35,000 nucleotides of DNA from an uncultured Bacteroidales bacterium (GTDB lineage Bacteria > Bacteroidota > Bacteroidia > Bacteroidales > Bacteroidaceae), in contig CACWIN010000014.1 in assembly GCA_902760965.1 (NCBI GenBank), positions 1 to 35,000 of the forward strand. Direction: 5' to 3'. A program made the translations under genes and the position numbers. The notes beneath the pieces were generated by a model that was given only the letters and a program-made list of their open reading frames with translations, had not been told where the DNA came from and ran no database searches. Of this stretch, positions 1 through 35,000 are shown in pieces. Within the stretch, counting starts at the first letter, position 1. Each line of letters starts with the position of its first letter.

Positions 1-211
1 ACACTTCCAGCGTATAGGTCTCGTCACTCTCGCATACCGGGTAGATATCCCAGTCAAAGTTCTCGGTCATCACAAACCGGCGTACAGGATTGGTGTTGGT
101 CATGTCATCACTCCAGCCCACAAAGTGGAAGCCGTTGTCAGGCGTAACCGTAACCTCAATCTCATCGGCGATCACGCCCTCGAGCGAATTATAAAGATAA
201 GAGAATCGTTG
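1..211 (-). pseudogene. Fragment of a surface protein with an InlB B-repeat-like domain, broken upstream
   Basis: The minus strand reads open from the left edge to an in-frame TGA at 212-214. It encodes a stretch with the hallmark pattern VTVTPDNGFHFVGWSD followed by TNTNPVRRFVMTEN. This resembles the divergent InlB B-repeat (List-Bact-rpt type) modules found in large secreted or cell-surface proteins of gut Bacteroidetes. No plausible start precedes the module: only a weak GTG at 175 and an internal ATG inside the repeat. What is seen is therefore the interior of a larger protein whose upstream part is missing. The break lies somewhere between about 176 and 212, next to a G+C-rich permease gene. 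It could be a real rearrangement or an assembly join. The gene continues past position 1, so its total size is unknown. Confidence 0.5.
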
Positions 212-257
212 TCATTTAAGTATCCGGTTAATCTAAATGATAATGTGAAAGATTCCT

Positions 258-265
258 TAACTTTG
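258..265 (+). promoter_or_regulatory. Bacteroidales -7 box (TAACTTTG) for the permease gene
   Basis: TAACTTTG matches the TAnnTTTG -7 consensus of Bacteroidetes. The ATG at 274 lies only 8 bases after the box, so a start point about 5-7 bases downstream of it would give an almost leaderless mRNA. No convincing -33 TTTG is seen at the usual distance. Confidence 0.45.
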
Positions 266-273
266 CAGTCGCA

Positions 274-1002
274 ATGCTGACGTGGACGCTGTTTCTCCTT
301 TTCCTTTTTGTGACAGCCGCGAGTTTCACCCAACGGGTCACGGGGTTTGGCTTCGGCATCATCGCGATGACGATGCTCCCATACCTGCTCCCGTCGTATG
401 GTGAGGCAACGGCCCTGTCGGGCTTGCTGGCAATCTTCACGGCACTCATCCCGGCGATCCGGATGCGAGGTCTGCTGCATTGGCGCAAACTGGCCGTGAT
501 CCTGCCGGTGTTCTTGGCCGTGTCTTTTTTTGCGGTTCGGATGGTGACCGGCGTGGACAGTGACCTGTTGCGCCACATCTTGGGCGGGGTTTTGATCGCG
601 GTCAGCCTGTATTTCTTTTTTATCAGCGGCCGGATCCATCTTCCGCCCCGCGTGGATGTACAGGCGGGAATGGGAGCCCTGTCCGGATTGATGGGGGGCC
701 TTTTCGCGATGCAGGGCCCTCCGGCGGTCATTTATTTCCTCGGCTGCGCAGACAGCAAGGATGAGTATATCGCGCTTACGCAGTGGTATTTCCTGATCGG
801 TAACGCGGCGATGTCGCTGTTCCGTGCAGGAAATGGGCTGGTCACACCTACCGTCCTGCGGATGTGGTGCTTCGCCCTGCCCGGCGTGTTCCTGGGGCTT
901 TGGCTGGGGAAGAAAGTCTATGCCCGCCTTCGTGCGGAAAGACTGAGGAAAGTCGTCTATGCTTTCCTCGCGGTGGCCGGTTTCGCGGCTCTTCTTGCGT
1001 AG
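274..1002 (+). CDS. TauE/SafE-family membrane permease
   Basis: The 242-residue protein is hydrophobic almost throughout, with about seven to eight probable membrane helices. Near the N-terminus it carries the motif FTQRVTGFGFGIIAM, typical of the sulfite exporter TauE/SafE (DUF81) family. The second half repeats the pattern (GALSGLMGGLFAMQGPPAVIYF), the inner duplication expected in this fold. Family members are inner-membrane carriers implicated in moving sulfite, sulfoacetate or other anions. The substrate cannot be told from sequence, and no sulfur genes lie nearby. The gene is visibly richer in G+C at third codon positions than the clpC, gyrA or bat genes. It sits between a broken gene and insertion-sequence ends, which suggests recent transfer or a join of unrelated contigs. 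Confidence 0.8.
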   Translation: MLTWTLFLLFLFVTAASFTQRVTGFGFGIIAMTMLPYLLPSYGEATALSGLLAIFTALIPAIRMRGLLHWRKLAVILPVFLAVSFFAVRMVTGVDSDLLRHILGGVLIAVSLYFFFISGRIHLPPRVDVQAGMGALSGLMGGLFAMQGPPAVIYFLGCADSKDEYIALTQWYFLIGNAAMSLFRAGNGLVTPTVLRMWCFALPGVFLGLWLGKKVYARLRAERLRKVVYAFLAVAGFAALLA

Positions 1003-1107
1003 GATCAGTTAGATCTCGAAGTCGAGGCAGGTGCCACTGGCGGCTGCGGAAGACCCAGCGGAACGGCACCTGAACGAAGGTGTAATCGGTAAATTTGAAC
1101 CGTCAAT

Positions 1108-1155
1108 TTTCGGCAAAGTAAAATCAGCACATTTTGGCAAAGTAAAATCGGCACA
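1108..1155. repeat. Tandem 20-mers resembling an IS21-family terminal end
   Basis: The 20-mer ggcaaagtaaaatcagcaca at 1112-1131 recurs at 1136-1155 with a single base change, each copy preceded by a short T run. Read on the minus strand the outer copy begins TGTGCCGATTTTAC. IS21-family elements carry several such terminal repeats, often with a GATTTTAC core and TG/CA ends. The element body would have lain to the left, but no istA or istB coding is present, so this is a solo end or remnant. The family assignment is from memory. Confidence 0.5.
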
Positions 1156-1172
1156 TAGAAATACCACTTCTA

Positions 1173-1220
1173 TGAAGTAAACCCCAAAAGTTAGACAAAA
1201 AACTTTTGTGGTTCACTTCA
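1173..1220. repeat. 48-bp inverted repeat resembling paired IS3-family (IS150-group) ends
   Basis: The arms are tgaagtaaaccccaaaagtt (1173-1192) and aacttttgtggttcacttca (1201-1220). They pair at 18 of 20 positions around the 8-base spacer agacaaaa. The sequence around the spacer resembles the ends of IS3-family elements in Bacteroidetes. Two ends almost abutting fit a circle junction, a deletion product or a tiny non-autonomous element. It could also act as a terminator for the GH95 gene, which ends at 1248 and is transcribed toward it. Confidence 0.45.
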
Positions 1221-1247
1221 AACGCGTCATTTTGTGTCAATTTTTAA

Positions 1248-3725
1248 TCAGAGGATGATTTCAATCTTTGCGGTCTCGCCTGCCTTGAAGGTGTACTGGA
1301 CATGGTCGCCGTCCTTGGTCAGCTCCTTGCCATTCACAAGGATGCGGCAGCCTTCCCGGCGGTTCCTAAGCGTCAGGGTCTGGGCCTGATTGGAGGTGAT
1401 GGAGGCACGGATACCCTTCTCGTCCCAGTCCATATGATTAAGCTTGGCAAAGGTATACAGCCATACGCCGTCAATGGCACCGTTCATCAAGTTGTCGGGC
1501 ATGACCGGCAGGAATTCCACTGTGCCGGGCTCGCTGAAGACACACATCTCAACCAGGAACGCCGGGACAGCGCCAGTCAGGTCCGGGAATACGCCCCTGT
1601 ATGGGAAGTGGCTGGTCTGCAGCGTGCGGCGGACAAAGCCGTGGTTGAGTAGCTGGCTAAGGTTCTGCTCGGCTTCTTCCATGTCTTTCAGACGGATGGC
1701 CGTGAAGGCACGGTGGATGATGCCATGGGCAGAATCGTCCTGCTGGGCGCGCTTGCGGTTGGAGATTATGATGGCTTCAGACAGCTCGGGGTCCTTTTCG
1801 GGTGTGACCGCGCGGCCGGGCCATACGTCATAATGGTGGGACACGTGGCGGTGGTTGTAGTTCTCCTCGATAGTTGGCCAAGCCCATTCCTTCAGGCCGC
1901 CGTCCAGGTCCAGGAGATAGGTTGGAAGGTCTGCCAGCTGGGCCTCCCAGTGAGGGATGTTGTCTTGCTCAATGCCCAGTGTCTTGCAGCCATCGATCAG
2001 GTTCATCAGGATCTCGCGGCAGATGGCTATATCCATGACAGAGTTTATCCTGGTAGGATTTCTGTCTCTGCTGGTGACTGTCTCATAGCCGGGATTCGGG
2101 GTCGGGTTCTCCGGAGAGAAGGACGGATAGAAGATGACCTTGCCGTCAGGGCCACGGTCACACGCGTAATCCTCGTAGAACAGGGCCATTTCCTTGTAGG
2201 CCGGAATCACACGGGTGCGCAGGAATTCCTTGTCTCCTGTAACGAGGTAGTAGCCCCAAAGCTCGTTGTAAATCCAACCCAGGACACCTGTAAAGCCGTA
2301 ATGCGGATAGGTGTGCGAGAAATGATAGTACAGGCCGGAATTAGGGTCGCAGTGGACGCTGGCCAGCAGGCCGCGGGCACCGTAGAGCAGCTGCGCGTTG
2401 GTGCGGAAGTCATCGAACTTGGTCTCGTAATACTTGAAATACACGTCCATCTCGTCAAAGAGGCCGGTGTTGTTACCCGCGCATACCTGAAGGTTAGTGT
2501 TGATGTTGTGCTGGCCCGTAAAAGGAGGAATATACTTGCCAGTCTCGTAAATCTGGAAGAATCGGCCCATGTCATAGAGTTTTTCCAGCAGGGCGGGATC
2601 CAGCTCGTTCCTGCTGTGGGCCCGCCGGAGCAGTTCCTCGCCGGAAAGCAGCATGTCCTGGTCGGGGCTAAGATGGATACGGGAACGGTCCATGCGTTGG
2701 CCGATGTACTTTTCGTTGCCTTTGAGCAGCTTGTCGAAATCGACCTTCATGGCCATCAGTCCGTCACGGATGGGCTTGACGCATTCAAAGGTGAAGTCAC
2801 TATCAAACCTCTCTATCTTAGCGACGACCGTCAGACCGTCCGCGCCGGAAATGTGCATACCTCTTTCGGTCTTATTCATAGCGCCGCCTTTGGGCAGAAA
2901 GCGGATTACCACGGCGTAGCCTTTTTGGCCGAATTCCGGATTGTACGCTGTGGCCAGAGTGATCACACCGTCCTCAATATTAAGCTGGTGGGTGCTGCCG
3001 TTCAATCTTGGCAGTTGCATCTCCACGTCCAGGTCCAGCTGTCCCTTGGGCGCAGTGAAGCGGTTCACGGTGACGTCGCCGTCATAGGCGCAGAAGCATT
3101 CGTTACGGAAAGAACCGCGCGCATCGGTCCACATGGAGGTAATCATGCCGTTCTGCATGTCCAGAAAGCGCAAATAGTCCCGGGTATCGGGCTGCTCCGG
3201 ACGGCGGAATCTGAGCGTGAAGGCTGTGTGTCTGGACGGTCCGCCTACGGGGTACAGAATATCGTTGTCAAAATTCATGTACTTTTCAAAGCCGGCCTTT
3301 TTCTGGGCCTCGTCCACAAGGGCGTTCGCCTCATTCGGCTTGCCCTCCAGCAGGAGTTGGCGGATGCGTGGCAGGTAGGGGCGCAAGTCTGGAGGCAGGG
3401 GAGTCTCTGCCCATTTGGGCTCATAGAGCATCTCATGGGTATAGGTCACCACATCGTTATAGGGCTGACCGGAAGTCTGGATGCGTAGTGTGCCGCTGCC
3501 TGTGATGAAATTGTCCGATGACTCTCCCGCGGGGGCGATAGAGCAGATATTGTGTTTGGGCAGGATGGCGGAGCGCTTCTCCACCGGAATATATGGGATG
3601 GAATACTCGAGCTTTTTGGTTTCTATCTTAGCATAACTCTCATCCGGGTTGTTCTGATAGCCCTTAGAGCTGGTGGTCACCATAGCAATGCAGAAAAATG
3701 TGAAAAATGTAATTGACTTTCTCAT
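1248..3725 (-). CDS. Secreted glycoside hydrolase, GH95-like (alpha-L-fucosidase or alpha-L-galactosidase type)
   Basis: The 825-residue protein starts with a signal peptide (about residues 1-22) and has the GH95 layout: an N-terminal beta domain, an (alpha/alpha)6 barrel and a C-terminal beta domain. Motifs fitting the family catalytic centre are the Asn pair in HNINTNLQ (N409, N411), the general acid in SPEN (E539), NHRHVSHHYDVWPG at 624-637, and the Asp of FPDLTGA (D715). GH95 enzymes invert and remove alpha-1,2-linked L-fucose or related L-galactose from host glycans or plant xyloglucan. The Asn region lacks the usual NYWP run, so this is a divergent member and the substrate is uncertain. 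No SusC/SusD pair or regulator lies beside it, so it is not in a recognisable polysaccharide locus. An ATG start with the signal peptide directly after supports the chosen start. Confidence 0.8.
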   Translation of the reverse strand: MRKSITFFTFFCIAMVTTSSKGYQNNPDESYAKIETKKLEYSIPYIPVEKRSAILPKHNICSIAPAGESSDNFITGSGTLRIQTSGQPYNDVVTYTHEMLYEPKWAETPLPPDLRPYLPRIRQLLLEGKPNEANALVDEAQKKAGFEKYMNFDNDILYPVGGPSRHTAFTLRFRRPEQPDTRDYLRFLDMQNGMITSMWTDARGSFRNECFCAYDGDVTVNRFTAPKGQLDLDVEMQLPRLNGSTHQLNIEDGVITLATAYNPEFGQKGYAVVIRFLPKGGAMNKTERGMHISGADGLTVVAKIERFDSDFTFECVKPIRDGLMAMKVDFDKLLKGNEKYIGQRMDRSRIHLSPDQDMLLSGEELLRRAHSRNELDPALLEKLYDMGRFFQIYETGKYIPPFTGQHNINTNLQVCAGNNTGLFDEMDVYFKYYETKFDDFRTNAQLLYGARGLLASVHCDPNSGLYYHFSHTYPHYGFTGVLGWIYNELWGYYLVTGDKEFLRTRVIPAYKEMALFYEDYACDRGPDGKVIFYPSFSPENPTPNPGYETVTSRDRNPTRINSVMDIAICREILMNLIDGCKTLGIEQDNIPHWEAQLADLPTYLLDLDGGLKEWAWPTIEENYNHRHVSHHYDVWPGRAVTPEKDPELSEAIIISNRKRAQQDDSAHGIIHRAFTAIRLKDMEEAEQNLSQLLNHGFVRRTLQTSHFPYRGVFPDLTGAVPAFLVEMCVFSEPGTVEFLPVMPDNLMNGAIDGVWLYTFAKLNHMDWDEKGIRASITSNQAQTLTLRNRREGCRILVNGKELTKDGDHVQYTFKAGETAKIEIIL

Positions 3726-3765
3726 AGCTGAAATAAGGTTAGTTCAACGAAAAATAAACCGAGCA

Positions 3766-3773
3766 TAAAGTTA
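3766..3773 (-). promoter_or_regulatory. Possible -7 box for the GH95 gene
   Basis: On the minus strand TAACTTTA lies about 40 bases upstream of the ATG. It matches TAnnTTTG except for the last base, and no clear -33 element is seen. Confidence 0.25.
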
Positions 3774-3887
3774 CTGAATTTATTTGTATTGCAGACGATT
3801 TGATTTACATTAGTCTTATATACATGTTAATAATGGTTCCGGCCTCTATTATAATAAACTTGAGAGCAATACGAGCGTTTCCTATAA
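3774..3887. other. A+T-rich gap, nothing identified
   Basis: This is the gene-free stretch between the GH95 promoter region and the RhuM remnant. No open frame, repeat or hairpin of note was seen. Confidence 0.5.
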
Positions 3888-4091
3888 ACTATCAGTAAGC
3901 ATATCAATAATGCTCTTAAGGAGGAACTGGAAGGCGAAGAGGTAGTCGCAAAATTTGCGAATACCACTCAACATGGTGCTATGGAGGGGAAAACTCAAAC
4001 TCATGAAGTTGAATATTTCAATCTTGAGATGGTTTCTTCCGTTGGTTGTCGCGTTAAGAGCAATCGCGGTGTGCAGTTCCGCAAGTGGGCT
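3888..4091 (+). pseudogene. Decayed RhuM-family (virulence-protein type) gene fragment
   Basis: The plus strand reads about 68 codons matching the core of the RhuM family. It starts with TISKHINNALKEEL, continues through KFANTTQHGAMEGKTQTHEVEYFNLEM and ends SVGCRVKSNRGVQFRKWA. RhuM proteins, named from a Salmonella pathogenicity-island gene, normally exceed 300 residues and are often found in mobile regions. Their function is unknown. Here an in-frame TAA sits directly before the matching region (3885-3887). Similarity stops after RKWA, where the sequence passes into a repeat. Both ends are therefore lost and the piece is dead, unless a short internal ORF from the ATG at 3981 is translated. 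Confidence 0.65.
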
Positions 4092-4104
4092 ATTATAGTA
4101 CATC

Positions 4105-4156
4105 TTGATAAAACCGAGACGAAAAACTACCGGATATTTGATAAAACCGAGACGAA
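4105..4156. repeat. Two identical 19-mers spaced 33 bases apart
   Basis: ttgataaaaccgagacgaa occurs at 4105-4123 and again at 4138-4156. It starts shortly after RhuM similarity ends. Repeated end motifs of this size are typical of IS21-like termini, so this may be another solo insertion-sequence end. That reading is an inference. Confidence 0.5.
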
Positions 4157-4178
4157 TGGCATAGAAATAACGCTTTCC

Positions 4179-4207
4179 TGACACAAAAGTATCAGTTCCC
4201 TGTGTCA
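4179..4207. repeat. Small inverted repeat at the 3' end of the MBL-fold gene
   Basis: tgacaca (4179-4185) and tgtgtca (4201-4207) are perfect inverted copies around a 15-base loop. The right arm overlaps the stop codon of the MBL-fold gene. There is no T run, so it is a weak terminator candidate at best. It could also be the outer boundary of the neighbouring repeat element. Confidence 0.3.
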
Positions 4208-4930
4208 CAATGGGTACAGCCTAATCTTTTCAAGATGACTTTCAAACCTCTTCAAGTCTTCAGCAGCAAAAGGTTTCCCGTGTGCAGGATACACCATCCG
4301 TGGGTTCAATGCAATCATCTTCTTCCATGACTCCTTGTACTCCTCCAGATTCTCAATCCAGATGATAGTACGCTTAATGCTTGGGAAATCGTTCATGGCC
4401 GCGTCACCGCAAAACAGGATGCCGTCCATCATCATCGCAATATGGTCGGCCGTATGGCCTGGCGTCTCAATCACGCTGAAAGGCAACTTCAGTTCCTTAA
4501 ACTCTGCCGAATCAATGGTAATCAGCCTGTCCCGGTATTCCTCCTTCAGTGGCGGGTACTTGTGCTCACCTTTGCCAAACAGCGCCAGAACCTGACAGAA
4601 CAGCCAGGCCAACCTGCTTGAACAACCTCCCTCAAATGAATTCTGCCCTTTAAGCAAACCTTCAATAGCTTTAGGATGCAGAATAACCTTGGCGTCGGTA
4701 ATGGCCAGCACATCATTCAGGAATCCGTCATGGTCATCGTGCGCATGGGTCAGGAACACATACCTAATCTCCTCAGGCTCAACACCAGCCTTTTTCAGCC
4801 GTTTCCTGAAAGCCTCATAATACTCAGCATACCCAGTGTCAATCAACACATATCCGCCACCTTTCAGGCTGACCAAGTAATTGTTTACCACCCTGTTTCC
4901 CAGATTGTATATCATATCGGTAACTATCAT
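4205..4930 (-). CDS. MBL-fold metallo-hydrolase
   Basis: With the ATG at 4930 the protein has 241 residues and carries the metallo-beta-lactamase fold motifs in order. These are THAHDDHDG (H62, H64, D66, H67), ETPGHTADH, FCGDAA and a C-terminal PAHG. It therefore probably binds two metal ions and hydrolyses an ester, thioester or similar bond. The family is too broad to name the substrate; glyoxalase II-like enzymes are near relatives. No signal peptide is visible, so it should be cytoplasmic. A longer frame reaches an ATG at 4981, but the promoter-like TACCTTTG lies inside that extension, so the start at 4930 fits better. A short AAAAAGG precedes it. The gene stands alone between mobile remnants. 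Confidence 0.8.
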   Translation of the reverse strand: MIVTDMIYNLGNRVVNNYLVSLKGGGYVLIDTGYAEYYEAFRKRLKKAGVEPEEIRYVFLTHAHDDHDGFLNDVLAITDAKVILHPKAIEGLLKGQNSFEGGCSSRLAWLFCQVLALFGKGEHKYPPLKEEYRDRLITIDSAEFKELKLPFSVIETPGHTADHIAMMMDGILFCGDAAMNDFPSIKRTIIWIENLEEYKESWKKMIALNPRMVYPAHGKPFAAEDLKRFESHLEKIRLYPL

Positions 4931-4945
4931 ATCCTTTTTCCGGTA

Positions 4946-4953
4946 CAAAGGTA
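4946..4953 (-). promoter_or_regulatory. -7 box (TACCTTTG) for the MBL-fold gene
   Basis: On the minus strand TACCTTTG matches TAnnTTTG and ends 15 bases before the ATG at 4930. This decides against the upstream ATG at 4981. No well-spaced -33 element is seen. Confidence 0.5.
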
Positions 4954-4999
4954 CTCCCATAAACCTGCAACCCGGTTGCAAACCATTCGGTCAAACCCC

Positions 5000-5104
5000 A
5001 TGACTGAGATCCCGAAAGAATTTCAGGGTAAAGGTTTTGATAAGTTCCTGGAAAGATGTAAGTTTGCCAACATGACAGAGATAGAGCAAAGAGGGAACAG
5101 ATAG
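5000..5104 (+). pseudogene. Possible tail fragment of a nuclease/transposase-like gene, or a 34-codon leader ORF
   Basis: The short frame starts MTEIPKEFQGKGFDKFLERC and ends MTEIEQRGNR. It vaguely resembles the C-terminal helices of PD-(D/E)XK (Rpn-type) transposase-nucleases of Bacteroidetes, but the similarity is too short to be firm. The umuD promoter lies inside this frame, so only its last 10 codons (ATG at 5072) could be on the umu transcript. That leaves a possible 10-residue leader peptide ending 17 bases before the umuD start. Confidence 0.25.
5035..5066 (+). promoter_or_regulatory. Promoter of umuDC (TTTTG - 19 bases - TAAGTTTG)
   Basis: A -33 element TTTTG at 5035-5039 and a -7 box TAAGTTTG at 5059-5066 are separated by 19 bases, an excellent Bacteroidetes promoter. 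It lies about 55 bases upstream of the umuD GTG. An imperfect inverted repeat, CCCGAAA-gaa-TTTCAGGG at 5011-5028, lies just upstream and could be an operator. No known LexA box is recognised. Confidence 0.7.
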
Positions 5105-5121
5105 AGGCGTTATAGCATAGA

Positions 5122-5565
5122 GTGTCATCCGATATCACCATAATAAAAGCAGATTTCAGCACAGAGCAACCGCTACCGTTAGCTCCCGGTATCCGTGCCG
5201 GCTTTCCTAGTCCCGCGCAGGACTACCTGCATGATACTTTGGACTTTAACAAGGATATGATCCATCATCGTGAAGCCACTTTCTATGCCCGCGTTGATGG
5301 TGACTCCATGCGCGATGCCGGCATTGTTGAAGGGGATATAGCTGTAATAGACCGCAGTCTGGATCCAAATGACGGTGATATCATTGTAGCCTATATTGAC
5401 GGGGAGTTCACAATAAAGCGCCTGGATCTGACTCATAGGCCAGACGGTTATATAGAGCTTCATCCCGCCAATCCAGCGTACAGCACCATCCTCATTGACA
5501 ATCCCGATGCTTTCCGCGTGTGGGGAGTAATTATCTACACCATCCACAACTGGCGTAAATATTGA
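5122..5565 (+). CDS. umuD: UmuD-like S24 peptidase, translesion polymerase accessory subunit
   Basis: The 147-residue protein belongs to the LexA/UmuD S24 family. The nucleophile Ser62 lies in DGDSM and the general base Lys99 in FTIKRL. A self-cleavage site of form Ala-Gly (A26-G27) lies in [15 protein letters not shown], exactly where UmuD is processed to UmuD'. RecA filaments normally trigger this cleavage after DNA damage, and UmuD' then joins UmuC to form the mutagenic polymerase V. There is no DNA-binding domain, so it is not LexA. The start is a GTG, the only start fitting the usual UmuD N-terminus (xxADFSTExPLPL). No Shine-Dalgarno is seen. Its stop TGA overlaps the ATG of umuC by one base, showing translational coupling. 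Confidence 0.92.
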
Positions 5566-6872
5566 TGTACGGCATTATTGACTGTGACAACTGCTACGTA
5601 TCCTGCGAGCGGGTGTTCCGTCCGGATCTGGAGGGAAAGCCTGTTGTTGTGCTCAGTAATAATGATGGCTGTGTGGTGGCGCGTTCCAATGAGGCTAAAC
5701 AGTTGGGAATTAAAGCCGGAATGCCTTATTTTAAACTCCAGGAGCAATTCACAGGCCAAAAGATAGCTGTTTTTTCGTCCAATTATGAGTTATATGGAGA
5801 GCTGACAGGCCGTGTGATTGAGATAATCAGGCAGGAGGTTCCAGATTATTTCCGATACAGCATAGATGAGTGTTTTGTATATCTGGACGGTATGGACGGC
5901 ATAGACCTCAAAGCTTGGGGTGAGAACCTGCACCGCCGTATCTTTAAGAGTGTAGGCATGCCCGTAAGTATAGGCATCGGCCCTAACAAGACACTTGCAA
6001 AGCTGGCTAGCCACTTTGCCAAAAAGCATCCCGGCTATCGCCACTGCTGTTTGATTGATACTGATGAGAAACGTATCAAGGCCCTTAAACTGTTTCCGAT
6101 AGAAGATATTTGGGGCATTGGCAGCCGATATACTGCCCGTTTAAAGGAATACGGCGTGAACACAGCCTATGACTTGGCCCAGCATACCGTTGGTTGGCTG
6201 CATGCTACATTCCACAACATAGTGGTTGAACGTACCTGGCGTGAGCTGAACGGTGATGATTGCGTGCCAAATGAGCAGCTTGCCGCAAAAAAGAGCATAT
6301 GCACCAGCCGTTCATTTCCCGACATGATTACGGATTATGCTGAACTCAGGACCCACATAAGCAATTATGCCGCACGGTGTGCGCAGAAACTGCGGCAGCA
6401 GGGTAGTGTGGCCGGTATAGTAAGTATATTCCTGAGCACCAATCCCTTTCGTGAGGATTTGCCTCAGTGCTGGAGCGCACGGGAGCAGCGTCTTGTTACG
6501 CCTACATCGGCCACCACTACAATAGTGCAGACTGCGGCATCGCTTCTGGAGCAGATATACCATCAGGGTTACCAATACAAGCGTGCCGGAGTAATAGTAA
6601 TGGGCATCGGCCCCAACAGTCCCATTCAGCAGGACCTTTTTGACCACAACGCAGAGCAGTTCCAAAAAATGCGCCGCCTGGATCAGGTTGTTGACCGCAT
6701 AAACCGCCTGCAAGGCTCCGAAACCATAGTCTTAGGTGCCCAGCAATACACCTCAAGAGATAAAGACGGTAACGCTACGGGAAAGGCCAACGTCTTTGCC
6801 AACGCCATCAAGCACGATCATCGCAGTCCCAATCCCACAACCCGCTGGACCGACATCATCCGCCTAAAATAG
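5565..6872 (+). CDS. umuC: UmuC-like Y-family DNA polymerase (Pol V catalytic subunit)
   Basis: The 435-residue protein has the Y-family order of palm, finger and thumb with a C-terminal UmuC-specific part. The first catalytic Asp is in [14 protein letters not shown], with Tyr11 at the usual steric-gate position. The catalytic D101-E102 pair lies in [13 protein letters not shown] helix-hairpin-helix region follows ([19 protein letters not shown]). It copies across lesions with low fidelity once UmuD' is made. Length is normal for UmuC. The ATG at 5565 overlaps the umuD stop; a TTG three bases earlier is less likely. Immediately after the TAG comes a large perfect inverted repeat that probably ends the transcript. 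Confidence 0.93.
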
Positions 6873-6990
6873 GGGCACAAAGGGGGCACAAAGGGGACGG
6901 TTCTTTTTGTGCCCCTCTCTACAACACCTCCTAGAGCAAAAAAGAGGGGCACAAAAAGAACCGTCCCCTTTGTGCCCCTCTGTGCGCCTC
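6872..6990. repeat. REP-like element: 36-bp perfect inverted repeat between convergent genes
   Basis: The arms at 6883-6918 and 6943-6978 are exact reverse complements over 36 bases around a 24-base spacer. Each arm contains GGGGACGGTTCTTTTTGTGC. Outside the arms, a second copy of ggggcacaaa on the left (6872-6881) and ctgtgcgcctc on the right extend the pairing imperfectly. Sequences with a GGGGACGGTTCTTT core are, as far as I know, widespread intergenic repeats in anaerobic bacteria and resemble REP elements moved by TnpA(REP)-type transposases. Lying between umuC and the oppositely oriented xylanase gene, it can also serve as a two-way terminator. Confidence 0.8.
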
Positions 6991-7003
6991 TTGAGCGAGT
7001 GGA

Positions 7004-8332
7004 TTATTTCTTGAAGTCGCGAACTGTGTAGTAAACAGCCTTACGATTGTACTCACCGTCAAACAGGAGCGGGAAGTTGTTGGCTCCCAGCCATGAATCA
7101 CGGTCACCAAGGTTCCAGAATGTTACGCAAGAGAAGTTCTTCTTGTACTTGCGGATAACCTTGAAGAGCTCGTCATACTTAGCCATCTGCATCTGAGCAA
7201 TAGAATCGGTAAGAACCTGACCCTCGCCACGGCTGAACTGGAGCTGACCGCCGGCCTCGTGGTTAATACGAACGTCAAACTCGGTGATCTGGATATCGTC
7301 AACCAGCTCAAGATACATCTGGATAGCCTTCTCAAAGTCCTCGATGGTGGGGTTGTCATAGATGTTGTAGTGACCCTGCATACCGATACCGGTAATAGGA
7401 GCACCCTCGGCCTGAAGTTTCTTAACCATGTTGTAGATGTAAGTTCTCTTGGCAGGAGTCCATGCACTGTAGTCGTTGTAGAACAGACCGGCATTGGGAT
7501 CAGCCTCATGAGCAAACTGGAAAGCCTTGAGGATGAACTCGTCACCACAGAGCTGATAAGCGGTTGACTGACGGAATGACTGCTCGTAAGGAGCATCGGG
7601 GTTGTTAGCATCGCTCATAGCCTCGTTTACAACATCCCAGCAGTAAACTACATCCTTGTAACGGTTTACAACAACCTGGATGTGAGCACGAAGTGAATCA
7701 TAGAACTCCTCCTTGGTTGCCTTAGCATACTTGGGAACCTTGGTCATCTGAGGAGCCTGTGCCTGACCCTGCTGGCCGGGACGCTGACCCTGACGCTGGC
7801 CCTGAGCGCGCTGACCCTGTTGGGGAGCTCCCTGAGGTGCACCCTGAGGACGCTGGCCACCAAAGCCACCGAAACCACCGAATCCGCCGCCAAAGCCGCC
7901 GAATCCGCCACGAGCGGGCTGCTCTACCCAAATGGTATCACCATTCTCGTCACGCTCTACAACCTGGTTGCCGTTCTCGTCATACTTGTTGAACATCCAG
8001 TTAGCGAACTGGCTGTGCCATACAAGGCAGTGACCACGCATCTTGATGCCGTGCTCGCGGCAGAAGTTTGCAATTGCATCGGCCTGTGTAAAGTTCCAAA
8101 CACCGGGCTGGGGGTGAATTTCACCGGGTTTCATGCAGTTCTCGGCTGTTATGCTGTTGAACTCCTTAAGGATGATTGATGCCTGAAGTGAATCAGTTAC
8201 GTTACGGGGAGTAACTGCAACGCCAATCTTGAAATAATTCTTGTAGGCGTCCTTAAGACCTGGGTCCTGGGCACCACATGAGCTCATTACAACAGTTGAT
8301 GCAATGAGTGCAATAATTGAAAGCTTTTTCAT
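7004..8332 (-). CDS. Lipoprotein endo-1,4-beta-xylanase, GH10, with a Gly/Gln-rich insert
   Basis: The 442-residue protein starts with a lipoprotein signal whose lipobox cysteine is C19 (VMSSC), so it is anchored to a membrane and probably exposed at the surface. The rest is a GH10 retaining xylanase: GHCLVWHSQ (100-108), acid/base Glu237 in WDVVNEAM, nucleophile Glu351 in ITEFDVRI and a C-terminal TFWNLGDRDSWL. It cleaves internal bonds of beta-1,4-xylan. Residues about 140-196 form a low-complexity insert, first (G)GF repeats and then Gln/Gly/Pro/Arg-rich. It splits the barrel between the HSQ strand and the WDVVNE strand, where other Bacteroidetes GH10 enzymes carry inserted CBM4 modules. 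The gene has its own promoter and no SusCD partners beside it. Confidence 0.93.
   Translation of the reverse strand: MKKLSIIALIASTVVMSSCGAQDPGLKDAYKNYFKIGVAVTPRNVTDSLQASIILKEFNSITAENCMKPGEIHPQPGVWNFTQADAIANFCREHGIKMRGHCLVWHSQFANWMFNKYDENGNQVVERDENGDTIWVEQPARGGFGGFGGGFGGFGGFGGQRPQGAPQGAPQQGQRAQGQRQGQRPGQQGQAQAPQMTKVPKYAKATKEEFYDSLRAHIQVVVNRYKDVVYCWDVVNEAMSDANNPDAPYEQSFRQSTAYQLCGDEFILKAFQFAHEADPNAGLFYNDYSAWTPAKRTYIYNMVKKLQAEGAPITGIGMQGHYNIYDNPTIEDFEKAIQMYLELVDDIQITEFDVRINHEAGGQLQFSRGEGQVLTDSIAQMQMAKYDELFKVIRKYKKNFSCVTFWNLGDRDSWLGANNFPLLFDGEYNRKAVYYTVRDFKK
7745..7915 (-). repeat. Low-complexity coding insert in the GH10 gene
   Basis: This encodes residues 140-196: repeated GGF units followed by a segment made almost only of Gln, Gly, Pro, Arg and Ala. 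The repetition in the DNA suggests growth by replication slippage. It stays in frame. Confidence 0.75.
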
Positions 8333-8381
8333 TTAATGAGATAAAGTATTAATGATTGTTGGTTAATATCTTTTCGCGCCC

Positions 8382-8389
8382 CAAAATTA
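8382..8389 (-). promoter_or_regulatory. -7 box (TAATTTTG) for the xylanase gene
   Basis: On the minus strand TAATTTTG fits TAnnTTTG and lies 49 bases upstream of the ATG, in the 104-base gap after the acyl-CoA ligase gene. No strong -33 element is seen. Confidence 0.45.
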
Positions 8390-8436
8390 ATCATTTGTTT
8401 TATAATCTGCTTAAATGTATTTAAAAAATGACATTA

Positions 8437-10083
8437 TCATTTATACAGGAAACGTCTGATAGACATCTTGGGAGTCTTTTCGAACGGAACCGGCTGGATT
8501 TCGACCTTGGCTATCTGGCTGTAAACCGGAAGCTGACGGTTTGATGAAAGACGTATGTTGTCAGGAATGGCATCCTTGGCTTCGGCGTCAAGAAGAGCCT
8601 TTGCAATGGCCTGCTCGTCAAGATATACCAGAGCCACCAGCTTACCGCCGCGATCCACTACGACCGATTCAACCACATACTCCTGATTGTTTACTACAGC
8701 CTCGATCTCCTCAGGGTAGATATTCTGGCCCGATGGCCCCAGGATCATGTTCTTGGAGCGGCCACGGATAAACAGGTTGCCTTCGGCATCCATGATTCCA
8801 AGATCACCTGTCCTTAACCAGCCGTCATCGGTAAATGCATTGGCAGTTGCCTCGGGGTTGTTGTAATAACCTATGGTTATGTTTTCACCGCGTGCCTGGA
8901 TTTCGCCTACAGTATGCTGTGGATCGTCCGAATCAATACGAACCTGAGCCACATCGACAGGCTTGCCGCATGAACCCGGTACATATTTTGTCCAATGCTC
9001 ATAGGCAAGGAGAGGGCATGCCTCGGTCATGCCGTAACCAACCAGATACGGGAACTTTATCTTTTTAAGGATTCTTTCAACCTCGGGGTTGAGCGGTGCG
9101 CCACCCATGATAAATTCCTGAACCTTACCTCCGAAAGCACCTACAAGTCCATCCTTTATCTTTTTGTAAATTAGCGCATTAACACCTGGCACCTTAAGTG
9201 CGAACTTAATGGCTGGTTTATCAATCATGGGCTTGATCTTGGACTTGTATATCTTTTCCATTACAAGCGGAACCGTGATAAGCAGATAGGGCTTGTAATC
9301 GGCAAAAGCTTTCATGAGTGCAGCGGGAGTGGGAGCGGCGCCCAGCCAGTAGATGGATGTGCCGTTGCTCAATGGATACAGGAACTCTATTACAAGTCCG
9401 TACATATGGGCCATAGGCAGCATGGAAACCATCTTGTCTCCAGCCGGTACATGTCGCTGGCTGTAATCCACAATTGACGAAAAGTTACGGTAGGTAAGCA
9501 TTACACCCTTGGGATCACCTGTTGAGCCCGATGTATAGTTAATTGTGGACAGATTGTCCCAGTTGTCGGTGGGATAGACCACATCGTCCTTGCTGAACCC
9601 GTTTGGATACTTTTTGCTGAAGAGTTCATCCAGATGGTCATAAGCATCCTGTATCTTTGGGTCATTGCAGTACAGGAGCGTAAAATCATTTACGTTGAAC
9701 ACAGCTCTTATTCCAGGCATCATGGCGCTGTCCATCTTGGACCAACGCACCTGATCGGTAAACAGCATTACGCTTTCAGAATGGTTGACCAGACCCATCA
9801 CGCTTTCCGGCTTAAAATCGGCCAGGATAGGAACTATAACGGCCTCGTAGGTATTTACAGCCAGGTAAGCAAATCCCCAACGGGCTCCGTTCTGCGTACA
9901 GAGTGATATGTGGTCGCCTTTCTTTATGCCTCCATTCTCAAAAATGACATGAAAACGGGCAATTGAGGTGGCCATCTGAGAGTAAGTAAATGTCTCGCCG
10001 CCAATATTGTTCAGTGCAGGCTTGTCCCAGTATTTGCGTGTTGCATCCTGAAGCCTTTGCAGGTAATGAGGGTACTGTTCCAT
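8437..10083 (-). CDS. AMP-forming acyl-CoA ligase (long-chain fatty acid-CoA ligase type)
   Basis: The 548-residue protein is an ANL-superfamily adenylating enzyme. It has the phosphate-binding loop YTSGSTGDPKG (183-193), the A5 motif GYGMTEACP (349-357) and the A7/A8 motif WLRTGDLG (422-429). A C-terminal KTPKMSIRRFL holds the lysine that completes adenylation. Such enzymes activate a carboxylic acid with ATP and pass it to coenzyme A, or sometimes to an acyl carrier protein. Long-chain fatty acids are the likely substrate, but specificity cannot be read from sequence. It lies 13 bases downstream of the patatin gene and has no promoter of its own, so the two form an operon. A natural reading is that it recycles fatty acids released by the patatin domain. 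Confidence 0.88.
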   Translation of the reverse strand: MEQYPHYLQRLQDATRKYWDKPALNNIGGETFTYSQMATSIARFHVIFENGGIKKGDHISLCTQNGARWGFAYLAVNTYEAVIVPILADFKPESVMGLVNHSESVMLFTDQVRWSKMDSAMMPGIRAVFNVNDFTLLYCNDPKIQDAYDHLDELFSKKYPNGFSKDDVVYPTDNWDNLSTINYTSGSTGDPKGVMLTYRNFSSIVDYSQRHVPAGDKMVSMLPMAHMYGLVIEFLYPLSNGTSIYWLGAAPTPAALMKAFADYKPYLLITVPLVMEKIYKSKIKPMIDKPAIKFALKVPGVNALIYKKIKDGLVGAFGGKVQEFIMGGAPLNPEVERILKKIKFPYLVGYGMTEACPLLAYEHWTKYVPGSCGKPVDVAQVRIDSDDPQHTVGEIQARGENITIGYYNNPEATANAFTDDGWLRTGDLGIMDAEGNLFIRGRSKNMILGPSGQNIYPEEIEAVVNNQEYVVESVVVDRGGKLVALVYLDEQAIAKALLDAEAKDAIPDNIRLSSNRQLPVYSQIAKVEIQPVPFEKTPKMSIRRFLYK

Positions 10084-10096
10084 AATGCTTTATGTA

Positions 10097-12412
10097 TTAT
10101 TCTATGAACCATTCGTTTGGCATGAGAATTCCAAATGTCACGCCAAACAGTGTTGCGTTATTACGTGTTGTTGACCAATCAAAGAAAGCGTTGAAAGACA
10201 CTCTGTTGTACTGTGCCACGAACGACAGCTCACCCAGCACCTGGAATCCTGTCAACGGCCTGCCGTAAGCAGCCCTGCCGTCAACGTTATAAATGGGGCG
10301 GGTGGGTTGGAATATGTAGAATTCGGAACGCAGATGGAATATGTCATTTATTATCCATATAGGCTTGATTCCGGCTGCAAAAAAAGCGTTTGCGCACAGC
10401 TCCGGATCAAATACGAACTTGCTGTTTGATGTAGGACGGAAACAGCCGGCCTGCATTACAGTGGAATAATAGTTGTTTGAAAAGTTTCGGGTGGAGTAAT
10501 AAGCCTCAAACAAAGATCCTACGGTAAAGTGTTTGTTCATCTTAAGGTAATACTCCAGAGTACCTTCGGCCTGCAGCCATGAACGTTCAACCGATGTATA
10601 ATCGTCGGTGCTGCCCTTGCCGGGCTGGAACTGGTCATTCTCGGTAAATATCTGTGCCCTGATGGTTTCACTCTTACCGGACGTTGGAAAGACCTGACTG
10701 TTCAGGGTGTTGCCGGTAAAAGTAACGGATCCGCCAAATATATTGTGACGGTTGCAGTCATACTTGAATGTAAGCAGGTCAATATTGCTGGACTGCGAAT
10801 AGAAATCCTTATGATGAGCCACGCCTATCGAAATCACTGATTTGTAATTATTCAGGAATGGGCGTGACATTTTGAACTTGCCAAAAAACTCAATGGACTT
10901 GTTAAGGGCAGGGGTATATTTGTCGGTTGCCGAAAACAGATATTCGGTGTTGTAATAGTTCATGTTGTTGTATGCCAGCTGCAACGAGAATGACATGGGA
11001 ACCTTGGTGGCCATCTGAATCCTGGTAAGCAACTGGGCATTGTTATATGCCTTTCCTACCTGTCCTTCAAGCAGGAATGACTGCGATACCTCACCAATGT
11101 GATTGTATGACATGGAACCGTACAGCTGGCTTGTGACGCTGGTTGAAAGGCCACCTCCCAGATTAAAGGTAGGGTGATCATCAATTGTTACGTTAAGGTT
11201 AAGTCCGAATGTTGAATCGGCCTCGTTAAAGGTGGTTTCGGGGAGTACCTCACTTATGGCTTCATCGGACAGAAGCTTGAAATAACCGGCCTTAAAGTCA
11301 TCAAAATCAAAGTTTTCGTCACCAAATGAATTTAGTTCCTTGAGCACGTATCTGCTTTGGGCGCGGTTTACACCCTCCACGTTGATGCTGCTGAAACGCA
11401 TTTTTGGGATTCTGGACTTGAAGTTGGCACGGGCAATCTGTACATCGGTGGTATCACGCCTTTCCGATACACGTGATTTTATTGAATCCATCAGTATGAG
11501 CGCCTTTATGTAGCCCAATTGCGACACCTCGTCAATCTTTTGAAAATCCAACAGGCTTACGGTGCTCAGGTCAATGTCAATCTTTACTCCAAGTTCAGGG
11601 TCAAGGCTGTAATCGCTCTTTTGCATTATCATGCTCCTGACCTGTCCCATAAGGTCATACTCGTCAGGAATCTCCACCACAGGCGCTCCCGATGTTCTGG
11701 CAACGTTCACTCCAACTATAAAATCGGGGTGAAAATTATCCACCATTACATCTACGGGGAAATTATCATAAATACCTCCGTCATAAGCAATTATGGTATC
11801 AATCTTAATGGGACGGAACACAAACGGGAACGACATTGAAGCACGTACTGCCTTACCCAAATCGCCCTTGTCAAGGATAATGGAATTCTTGTTAAACACG
11901 TCCGATGCAACCGCCCTGAAAGGCACAAACAGGTTGTCAAAATTCTTGCCGCACACAGCCGTAGCACCTGCATATATGTCAACAAACGCCAGATTCATCT
12001 GCAACGGGTCAATCACGCTGTTGACCATAGGCCTGATTACGGTCATTGAATCCCTAATGGCTACCTGGGCCGAAACTATAGCCGGAGTGGGAGGGTTCTG
12101 CTTAAAATAGAACTGGTAGTTCATATCCTTGGCACCGGTGTACCAGTTCTTGAATTCATCGGAACGGATAAGTTCCTCCATCTCGTCGGGCGAATAGCCC
12201 ATTGCGTACAAAGAGCCTATAACTGCACCCATTGATGTTCCGGTAATATAGTCAATAGGTATCTGATTCTCCTCAAGGGCACGTATAACTCCTATATGAG
12301 CCATGCCTTTTGCTCCGCCGCCACTCAATACCAAACCTACTTTCTGGGCCGAAACAGGTACAGAAAGCAGCATAAACATGGCAATTATTATCAAATAAGC
12401 CCTTTTGTACAT
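10097..12412 (-). CDS. Secreted patatin-like phospholipase with POTRA and Omp85-type barrel (PlpD-like)
   Basis: With the ATG at 12412 the protein has 771 residues and a good signal peptide (about 1-22). The patatin domain follows: oxyanion loop GGGAKG (31-36), nucleophile Ser60 in GTSMG, and catalytic Asp211 in DGGIYDNFP. Residues about 330-400 look like a POTRA domain. The last 340 residues alternate polar and aromatic positions like an outer-membrane beta barrel. This matches type Vd autotransporters such as PlpD and many RssA-like proteins of Bacteroidetes. It likely hydrolyses phospholipid acyl chains at or beyond the outer membrane. A longer frame from 12463 runs through the -7 box and terminator region and is rejected. 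It is the first gene of the operon with the acyl-CoA ligase. Confidence 0.88.
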   Translation of the reverse strand: MYKRAYLIIIAMFMLLSVPVSAQKVGLVLSGGGAKGMAHIGVIRALEENQIPIDYITGTSMGAVIGSLYAMGYSPDEMEELIRSDEFKNWYTGAKDMNYQFYFKQNPPTPAIVSAQVAIRDSMTVIRPMVNSVIDPLQMNLAFVDIYAGATAVCGKNFDNLFVPFRAVASDVFNKNSIILDKGDLGKAVRASMSFPFVFRPIKIDTIIAYDGGIYDNFPVDVMVDNFHPDFIVGVNVARTSGAPVVEIPDEYDLMGQVRSMIMQKSDYSLDPELGVKIDIDLSTVSLLDFQKIDEVSQLGYIKALILMDSIKSRVSERRDTTDVQIARANFKSRIPKMRFSSINVEGVNRAQSRYVLKELNSFGDENFDFDDFKAGYFKLLSDEAISEVLPETTFNEADSTFGLNLNVTIDDHPTFNLGGGLSTSVTSQLYGSMSYNHIGEVSQSFLLEGQVGKAYNNAQLLTRIQMATKVPMSFSLQLAYNNMNYYNTEYLFSATDKYTPALNKSIEFFGKFKMSRPFLNNYKSVISIGVAHHKDFYSQSSNIDLLTFKYDCNRHNIFGGSVTFTGNTLNSQVFPTSGKSETIRAQIFTENDQFQPGKGSTDDYTSVERSWLQAEGTLEYYLKMNKHFTVGSLFEAYYSTRNFSNNYYSTVMQAGCFRPTSNSKFVFDPELCANAFFAAGIKPIWIINDIFHLRSEFYIFQPTRPIYNVDGRAAYGRPLTGFQVLGELSFVAQYNRVSFNAFFDWSTTRNNATLFGVTFGILMPNEWFIE

Positions 12413-12430
12413 ACTTTTTACGCTTATTTG

Positions 12431-12438
12431 CAAAAATA
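12431..12438 (-). promoter_or_regulatory. -7 box (TATTTTTG) for the patatin - acyl-CoA ligase operon
   Basis: On the minus strand TATTTTTG fits TAnnTTTG and lies 18 bases upstream of the ATG at 12412, just after the htpG terminator. It helps fix the start of the patatin gene. Confidence 0.5.
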
Positions 12439-12442
12439 AACA

Positions 12443-12477
12443 AAAAAGGGCACCATTGTTCAATCGGTGCCCTTTTT
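12443..12477 (-). terminator. Terminator of htpG
   Basis: A stem of AAAAAGGGCACC with GGTGCCCTTTTT encloses a loop that can itself pair (ATTG/CAAT). On the minus strand it ends in a T run, 18 bases after the htpG stop. The A and T tracts on both sides would let it work in either direction. Confidence 0.85.
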
Positions 12478-12495
12478 AATCTAAAAAGTAGTTTT

Positions 12496-14544
12496 TCAGA
12501 TAAGGTCAACGCTGCGGCGGATAAATGCAGCGAGCTGTTCGCCCTTAAGCATTCCGTTCTGAAGCAGTGCCAGGTCTATAAGTTCGTGAACTATCCTGTT
12601 ACCGGCAGCGTACTCCGAATAAATGCCGGATATTGCATTCTCGGCCTCGGTAATCTTGCCGTCAATATCCTTAAGCTCATCCTTTTGTTCCTGAGGAACT
12701 TCATCGTCTTTCTTGCCTTCGCGGGCCTTGCGCAGTTCGGACTGACGCTCCTTGAGGGCATTCAACTTATCATCCTCCGGCTTGATCTTGTCGTTACATG
12801 CGGCCTGGGCATCATCCATAACGCGCTTTATAAGCTTATGGTCCTTGTTAAGGATTACGGTGTACATATCGGGCATATCGCCGTAAAAACTCATGCCGGG
12901 CTGGATGGCGGCCATATCTTTCATACGGCGCATATACTCGCTGCAGGTTACCATAACGGGTAGGGCGGACTCGCCGAGTGACTGGGCGTCAACATGGAAA
13001 TCGGCCTTTTGGATCTTTGGCATCTGGCTGCTGAAAACCTTGGTAATCATGCGGAGTTCAGCTGCAGGCAGGTCTGTCTTGGCGTTGTCCTCCTTGGCAA
13101 TCAGGTTGTCGACCGAATCACTGTCAACCCTCTGGAAACGGCTGTTGTTGCCAAACTTCTGCTCCAGCATGCCAATTACAGGTATATCCAGCTGGTTGTC
13201 CATGAGCAATACGCTGTAGCCCTTGTTCTTTGCGGCTTCAATGTATCCGAACTGCTCCTCCTTGTTTGTGGCGTACAGATAGATAAGGTTCTTGTTCTTG
13301 TCGGTCTGGTTTGCCTCAATGAGTTTCTTGTACTCTTCGAAAGTAAAGTATTTGCCGTCGGTATCCTTGAGCAGGGCAACCTTTTCCATCTTGGAGTAGA
13401 AATCCTCCTCGGTAAGCATACCGTAATTGATGAACAGCTTAACATCGTCCCACTTTTGCTCAAACTCCTTGCGGTCATTCTTGAAGATTGAGGTAAGACG
13501 GTCGGCCACCTTCTTGGTTATGTAGCCCGATATCTTCTTGACGTTGGAATCACTCTGCAGATATGAACGTGATACGTTAAGTGGGATATCCGGTGAATCT
13601 ATTACACCATGCAGCAGGGTAAGGAAATCAGGAACTATACCCTCAACGGAATCAGTTACGAACACCTGGTTGCAATACAACTGGATGCGGTTCTTTTGCA
13701 GGTCCAGATTGGTCTTGATCTTGGGGAAGTACAGGATTCCGGTAAGATGGAACGGGAAATCAACGTTAAGGTGTATCCAGAACAGAGGTTCATCCTGCAT
13801 GGGATAGAGCTCACGGTAAAAGTTCTTGTAGTCATCGTCCTTGAGTTCACTGGGAGTCTTGGTCCACAGCGGCTCAACGCTGTTTATTACGTTGTCCTCC
13901 TGAGTATCAACCTCCTTGCCGTCTTTCCATATCTTTTTCTTGCCGCAGGCAATAGGAACAGGCAGGAAACGGCAGTATTTCTTGAGCAGGTTCTGGATGG
14001 TGGTCTCCTGCAGATACTCCTTGCTGTCATCGTCAAGATACAGGATTATATCGGTTCCGCGCTCCTGCTTGTCGCTGTCGGACAGCTGGAATTCGGGTGA
14101 TCCGTCGCAGCTCCATTTTACGGCCTGTGCGCCTTCCTGATAAGACTTGGTAATGATCTCAACCTTTTTTGAAACCATAAAGGCCGAGTAAAAGCCAAGG
14201 CCAAAGTGGCCTATAATGGCATTTGCCTCGTTCTTGTATTTTTCAAGAAAATCATTTGCGCCCGAAAAAGCTATCTGATTTATGTACTTGTCAATTTCGG
14301 CAGCGGTCATACCAATACCGCGGTCACTTACGGTTATGGTATCCTTTCCGACTGTCACATGTACCGTAAGGTCACCCATCTCACCCTTGAACTCACCCTT
14401 GGATGAGAGTGTCTTGAGCTTTTGGGTTGCATCGACTGCATTTGAGACTATCTCACGCAAGAATATCTCACGGTCGCTGTACAGGAACTGTTTAATGATC
14501 GGGAATATGTTCTCGGTCGTTACTCCAATTTTACCTTTCTGCAT
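12496..14544 (-). CDS. htpG: HtpG, Hsp90-family chaperone
   Basis: The 682-residue protein is a full-length bacterial Hsp90. The N-terminal GHKL ATPase shows FLREIVSNAVDA, DRGIGM and GHFGLGFYSAFMV. The middle domain carries NVSRSYLQ, and the C-terminal part is the dimerisation domain. A lysine/glutamate-rich helix lies near residues 600-640 (KAREGKKDDEVPQEQKDEL), as in other Bacteroidetes homologues. It helps late folding and rescue of proteins under heat or oxidative stress in the cytoplasm. It follows clpC on the same strand, but hairpins after each gene show they are mainly separate transcripts. No heat-shock operator such as CIRCE is seen in the 118-base gap upstream. Confidence 0.96.
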   Translation of the reverse strand: MQKGKIGVTTENIFPIIKQFLYSDREIFLREIVSNAVDATQKLKTLSSKGEFKGEMGDLTVHVTVGKDTITVSDRGIGMTAAEIDKYINQIAFSGANDFLEKYKNEANAIIGHFGLGFYSAFMVSKKVEIITKSYQEGAQAVKWSCDGSPEFQLSDSDKQERGTDIILYLDDDSKEYLQETTIQNLLKKYCRFLPVPIACGKKKIWKDGKEVDTQEDNVINSVEPLWTKTPSELKDDDYKNFYRELYPMQDEPLFWIHLNVDFPFHLTGILYFPKIKTNLDLQKNRIQLYCNQVFVTDSVEGIVPDFLTLLHGVIDSPDIPLNVSRSYLQSDSNVKKISGYITKKVADRLTSIFKNDRKEFEQKWDDVKLFINYGMLTEEDFYSKMEKVALLKDTDGKYFTFEEYKKLIEANQTDKNKNLIYLYATNKEEQFGYIEAAKNKGYSVLLMDNQLDIPVIGMLEQKFGNNSRFQRVDSDSVDNLIAKEDNAKTDLPAAELRMITKVFSSQMPKIQKADFHVDAQSLGESALPVMVTCSEYMRRMKDMAAIQPGMSFYGDMPDMYTVILNKDHKLIKRVMDDAQAACNDKIKPEDDKLNALKERQSELRKAREGKKDDEVPQEQKDELKDIDGKITEAENAISGIYSEYAAGNRIVHELIDLALLQNGMLKGEQLAAFIRRSVDLI

Positions 14545-14590
14545 ATCTATATTGTTTTTTGATTATTTGTCCTGTCCCATATGATACAAC

Positions 14591-14624
14591 AAAAATGCCA
14601 GACGCTAATGCGGCTGACATTTTG
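14591..14624 (-). terminator. Terminator of clpC
   Basis: The arms AAAATGCCAG (from 14592) and CTGACATTTT match at 9 of 10 positions, with an inner CGC/GCG pair around TAAT. On the minus strand a T-rich run follows. It lies about 40 bases past the clpC stop and upstream of htpG. Confidence 0.7.
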
Positions 14625-14662
14625 GCTGAATGAGAGTATGTGGCTGACTCTATGACAACCGG

Positions 14663-17185
14663 TCATACCGTTGCCGTCAGGTCAGTACTGTCGGAATTAA
14701 CATCGACTGTAAGGGCCGAACCTAAAGGACACTCGCCGTCAATCATAACCTCGGCAAGCTTGTCCTCAACGTAAGTCTGGATTGCGCGCTTTAGCGGACG
14801 TGCACCGTATTCGCGGCTGTAACCCTTGTCGGCCAGGAAAGACTTGGCCTTATCGGTTACGGTAAGGGAGTAACCCATGCCTTCCATCCTTGAAGAGAGT
14901 TGGGCAAGCTCAATCTCCACAATACGGCCAACTGCCTCACGGTCAAGCTGGTTAAAGGTTATTATCTCGTCAATACGGTTAATGAATTCCGGAGCGAACG
15001 ACTTGTTGAGCGCCTTGCGGATAATGTCCTGACGTGCCAGGTCCGTTCCTGCATCGGTAGTGCCGAAGCCTATTCCGCGGCCATATTCCTGTATCTGACG
15101 TGAACCTAAGTTGGATGTCATTATTATAATGGTGTTGCGGAAATCGACCGTACGGCTCTCGCTGTCGGTAAGACGTCCCTCATCCATAACCTGAAGCAGG
15201 ATATTGAACACATCCTGATGGGCCTTTTCTATCTCGTCAAGCAGCACGATGGAGTAGGGCTTGCGGCGCACTTTCTCCGTAAGCTGTCCGCCTTCCTCGT
15301 AACCTACGTATCCGGGAGGCGCTCCAACCAGACGTGACACGGCAAACTTTTCCATAAACTCGCTCATGTCCACGCGGATCAGGGCGTCGGATGTACCGAA
15401 CATCTGCTCGGCCAACTCTTTTGCAAGGAGCGTCTTGCCTACGCCGGTGGGACCCAGGAACAGGAATGAACCTATAGGTTTGTTTGGATTTTTCAATCCT
15501 ACGCGGCTCCTACGGATAGCTCTTGCCAGCAAATCTATTGCCGAATCCTGAGCTATAACCTTTAACTTAAGGGCAGGGGCCAGACCTTTAAGGCGTTCAC
15601 CCTCCTCGCGGGCTATCTTTTGTACGGGAACGCCGCTCATCATGGAAACAACGGTGGCAATGCTCTCGTCATTGACCGTTTCGCGATGACTCTTGAGTGA
15701 CTTTTCCCACTCTTTCCTCATACCCTCAAGCTCTGTCTCCAGTTCTTTTTCACGGTCACGGAAACGGGCTGCCAGTTCAAAGTCCTGACGGGCAACGGCA
15801 TCATTCTTTCCCTGACGGGTAAAGTCTATCTCATGTTCCTTATCCTCAATCTCCTTGGGGACCGAAAGATTTGACAGGTGGGTGCGTGAACCGGCTTCGT
15901 CCATTACATCGATGGCCTTGTCGGGGAAGGAGCGGTCTGTTATGTAACGCTGTGCCAGAGTTACGCATGCCTTAAGGGCGTCGCTGGTGTATGTAACGTT
16001 ATGATGCTCCTCGTAGCGGTCCTTAATGTTTTCAAGGATCTGCAGCGTTTCGTCCGGATTTGTGGGTTCTACCAGGATCTTCTGGAAACGGCGTTCAAGC
16101 GCTCCGTCCTTTTCGATTGACTTGCGGTACTCGTCGACGGTGGTTGCACCAATGCACTGAACTTCGCCGCGTGAAAGGGCGGGCTTGAGCATGTTGGCTG
16201 CATCCATGGAACCGGGAGCAGAACCTGCACCAATTATGGTGTGTATCTCGTCAATAAACAGGATTATGTCAGGATTTTTCTTTAGCTCCATTATTATGGA
16301 ACGGAGTCTTTCCTCAAACTGTCCGCGGTATTTTGTGCCAGCTACAACGGCTGCCATATCCAGCGAAAGGATACGTTTGCCAAACAGCATCCGTGACACC
16401 TTGCGCTGCACGATACGCTGTGAAAGGCCTTCCACGATGGCCGATTTACCCACACCGGGTTCACCAATAAGGATAGGGTTGTTCTTTTTGCGGCGGGTAA
16501 GTATCTGTGCCAGGCGCTCAATCTCCTTTTCACGACCTACAACAGGATCCAGTTTTCCATCCTGTGCGGCCTGTGTCATATCTGTGCTGAAACTGTCAAG
16601 AACAGGTGTGTTGCTTCCGGATTTTGCGGCAGTGGCGGTCCTGGACGTTTTGGACTTTCCTGAATCGGACTGCGGGAGTGAAGATGATTCATCCTCATCA
16701 TCGTCGTCTTCGCTGTCAGTAAGGCCCATACCCATCTGGACACCGTTTCCGGACTCGTTGAGCTGAGCCAGCAGACTGCGGTAATCCACGTTGTATGACA
16801 AAAGCACATCGGCCGTTGAGCTGGAACGGTCACGGGCAATGGCCAGAAGCAGATGCTCGGCCTGAACCTCTTCTTTTTTCTGGAGCCTTGCCTCAAGCAT
16901 GCTTATCTTGAGCAGTCTTGTAACTGCAACGGACAGCGCAATCTTTTCGATAGGAATCTTATCGGCATTGGCATCGGTAACAATATTGTCCGATTCCAGG
17001 CGCATGCGCAGTTCGTTCAGGTCAACCCCAAGCTTTACAAGCAGCTCCACGGCCTTGTTCTGTCCGTCCCTGATCATGCCCAGAAGCAGGTGATGAGCCG
17101 TGACTTCGGGGTGGGTGAGACGTTCGGCCTCCTCTTTGGAGAGTGACAGTATTGTGTTTAATTTATCTGATATTCTGTATTCCAT
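14663..17185 (-). CDS. clpC: ClpC-type AAA+ unfoldase of the Clp protease
   Basis: The 840-residue protein has two Clp N-terminal repeats (about 1-140) and an acidic Ser-rich linker (156-190). The first AAA+ module has Walker A GEPGVGKS (241-248) and Walker B ILFIDE (308-313). A short coiled middle domain with a UVR-like stretch (448-490) follows. The second AAA+ module has GPTGVGKT (578-585) and VLLDE (647-651), then IGF at 705-707, the expected ClpP-docking loop. It unfolds substrates and feeds them to ClpP, probably in protein quality control. The short middle domain separates it from ClpB. The DDDDEDE-rich linker is unusually acidic. It is divergent from gyrA, the 217-base gap holding both promoters. 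Confidence 0.94.
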   Translation of the reverse strand: MEYRISDKLNTILSLSKEEAERLTHPEVTAHHLLLGMIRDGQNKAVELLVKLGVDLNELRMRLESDNIVTDANADKIPIEKIALSVAVTRLLKISMLEARLQKKEEVQAEHLLLAIARDRSSSTADVLLSYNVDYRSLLAQLNESGNGVQMGMGLTDSEDDDDEDESSSLPQSDSGKSKTSRTATAAKSGSNTPVLDSFSTDMTQAAQDGKLDPVVGREKEIERLAQILTRRKKNNPILIGEPGVGKSAIVEGLSQRIVQRKVSRMLFGKRILSLDMAAVVAGTKYRGQFEERLRSIIMELKKNPDIILFIDEIHTIIGAGSAPGSMDAANMLKPALSRGEVQCIGATTVDEYRKSIEKDGALERRFQKILVEPTNPDETLQILENIKDRYEEHHNVTYTSDALKACVTLAQRYITDRSFPDKAIDVMDEAGSRTHLSNLSVPKEIEDKEHEIDFTRQGKNDAVARQDFELAARFRDREKELETELEGMRKEWEKSLKSHRETVNDESIATVVSMMSGVPVQKIAREEGERLKGLAPALKLKVIAQDSAIDLLARAIRRSRVGLKNPNKPIGSFLFLGPTGVGKTLLAKELAEQMFGTSDALIRVDMSEFMEKFAVSRLVGAPPGYVGYEEGGQLTEKVRRKPYSIVLLDEIEKAHQDVFNILLQVMDEGRLTDSESRTVDFRNTIIIMTSNLGSRQIQEYGRGIGFGTTDAGTDLARQDIIRKALNKSFAPEFINRIDEIITFNQLDREAVGRIVEIELAQLSSRMEGMGYSLTVTDKAKSFLADKGYSREYGARPLKRAIQTYVEDKLAEVMIDGECPLGSALTVDVNSDSTDLTATV

Positions 17186-17222
17186 TCAGTCTTTTTGGAT
17201 TGGGCCGCAGGCCCTGTTAATG

Positions 17223-17230
17223 CAAAGATA
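17223..17230 (-). promoter_or_regulatory. -7 box (TATCTTTG) for clpC
   Basis: On the minus strand TATCTTTG fits TAnnTTTG, 37 bases upstream of the ATG. A TTG occurs 23 bases further upstream, a rather long spacing. The leader holds a small palindrome, GGGCC-gca-GGCCC at 17202-17214. Confidence 0.5.
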
Positions 17231-17314
17231 CCAACAAATCACATGCCATTCCCCAAGTTATGCCATAAAGTCCGAAAAACTTATCAACACCTTATTAAAA
17301 ATACGCGCGTAAAG

Positions 17315-17345
17315 TTGCCTATAATGTATTTTTGGAGTACTTTTG
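17315..17345 (+). promoter_or_regulatory. Promoter of gyrA (TTG - 20 bases - TACTTTTG)
   Basis: The -33 TTG at 17315-17317 and the -7 box TACTTTTG at 17338-17345 are spaced by 20 bases. An overlapping TATTTTTG at 17327-17334 is a second possible box. The leader to the gyrA start would be about 50 bases. Confidence 0.55.
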
Positions 17346-17402
17346 GATGTTTTACGCCAAAAGGCGGAATTACTATTGTAAAAGACATAAAAAACTAGCA
17401 AA

Positions 17403-19922
17403 TTGGAAAACCAGGACAGAATTATCAGGGTGAACATTGAGGAGGAGATGAAGTCCTCATACATTGACTATTCAATGTCTGTAATCGTAGCCAGAGCCCT
17501 TCCGGATGCCCGTGACGGTCTCAAACCGGTACACCGCCGCATACTGTACAGCATGATGCGTGACGGCAACACATCGGACAAGGGATACCGCAAATCGGCC
17601 CGTACGGTGGGTGATGTGTTAGGACACTTCCATCCTCATGGTGACTCATCAGTATACGGCGCTCTTGTGCGTCTTGCCCAGGATTGGATAATGCGTTATC
17701 CGCTTGTTGACGGCCAGGGTAACTTTGGCTCAATTGACGGTGACAGCCCCGCTGCCATGCGTTATACCGAGGTTCGTCTGCGCAAGATTGGCGAGGAGAT
17801 GATGCAGGACATCAACAAGAACACCGTTGACTTTGTACCCAACTATGACAACAAGGAGGAGGAGCCTACAGTTCTTCCGGCCTGCATACCTAACCTTCTT
17901 GTAAACGGTTCATCCGGTATAGCCGTAGGTATGGCAACCAACATGCCGCCTCACAACCTGACCGAGGTTTTGAACGGCTGCATGGCAATGGTGGACAATC
18001 CTGACATCACGGTCGATGAGCTGATGCAGTTCATCAAGGCTCCTGATTTCCCAACAGGTGCATACATCTATGGTATAAGCGGTGTACGTGAGGCTTACGA
18101 GACTGGCCGCGGACGCGTTATAATGCGTGCCAAGACCGAGATTGAGGCCGGCGAGCAGCATGACAAGATTGTTGTTACCGAGATTCCTTACGGCGTAAAC
18201 AAGGCGGAGCTTATCAAGTTCATAGCAGAACTTGTCACAGATAAAAAGATTGAGGGCATAAGCAACGTGAATGACGAGTCCGACCGTGAGGGTATGCGTA
18301 TCGTCATTGACGTAAAGCGTGACGCCAATGCCGGTGTTGTGCTCAACAAGCTGTTCAAGATGACTGCATTGCAGACATCGTTCGGCGTAAACAACATTGC
18401 ACTGGTAAAGGGCCGTCCAAAATGCCTCAACTTGCGTGAACTTATAAAGTGCTTTATTGACCATCGTCATGAGGTGGTTATCCGCCGCACCCAGTTTGAC
18501 CTGGATGAGGCCAAGAAACGCGCCCATATTCTTGAAGGTCTGATCATTGCATCGGACAATATTGATGAGGTGATTCAGATCATCAAGAAGGCCAAGACTC
18601 CTAACGATGCAATCCAGAATCTTATGGACCGCTTTGGACTGGACGAAATCCAGGCAAAGGCAATTGTTGACATGCGTCTGCGCCAGCTTACCGGACTCAT
18701 GCAGGATCAGCTGCATGATGAGTATAATCAGGTAATGGCACGTATAGAGGAGTTACAGAGTATCCTGGATGATCCCGAAAAGTGCAAGCAGGTCATTAAG
18801 GATGAAATGCAGGCCATTATAGACAAGTACGGCGACGAGCGCAAGACAGAGATAGTCCTGGCCAGCGAGGAGTTCAACCCCGAGGATTTCTATGCCGATG
18901 AGCCCATGATCATTACAATGTCTCATCTGGGTTACATTAAGCGTACCGCTCTTACAGAGTACCGTCTGCAGGGCAGGGGTGGAGTAGGATCCCGCGGCAG
19001 CGACAAGCGTGACGAGGACTTTATTGAGCACATCTTTACAGCCACCACCCACAATTACATACTGTTCTTTACACAAAAGGGCCGTTGCTACTGGCTTAAG
19101 GTATATGACATCCCTGAGGGCGGCAAGACATCAAAGGGCCGTGCCATCCAGAATATGCTCAACATTGAGCCCGATGACGCCGTAAATGCCTATATAGCAA
19201 TAAAGAACCTTGGTGATGTAGAGTTTACATCCAACCATTACCTGATATTCTGCACTCAGAACGGCGTAATCAAGAAGACCATTCTGCAGGATTATTCACG
19301 TCCTCGCCAGAACGGTATCAATGCCATTAACCTGAACGAGGGTGACAAGGTAATAAACGTTCTGCTGACCGACGGCAACAAGGAGATAATCATTGCAAAT
19401 CGCAACGGTCGTGCCATCCGCTTCAACGAGAGCACTGTTCGCGGCATGGGACGTGTATCGACCGGTGTACGCGCCATGACTCTTGATGATGACGGCGAGG
19501 ATCAGGTTGTAGGTATGATTGCAGTCGACGAGCAGCCCGAAGAGACCATCATGGTTGTATCGGAACAGGGCTACGGCAAGCGCTCTGAGATTGAGGACTA
19601 CCGCAAGACCAACCGTGGCGGCAAGGGCGTAAAGACACTCAACATTACCGAAAAGACCGGAAAACTGGTATCAATACAGGCAGTTACCGATGATAACGAC
19701 CTGGTAATCATTAACAAATCAGGTATCACACTGCGCGTAAGCGTATCGGATTTCCGTGTAATGGGACGTGCCACACAGGGCGTAAGGCTGATTAACCTTG
19801 AAAAGCGTAATGACCAGATAGGTTCAATATGCAAGGTTGACAGCGAGCCTATAGAGGAACCGGCTCAGGGTGGGGAGGAACCCGCTCCTGAAACCGCCCA
19901 GGATGCACCTGCAACGGAGTGA
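17403..19922 (+). CDS. gyrA: DNA gyrase subunit A
   Basis: The 839-residue protein is a full GyrA. The winged-helix and tower domains hold the DNA-cleaving Tyr121 ([10 protein letters not shown]). The C-terminal six-blade domain holds a GyrA-box-like [11 protein letters not shown]. With GyrB it introduces negative supercoils. The quinolone-determining stretch reads [13 protein letters not shown]: Ser82 is the wild-type counterpart of E. coli Ser83, while the Asp87 position is Gly86, which I believe is common in this phylum. The protein ends in an acidic Glu/Pro/Ala tail. The only start that keeps the conserved N-terminus ([20 protein letters not shown]) is TTG at 17403; the first ATG (17448) would remove 15 residues. 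A TPR gene follows after 61 bases. Confidence 0.96.
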
Positions 19923-19983
19923 CTTTAACATGACACTATAATTGATATATTAATAATGTAAAACCCATAAAACTTTATTCAAA

Positions 19984-21264
19984 ATGAAGAAGCTAATTTT
20001 TGTATTGATTGCCGCTCTTGGAGTATCATGCGCATCATACGCTCAGATGTCCGAAAAAGAGCTCAAGAAAGCCACGAAAGCTGCACAAAAGACGGTTAAG
20101 GAAGCACGTGAGATAATGCAAAGGGACGATGTTCCTAACAAAAGCGGAGCAAAAAGACTTATTGACCAGGCCATTAAGGATCCTCTGTTGAAAGATTGGG
20201 ACCAGACATGGTTCGAGGCAGCCGAAATCTATAAGTATTTCTACTATGATGAGGACATCAAGTTCTCACGTAGGGAAAGAGTTGATACAGCCGCTATGTA
20301 CAACCTGCTGCTTGACTGGTACAAGTTTGACCTTAAGGCCGACTCAATCCAGCAGATTCCCAACGAGAAAGGCAAGACATCGGACGAAGTAAGACGTAAG
20401 CATGCCCAGGATATTCACCGTTGTATGCCTGCACTTATCCAGGCCGGTATCTATTACTTTAACAACCGCCGTGATTATCCTATGGCTTATAAGATCTTTG
20501 ACGCTTACTTTACAATGGGTGAAAACCCTGTTGTCAAGGCTTATATTGATAACGACAGCATTTACCATCAGCGCAAGGCTTACTATTCGTTCTTCCCGGC
20601 TCTTGCAGCATACAACATGCAGGATTGGACAAAGACCCTCAAGTATGCTACAGCGGCTGTAGATGACGAGGAAAACGGCGAGCTTGCCACACAATTCATT
20701 TGCGACAGCTATGGAGAGATGGGCGATTCAGTAAAATGGCTGGAGGCTGTAAAAGCAGGTCTGTTAAAGTATCCGTCATCTGATTATTTCTACACGAAGT
20801 TGGTTTACTACTATAGGAATAACAGATCCGAACTTGAAGAGTTTGTTAAGGACATGATCAAGATTGATCCCGAAAAGTCATATAACTACTTTGTTCTTGG
20901 TCTGATTGCTCAGCAGAACAACGACTATGAAAAAGCTATTGAACAGTATGCAATAGCAATCGAAAAAGATCCTTCAATGACTGAGGCAATCAACAACATT
21001 GGCTTGTGCTATATGAAAGAGGCTACAGAATTCATGGATTCCAAGAAAGACCTGAATTTCCGTTCAGCTGAGTACAAGAAAGCTCTTCAGGAAGAGAAAG
21101 AGTATTATAAGAAAGCTCTGCCTTACATTGAAAAGCTCAGAGAGCTTGAGCCCGGTAATATAAGCAAATGGGGAATTCTGCTTTACCAGATTTACTACAA
21201 GCTGTCAATGGACAAGGAGTACAACGATATTGAAAAGATGCTTAAGGCTAACGATATCATCTGA
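19984..21264 (+). CDS. Exported tetratricopeptide-repeat protein of unknown role
   Basis: The 426-residue protein has a signal peptide ending near SYAQ (about residue 21), so it is probably periplasmic. A Lys-rich helical region comes first, then a helical array. The clearest TPR units lie near residues 295-350 (YNYFVLGLIAQQNNDYEKAIEQYAIAIEKDPSM and the following AINNIGLCYM). Such arrays bind other proteins, but no partner can be named. A cysteine in GVSC is not a good lipobox. It follows gyrA closely without a clear promoter and is closed by a strong terminator, so it may be cotranscribed with gyrA. I do not recognise a characterised homologue. Confidence 0.8.
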   Translation: MKKLIFVLIAALGVSCASYAQMSEKELKKATKAAQKTVKEAREIMQRDDVPNKSGAKRLIDQAIKDPLLKDWDQTWFEAAEIYKYFYYDEDIKFSRRERVDTAAMYNLLLDWYKFDLKADSIQQIPNEKGKTSDEVRRKHAQDIHRCMPALIQAGIYYFNNRRDYPMAYKIFDAYFTMGENPVVKAYIDNDSIYHQRKAYYSFFPALAAYNMQDWTKTLKYATAAVDDEENGELATQFICDSYGEMGDSVKWLEAVKAGLLKYPSSDYFYTKLVYYYRNNRSELEEFVKDMIKIDPEKSYNYFVLGLIAQQNNDYEKAIEQYAIAIEKDPSMTEAINNIGLCYMKEATEFMDSKKDLNFRSAEYKKALQEEKEYYKKALPYIEKLRELEPGNISKWGILLYQIYYKLSMDKEYNDIEKMLKANDII

Positions 21265-21286
21265 TCATATTAGTAAATACACAAAG

Positions 21287-21323
21287 AGAGCCGGTAGAAT
21301 TTCTATCGGCTCTTCTTTTTTTT
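21287..21323 (+). terminator. Rho-independent terminator after the TPR gene
   Basis: The stem pairs AGAGCCGGTAGA with TCTATCGGCTCT with one G-T pair and a 3-base loop. The run TCTTTTTTTT follows. It lies 22 bases after the stop codon. Confidence 0.9.
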
Positions 21324-21413
21324 AGCTGTGGGATAGGACCCGTTTTTGTTTTAATATTCCCTATTTAACATAATAGTTATTATGCAAAAATTGGGCTATT
21401 TTCTGCAGAACGG

Positions 21414-21668
21414 TTATTTCTTGCTTTCTGCTATAATTTCAAGGGCTCTGTCAAGAACTGTAGTATCATCCAGGACAACGCATCCGCCGTTTGGTCCCGG
21501 CTCTATATGGAAACCTACCGCTGAACCTTTCTTGTAGTCTGTACCTCCAAAGAAGTTTCTTACTGTCTCTACATCAAGATTCAGCTCATCGGCAATTCTG
21601 TGAATACTGCCCTCTGGAAGTTGCGCCTTGATCTGGCGCAGTTCATTGAATGTGATTAATCTGGTCAT
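21414..21668 (-). CDS. Small DNA-binding-like protein conserved in Bacteroidales
   Basis: With the ATG at 21668 (MTRLITFNELRQIKAQLPEGS) the protein has 84 residues. The segment SIHRIADELNLDVETVRNFFGG looks like a helix-turn-helix. It is followed by GFHIEPGPNGGCVVLDD, a short sheet motif, and a C-terminal helix. The pattern is one I associate with small conserved Bacteroidales proteins of unknown function. The nine codons upstream in the same frame are A+T-rich leader and unlikely to be translated. It lies 50 bases after the PAP2 gene on the same strand with no terminator between, so it may be the last gene of the Bat transcript. The role is unknown. Confidence 0.65.
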   Translation of the reverse strand: MTRLITFNELRQIKAQLPEGSIHRIADELNLDVETVRNFFGGTDYKKGSAVGFHIEPGPNGGCVVLDDTTVLDRALEIIAESKK

Positions 21669-21718
21669 AAGCAATAAAATTAGGTTTATTATCAATTAAG
21701 TTTATAAATTCTCTATTC

Positions 21719-22420
21719 TCAAATAGTAAAGCATGCTCCAATCATTATTACCGAATAACTCCCAAACAACACGCAAAGAAACAAAAACACGTCGCTGCGC
21801 ATAAATCCCGAGCTGGTATATAAAATGCTCGAATTATGGACGTTCCAGCGGTCCCTGTCATTGCGTGTAACCAGGTTGTATATCCAGTATGTAAAACTAC
21901 CCAACAGGCATCCCACAATGGCACCAACAATGATGTCACCTAAAAAATGAACGCCTATATAAGTTCTTATTAATGAGTTAATTACGGCCCAAGCCAGGAC
22001 TGCAATGCTGAACCATTTGTCCTTTACAAGCAAAATGAACAGCGTTACAATGCCGAACGAATTGGCGGCATGCCCCGAAAAGAACCCGTAAAGACCTCCA
22101 CGATAGCCTTTTATGGTGTCAACCATATCAAGTATATATGGGTCACGAGTTGGTCTTAATCTGTGTACAAGCGGTTTAAATACCGATGACGACAGCTGGT
22201 CACACAGCACTATGGTAAGCACTACCATAAGCAGTACCAGCAACAGTCTTTTTGAATTTATGTTCCTGATTAACAGAAAAATAGCGGTTATTGCAAGAGG
22301 TATCCAGATTATGACTGAAGTATATAGACCGGCCACATTATCCCAATATAGGGAATTGCTGCCATTAATTGACAGCGTGGCCAATCTGTCTGTCTCTATG
22401 AGACCCTGTAATTCAGTCAT
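21719..22420 (-). CDS. PAP2-family membrane phosphatase
   Basis: The 233-residue protein has about six membrane helices and the three PAP2 motifs: K82xxxxxxRP (KPLVHRLRP), S115-G116-H117 (FFSGHAANS) and R152xxxxxH158xxxD162 (IRTYIGVHFLGD). These phosphatases act at the outer face of the inner membrane on lipid phosphates, such as undecaprenyl pyrophosphate, phosphatidylglycerol phosphate or lipid A. The substrate is not readable here. It starts 10 bases after batE and is cotranscribed with it, tying it to the envelope function of the Bat genes. After the third motif there is an additional polar loop and a final helix. Confidence 0.87.
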   Translation of the reverse strand: MTELQGLIETDRLATLSINGSNSLYWDNVAGLYTSVIIWIPLAITAIFLLIRNINSKRLLLVLLMVVLTIVLCDQLSSSVFKPLVHRLRPTRDPYILDMVDTIKGYRGGLYGFFSGHAANSFGIVTLFILLVKDKWFSIAVLAWAVINSLIRTYIGVHFLGDIIVGAIVGCLLGSFTYWIYNLVTRNDRDRWNVHNSSILYTSSGFMRSDVFLFLCVLFGSYSVIMIGACFTI

Positions 22421-22430
22421 TCATAACCGT

Positions 22431-23231
22431 TTAAATGATTTCCATTACGTTAACCGGTACCCAACCTGTATTTCCGTCCTCAAGCCTTATCTCCACCCAC
22501 TCTTTCATTGAAGAATCAAGGATCTTAACCTTGCGTCCTTCATGAATAATGAACAGGTCTGTACCGCCGCTACTGGGAGTACTCTTTACCGTTACGCTTG
22601 GCGACATTATAATTGCCGTGTCACGCTCCTTGAGATTTCCCATTTGCGTAGTAGCGAAGATAAAAGATAAAATGGATAAAAGCAAGAAAAACGCGCTAAA
22701 AGAAAAAGATATTTTTCTTATGCCTGATTTCTTGGAGAACAGCAACACTCCGGCCAAAAGAATGGTAATTGCAAACAAAACCACTGTCAGGACTGCCCAA
22801 CCGTTTACATCGAGCACTGCCAGAAGCTTTTTGAACCATACCACAATGAACAGCTGGTTAACGGGATTTACCTTGTCGACAGTCTTGGTGCGGGCCAGTT
22901 CCAGATTAAACCTTATATCGGGATCGGACGGATCAATAAGGTATGCGCGCTCATAGCATAAGATTGCCTTGGCAACCTCGTCACGCTTAAGCCAGCAGTT
23001 CCCCAGATTCATATATAAGGTGGCATTTACTCCCTGATTCTGGACAATCCATTCATACATGCTGATAGCTGTAAGATAATCACCTTGTATATATGCGCTG
23101 TCAGCCTCGGCCAACGTTGGTATAGCATCAATCTTTGTGGAATCGGCCACAAGACTCATCATTCCTTCACTTTCCTGTGCCATTCCCAGCACCGGAACCA
23201 TCAACAACAATAGAGCAAATATCTTTTTCAT
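22431..23231 (-). CDS. batE: BatE: TPR - membrane - SH3-like protein
   Basis: The 266-residue protein has a signal peptide (to about residue 19), TPR units (about 42-115, including NATLYMNLGNCWLKRDEVAKAILCYERAYLIDP), two membrane helices (about 145-165 and 173-193) and a C-terminal SH3-like domain (VTVKSTPSSGGTDLFIIHEGRKVKI to GWVPVNVMEII). This is the layout of BatE of the Bacteroides aerotolerance operon. In Bacteroides fragilis the Bat genes are linked to survival in oxygen, but the molecular job remains unclear. BatE is thought to join other Bat proteins in the periplasm. It follows batD by 7 bases. Confidence 0.88.
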   Translation of the reverse strand: MKKIFALLLLMVPVLGMAQESEGMMSLVADSTKIDAIPTLAEADSAYIQGDYLTAISMYEWIVQNQGVNATLYMNLGNCWLKRDEVAKAILCYERAYLIDPSDPDIRFNLELARTKTVDKVNPVNQLFIVVWFKKLLAVLDVNGWAVLTVVLFAITILLAGVLLFSKKSGIRKISFSFSAFFLLLSILSFIFATTQMGNLKERDTAIIMSPSVTVKSTPSSGGTDLFIIHEGRKVKILDSSMKEWVEIRLEDGNTGWVPVNVMEII

Positions 23232-23238
23232 ATTTCAA

Positions 23239-25113
23239 TCACTTTATTGAGTTTTCTATCTGACCGATCACTCCAACAGCCTGTTCGTAAATGCGGTCCA
23301 TACGTCCGGTGTCATCGCCGGGAGCAAAGCGGGCAAACTCACAGTCATCAAGCAGAGCCACTACCTGTTTTACAGGCTCCTCGGCAACGGCACGGCGTTT
23401 CAACTCAGACTGGATATTATCCTTTGAAAGCTCGGCCACCGGAATGGACAGCTTATCGCCAAAGTAACCAAGCAAAGCACGCATCATCTCGTCATAAAAC
23501 TCGTTCTTACGGTTCTCTTTCATCAGCTTACGGGCCACCTTGAGACGTTTTGAAGCTACCGAGCTGGCCTTCTTGACACGAACCTTGGCTATATTGGCAT
23601 TATCGGCAATACGTTTGCGTGAAATTACTACCAGTGCCAAAAGTATTACCAACGGCAATACCAAAAGCAGCCAGAAAAGCAGCGAACCAAAGAACTGCGT
23701 ACTGTCTGACTTAAGCGCAACTGGAGTGGCGTGGAAGCGGACATCCTGCCCTACATACTTAAGATCCTCCTTATTTACATATGATACCGATGTCTGGGAC
23801 TCACCCCCGCCCTGCCCTTTGGATACGTTCAGGGTATATTCATCGGTCTTGACGGTCTTGTACGATGCGCTCTTGGGATCAAAATACTGGAACTCAAGGG
23901 CAGGAATGGTATATTGGCCTGCATGACGCGGGATTACAAGGTACTCGTATACCTTGTTGCCTGTCTGACGGCCGCCCTTGATGGTATATTTGTTCTCAAC
24001 CTTTGGATCATATATGTCAAAGTCCTGCGGGAACTTTATCTCTGGGGTCTTTACCAACTTAAGGTTACCGGTACCGGACAGAATTACACGTACTGTAACA
24101 GCGTCGTTTGCGGTGACATCGGTGGAACTTATGGAGGAACTTATGTTAAAGTCACCAACGCCGCCGTAAAACGCACTGCTCTTGCCCTGAGGCAGAGGCT
24201 TGACGTTTATCTTTATGCTGCGTGTGGTAAGGTCCTTTTTAACCTCCACATAACGCGAGGAGTTAAAGAACATATCAAACACATCGTTGCTGCGGTTCTC
24301 AACGCGCTGAGCCACAACGCCCTCGAATGGCGTAGCCGGTATTTCAAGTTCGCCTGAATGCTGCGGGAACAGTACGTACTGGCTCCAGACCATTGTCTGA
24401 TAGTTACGGCCGTTGTAGTGCTCCAGATTGAACTCTTTCTGCTGAGGGAGTTCAACCTCCTGAACGTGACAGTTCTTAAGGTCCGGCATCTTGTTGCTCA
24501 TGGTCCTAAGGTCAACCGACGGCAACTTATATATCTTGAATGTGAGCAGCAGAGCCTCCTGCTCATAAACAGTTGTCTTGTCGACTGTTGCCAGCATAAA
24601 CAGCTCATCGGCACTGGATGCCGTCGATGTCTGGCCCGATGTTCTCTGGTTTGCAGACTGGCTGCTCCCCTGCCCTTGCCTGCTGCCCTGTTGCTGCTGT
24701 GAGGTCTGATCAGGCGGCAGTACCTTGATGGTCAGTCTGTTTGATGTAACCTGCTTGCCGCCAGCTGTTATCGTGGCGCCGTCAAGTTCAACATCGCCCT
24801 CCTGGGTTGCTACAACAACATAGGTATAAGTCATTGTATATGAACTTGATATCTGGCCGTTTATTATCTGGGTGCTGGACGATGTGGAGGTGCTTGGACC
24901 TGCCAGTACATTCAAGCTCTTCATGTCCGGAGCCCGGAACTCCTTGGAGTCACGGCTGTCAACCTTATATGTAATTCTGAAACGTTCACCAACAACCACC
25001 GCCTGAGGCGCCTGGGCAGTGAACGATACATCCTGGGCAATGGCTTGTATCCCGGCCATCATAAGCAGTATGACCGGCAATAACAGTCTTTTTGTCTTGT
25101 TTGATATATTCAT
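23239..25113 (-). CDS. batD: BatD, exported beta-rich protein with one membrane anchor
   Basis: With the ATG at 25113 the protein has 624 residues: a signal peptide (to about residue 26), then immunoglobulin-like beta domains. A Gln/Ser-rich linker (SQQQQGSRQGQGSSQSANQ) separates the first beta domain from the next. A transmembrane helix near residue 480 (LLFWLLLVLPLVILLALVVI) is followed by a cytoplasmic helical tail. This is the BatD (oxygen-tolerance, BatD-like) family. A TTG nine bases earlier is less likely than this ATG, which starts two bases past the batC stop. The cytoplasmic tail could contact the MoxR ATPase or VWA partners, though this is not shown. Confidence 0.88.
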   Translation of the reverse strand: MNISNKTKRLLLPVILLMMAGIQAIAQDVSFTAQAPQAVVVGERFRITYKVDSRDSKEFRAPDMKSLNVLAGPSTSTSSSTQIINGQISSSYTMTYTYVVVATQEGDVELDGATITAGGKQVTSNRLTIKVLPPDQTSQQQQGSRQGQGSSQSANQRTSGQTSTASSADELFMLATVDKTTVYEQEALLLTFKIYKLPSVDLRTMSNKMPDLKNCHVQEVELPQQKEFNLEHYNGRNYQTMVWSQYVLFPQHSGELEIPATPFEGVVAQRVENRSNDVFDMFFNSSRYVEVKKDLTTRSIKINVKPLPQGKSSAFYGGVGDFNISSSISSTDVTANDAVTVRVILSGTGNLKLVKTPEIKFPQDFDIYDPKVENKYTIKGGRQTGNKVYEYLVIPRHAGQYTIPALEFQYFDPKSASYKTVKTDEYTLNVSKGQGGGESQTSVSYVNKEDLKYVGQDVRFHATPVALKSDSTQFFGSLLFWLLLVLPLVILLALVVISRKRIADNANIAKVRVKKASSVASKRLKVARKLMKENRKNEFYDEMMRALLGYFGDKLSIPVAELSKDNIQSELKRRAVAEEPVKQVVALLDDCEFARFAPGDDTGRMDRIYEQAVGVIGQIENSIK

Positions 25114-25115
25114 GA

Positions 25116-25868
25116 TTACCAATCTTTTTCCAATGGTTTTTTAGGTTGAACCTTAAGCAGCTGTTCCTGAACACGCTCCTGGACATCTTTCTCGTCCTGC
25201 ATGGCAGCCTCCAGGATCTGCTCGGCATTCTCCTGCGACATATCCTGTTCCTGCTGCTCCTGCTGTTGCTGCTGCTGTTCTTCCTGTTGCTGTTCCTGCT
25301 CCTGCTGTTGCTGCTGGTCCTGCTGCTGATCCTGTTGTTGCTGCTGATCCTGCTGCTGATCCTGTTGCTGTTGCTGTTGCTGCTCTTTGAGCATTCGCTG
25401 GGCAAGAATCATATTGTATCGGGTTTCGTCATCGAGAGGATTGTTCCTTAGGGCCTCCTTATAAGATTCCACGGCCTTGTCATACTGCTCGCACATGTGA
25501 TAAACCACACCTGTGTTGTGATATGTCTTGGCCAGTTCCTCCTTGCAGCGTTCCAGTTCCCTGGCCGATGCCGACGGATTGTCCATGAGTTCCTTTTTAC
25601 GGCTCTCAAGAGCATTTGCAGTCTTGCGGTACTGCTCAACAGCCTCGTTGGGTTTTTGCTGTGCGGTATATGCATTGCCCAGATTGTAGTTTCCCTCATA
25701 CAGACTGGGATTCATGTCCACGGCCTTGAGATAGTTCTCCTCGGCCTTTATGAACAAGCTGTCCTGGAACATACGGTTGCCCTTGCGCACAAACGATCGG
25801 TCCGATCGCTGCGCATTTGCACCGGCTACGCATGCCGTCAATATACAAAACAACAATATCTTTTTCAT
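25116..25868 (-). CDS. batC: BatC-like TPR protein with a polyglutamine-rich segment
   Basis: The 250-residue protein has a signal peptide (to about residue 20) and three TPR-like units (about 25-150, including YEGNYNLGNAYTAQQKPNEAVEQYRKTANAL). Residues 162-208 are almost all Gln, with Asp at intervals and then Glu. The C-terminus is a charged helix. It matches BatC, whose TPRs are thought to bind other Bat proteins. The start overlaps the batB stop by four bases (ATGA). The Gln run is encoded by mixed CAG/CAA with CAG or GAC units and is prone to slippage, so its length may vary between strains. Confidence 0.85.
   Translation of the reverse strand: MKKILLFCILTACVAGANAQRSDRSFVRKGNRMFQDSLFIKAEENYLKAVDMNPSLYEGNYNLGNAYTAQQKPNEAVEQYRKTANALESRKKELMDNPSASARELERCKEELAKTYHNTGVVYHMCEQYDKAVESYKEALRNNPLDDETRYNMILAQRMLKEQQQQQQQDQQQDQQQQQDQQQDQQQQQEQEQQQEEQQQQQQEQQEQDMSQENAEQILEAAMQDEKDVQERVQEQLLKVQPKKPLEKDW
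25245..25385 (-). repeat. CAG/CAA-rich coding repeat in batC
   Basis: This encodes residues 162-208, blocks of Gln broken by Asp (QQQD units) and later Glu. The period is three to twelve bases, as expected for slippage. It is coding and in frame, not a CRISPR array. Confidence 0.85.
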
Positions 25869-26905
25869 TTTGATTTCTCCTCTTCTGTTTTGAACAGACT
25901 GAAATTCCTGAGCCTTGGGTTACGGCTTTCACATATGAATATCTCAAACAGCAGAATGAAAAGTATCATCCAGGCAATGATTGCAAACTGTTCGTCATAT
26001 TCGGTATATACAGTTGACTCAATGTCGGCCTTGGCCAGTTTGTCAATCTCCTTTTGGAGGGCCTTTTCGGCGGCATTTGAGTTGTCAACATAAAAATACG
26101 CACCCTTTCCGGCAGCAGCAATGCTACGGCACATCTCCTCATCAAGATGGGTAACTACCACATTGCCGTCCTTATCCTTACGGAACTCTCCTCTCCTTTC
26201 ACCGGGAATGGGCGAACCTGACGGCAGGCCAACACCCATAACATAAACCATATAGCCCTTCTCGGCTGCAGCCTGTGCCGCCTCAACGGCCCCACCCTCG
26301 TGGTTTTCGCCATCGGTAATCACAATGATTGCCTTGCCTACACCCTGGTTGGGCGTAAAGCTGCGGGTAGCCAGCTCAATGGCAGTCTTTATGTCGGTTC
26401 CCTGACGGGTAATAAGCGCCGGCGAGATTGTATTAAGGAATACCTTGGCCGATATAAAGTCGCTGGTTATGGGCAGCTGCACGAATGCATCGCCTGCAAA
26501 GACTATCAATCCAATCTTGTCATCCTTGAACTGGTCAACCAGATTGGATATGATACGCTTGGACTTTTCAAGACGGCTTGGAGTAACGTCATCGGCAAGC
26601 ATGGAGTTTGAAATATCCAGTGCTATCACAGTCTCTATACCCTTGCGGGTTACGGTCTCCTGCTTGGAACCGAACTGAGGTCTGGCCAGCAGGAAACAGC
26701 ACAGCGTGTATGCCGAAAACAGCAGCCAGAACTTTATGTTGGGACGGCTTACCGAGGCGTCGGGCATAAGGACTGACAGCAAATCGGCATCACCGTACTC
26801 AGCCAGTTTTTTCCTACGACGGATATTTGAGAATATATGTAGGGCTACCAGCACCGGAACCAGTGCCAGCAGATACAGATATTCGGGATTTGCAAATTTG
26901 AACAT
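25865..26905 (-). CDS. batB: BatB, membrane-anchored von Willebrand A protein
   Basis: The 346-residue protein has two N-terminal membrane helices (about 8-25 and 57-74) and a VWA domain with the metal-binding DxSxS motif as D97-I-S-N-S101. A third helix lies near the C-terminus (IIAWMILFILLFEIFI). The VWA domain faces the periplasm and probably binds a protein ligand through a divalent metal. BatA and BatB are known or thought to pair. A 43-base gap with a hexamer repeat separates it from batA. Confidence 0.9.
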   Translation of the reverse strand: MFKFANPEYLYLLALVPVLVALHIFSNIRRRKKLAEYGDADLLSVLMPDASVSRPNIKFWLLFSAYTLCCFLLARPQFGSKQETVTRKGIETVIALDISNSMLADDVTPSRLEKSKRIISNLVDQFKDDKIGLIVFAGDAFVQLPITSDFISAKVFLNTISPALITRQGTDIKTAIELATRSFTPNQGVGKAIIVITDGENHEGGAVEAAQAAAEKGYMVYVMGVGLPSGSPIPGERRGEFRKDKDGNVVVTHLDEEMCRSIAAAGKGAYFYVDNSNAAEKALQKEIDKLAKADIESTVYTEYDEQFAIIAWMILFILLFEIFICESRNPRLRNFSLFKTEEEKSK

Positions 26906-26922
26906 AGCGTTGTTTTTTAAAA

Positions 26923-26951
26923 CTTTGGCTTTGGCGTTGGCTTTGGCTTTA
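26923..26951. repeat. Hexamer repeat (AGCCAA units) between batA and batB
   Basis: Four to five near-copies of the six-base unit ttggct/ttggcg run through the batA stop codon (26949-26951) into the gap before batB. Slippage by non-multiples of three would change where batA ends. Confidence 0.6.
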
Positions 26952-27947
26952 GGGGATGGTCCTTAGGATGGTTTGCTTAAGCAGGACAGAAAGCAGCAGA
27001 CAGAGCAAGAGGGCAAGCGCAAGCGGCTGATATTCCTCCTGGTTCTTGCTGAACTCCTTGACCTGAAGCTTGGTCCTCTCCAGTTTGTCAATCTCCTCAT
27101 AAACCTCCTTTAGCTTGCTGTTGCTGGTGGCACGGTAATACTGGCCACTGGCAGTCTGTGCAATCTGCCGGAGCACGTTCTCATCAATCTCAACAGCCAC
27201 ATTCACATACTGCTTGCCAAAAGCGCCCTGTACGGGATATGGAGCTGTGCCATTGGTACCCACACCAATAGTATACACCCTGATGCCAAAACTCTTGGCC
27301 ATCTCGGCGGCAGTCATTGGCGAAATTTCGCCACGGTTATTGGAACCATCGGTTAACAATATGATAACCTTTGATTTAGCCTGACTGTCTTTAAGCCTGC
27401 TGATGGCGTTGGCAAGTCCCATTCCAATAGCGGTACCATCCTCAATTATGCCCTTTGCAGCAATATCACTGCTAACGTTCTGGAACATATTTAGCAGGAC
27501 AGCATGATCGACCGTCATGGGACACTGCGTAAATGCCTCACCGGCAAAGATGGTAAGACCTATATTGTCATTGGGACGTCCGTTTATGAACTCCGCGGCC
27601 ACCTGCTTGGCTGCCTCAAGACGGTTGGGTTTAAGGTCTTCGGCCAGCATACTGGTGGATACGTCAACACACAACATTATATCTATTCCTTCTATCTGGG
27701 TGTCCTGCCACCGGTCTGTTGACTGCGGACGCGCCAGAATGAGCGACAGCAGTACCAGTGCAGCCATTTCGAGTATAAAAGGAACATGAATAAGGTAATA
27801 TTTCCAGCTCTTACCCATTCCGCCGTACATCGATGTAGACGGCACGGACAGAGTAGCACGTCTCTTACGGCCTCTGAGCACATACCATATAACGCACGGT
27901 ATGACCAGAAGCATCAACAGGAGATATGCGCTGTTTGCAAATGTCAT
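26949..27947 (-). CDS. batA: BatA, membrane-anchored von Willebrand A protein
   Basis: The 332-residue protein has membrane helices at about 6-24 and 54-72, a VWA domain with DxSxS as D95-V-S-T-S99, and a final helix near residue 312. It is the paralogue of BatB, with the same MLAEDLKPNRLEAAKQ segment after the metal motif. Both are thought to form a periplasm-facing complex controlled by the MoxR ATPase. It starts 11 bases after the DUF4381-like gene. The stop codon lies inside a hexamer repeat. Confidence 0.9.
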   Translation of the reverse strand: MTFANSAYLLLMLLVIPCVIWYVLRGRKRRATLSVPSTSMYGGMGKSWKYYLIHVPFILEMAALVLLSLILARPQSTDRWQDTQIEGIDIMLCVDVSTSMLAEDLKPNRLEAAKQVAAEFINGRPNDNIGLTIFAGEAFTQCPMTVDHAVLLNMFQNVSSDIAAKGIIEDGTAIGMGLANAISRLKDSQAKSKVIILLTDGSNNRGEISPMTAAEMAKSFGIRVYTIGVGTNGTAPYPVQGAFGKQYVNVAVEIDENVLRQIAQTASGQYYRATSNSKLKEVYEEIDKLERTKLQVKEFSKNQEEYQPLALALLLCLLLSVLLKQTILRTIP

Positions 27948-27958
27948 GGCTCAGTCAA

Positions 27959-29038
27959 TTAAAAGAACAGATAATACAACTTTAAAACCGCCAGAACCAG
28001 GAACGCCGCTCCTGCCACCGATATTGCCACACCGGTCACAAGCAGTGCCAAACGGGCTCCCTTGCTGCGTTTCATCTCTATAACAGTCTCCTCTTCACGG
28101 GGTTGCAGCTCCGATTCCGGAACCTCAACCTTGGTTACGTTCACAAACTCAAGCGCACTTACCAGATTGCGGTCATTCTCGTTAAGCATTGGCTTGAACT
28201 TGGCAAACTTTACCATATCCGATGTTGAGAGCAGATCCCTAAGCTCACTGAGAGATTCCTTGTCCTGGCTCTCCTCAAGCCGTTCCAGAATCTCATACGA
28301 TGTCATTTCGGTTGCATTAAACCCAAACCTGTCATTGATATACTCGCGCAGGATATCGGTTAGCTGGGTGTAATATGCCTTGGCATCTTCGTTGTGCGGA
28401 CCTCCGGCCTGACGCAGATTCTCAATCTGCGATATTGCCCTTATGTGCGCAGGCACTTTGGGTTCAATCCTGACCTTTCTTATTATAGGCTTGTCATCAC
28501 GATAGCGAACAAACAGATAAACTGCTATCACTATGGCAATTATGGCCAAAAGTCCGTAAAGGATAAGCCCCCTCACCTCATAGAATCGGACAGGAGTTTT
28601 CATATTCTCCTTGGGGCCGAAAATCTGTGTTTCCTGACCCTCGGGGATATCGTATGTCATGAACGCCAGTGCCAGACGGTTGGACTGATATTCAACCCCA
28701 TCAACCTGTACGGGCAGATAAGGTATGTATATCAGCGTGGAGTCAAAACAGGTAACGGTATAGCTGCGTTTTACAGTCATACGCTGGCCGTTGTTTACAT
28801 ACTGGGTATCGGTGACAACAGGCGGCAATATTTCCAGTCCCTTGACAATTGTGTCACGGTAAACCGGGAATACAATATCCTGTCCTGCGTCACAGGTAAC
28901 CTCCAGATGCAGTCCGGTCTGCTGCCCTACCCACATCATCATGGAATCCACCTCGGCCTGAACGACAACGTTCTGCGCCGATACCAATGACACCGGTAAA
29001 AGACTCAATAAGAACAGAAATATGGCGAATCTTTTCAT
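27959..29038 (-). CDS. Exported DUF4381-like protein of the Bat operon
   Basis: The 359-residue protein has a signal peptide (to about residue 22) and a beta-rich periplasmic domain (about 23-150). A membrane helix lies near 158-178, then a cytoplasmic helical part (about 195-290, including YYTQLTDILREYINDRFGF), and a last helix near the C-terminus. The layout fits the DUF4381-like proteins that sit between DUF58 and batA in this operon type. It may link the periplasmic VWA pair to the cytoplasmic MoxR/DUF58 proteins. The name is tentative, since the family is known mainly by context. Confidence 0.7.
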   Translation of the reverse strand: MKRFAIFLFLLSLLPVSLVSAQNVVVQAEVDSMMMWVGQQTGLHLEVTCDAGQDIVFPVYRDTIVKGLEILPPVVTDTQYVNNGQRMTVKRSYTVTCFDSTLIYIPYLPVQVDGVEYQSNRLALAFMTYDIPEGQETQIFGPKENMKTPVRFYEVRGLILYGLLAIIAIVIAVYLFVRYRDDKPIIRKVRIEPKVPAHIRAISQIENLRQAGGPHNEDAKAYYTQLTDILREYINDRFGFNATEMTSYEILERLEESQDKESLSELRDLLSTSDMVKFAKFKPMLNENDRNLVSALEFVNVTKVEVPESELQPREEETVIEMKRSKGARLALLVTGVAISVAGAAFLVLAVLKLYYLFF

Positions 29039-29040
29039 TT

Positions 29041-29066
29041 AATTCTCAATTTTCAATTCTCAATTT
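29041..29066. repeat. Direct repeat of aattctcaattt between two Bat genes
   Basis: aattctcaattt occurs at 29041-29052 and 29055-29066, a period of 14, and runs over the stop codon of the DUF58 gene. The same kind of sequence is, from memory, scattered between genes in many Bacteroidetes genomes. Confidence 0.6.
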
Positions 29067-29929
29067 CTCTTGGCGAACAGTCCCATAAGTCCCTTTACAT
29101 AGTCCTGATCGGTCCGGATAGCCACGGAGTCAACACGGCTACGGGTAAGATAATCCTTGACACGTTCAGTATTCTCTACGAACCATTTGTGATGAGCCTC
29201 ACGTACACGGGCCGAAGAGGTGTCAATGTACATCTCCTGCCCTGTCTCGGAATCCAACAGTTTCATGAGACCTACATCGGGCAGTTCCTCCATACGCCTG
29301 TCATATACCCGTATTGCCACAATATCGTGCTTTCGGTTGGCTATGCTCAAGGCGTTACGGAAATCATGGGAGTCAATAAAGTCGCTCAAAAGGAAAGCTG
29401 TACAGCGTTTCTTAACCGCACCTGTAAGGAACTCCAACGGAACGGTAATATTGGTTGCATTACTCTCCGGCTGAAAATCAAGCAGTTCACGAATCAGATA
29501 CAGAATGTGCTTGCGGCCTTTCTGGGGCGGAATGAACTTTTCTATCCGGTCACTAAAGAACAGCAAACCCACCTTATCATTATTCTCAATGGCTGCAAAT
29601 GCCAGTGTAGCCGCAATCTCGGTAACCATTTCACGCTTCATCATGACGCTGGTTCCAAAATTAAGGCTGTTTGACACATCGACCATAAGCATAACCGTAA
29701 GTTCACGCTCCTCCTCAAAGACCTTTGAATAGGGTTTGTTCATACGGGCGGTAACATTCCAGTCAATATCGCGGGGTTCGTCGCCATACTGGTATTCACG
29801 CACCTCGCTGAATGCCATACCACGTCCCTTGAACGCGGTATGGTACTGACCGGCAAAAATATTACTGGACAGACCTCGTGTCTTGATCTCAATTTTCCGG
29901 ACCTTTGCTATCAGTTCACTTGTTTCCAT
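29060..29929 (-). CDS. DUF58-domain protein of the MoxR/Bat operon
   Basis: The 289-residue cytoplasmic protein shows the DUF58 signature GDEPRDIDWNVTARMNKPYSKVFEEERE (about 50-77). A VWA-like fold follows with a DxSxS-like VDVSNS near residue 84. DUF58 proteins almost always accompany MoxR ATPases and are thought to be their adaptors or substrates. It follows moxR by 26 bases. The stop codon is inside a short direct repeat, so the C-terminal residues may differ among strains. Confidence 0.88.
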   Translation of the reverse strand: METSELIAKVRKIEIKTRGLSSNIFAGQYHTAFKGRGMAFSEVREYQYGDEPRDIDWNVTARMNKPYSKVFEEERELTVMLMVDVSNSLNFGTSVMMKREMVTEIAATLAFAAIENNDKVGLLFFSDRIEKFIPPQKGRKHILYLIRELLDFQPESNATNITVPLEFLTGAVKKRCTAFLLSDFIDSHDFRNALSIANRKHDIVAIRVYDRRMEELPDVGLMKLLDSETGQEMYIDTSSARVREAHHKWFVENTERVKDYLTRSRVDSVAIRTDQDYVKGLMGLFAKRN

Positions 29930-29955
29930 ATTAAACTGATTGTAAGGAGGTTAAA

Positions 29956-30951
29956 TCAAGGTACTTCGACCTTGTTCAAGATACGGCTTACAAGCTCGTC
30001 CTGTGTTACGTTTGTGGCCTCGGCCTCGTATGTAAGACCAATACGGTGACGCAGTACATCGTGAGCAATGGCGCGTACATCCTCGGGAACCACATAGCCG
30101 CGACGCTTTATGAATGCGTACGAACGGGCGGCAAGAGCCAGATTTATTGATGCACGGGGTGAACCTCCAAACGAGATAAGTTCCTTTATCTCCTTAAGAC
30201 CGTACTTTTCGGGGTAACGGGTTGCAAATACTATATCGGCAATATACTGCTCAATCTTTTCGTCAAGATATACCATATCGACCACCTTGCGGGCCTCAAT
30301 GATATCGTCTGTGCTCATTACGGGCTTTACGGTGCCTATCTCGTGATGTATCTGCTGGTGGATAATCTTCTTTTCCTCCTCAATCTTGGGATAGTCAATG
30401 ACAGCCTTAAGCATAAAACGGTCAACCTGAGCCTCAGGAAGCGGATATGTACCTTCCTGTTCTATCGGGTTCTGGGTTGCCATTACCAGGAACGGCTTAG
30501 GAAGCTTGAAAGTTTCGCCTCCAAGTGTTACCTGACGCTCCTGCATGGCCTCAAGCAATGCGCTCTGAACCTTGGCCGGAGCACGGTTAATTTCATCGGC
30601 CAATATAAAGTTGGCAAATACAGGTCCCTTTTTAGGCAGGAAGGTTTCGTCCTTCTGGCTGTATATCATGGTACCTACCACGTCGGCAGGCAGCAAGTCA
30701 GGGGTAAACTGTATTCGGTTGAAACTTGCGTCAATCAGCGATGCCAGGGTCTTTATGGCAAGTGTCTTGGCCAAACCGGGAACACCTTCAAGAAGTATGT
30801 GTCCATCGGAAAGAAGACCAATAAGCAAAGATTCTACAAGATGTTTCTGTCCCACAATAACCTGATCCATTCCGGCCATCAGGTTGGTAACGAATGCGCT
30901 CTGTTTTTCAATACGCTCATTCAGTTCCCTAATGTCTACATTTTCACTCAT
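29956..30951 (-). CDS. moxR: MoxR-family AAA+ ATPase
   Basis: The 331-residue protein is a complete MoxR ATPase: Walker A GVPGLAKT (56-63), Walker B ILADE (116-120) followed by INRAPAKVQSALLEAMQE, sensor 1 ATQNPIEQEGTYPLPEAQ, and the C-terminal lid. MoxR proteins act as chaperones that remodel or load metal into partners carrying VWA domains, here probably DUF58, BatA and BatB. It is the first gene of the Bat operon, with a promoter about 55 bases upstream. Confidence 0.94.
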   Translation of the reverse strand: MSENVDIRELNERIEKQSAFVTNLMAGMDQVIVGQKHLVESLLIGLLSDGHILLEGVPGLAKTLAIKTLASLIDASFNRIQFTPDLLPADVVGTMIYSQKDETFLPKKGPVFANFILADEINRAPAKVQSALLEAMQERQVTLGGETFKLPKPFLVMATQNPIEQEGTYPLPEAQVDRFMLKAVIDYPKIEEEKKIIHQQIHHEIGTVKPVMSTDDIIEARKVVDMVYLDEKIEQYIADIVFATRYPEKYGLKEIKELISFGGSPRASINLALAARSYAFIKRRGYVVPEDVRAIAHDVLRHRIGLTYEAEATNVTQDELVSRILNKVEVP

Positions 30952-30981
30952 AAGATTAATTTTACGTTTGTCCTTTACCGT

Positions 30982-30997
30982 TATCCTGAAAAGGATA
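30982..30997 (-). promoter_or_regulatory. Small hairpin in the moxR leader
   Basis: TATCCT-GAAA-AGGATA forms a six-pair stem in the short leader between the -7 box and the moxR ATG; the loop reads TTTC on the transcribed minus strand. It is too small for a riboswitch but could affect mRNA stability or starting. Confidence 0.3.
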
Positions 30998-31004
30998 CCG
31001 GCGC

Positions 31005-31012
31005 CAAATATA
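31005..31012 (-). promoter_or_regulatory. -7 box (TATATTTG) for the Bat operon
   Basis: On the minus strand TATATTTG is a full match to the consensus -7 box, 53 bases upstream of the moxR ATG. No sharp TTTG is seen 19-21 bases upstream. Confidence 0.6.
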
Positions 31013-31085
31013 TGACTATTTGGAAACGGGTATGAACTAAAAAGATTTAAATAGTATTGTTATCAGTTAGCTTTAAACATATTTA

Positions 31086-32087
31086 TCACTTTACAGCAAG
31101 CCTGGGTATATTGATAGTGCTGTTTTCAATCAATTGGCTGGCTGCGGTCAATTTATTGTATCGGGCTATATAAGGCCACAGTTTCTTGCTTCCGTAATAC
31201 CTGAATGCAAGTTTTACCATGGATTCGCCTTTCTGTACCTTATGAGCTGCCAACGTGCCTGTTATCCTAAAGTTTACGGTGTCAGCCTCGGTAAAGAGCG
31301 CCAGTTTCTTGTCCTGATCGGCTTTTGACAGCACGATTGTCTGTACGGTGTCAGGTGCTACTACAGGCTGAATTGTTGTAGTATCAGCAGGTATTGTCAC
31401 CACCTCCACCTGCTCAACAACAGGATTAGGTTTGATTTCCTGGGGCTTGGGAGCTCTTACTGGAGTCTGGACCGGTTCCACCAGAGTTATGCCGGGAAAC
31501 TTGTCATTTATAAACTCAGTAACCTTATCGCCAACTACAGGCCATAACAGATACAGGGCGACTGCAGCAATAAGCACCAATGAGAAAATCCAAACCAGCA
31601 GCCGTAAAAAGAACCTGGTAATACCTTTCTGGGTAATATCCTTAACCTGAGGCGTTTTGATTTCCTCTACGGGCTCGGGAGCGACGGTCTCTTCGGGCTC
31701 ATCGGCACTGTTGGATTCAGGGGCAGCAGTGGTTGTCTCCACATCGCCAAGCTTATCGGCCTGTTCAGGAGTAATCTCAACTATCTCAAAAGCCGCAAAC
31801 GGCTTGTTAATGCGCTCCTTGAGCTCTGCATCGGGGGTAAAGGATATTTTCTGGTGACCCTCTATGGTAAAGCGTTCGCCGGTATTAACGTTAACGCTCT
31901 CGCGGTCCTCCATCTGGAGCAGCTTGAATGTGCCGAATCCTTTAACCTTGACAAGGCCCTCCTGGAGTACTGTGTTTGATATTATATCAAAGAATGTCTT
32001 GACAAACTGCTCCGATGCACTTTTGGACATTCCACCCTGCTGTGACAGCATGTCGGCCAGCTGTGAAAGATTTATCTTTTTATCCAT
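31086..32087 (-). CDS. HU-like domain fused to a transmembrane helix and a LysM-like domain
   Basis: The 333-residue protein has three parts. Residues 1-95 are an HU/IHF-type DNA-binding fold (VKVKGFGTFKLLQMEDRESVNVNTGERFTI, then an arm and helix). Residues 105-155 are acidic and disordered. A single membrane helix lies at about 160-183 (FLRLLVWIFSLVLIAAVALYLLW), followed by a Pro/Val-rich periplasmic spacer. Residues about 281-330 look like LysM (HKVQKGESMVKLAFRYYGSKKLWPYIARYNK to STINIPRL). There is no signal peptide. With Arg and Lys before the helix and acidic residues further upstream, the N-terminus should stay in the cytoplasm and the C-terminus face the wall. The protein could tie DNA to peptidoglycan. 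It is the last gene of the ftsY operon, 9 bases after the small HU gene. Confidence 0.85.
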   Translation of the reverse strand: MDKKINLSQLADMLSQQGGMSKSASEQFVKTFFDIISNTVLQEGLVKVKGFGTFKLLQMEDRESVNVNTGERFTIEGHQKISFTPDAELKERINKPFAAFEIVEITPEQADKLGDVETTTAAPESNSADEPEETVAPEPVEEIKTPQVKDITQKGITRFFLRLLVWIFSLVLIAAVALYLLWPVVGDKVTEFINDKFPGITLVEPVQTPVRAPKPQEIKPNPVVEQVEVVTIPADTTTIQPVVAPDTVQTIVLSKADQDKKLALFTEADTVNFRITGTLAAHKVQKGESMVKLAFRYYGSKKLWPYIARYNKLTAASQLIENSTINIPRLAVK

Positions 32088-32096
32088 AGCGCTGCC

Positions 32097-32369
32097 TTAT
32101 TTAAGTTTGTCCTTTAAAAGTGAACTTGGCTTGTATGTAAGCACAAGTTTTGGCGGAATAAGCATGCGTACGCCGGTTGTAGGATTGACCGATACGCGCT
32201 CGTTCTTTTTTTTGACCTCAAGAACACCAAATCCTGAAAGACTTACGGAATCGCCGTTGCTCCACAGATTTTCCATAACCTCAATCAAGGCCTGAACCTG
32301 ACTGGCTGTCTTTTCCGGCGTCAATTGGCATTTGCCGGATAGTTCTGTCAAAAACTGCTTGTTATTCAT
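32097..32369 (-). CDS. HU-family DNA-binding protein
   Basis: The 90-residue protein is a single HU/IHF domain: N-terminal helices (NNKQFLTELSGKCQLTPEKT), the beta saddle GFGVLEVKKKNERVSVNPTTG, the arm VRMLIPPKLVLTYKPS and a C-terminal helix. The arm has IPP where classical HU has the intercalating Pro, so it should bind and bend DNA. It lies between rimO (15 bases after it) and the HU-LysM gene (9 bases before it). It may form homodimers or pair with the HU domain of its neighbour. Confidence 0.9.
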   Translation of the reverse strand: MNNKQFLTELSGKCQLTPEKTASQVQALIEVMENLWSNGDSVSLSGFGVLEVKKKNERVSVNPTTGVRMLIPPKLVLTYKPSSLLKDKLK

Positions 32370-32384
32370 ATAGGTTAGTTGTTA

Positions 32385-33680
32385 TTACTCTACTTTTCCA
32401 TACAGGTCAAAGGCATCGGCCTCGGTAACCCTGACAATTACAAACCGGCCTATGGGGAGCTCCCGGTCAGCTTTAATAAGCACCTCCGGATCAACCTCGG
32501 GCGAATCAAACTCAGTGCGGCCTATGTAATAATCGCCCTCCAGACGGTCAATCATGGTCTTGAACAAGCCTCCCACCTTGGATTCGCTTATCTGAGCCGA
32601 AATATCCTGCTGCACACGCATAAGGCGTGACAGACGGGCCTGCTTTACATCGTCAGTGATATCGTCCTTATAGTGGATGGCCGAATATGTGCCGTCAACC
32701 TGACAGTATGCAAAGGCACCCATGCGCTCAAAACGCTGCTCCTTAACAAAATCCACAAGTTGGTTAAAGTCATCATCGGTCTCACCCGGAAAACCTACCA
32801 TGAGAGTGGTACGCAAGTGTATTCCGGGAACCTCCTGACGGATTTTTGCAAGCAAATCACGGGTTTCCTGAGCCGTAATATTCCTGTGCATGCGCTTTAA
32901 TACAGGGTCACTGATATGCTGAAGCGCAATATCCATATACTTGCACACATTGTCACGCTGACGCATTACCGGCAGCAGGTCCAATGGAAAGTTATTGGGA
33001 TAGCCGTAATGAAGGCGCAGCCACTCCACTCCCGGAATGTCTGACAAACGCTGTACAAGCTCTGCGATGGTTGACTTGTGAGCAACGTCAGTTCCGTAAT
33101 AAGTGAGGTCCTGAGCTATGAGCTGGATCTCCTTTACGCCTTTTGCCACAAGCTTGCGGGCCTCGTCAAGAATGTCATCCTGGCTGCGTGAACGGTATTT
33201 GCCGGTCATAAGCGGTATTGCGCAGTATGCACAGCCGCGGTTGCACCCTTCGGCAATCTTTAGATACGCATAATGAGGCGGAGTTGTAATTACACGGTCG
33301 TTCTCAATCTCCCCGTGCCATTGCTGCCCCATCTCCTTTATTATGCCGTTCCAGTCAAACTTTCCGTACCAGCCGTCAACCTCAGGGATTTCGGCCATAA
33401 GCTCCTTATGGAACTTTTGCGACAGGCATCCCATTACGAACACACGCCCTACCTTTCCGGTTTTTTTTAGTTGGCAGCATTCCAGAATCATATTGATTGA
33501 TTCCTCCTGCGCATCGCCAATAAAGCCGCATGTATTGATAATTACAGTCTCGGCGCTAACCTTGTCGGGATCATGTCTCACCTTAATGCCGTTAGCTCGG
33601 AATTGAGCTATAAGTTTCTCAGAATCAACAAGATTCTTAGAGCATCCTAAAGTGATTATATCCACACTGCCACGCCTCAT
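32385..33680 (-). CDS. rimO: RimO, ribosomal protein uS12 methylthiotransferase
   Basis: With the ATG at 33680 the protein has 431 residues. The N-terminal MTTase domain has three cysteines (C13, C51, C85) for one 4Fe-4S cluster. The radical-SAM core has C146xxxC150xxC153 (EGCNRGCAYCAIPLM), and the end is a TRAM domain (about 370-431). It adds a methylthio group to an aspartate of uS12 near the decoding site. The lack of tRNA-modifying MiaB features and the LGCSKNLVDSE start fit RimO. A TTG two codons upstream overlaps the ftsY stop, but the ATG is preferred. It directly follows ftsY. Confidence 0.95.
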   Translation of the reverse strand: MRRGSVDIITLGCSKNLVDSEKLIAQFRANGIKVRHDPDKVSAETVIINTCGFIGDAQEESINMILECCQLKKTGKVGRVFVMGCLSQKFHKELMAEIPEVDGWYGKFDWNGIIKEMGQQWHGEIENDRVITTPPHYAYLKIAEGCNRGCAYCAIPLMTGKYRSRSQDDILDEARKLVAKGVKEIQLIAQDLTYYGTDVAHKSTIAELVQRLSDIPGVEWLRLHYGYPNNFPLDLLPVMRQRDNVCKYMDIALQHISDPVLKRMHRNITAQETRDLLAKIRQEVPGIHLRTTLMVGFPGETDDDFNQLVDFVKEQRFERMGAFAYCQVDGTYSAIHYKDDITDDVKQARLSRLMRVQQDISAQISESKVGGLFKTMIDRLEGDYYIGRTEFDSPEVDPEVLIKADRELPIGRFVIVRVTEADAFDLYGKVE

Positions 33681-33682
33681 GT

Positions 33683-34642
33683 TCAATCCTGTTTAAATAG
33701 GGAATCCACAAATTCGGTCTTGTTGAACACCTGGAGATTATCTATTGCTTCACCCAGGCCAACGTACTTTACAGGTACCTTGAACTGGTCCGATATGCCA
33801 ATTACAACACCTCCCTTGGCTGTTCCGTCAAGCTTGGTTATGGCCAATTGGGTAACTTTTGTAGCCAGTGTGAACTGCTTGGCCTGCTCAAAGGCATTCT
33901 GGCCTGTGGAACCGTCAAGAACCAGCAGAACATCGTCAGGGGCACCCTCAACAACCTTGTTCATCACGTTGCGTATCTTGGTGAGCTCGTTCATAAGGCC
34001 AACCTTGTTGTGCAGACGTCCGGCCGTATCAATCAGAACCACGTCGGCGCCATTAGCCACGGCATGACTGAGCGTATCATATGCAACCGATGCGGGATCG
34101 GAACCCATTTCCTGCCGTATTACCGGCACGTCAACCCTGCGTCCCCACTCCTGCAGCTGCTCAATGGCTGCGGCACGGAAAGTATCAGCAGCGCCAAGCA
34201 CCACCTTAAGGCCGCGTTTTTTGAACTGGTACGCCAGCTTGCCTATGGTTGTAGTCTTGCCTACTCCGTTTACGCCAACCACAAGTACCACATACGGCTT
34301 GCGGTCCGACGGAACGCTGAACGGCTCGGATTTGTCGTCCGGGTTATTCTCAACCAGCAGGGCCGATATCTCTTCCCTAAGAATGCCGTTCAATTCGGAC
34401 GTACCCATGTATTTGTCACGTGCAACACGCTCCTGGATGCGTTTAATTATCTTAAGGGTGGTCTCTACTCCAACATCGGACGTAATAAGAACCTCCTCAA
34501 GATTGTCCAGTACCTCGTCATCGACAGTGGACTTGCCGGCTACTGCACGGGCTATCTTGGAGAATACGCTGGACTTGGTTTTTTCCAACCCTTTGTCCAG
34601 TACTTCTTTCTTTTCCTTACTAAAAAATGAAAACAATCCCAT
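33683..34642 (-). CDS. ftsY: FtsY, signal recognition particle receptor
   Basis: With the ATG at 34642 (MGLFSFFSKEKKEVLDKGLEKT) the protein has 319 residues. A helical N domain is followed by the SRP GTPase: GVNGVGKTTTIGKLA, DTFRAAAIEQL, DTAGRLHN and TKLDGTAKGG. FtsY brings SRP-bound ribosomes to the Sec translocon. It lacks the long acidic A domain of E. coli FtsY, as usual in Bacteroidetes, and has an amphipathic N-terminal helix instead. A longer frame from 34690 crosses the promoter and is rejected. It heads the ftsY - rimO - HU - HU-LysM operon. Confidence 0.96.
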   Translation of the reverse strand: MGLFSFFSKEKKEVLDKGLEKTKSSVFSKIARAVAGKSTVDDEVLDNLEEVLITSDVGVETTLKIIKRIQERVARDKYMGTSELNGILREEISALLVENNPDDKSEPFSVPSDRKPYVVLVVGVNGVGKTTTIGKLAYQFKKRGLKVVLGAADTFRAAAIEQLQEWGRRVDVPVIRQEMGSDPASVAYDTLSHAVANGADVVLIDTAGRLHNKVGLMNELTKIRNVMNKVVEGAPDDVLLVLDGSTGQNAFEQAKQFTLATKVTQLAITKLDGTAKGGVVIGISDQFKVPVKYVGLGEAIDNLQVFNKTEFVDSLFKQD

Positions 34643-34659
34643 ATGTTCGGTGAATACGG

Positions 34660-34691
34660 CAAAAATATATAAATAAGGTGATAAATGCAAA
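34660..34691 (-). promoter_or_regulatory. Promoter of the ftsY operon (TTTG - 20 bases - TATTTTTG)
   Basis: On the minus strand the -33 TTTG (34688-34691) and the -7 box TATTTTTG (34660-34667) are spaced by 20 bases. The -7 box ends 17 bases before the ftsY ATG, giving a leader of only about 10 bases. Confidence 0.75.
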
Positions 34692-34694
34692 TAA

Positions 34695-34722
34695 TAAGAG
34701 CGGCCCGTTTGGGTCGCTCTTA
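34695..34722 (-). terminator. Terminator of the rpmG - DUF4295 unit
   Basis: TAAGAGCG and CGCTCTTA pair perfectly, with an inner CCC/GGG around GTTT. On the minus strand a T-rich stretch follows. It lies 24 bases after the DUF4295 stop and just before the ftsY promoter. Confidence 0.85.
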
Positions 34723-34746
34723 AGATTATTATGTGTCAAGTTTATC

Positions 34747-34893
34747 TTACTTGATAGCGTCCTTAAGCTGCTCGTCTGATACGATCTGCTCTGTGAACAT
34801 ATAAGCACCGGTCTTGGGTGACTTTACCATCTTAATGACCTTGGCCATTGAGACCTTACCCTGACGCAGGGTAGCAACTACTTTCTTTGCCAT
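34747..34893 (-). CDS. DUF4295-family small basic protein, probably ribosomal
   Basis: The 48-residue basic protein reads MAKKVVATLRQGKVSMAKVI at its start and continues KMVKSPKTGAYMFTEQIV. It matches the DUF4295 family that follows rpmG in Bacteroidetes. A new ribosomal protein, bL38, was found in the Flavobacterium johnsoniae ribosome structure, and I believe it belongs to this family, though I cannot confirm that here. A role on the large subunit is likely from its size, charge and neighbour. The start at 34893 lies 13 bases after the rpmG stop. Confidence 0.88.
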   Translation of the reverse strand: MAKKVVATLRQGKVSMAKVIKMVKSPKTGAYMFTEQIVSDEQLKDAIK

Positions 34894-34906
34894 GGTTTAA
34901 AACGTA

Positions 34907-35000
34907 TTACTTGATCTCACGATGGATTGTCATCCTCTTGAGAATGGGGTTATACTTCTTAAGTTCCAGTCTCTCAGGAGTGTTCTTCCTGTTCTTGGTG
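34907..35000 (-). CDS. rpmG: Ribosomal protein bL33, C-terminal part
   Basis: The last 30 codons read [20 protein letters not shown] followed by [10 protein letters not shown], the conserved C-terminus of bL33. The gene runs off the right edge, so about half is missing. No zinc-ribbon cysteines are visible in this part. It is cotranscribed with the DUF4295 gene and probably with rpmB beyond the edge. Confidence 0.93.

Follow-up and report, generated by a model that had tools for sequence, protein, structure and literature searches.

The window, by which we mean the whole 35,000-nucleotide stretch of an uncultured Bacteroidales bacterium analyzed here, carries a gene whose product joins an HU-type domain, a single membrane helix and a LysM-type domain. 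Such a chain raises the question of whether DNA could be tied to the cell wall, as a preliminary description of the locus had suggested. To our knowledge, the way in which the nucleoid is held in Bacteroidales cells has been little studied. No treatment of HU-LysM proteins was found in the available portions of the literature searched; what is probably the closest paper, by Burroughs and others, reportedly dealt with HU/IHF clades and appeared in Cell Cycle in 2017. The fusion gene is termed FUS here and the plain HU gene beside it HUp.

Architecture, locus and distribution of the fusion gene

The domain anatomy of FUS (Table 1) is firm, and the fusion claimed in the preliminary description was found to be real, with an open frame that contains an HU domain recognized by Pfam and by modelling, one helix and a LysM fold. 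Residues 6-94 match the Pfam Bac_DNA_binding family (73 bits against a cut-off of 22.4; E-value in Table 1), and all 81 members of the FUS family match it at E 0.05; the 81 sequences are the 80 best relatives and the window protein, here and below. In the AlphaFold2 model, which was built on the 81 aligned sequences, the helices and strands of residues 7-98 are ordered as in HU, with ten-residue mean pLDDT values of 83-97, low confidence is confined to the two linkers, and the membrane-type helix runs on to residue 196. IHF and HU chains were the top PDB fold matches (Foldseek; best E 4.0e-8), which bears out the HU-like fold proposed for the N-terminus.

Conservation within the FUS family varies between the parts of the protein, with values of 0.74 for the arm, 0.64 for the HU domain, 0.56 for the LysM domain and 0.17-0.31 for the linkers and the helix. 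The family motif N-[KRQ]-P-[FY]-x-x-F, at 0.76, outscores the HU domain that it follows and possibly makes a dimer contact or a membrane-side contact.

Table 1. Positions of the genes and protein parts discussed, in window coordinates
Feature	Position	Strand	Basis
FUS, HU-TM-LysM fusion gene, 333 aa	31086..32087	minus	Open frame with ATG start; homologues
HU/IHF domain of FUS, residues 6-96	31800..32072	minus	Pfam 2.4e-20; structure model; IHF/HU fold match
Beta-ribbon arm of FUS, residues 58-80; conserved R62, S64, V67, R72, H78, K80	31848..31916	minus	Column counts; ungapped IHF-alpha alignment
Family motif N-[KRQ]-P-[FY]-x-x-F after the HU fold, residues 94-100	31788..31808	minus	81/81 sequences
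Acidic, weakly conserved linker of FUS, residues 101-155, predicted cytoplasmic	31623..31787	minus	Model; conservation
Single membrane helix of FUS, residues 156-180	31548..31622	minus	Model; one helix in 80/80 relatives
Variable linker of FUS, residues 181-272, predicted periplasmic	31272..31547	minus	Model; conservation
LysM-type domain of FUS, residues 273-332	31092..31271	minus	Pfam and profile matches; models; fold search
HUp, plain HU/IHF-like gene, 90 aa, probable dimer partner	32097..32369	minus	Pfam 2e-21; adjacent in 80/80; fused in three genomes
rimO-type radical SAM gene, upstream, conserved	32385..33686	minus	Pfam, name an interpretation; 80/80 loci
ftsY-type SRP GTPase gene, upstream, conserved	33683..34645	minus	Pfam, name an interpretation; 78/80 loci
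MoxR-type ATPase gene, downstream, start of the Bat cluster	29956..30951	minus	Pfam; downstream in 63/80 loci

The preliminary description had placed FUS directly after a plain HU gene without naming the strand; this holds on the minus strand, where a gap of 9 bp separates HUp from FUS. Locus counts in this study refer to the best 80, that is the closest ones, of at least 541 relatives found in a scan of named genomes. The order rimO, HUp and FUS on one strand occurs in all 80 of these loci, and the spacing between HUp and FUS is 60 nt or less, or the two genes overlap, in 79 of them, the exception being L111 with 291 nt. Since the HU domain, the one helix and the gene order recur in every one of the 80 loci and a LysM-type tail in 79, the architecture is not a product of chance. 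An HU gene after rimO was not found in 17 of 20 rimO regions from genomes of the Bacteroidales order and class. Three of these genomes (G048, G152 and G098) carry the HUp-FUS pair elsewhere.

Downstream of FUS in the window lie MoxR, a DUF58 gene and a BatA/BatD-type cluster. The Bat cluster as a whole occupies 21722-30951 on the minus strand (PAP2, SH3/TPR, BatD, TPR, two BatA-type vWA genes, DUF58 and MoxR) and includes a membrane protein at 27962-29038 that has no Pfam match. Farther away, between 1251 and 19919, Pfam identified GH95, metallo-beta-lactamase fold, Y-family polymerase, GH10, AMP-binding, patatin, HSP90, ClpB/ClpC-type and GyrA/ParC-type genes.

In 63 of the 80 loci, FUS is followed by MoxR in the same orientation, and in G048 and G152, where the HUp-FUS pair is away from rimO, the pair still stands beside MoxR. 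This neighbourhood would suit an envelope-sensing regulator in which LysM senses the state of the wall and the HU pair alters local genes such as the MoxR/Bat cluster; ToxR and CadC are known examples of membrane regulators that carry a periplasmic sensor in the same chain. However, DNA bending by HU/IHF domains is at most loosely specific, and in 17 of the 80 loci (five of these with less than 1.5 kb downstream) the DNA examined contains no Bat cluster; we consider a regulator of this kind quite improbable.

Bacteroides heparinolyticus, B. fluxus, B. luti and Phocaeicola coprocola are among the sources of the best 80 relatives. Twenty-one of 25 genomes from the window's genus, its own included, contain the whole of FUS; one (G001) has the HU domain and helix without LysM, two show a LysM end alone at a contig edge, and in one, which is 62% complete, FUS was not found. 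The preliminary description had supposed that the architecture recurs in Bacteroidales, and the domain survey agrees: HU and LysM matches share one frame in at least 26 of 148 genomes of the order, rising to at least 28 genomes from 18 families when the tandem genes of G106 and G156 described below are included. A survey of 119 genomes of the class at E 1e-6, a strict cut-off that could hide diverged HU-LysM proteins, gave four HU-to-LysM matches, all in the window's order; a further 47 genomes gave hits to HU or LysM alone. Long LysM frames in G210, G276 and G247 were tried as HU-LysM proteins of other orders and rejected, as they are PP2C phosphatases.

The HU domains of HUp and FUS

The best PDB sequence matches of both HUp and FUS are IHF, and HUp aligns to IHF through the arm without a gap, as does the full-length arm of FUS to IHF-alpha. 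Column counts for the FUS arm gave R62 and S64 in 81/81 sequences, R72 and H78 in 76/81, and K80 in 74/81 with arginine in the remaining seven. The HU part was not found to lack DNA-binding residues across homologues, its arm being among the most conserved parts of the protein, which is consistent with the DNA binding proposed for it in the preliminary description. In HU and IHF the arm-tip proline intercalates in DNA, and the roles of the conserved arm residues are likewise drawn from these proteins. Position 67 at the arm tip of FUS is valine or isoleucine in all 81 sequences, the proline of HU and IHF being absent, whereas HUp has its tip proline (P63) and R58 in 81/81, followed by a P-P-K stretch (P72 in 81, P73 in 80 and K74 in 80).

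The two domains also differ in charge. Averaged over the 81 pairs, HUp carries a net charge of +5.1 and the HU domain of FUS one of +0.2, with +5 and 0 for the window's own pair. In the window genome, which is 81% complete, three HU domains exceed the cut-off, namely HUp, FUS and one encoded elsewhere with a charge of +5. Judged from their sequences, the HU domains of HUp and FUS thus differ in a complementary way, which is newly found here. With a near-neutral charge and no arm-tip proline, FUS by itself would be expected to bind DNA weakly, and charge and proline would come from HUp; DNA binding by the pair is probable.

A second line of evidence comes from single-gene relatives. In three genomes from two families (G106, G156 and G053), one gene between rimO and MoxR, of 458, 643 or 754 aa, encodes two HU domains followed by a helix and a LysM-type tail. 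The first domains of these proteins (L206, L207 and L208) score 23.5, 54.4 and 51.1 bits with a HUp model against 4.8, 10.7 and 12.3 with a FUS model, while the second domains show the reverse, with 12.7, 37.1 and 43.9 bits for the FUS model against 4.8, 12.3 and 10.7 for the HUp model. In a tree of 60 HU domains, which has few columns and long branches for L206, the three second domains form a clade with FUS-type domains (support 100/99) and the first domains group with HUp (support 95/63). L206 is the weak case, its first domain reaching 18.5 bits in Pfam, which is under the cut-off. Pfam LysM gave no match at E 0.1 in any of the three proteins, the tails being detected by the family model.

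These natural HUp-FUS fusions, newly found here, lend indirect support to a HUp-FUS dimer. The preliminary description had named the adjacent HU gene as a possible dimer partner, and the pairing has held up well, as HUp lies upstream in 80/80 loci and is fused with the FUS HU domain in the three genomes. Given the pairing, the complementary residues and the natural fusion, a HUp-FUS heterodimer is likely.

In the tandem proteins, the arm of the second HU domain is either cut short or departs from the usual form. DNA contact by the FUS-type domain may therefore be dispensable, and these degraded arms speak against a fixed DNA role for the second domain. They would fit the idea that the HU fold of FUS has turned into a protein-protein module and tethers no DNA, a role that has been proposed for CCDC81-type HU domains. 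The charge of about zero and the lost proline of FUS point the same way, and the armless HU-CCDC81 proteins compared below show that membrane-anchored HU domains can do without arms. Against this, the arm of FUS is full length, gapless relative to IHF and invariant at R62 and S64, and HUp keeps both its proline and its charge. We judge a purely protein-binding role to be unlikely.

Membrane topology and the LysM-type tail

Each of the 80 relatives has one membrane-type hydropathy segment. Lysine and arginine are more numerous in the 15 residues before the helix than after it in 68 of the 80, equal in 7 and fewer in 5, which leaves 12 relatives without the charge bias (sign test 3e-15, treating kin as independent). 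The inner-side linker of the family is acidic, with 21% glutamate, and the outer-side linker has a median of 83.5 residues. There is no N-terminal signal and the HU domain comes first, so that, together with the one helix and its charge bias, the HU domain is predicted to lie inside and the LysM domain outside. A cytoplasmic HU domain and a periplasmic LysM domain are probable on these grounds, which agrees with the topology put forward in the preliminary description.

The LysM-like C-terminus proposed earlier was likewise recovered, by several routes. The Pfam LysM score of the window protein is under the curated cut-off (14.7 against 20.9 bits); at E 0.05, Pfam LysM hits 48 of the 81 sequences of the family. 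When all 81 were combined into a profile, it matched LysM proteins of solved structure, namely Ecp6 at 4.4e-12 and Kbp at 6.1e-9. The tail folds as strand-helix-helix-strand in the whole-protein AlphaFold2 model (residues 273-332) and again when the last 88 residues are modelled alone (mean pLDDT 84). Its Foldseek matches are nearly all LysM-carrying proteins, with a probability of 1.00 for the top ones; none reached E 0.001, the best being 5.7e-3, and the LysM assignment therefore rests on fold probability and the profile match.

What the tail binds is less certain. A LysM-type domain need not bind the wall: Kbp, one of the profile matches, is a potassium-binding protein. The HU domain and helix persist without LysM in two relatives (L022, which is G001 of the window's genus, and L127:6001-6660); both proteins end soon after the helix, and no LysM frame was found downstream of either gene. 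Residues of the LysM motif also vary, W304 for example being present in 55/81 sequences. The HUp-FUS pair might accordingly be anchored in the membrane with no role at the wall, its LysM being a periplasmic fold kept for stability, sorting or another ligand. However, a LysM-type tail is retained in 79 of the 80 loci, as detected with a model whose alignment includes those same proteins, and its conservation is near that of the HU domain and far above that of the linkers. We give a pair without a wall role a low probability. Wall binding by the LysM domain of FUS, although not universal among its relatives, is probable.

Related systems and the proposed role

Envelope anchors that carry HU-type domains are already known. 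The closest known proteins to FUS are those of Bacteroidota that combine HU-CCDC81_bac_1 and bac_2 with a membrane helix and SPOR (PF18174, PF18175 and PF05036). Among them both HU domains exceed the cut-off in all six proteins scanned and SPOR in five of the six, and one helix is predicted in 11 of 12. They share with HUp and FUS two HU-type domains, one helix and a peptidoglycan-type binding domain. They differ in that SPOR takes the place of LysM, both HU domains are in one chain, and the long arm is missing (the models have 59 and 70 positions, and the Bac_DNA_binding match covers the first half), whereas the arm of FUS is full length. In the window FUS, Pfam gave 13.5 bits for HU-CCDC81_bac_2 against a cut-off of 35, no bac_1 match up to E 1 and no SPOR match. 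The arm-bearing, IHF-like pair with LysM thus differs from the known design at both working ends.

HU-CCDC81_bac_2 exceeds the cut-off in 115 of the 148 genomes of the order and in none of 37 genomes of the window's genus, eight of which are at least 90% complete, an apparent loss of HU-CCDC81-SPOR in this genus. The window genome has two SPOR frames, of 162 and 152 aa, away from FUS. Mutual exclusion of the two systems was considered and rejected: among the matches listed, 21 of the 28 HU-LysM genomes also have bac_2 over the cut-off, so that HU-LysM and HU-CCDC81-SPOR coexist and one does not simply replace the other.

IHF alpha/beta resembles HUp/FUS in its fold, its full-length arms and its two different subunits; unlike IHF, FUS has a membrane helix and LysM and no arm-tip proline. 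Another order of the class has proteins with a soluble N-terminal domain, a helix and a C-terminal LysM related to that of FUS, in which the N-terminal domain is a phosphatase instead of HU. Such PP2C-type phosphatases with a helix and LysM were observed at L230:2201-3652, L231:160-1581 and L232:1024-2514, and their tails are close to that of FUS.

In action, the nearest worked-out analogue of FUS is HubP, with LysM outside, one helix and the chromosome held inside. The polar landmark proteins HubP/FimV have a periplasmic LysM, a single helix and, on the cytoplasmic side, a part that keeps the chromosome in place; the action of HubP runs through ParA1, and polar targeting requires the LysM (PMC8789113; PMC12918733). 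FUS has a helix and a LysM-type domain as HubP/FimV does, according to the models and the fold search. The domain order of HubP/FimV is opposite to that of FUS, acidic repeats and a TPR/FimV domain stand where FUS has HU, and the link to DNA is indirect. No TPR/FimV match was found in FUS in Pfam up to E 1.

The reading that we favour, at slightly less than an even chance, is that FUS is the membrane-anchored half of an IHF-like heterodimer with HUp, linking DNA with the membrane and, probably, with the wall. HUp, encoded just upstream, would pair with FUS so that both HU domains face the cytoplasm. The positive charge would come mainly from HUp, as would the intercalating proline, and FUS would add another arm with a different tuning. 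Once bound to DNA, the dimer would be kept at the inner membrane by the acidic linker and single helix of FUS, and in the periplasm the flexible linker with its LysM would tie this anchor to peptidoglycan. The outcome would be a DNA-to-membrane tether, and a DNA-to-wall tether where LysM is retained.

In the DNA-to-wall reading of the preliminary description, the architecture, the probable topology, the partner and the recurrence have stood, and the tether itself is what these would suggest. The near-neutral HU domain, the valine or isoleucine at the arm tip, the two relatives without LysM and the degraded tandem arms count against it, and we put the combined tether at roughly even chances. 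It is somewhat unlikely that HUp and FUS form an obligate heterodimer acting as a split, wall-anchored IHF through which selected parts of the chromosome are bonded directly to peptidoglycan, and that HU-CCDC81-SPOR is a further system, perhaps at the septum, that the genus has lost.

As the membrane-anchored, IHF-like pair favoured here, HUp and FUS are a concrete, deletable two-gene candidate for placing a DNA bender at the inner membrane with a reach to the wall, and thereby may have a role in chromosome placement. The pair has stayed at a single locus in many gut species. Two parallel designs exist in one order, an arm-bearing HU pair with LysM and an armless HU pair with SPOR, and whether DNA is held by anchor-borne HU domains can therefore be tested by comparison.
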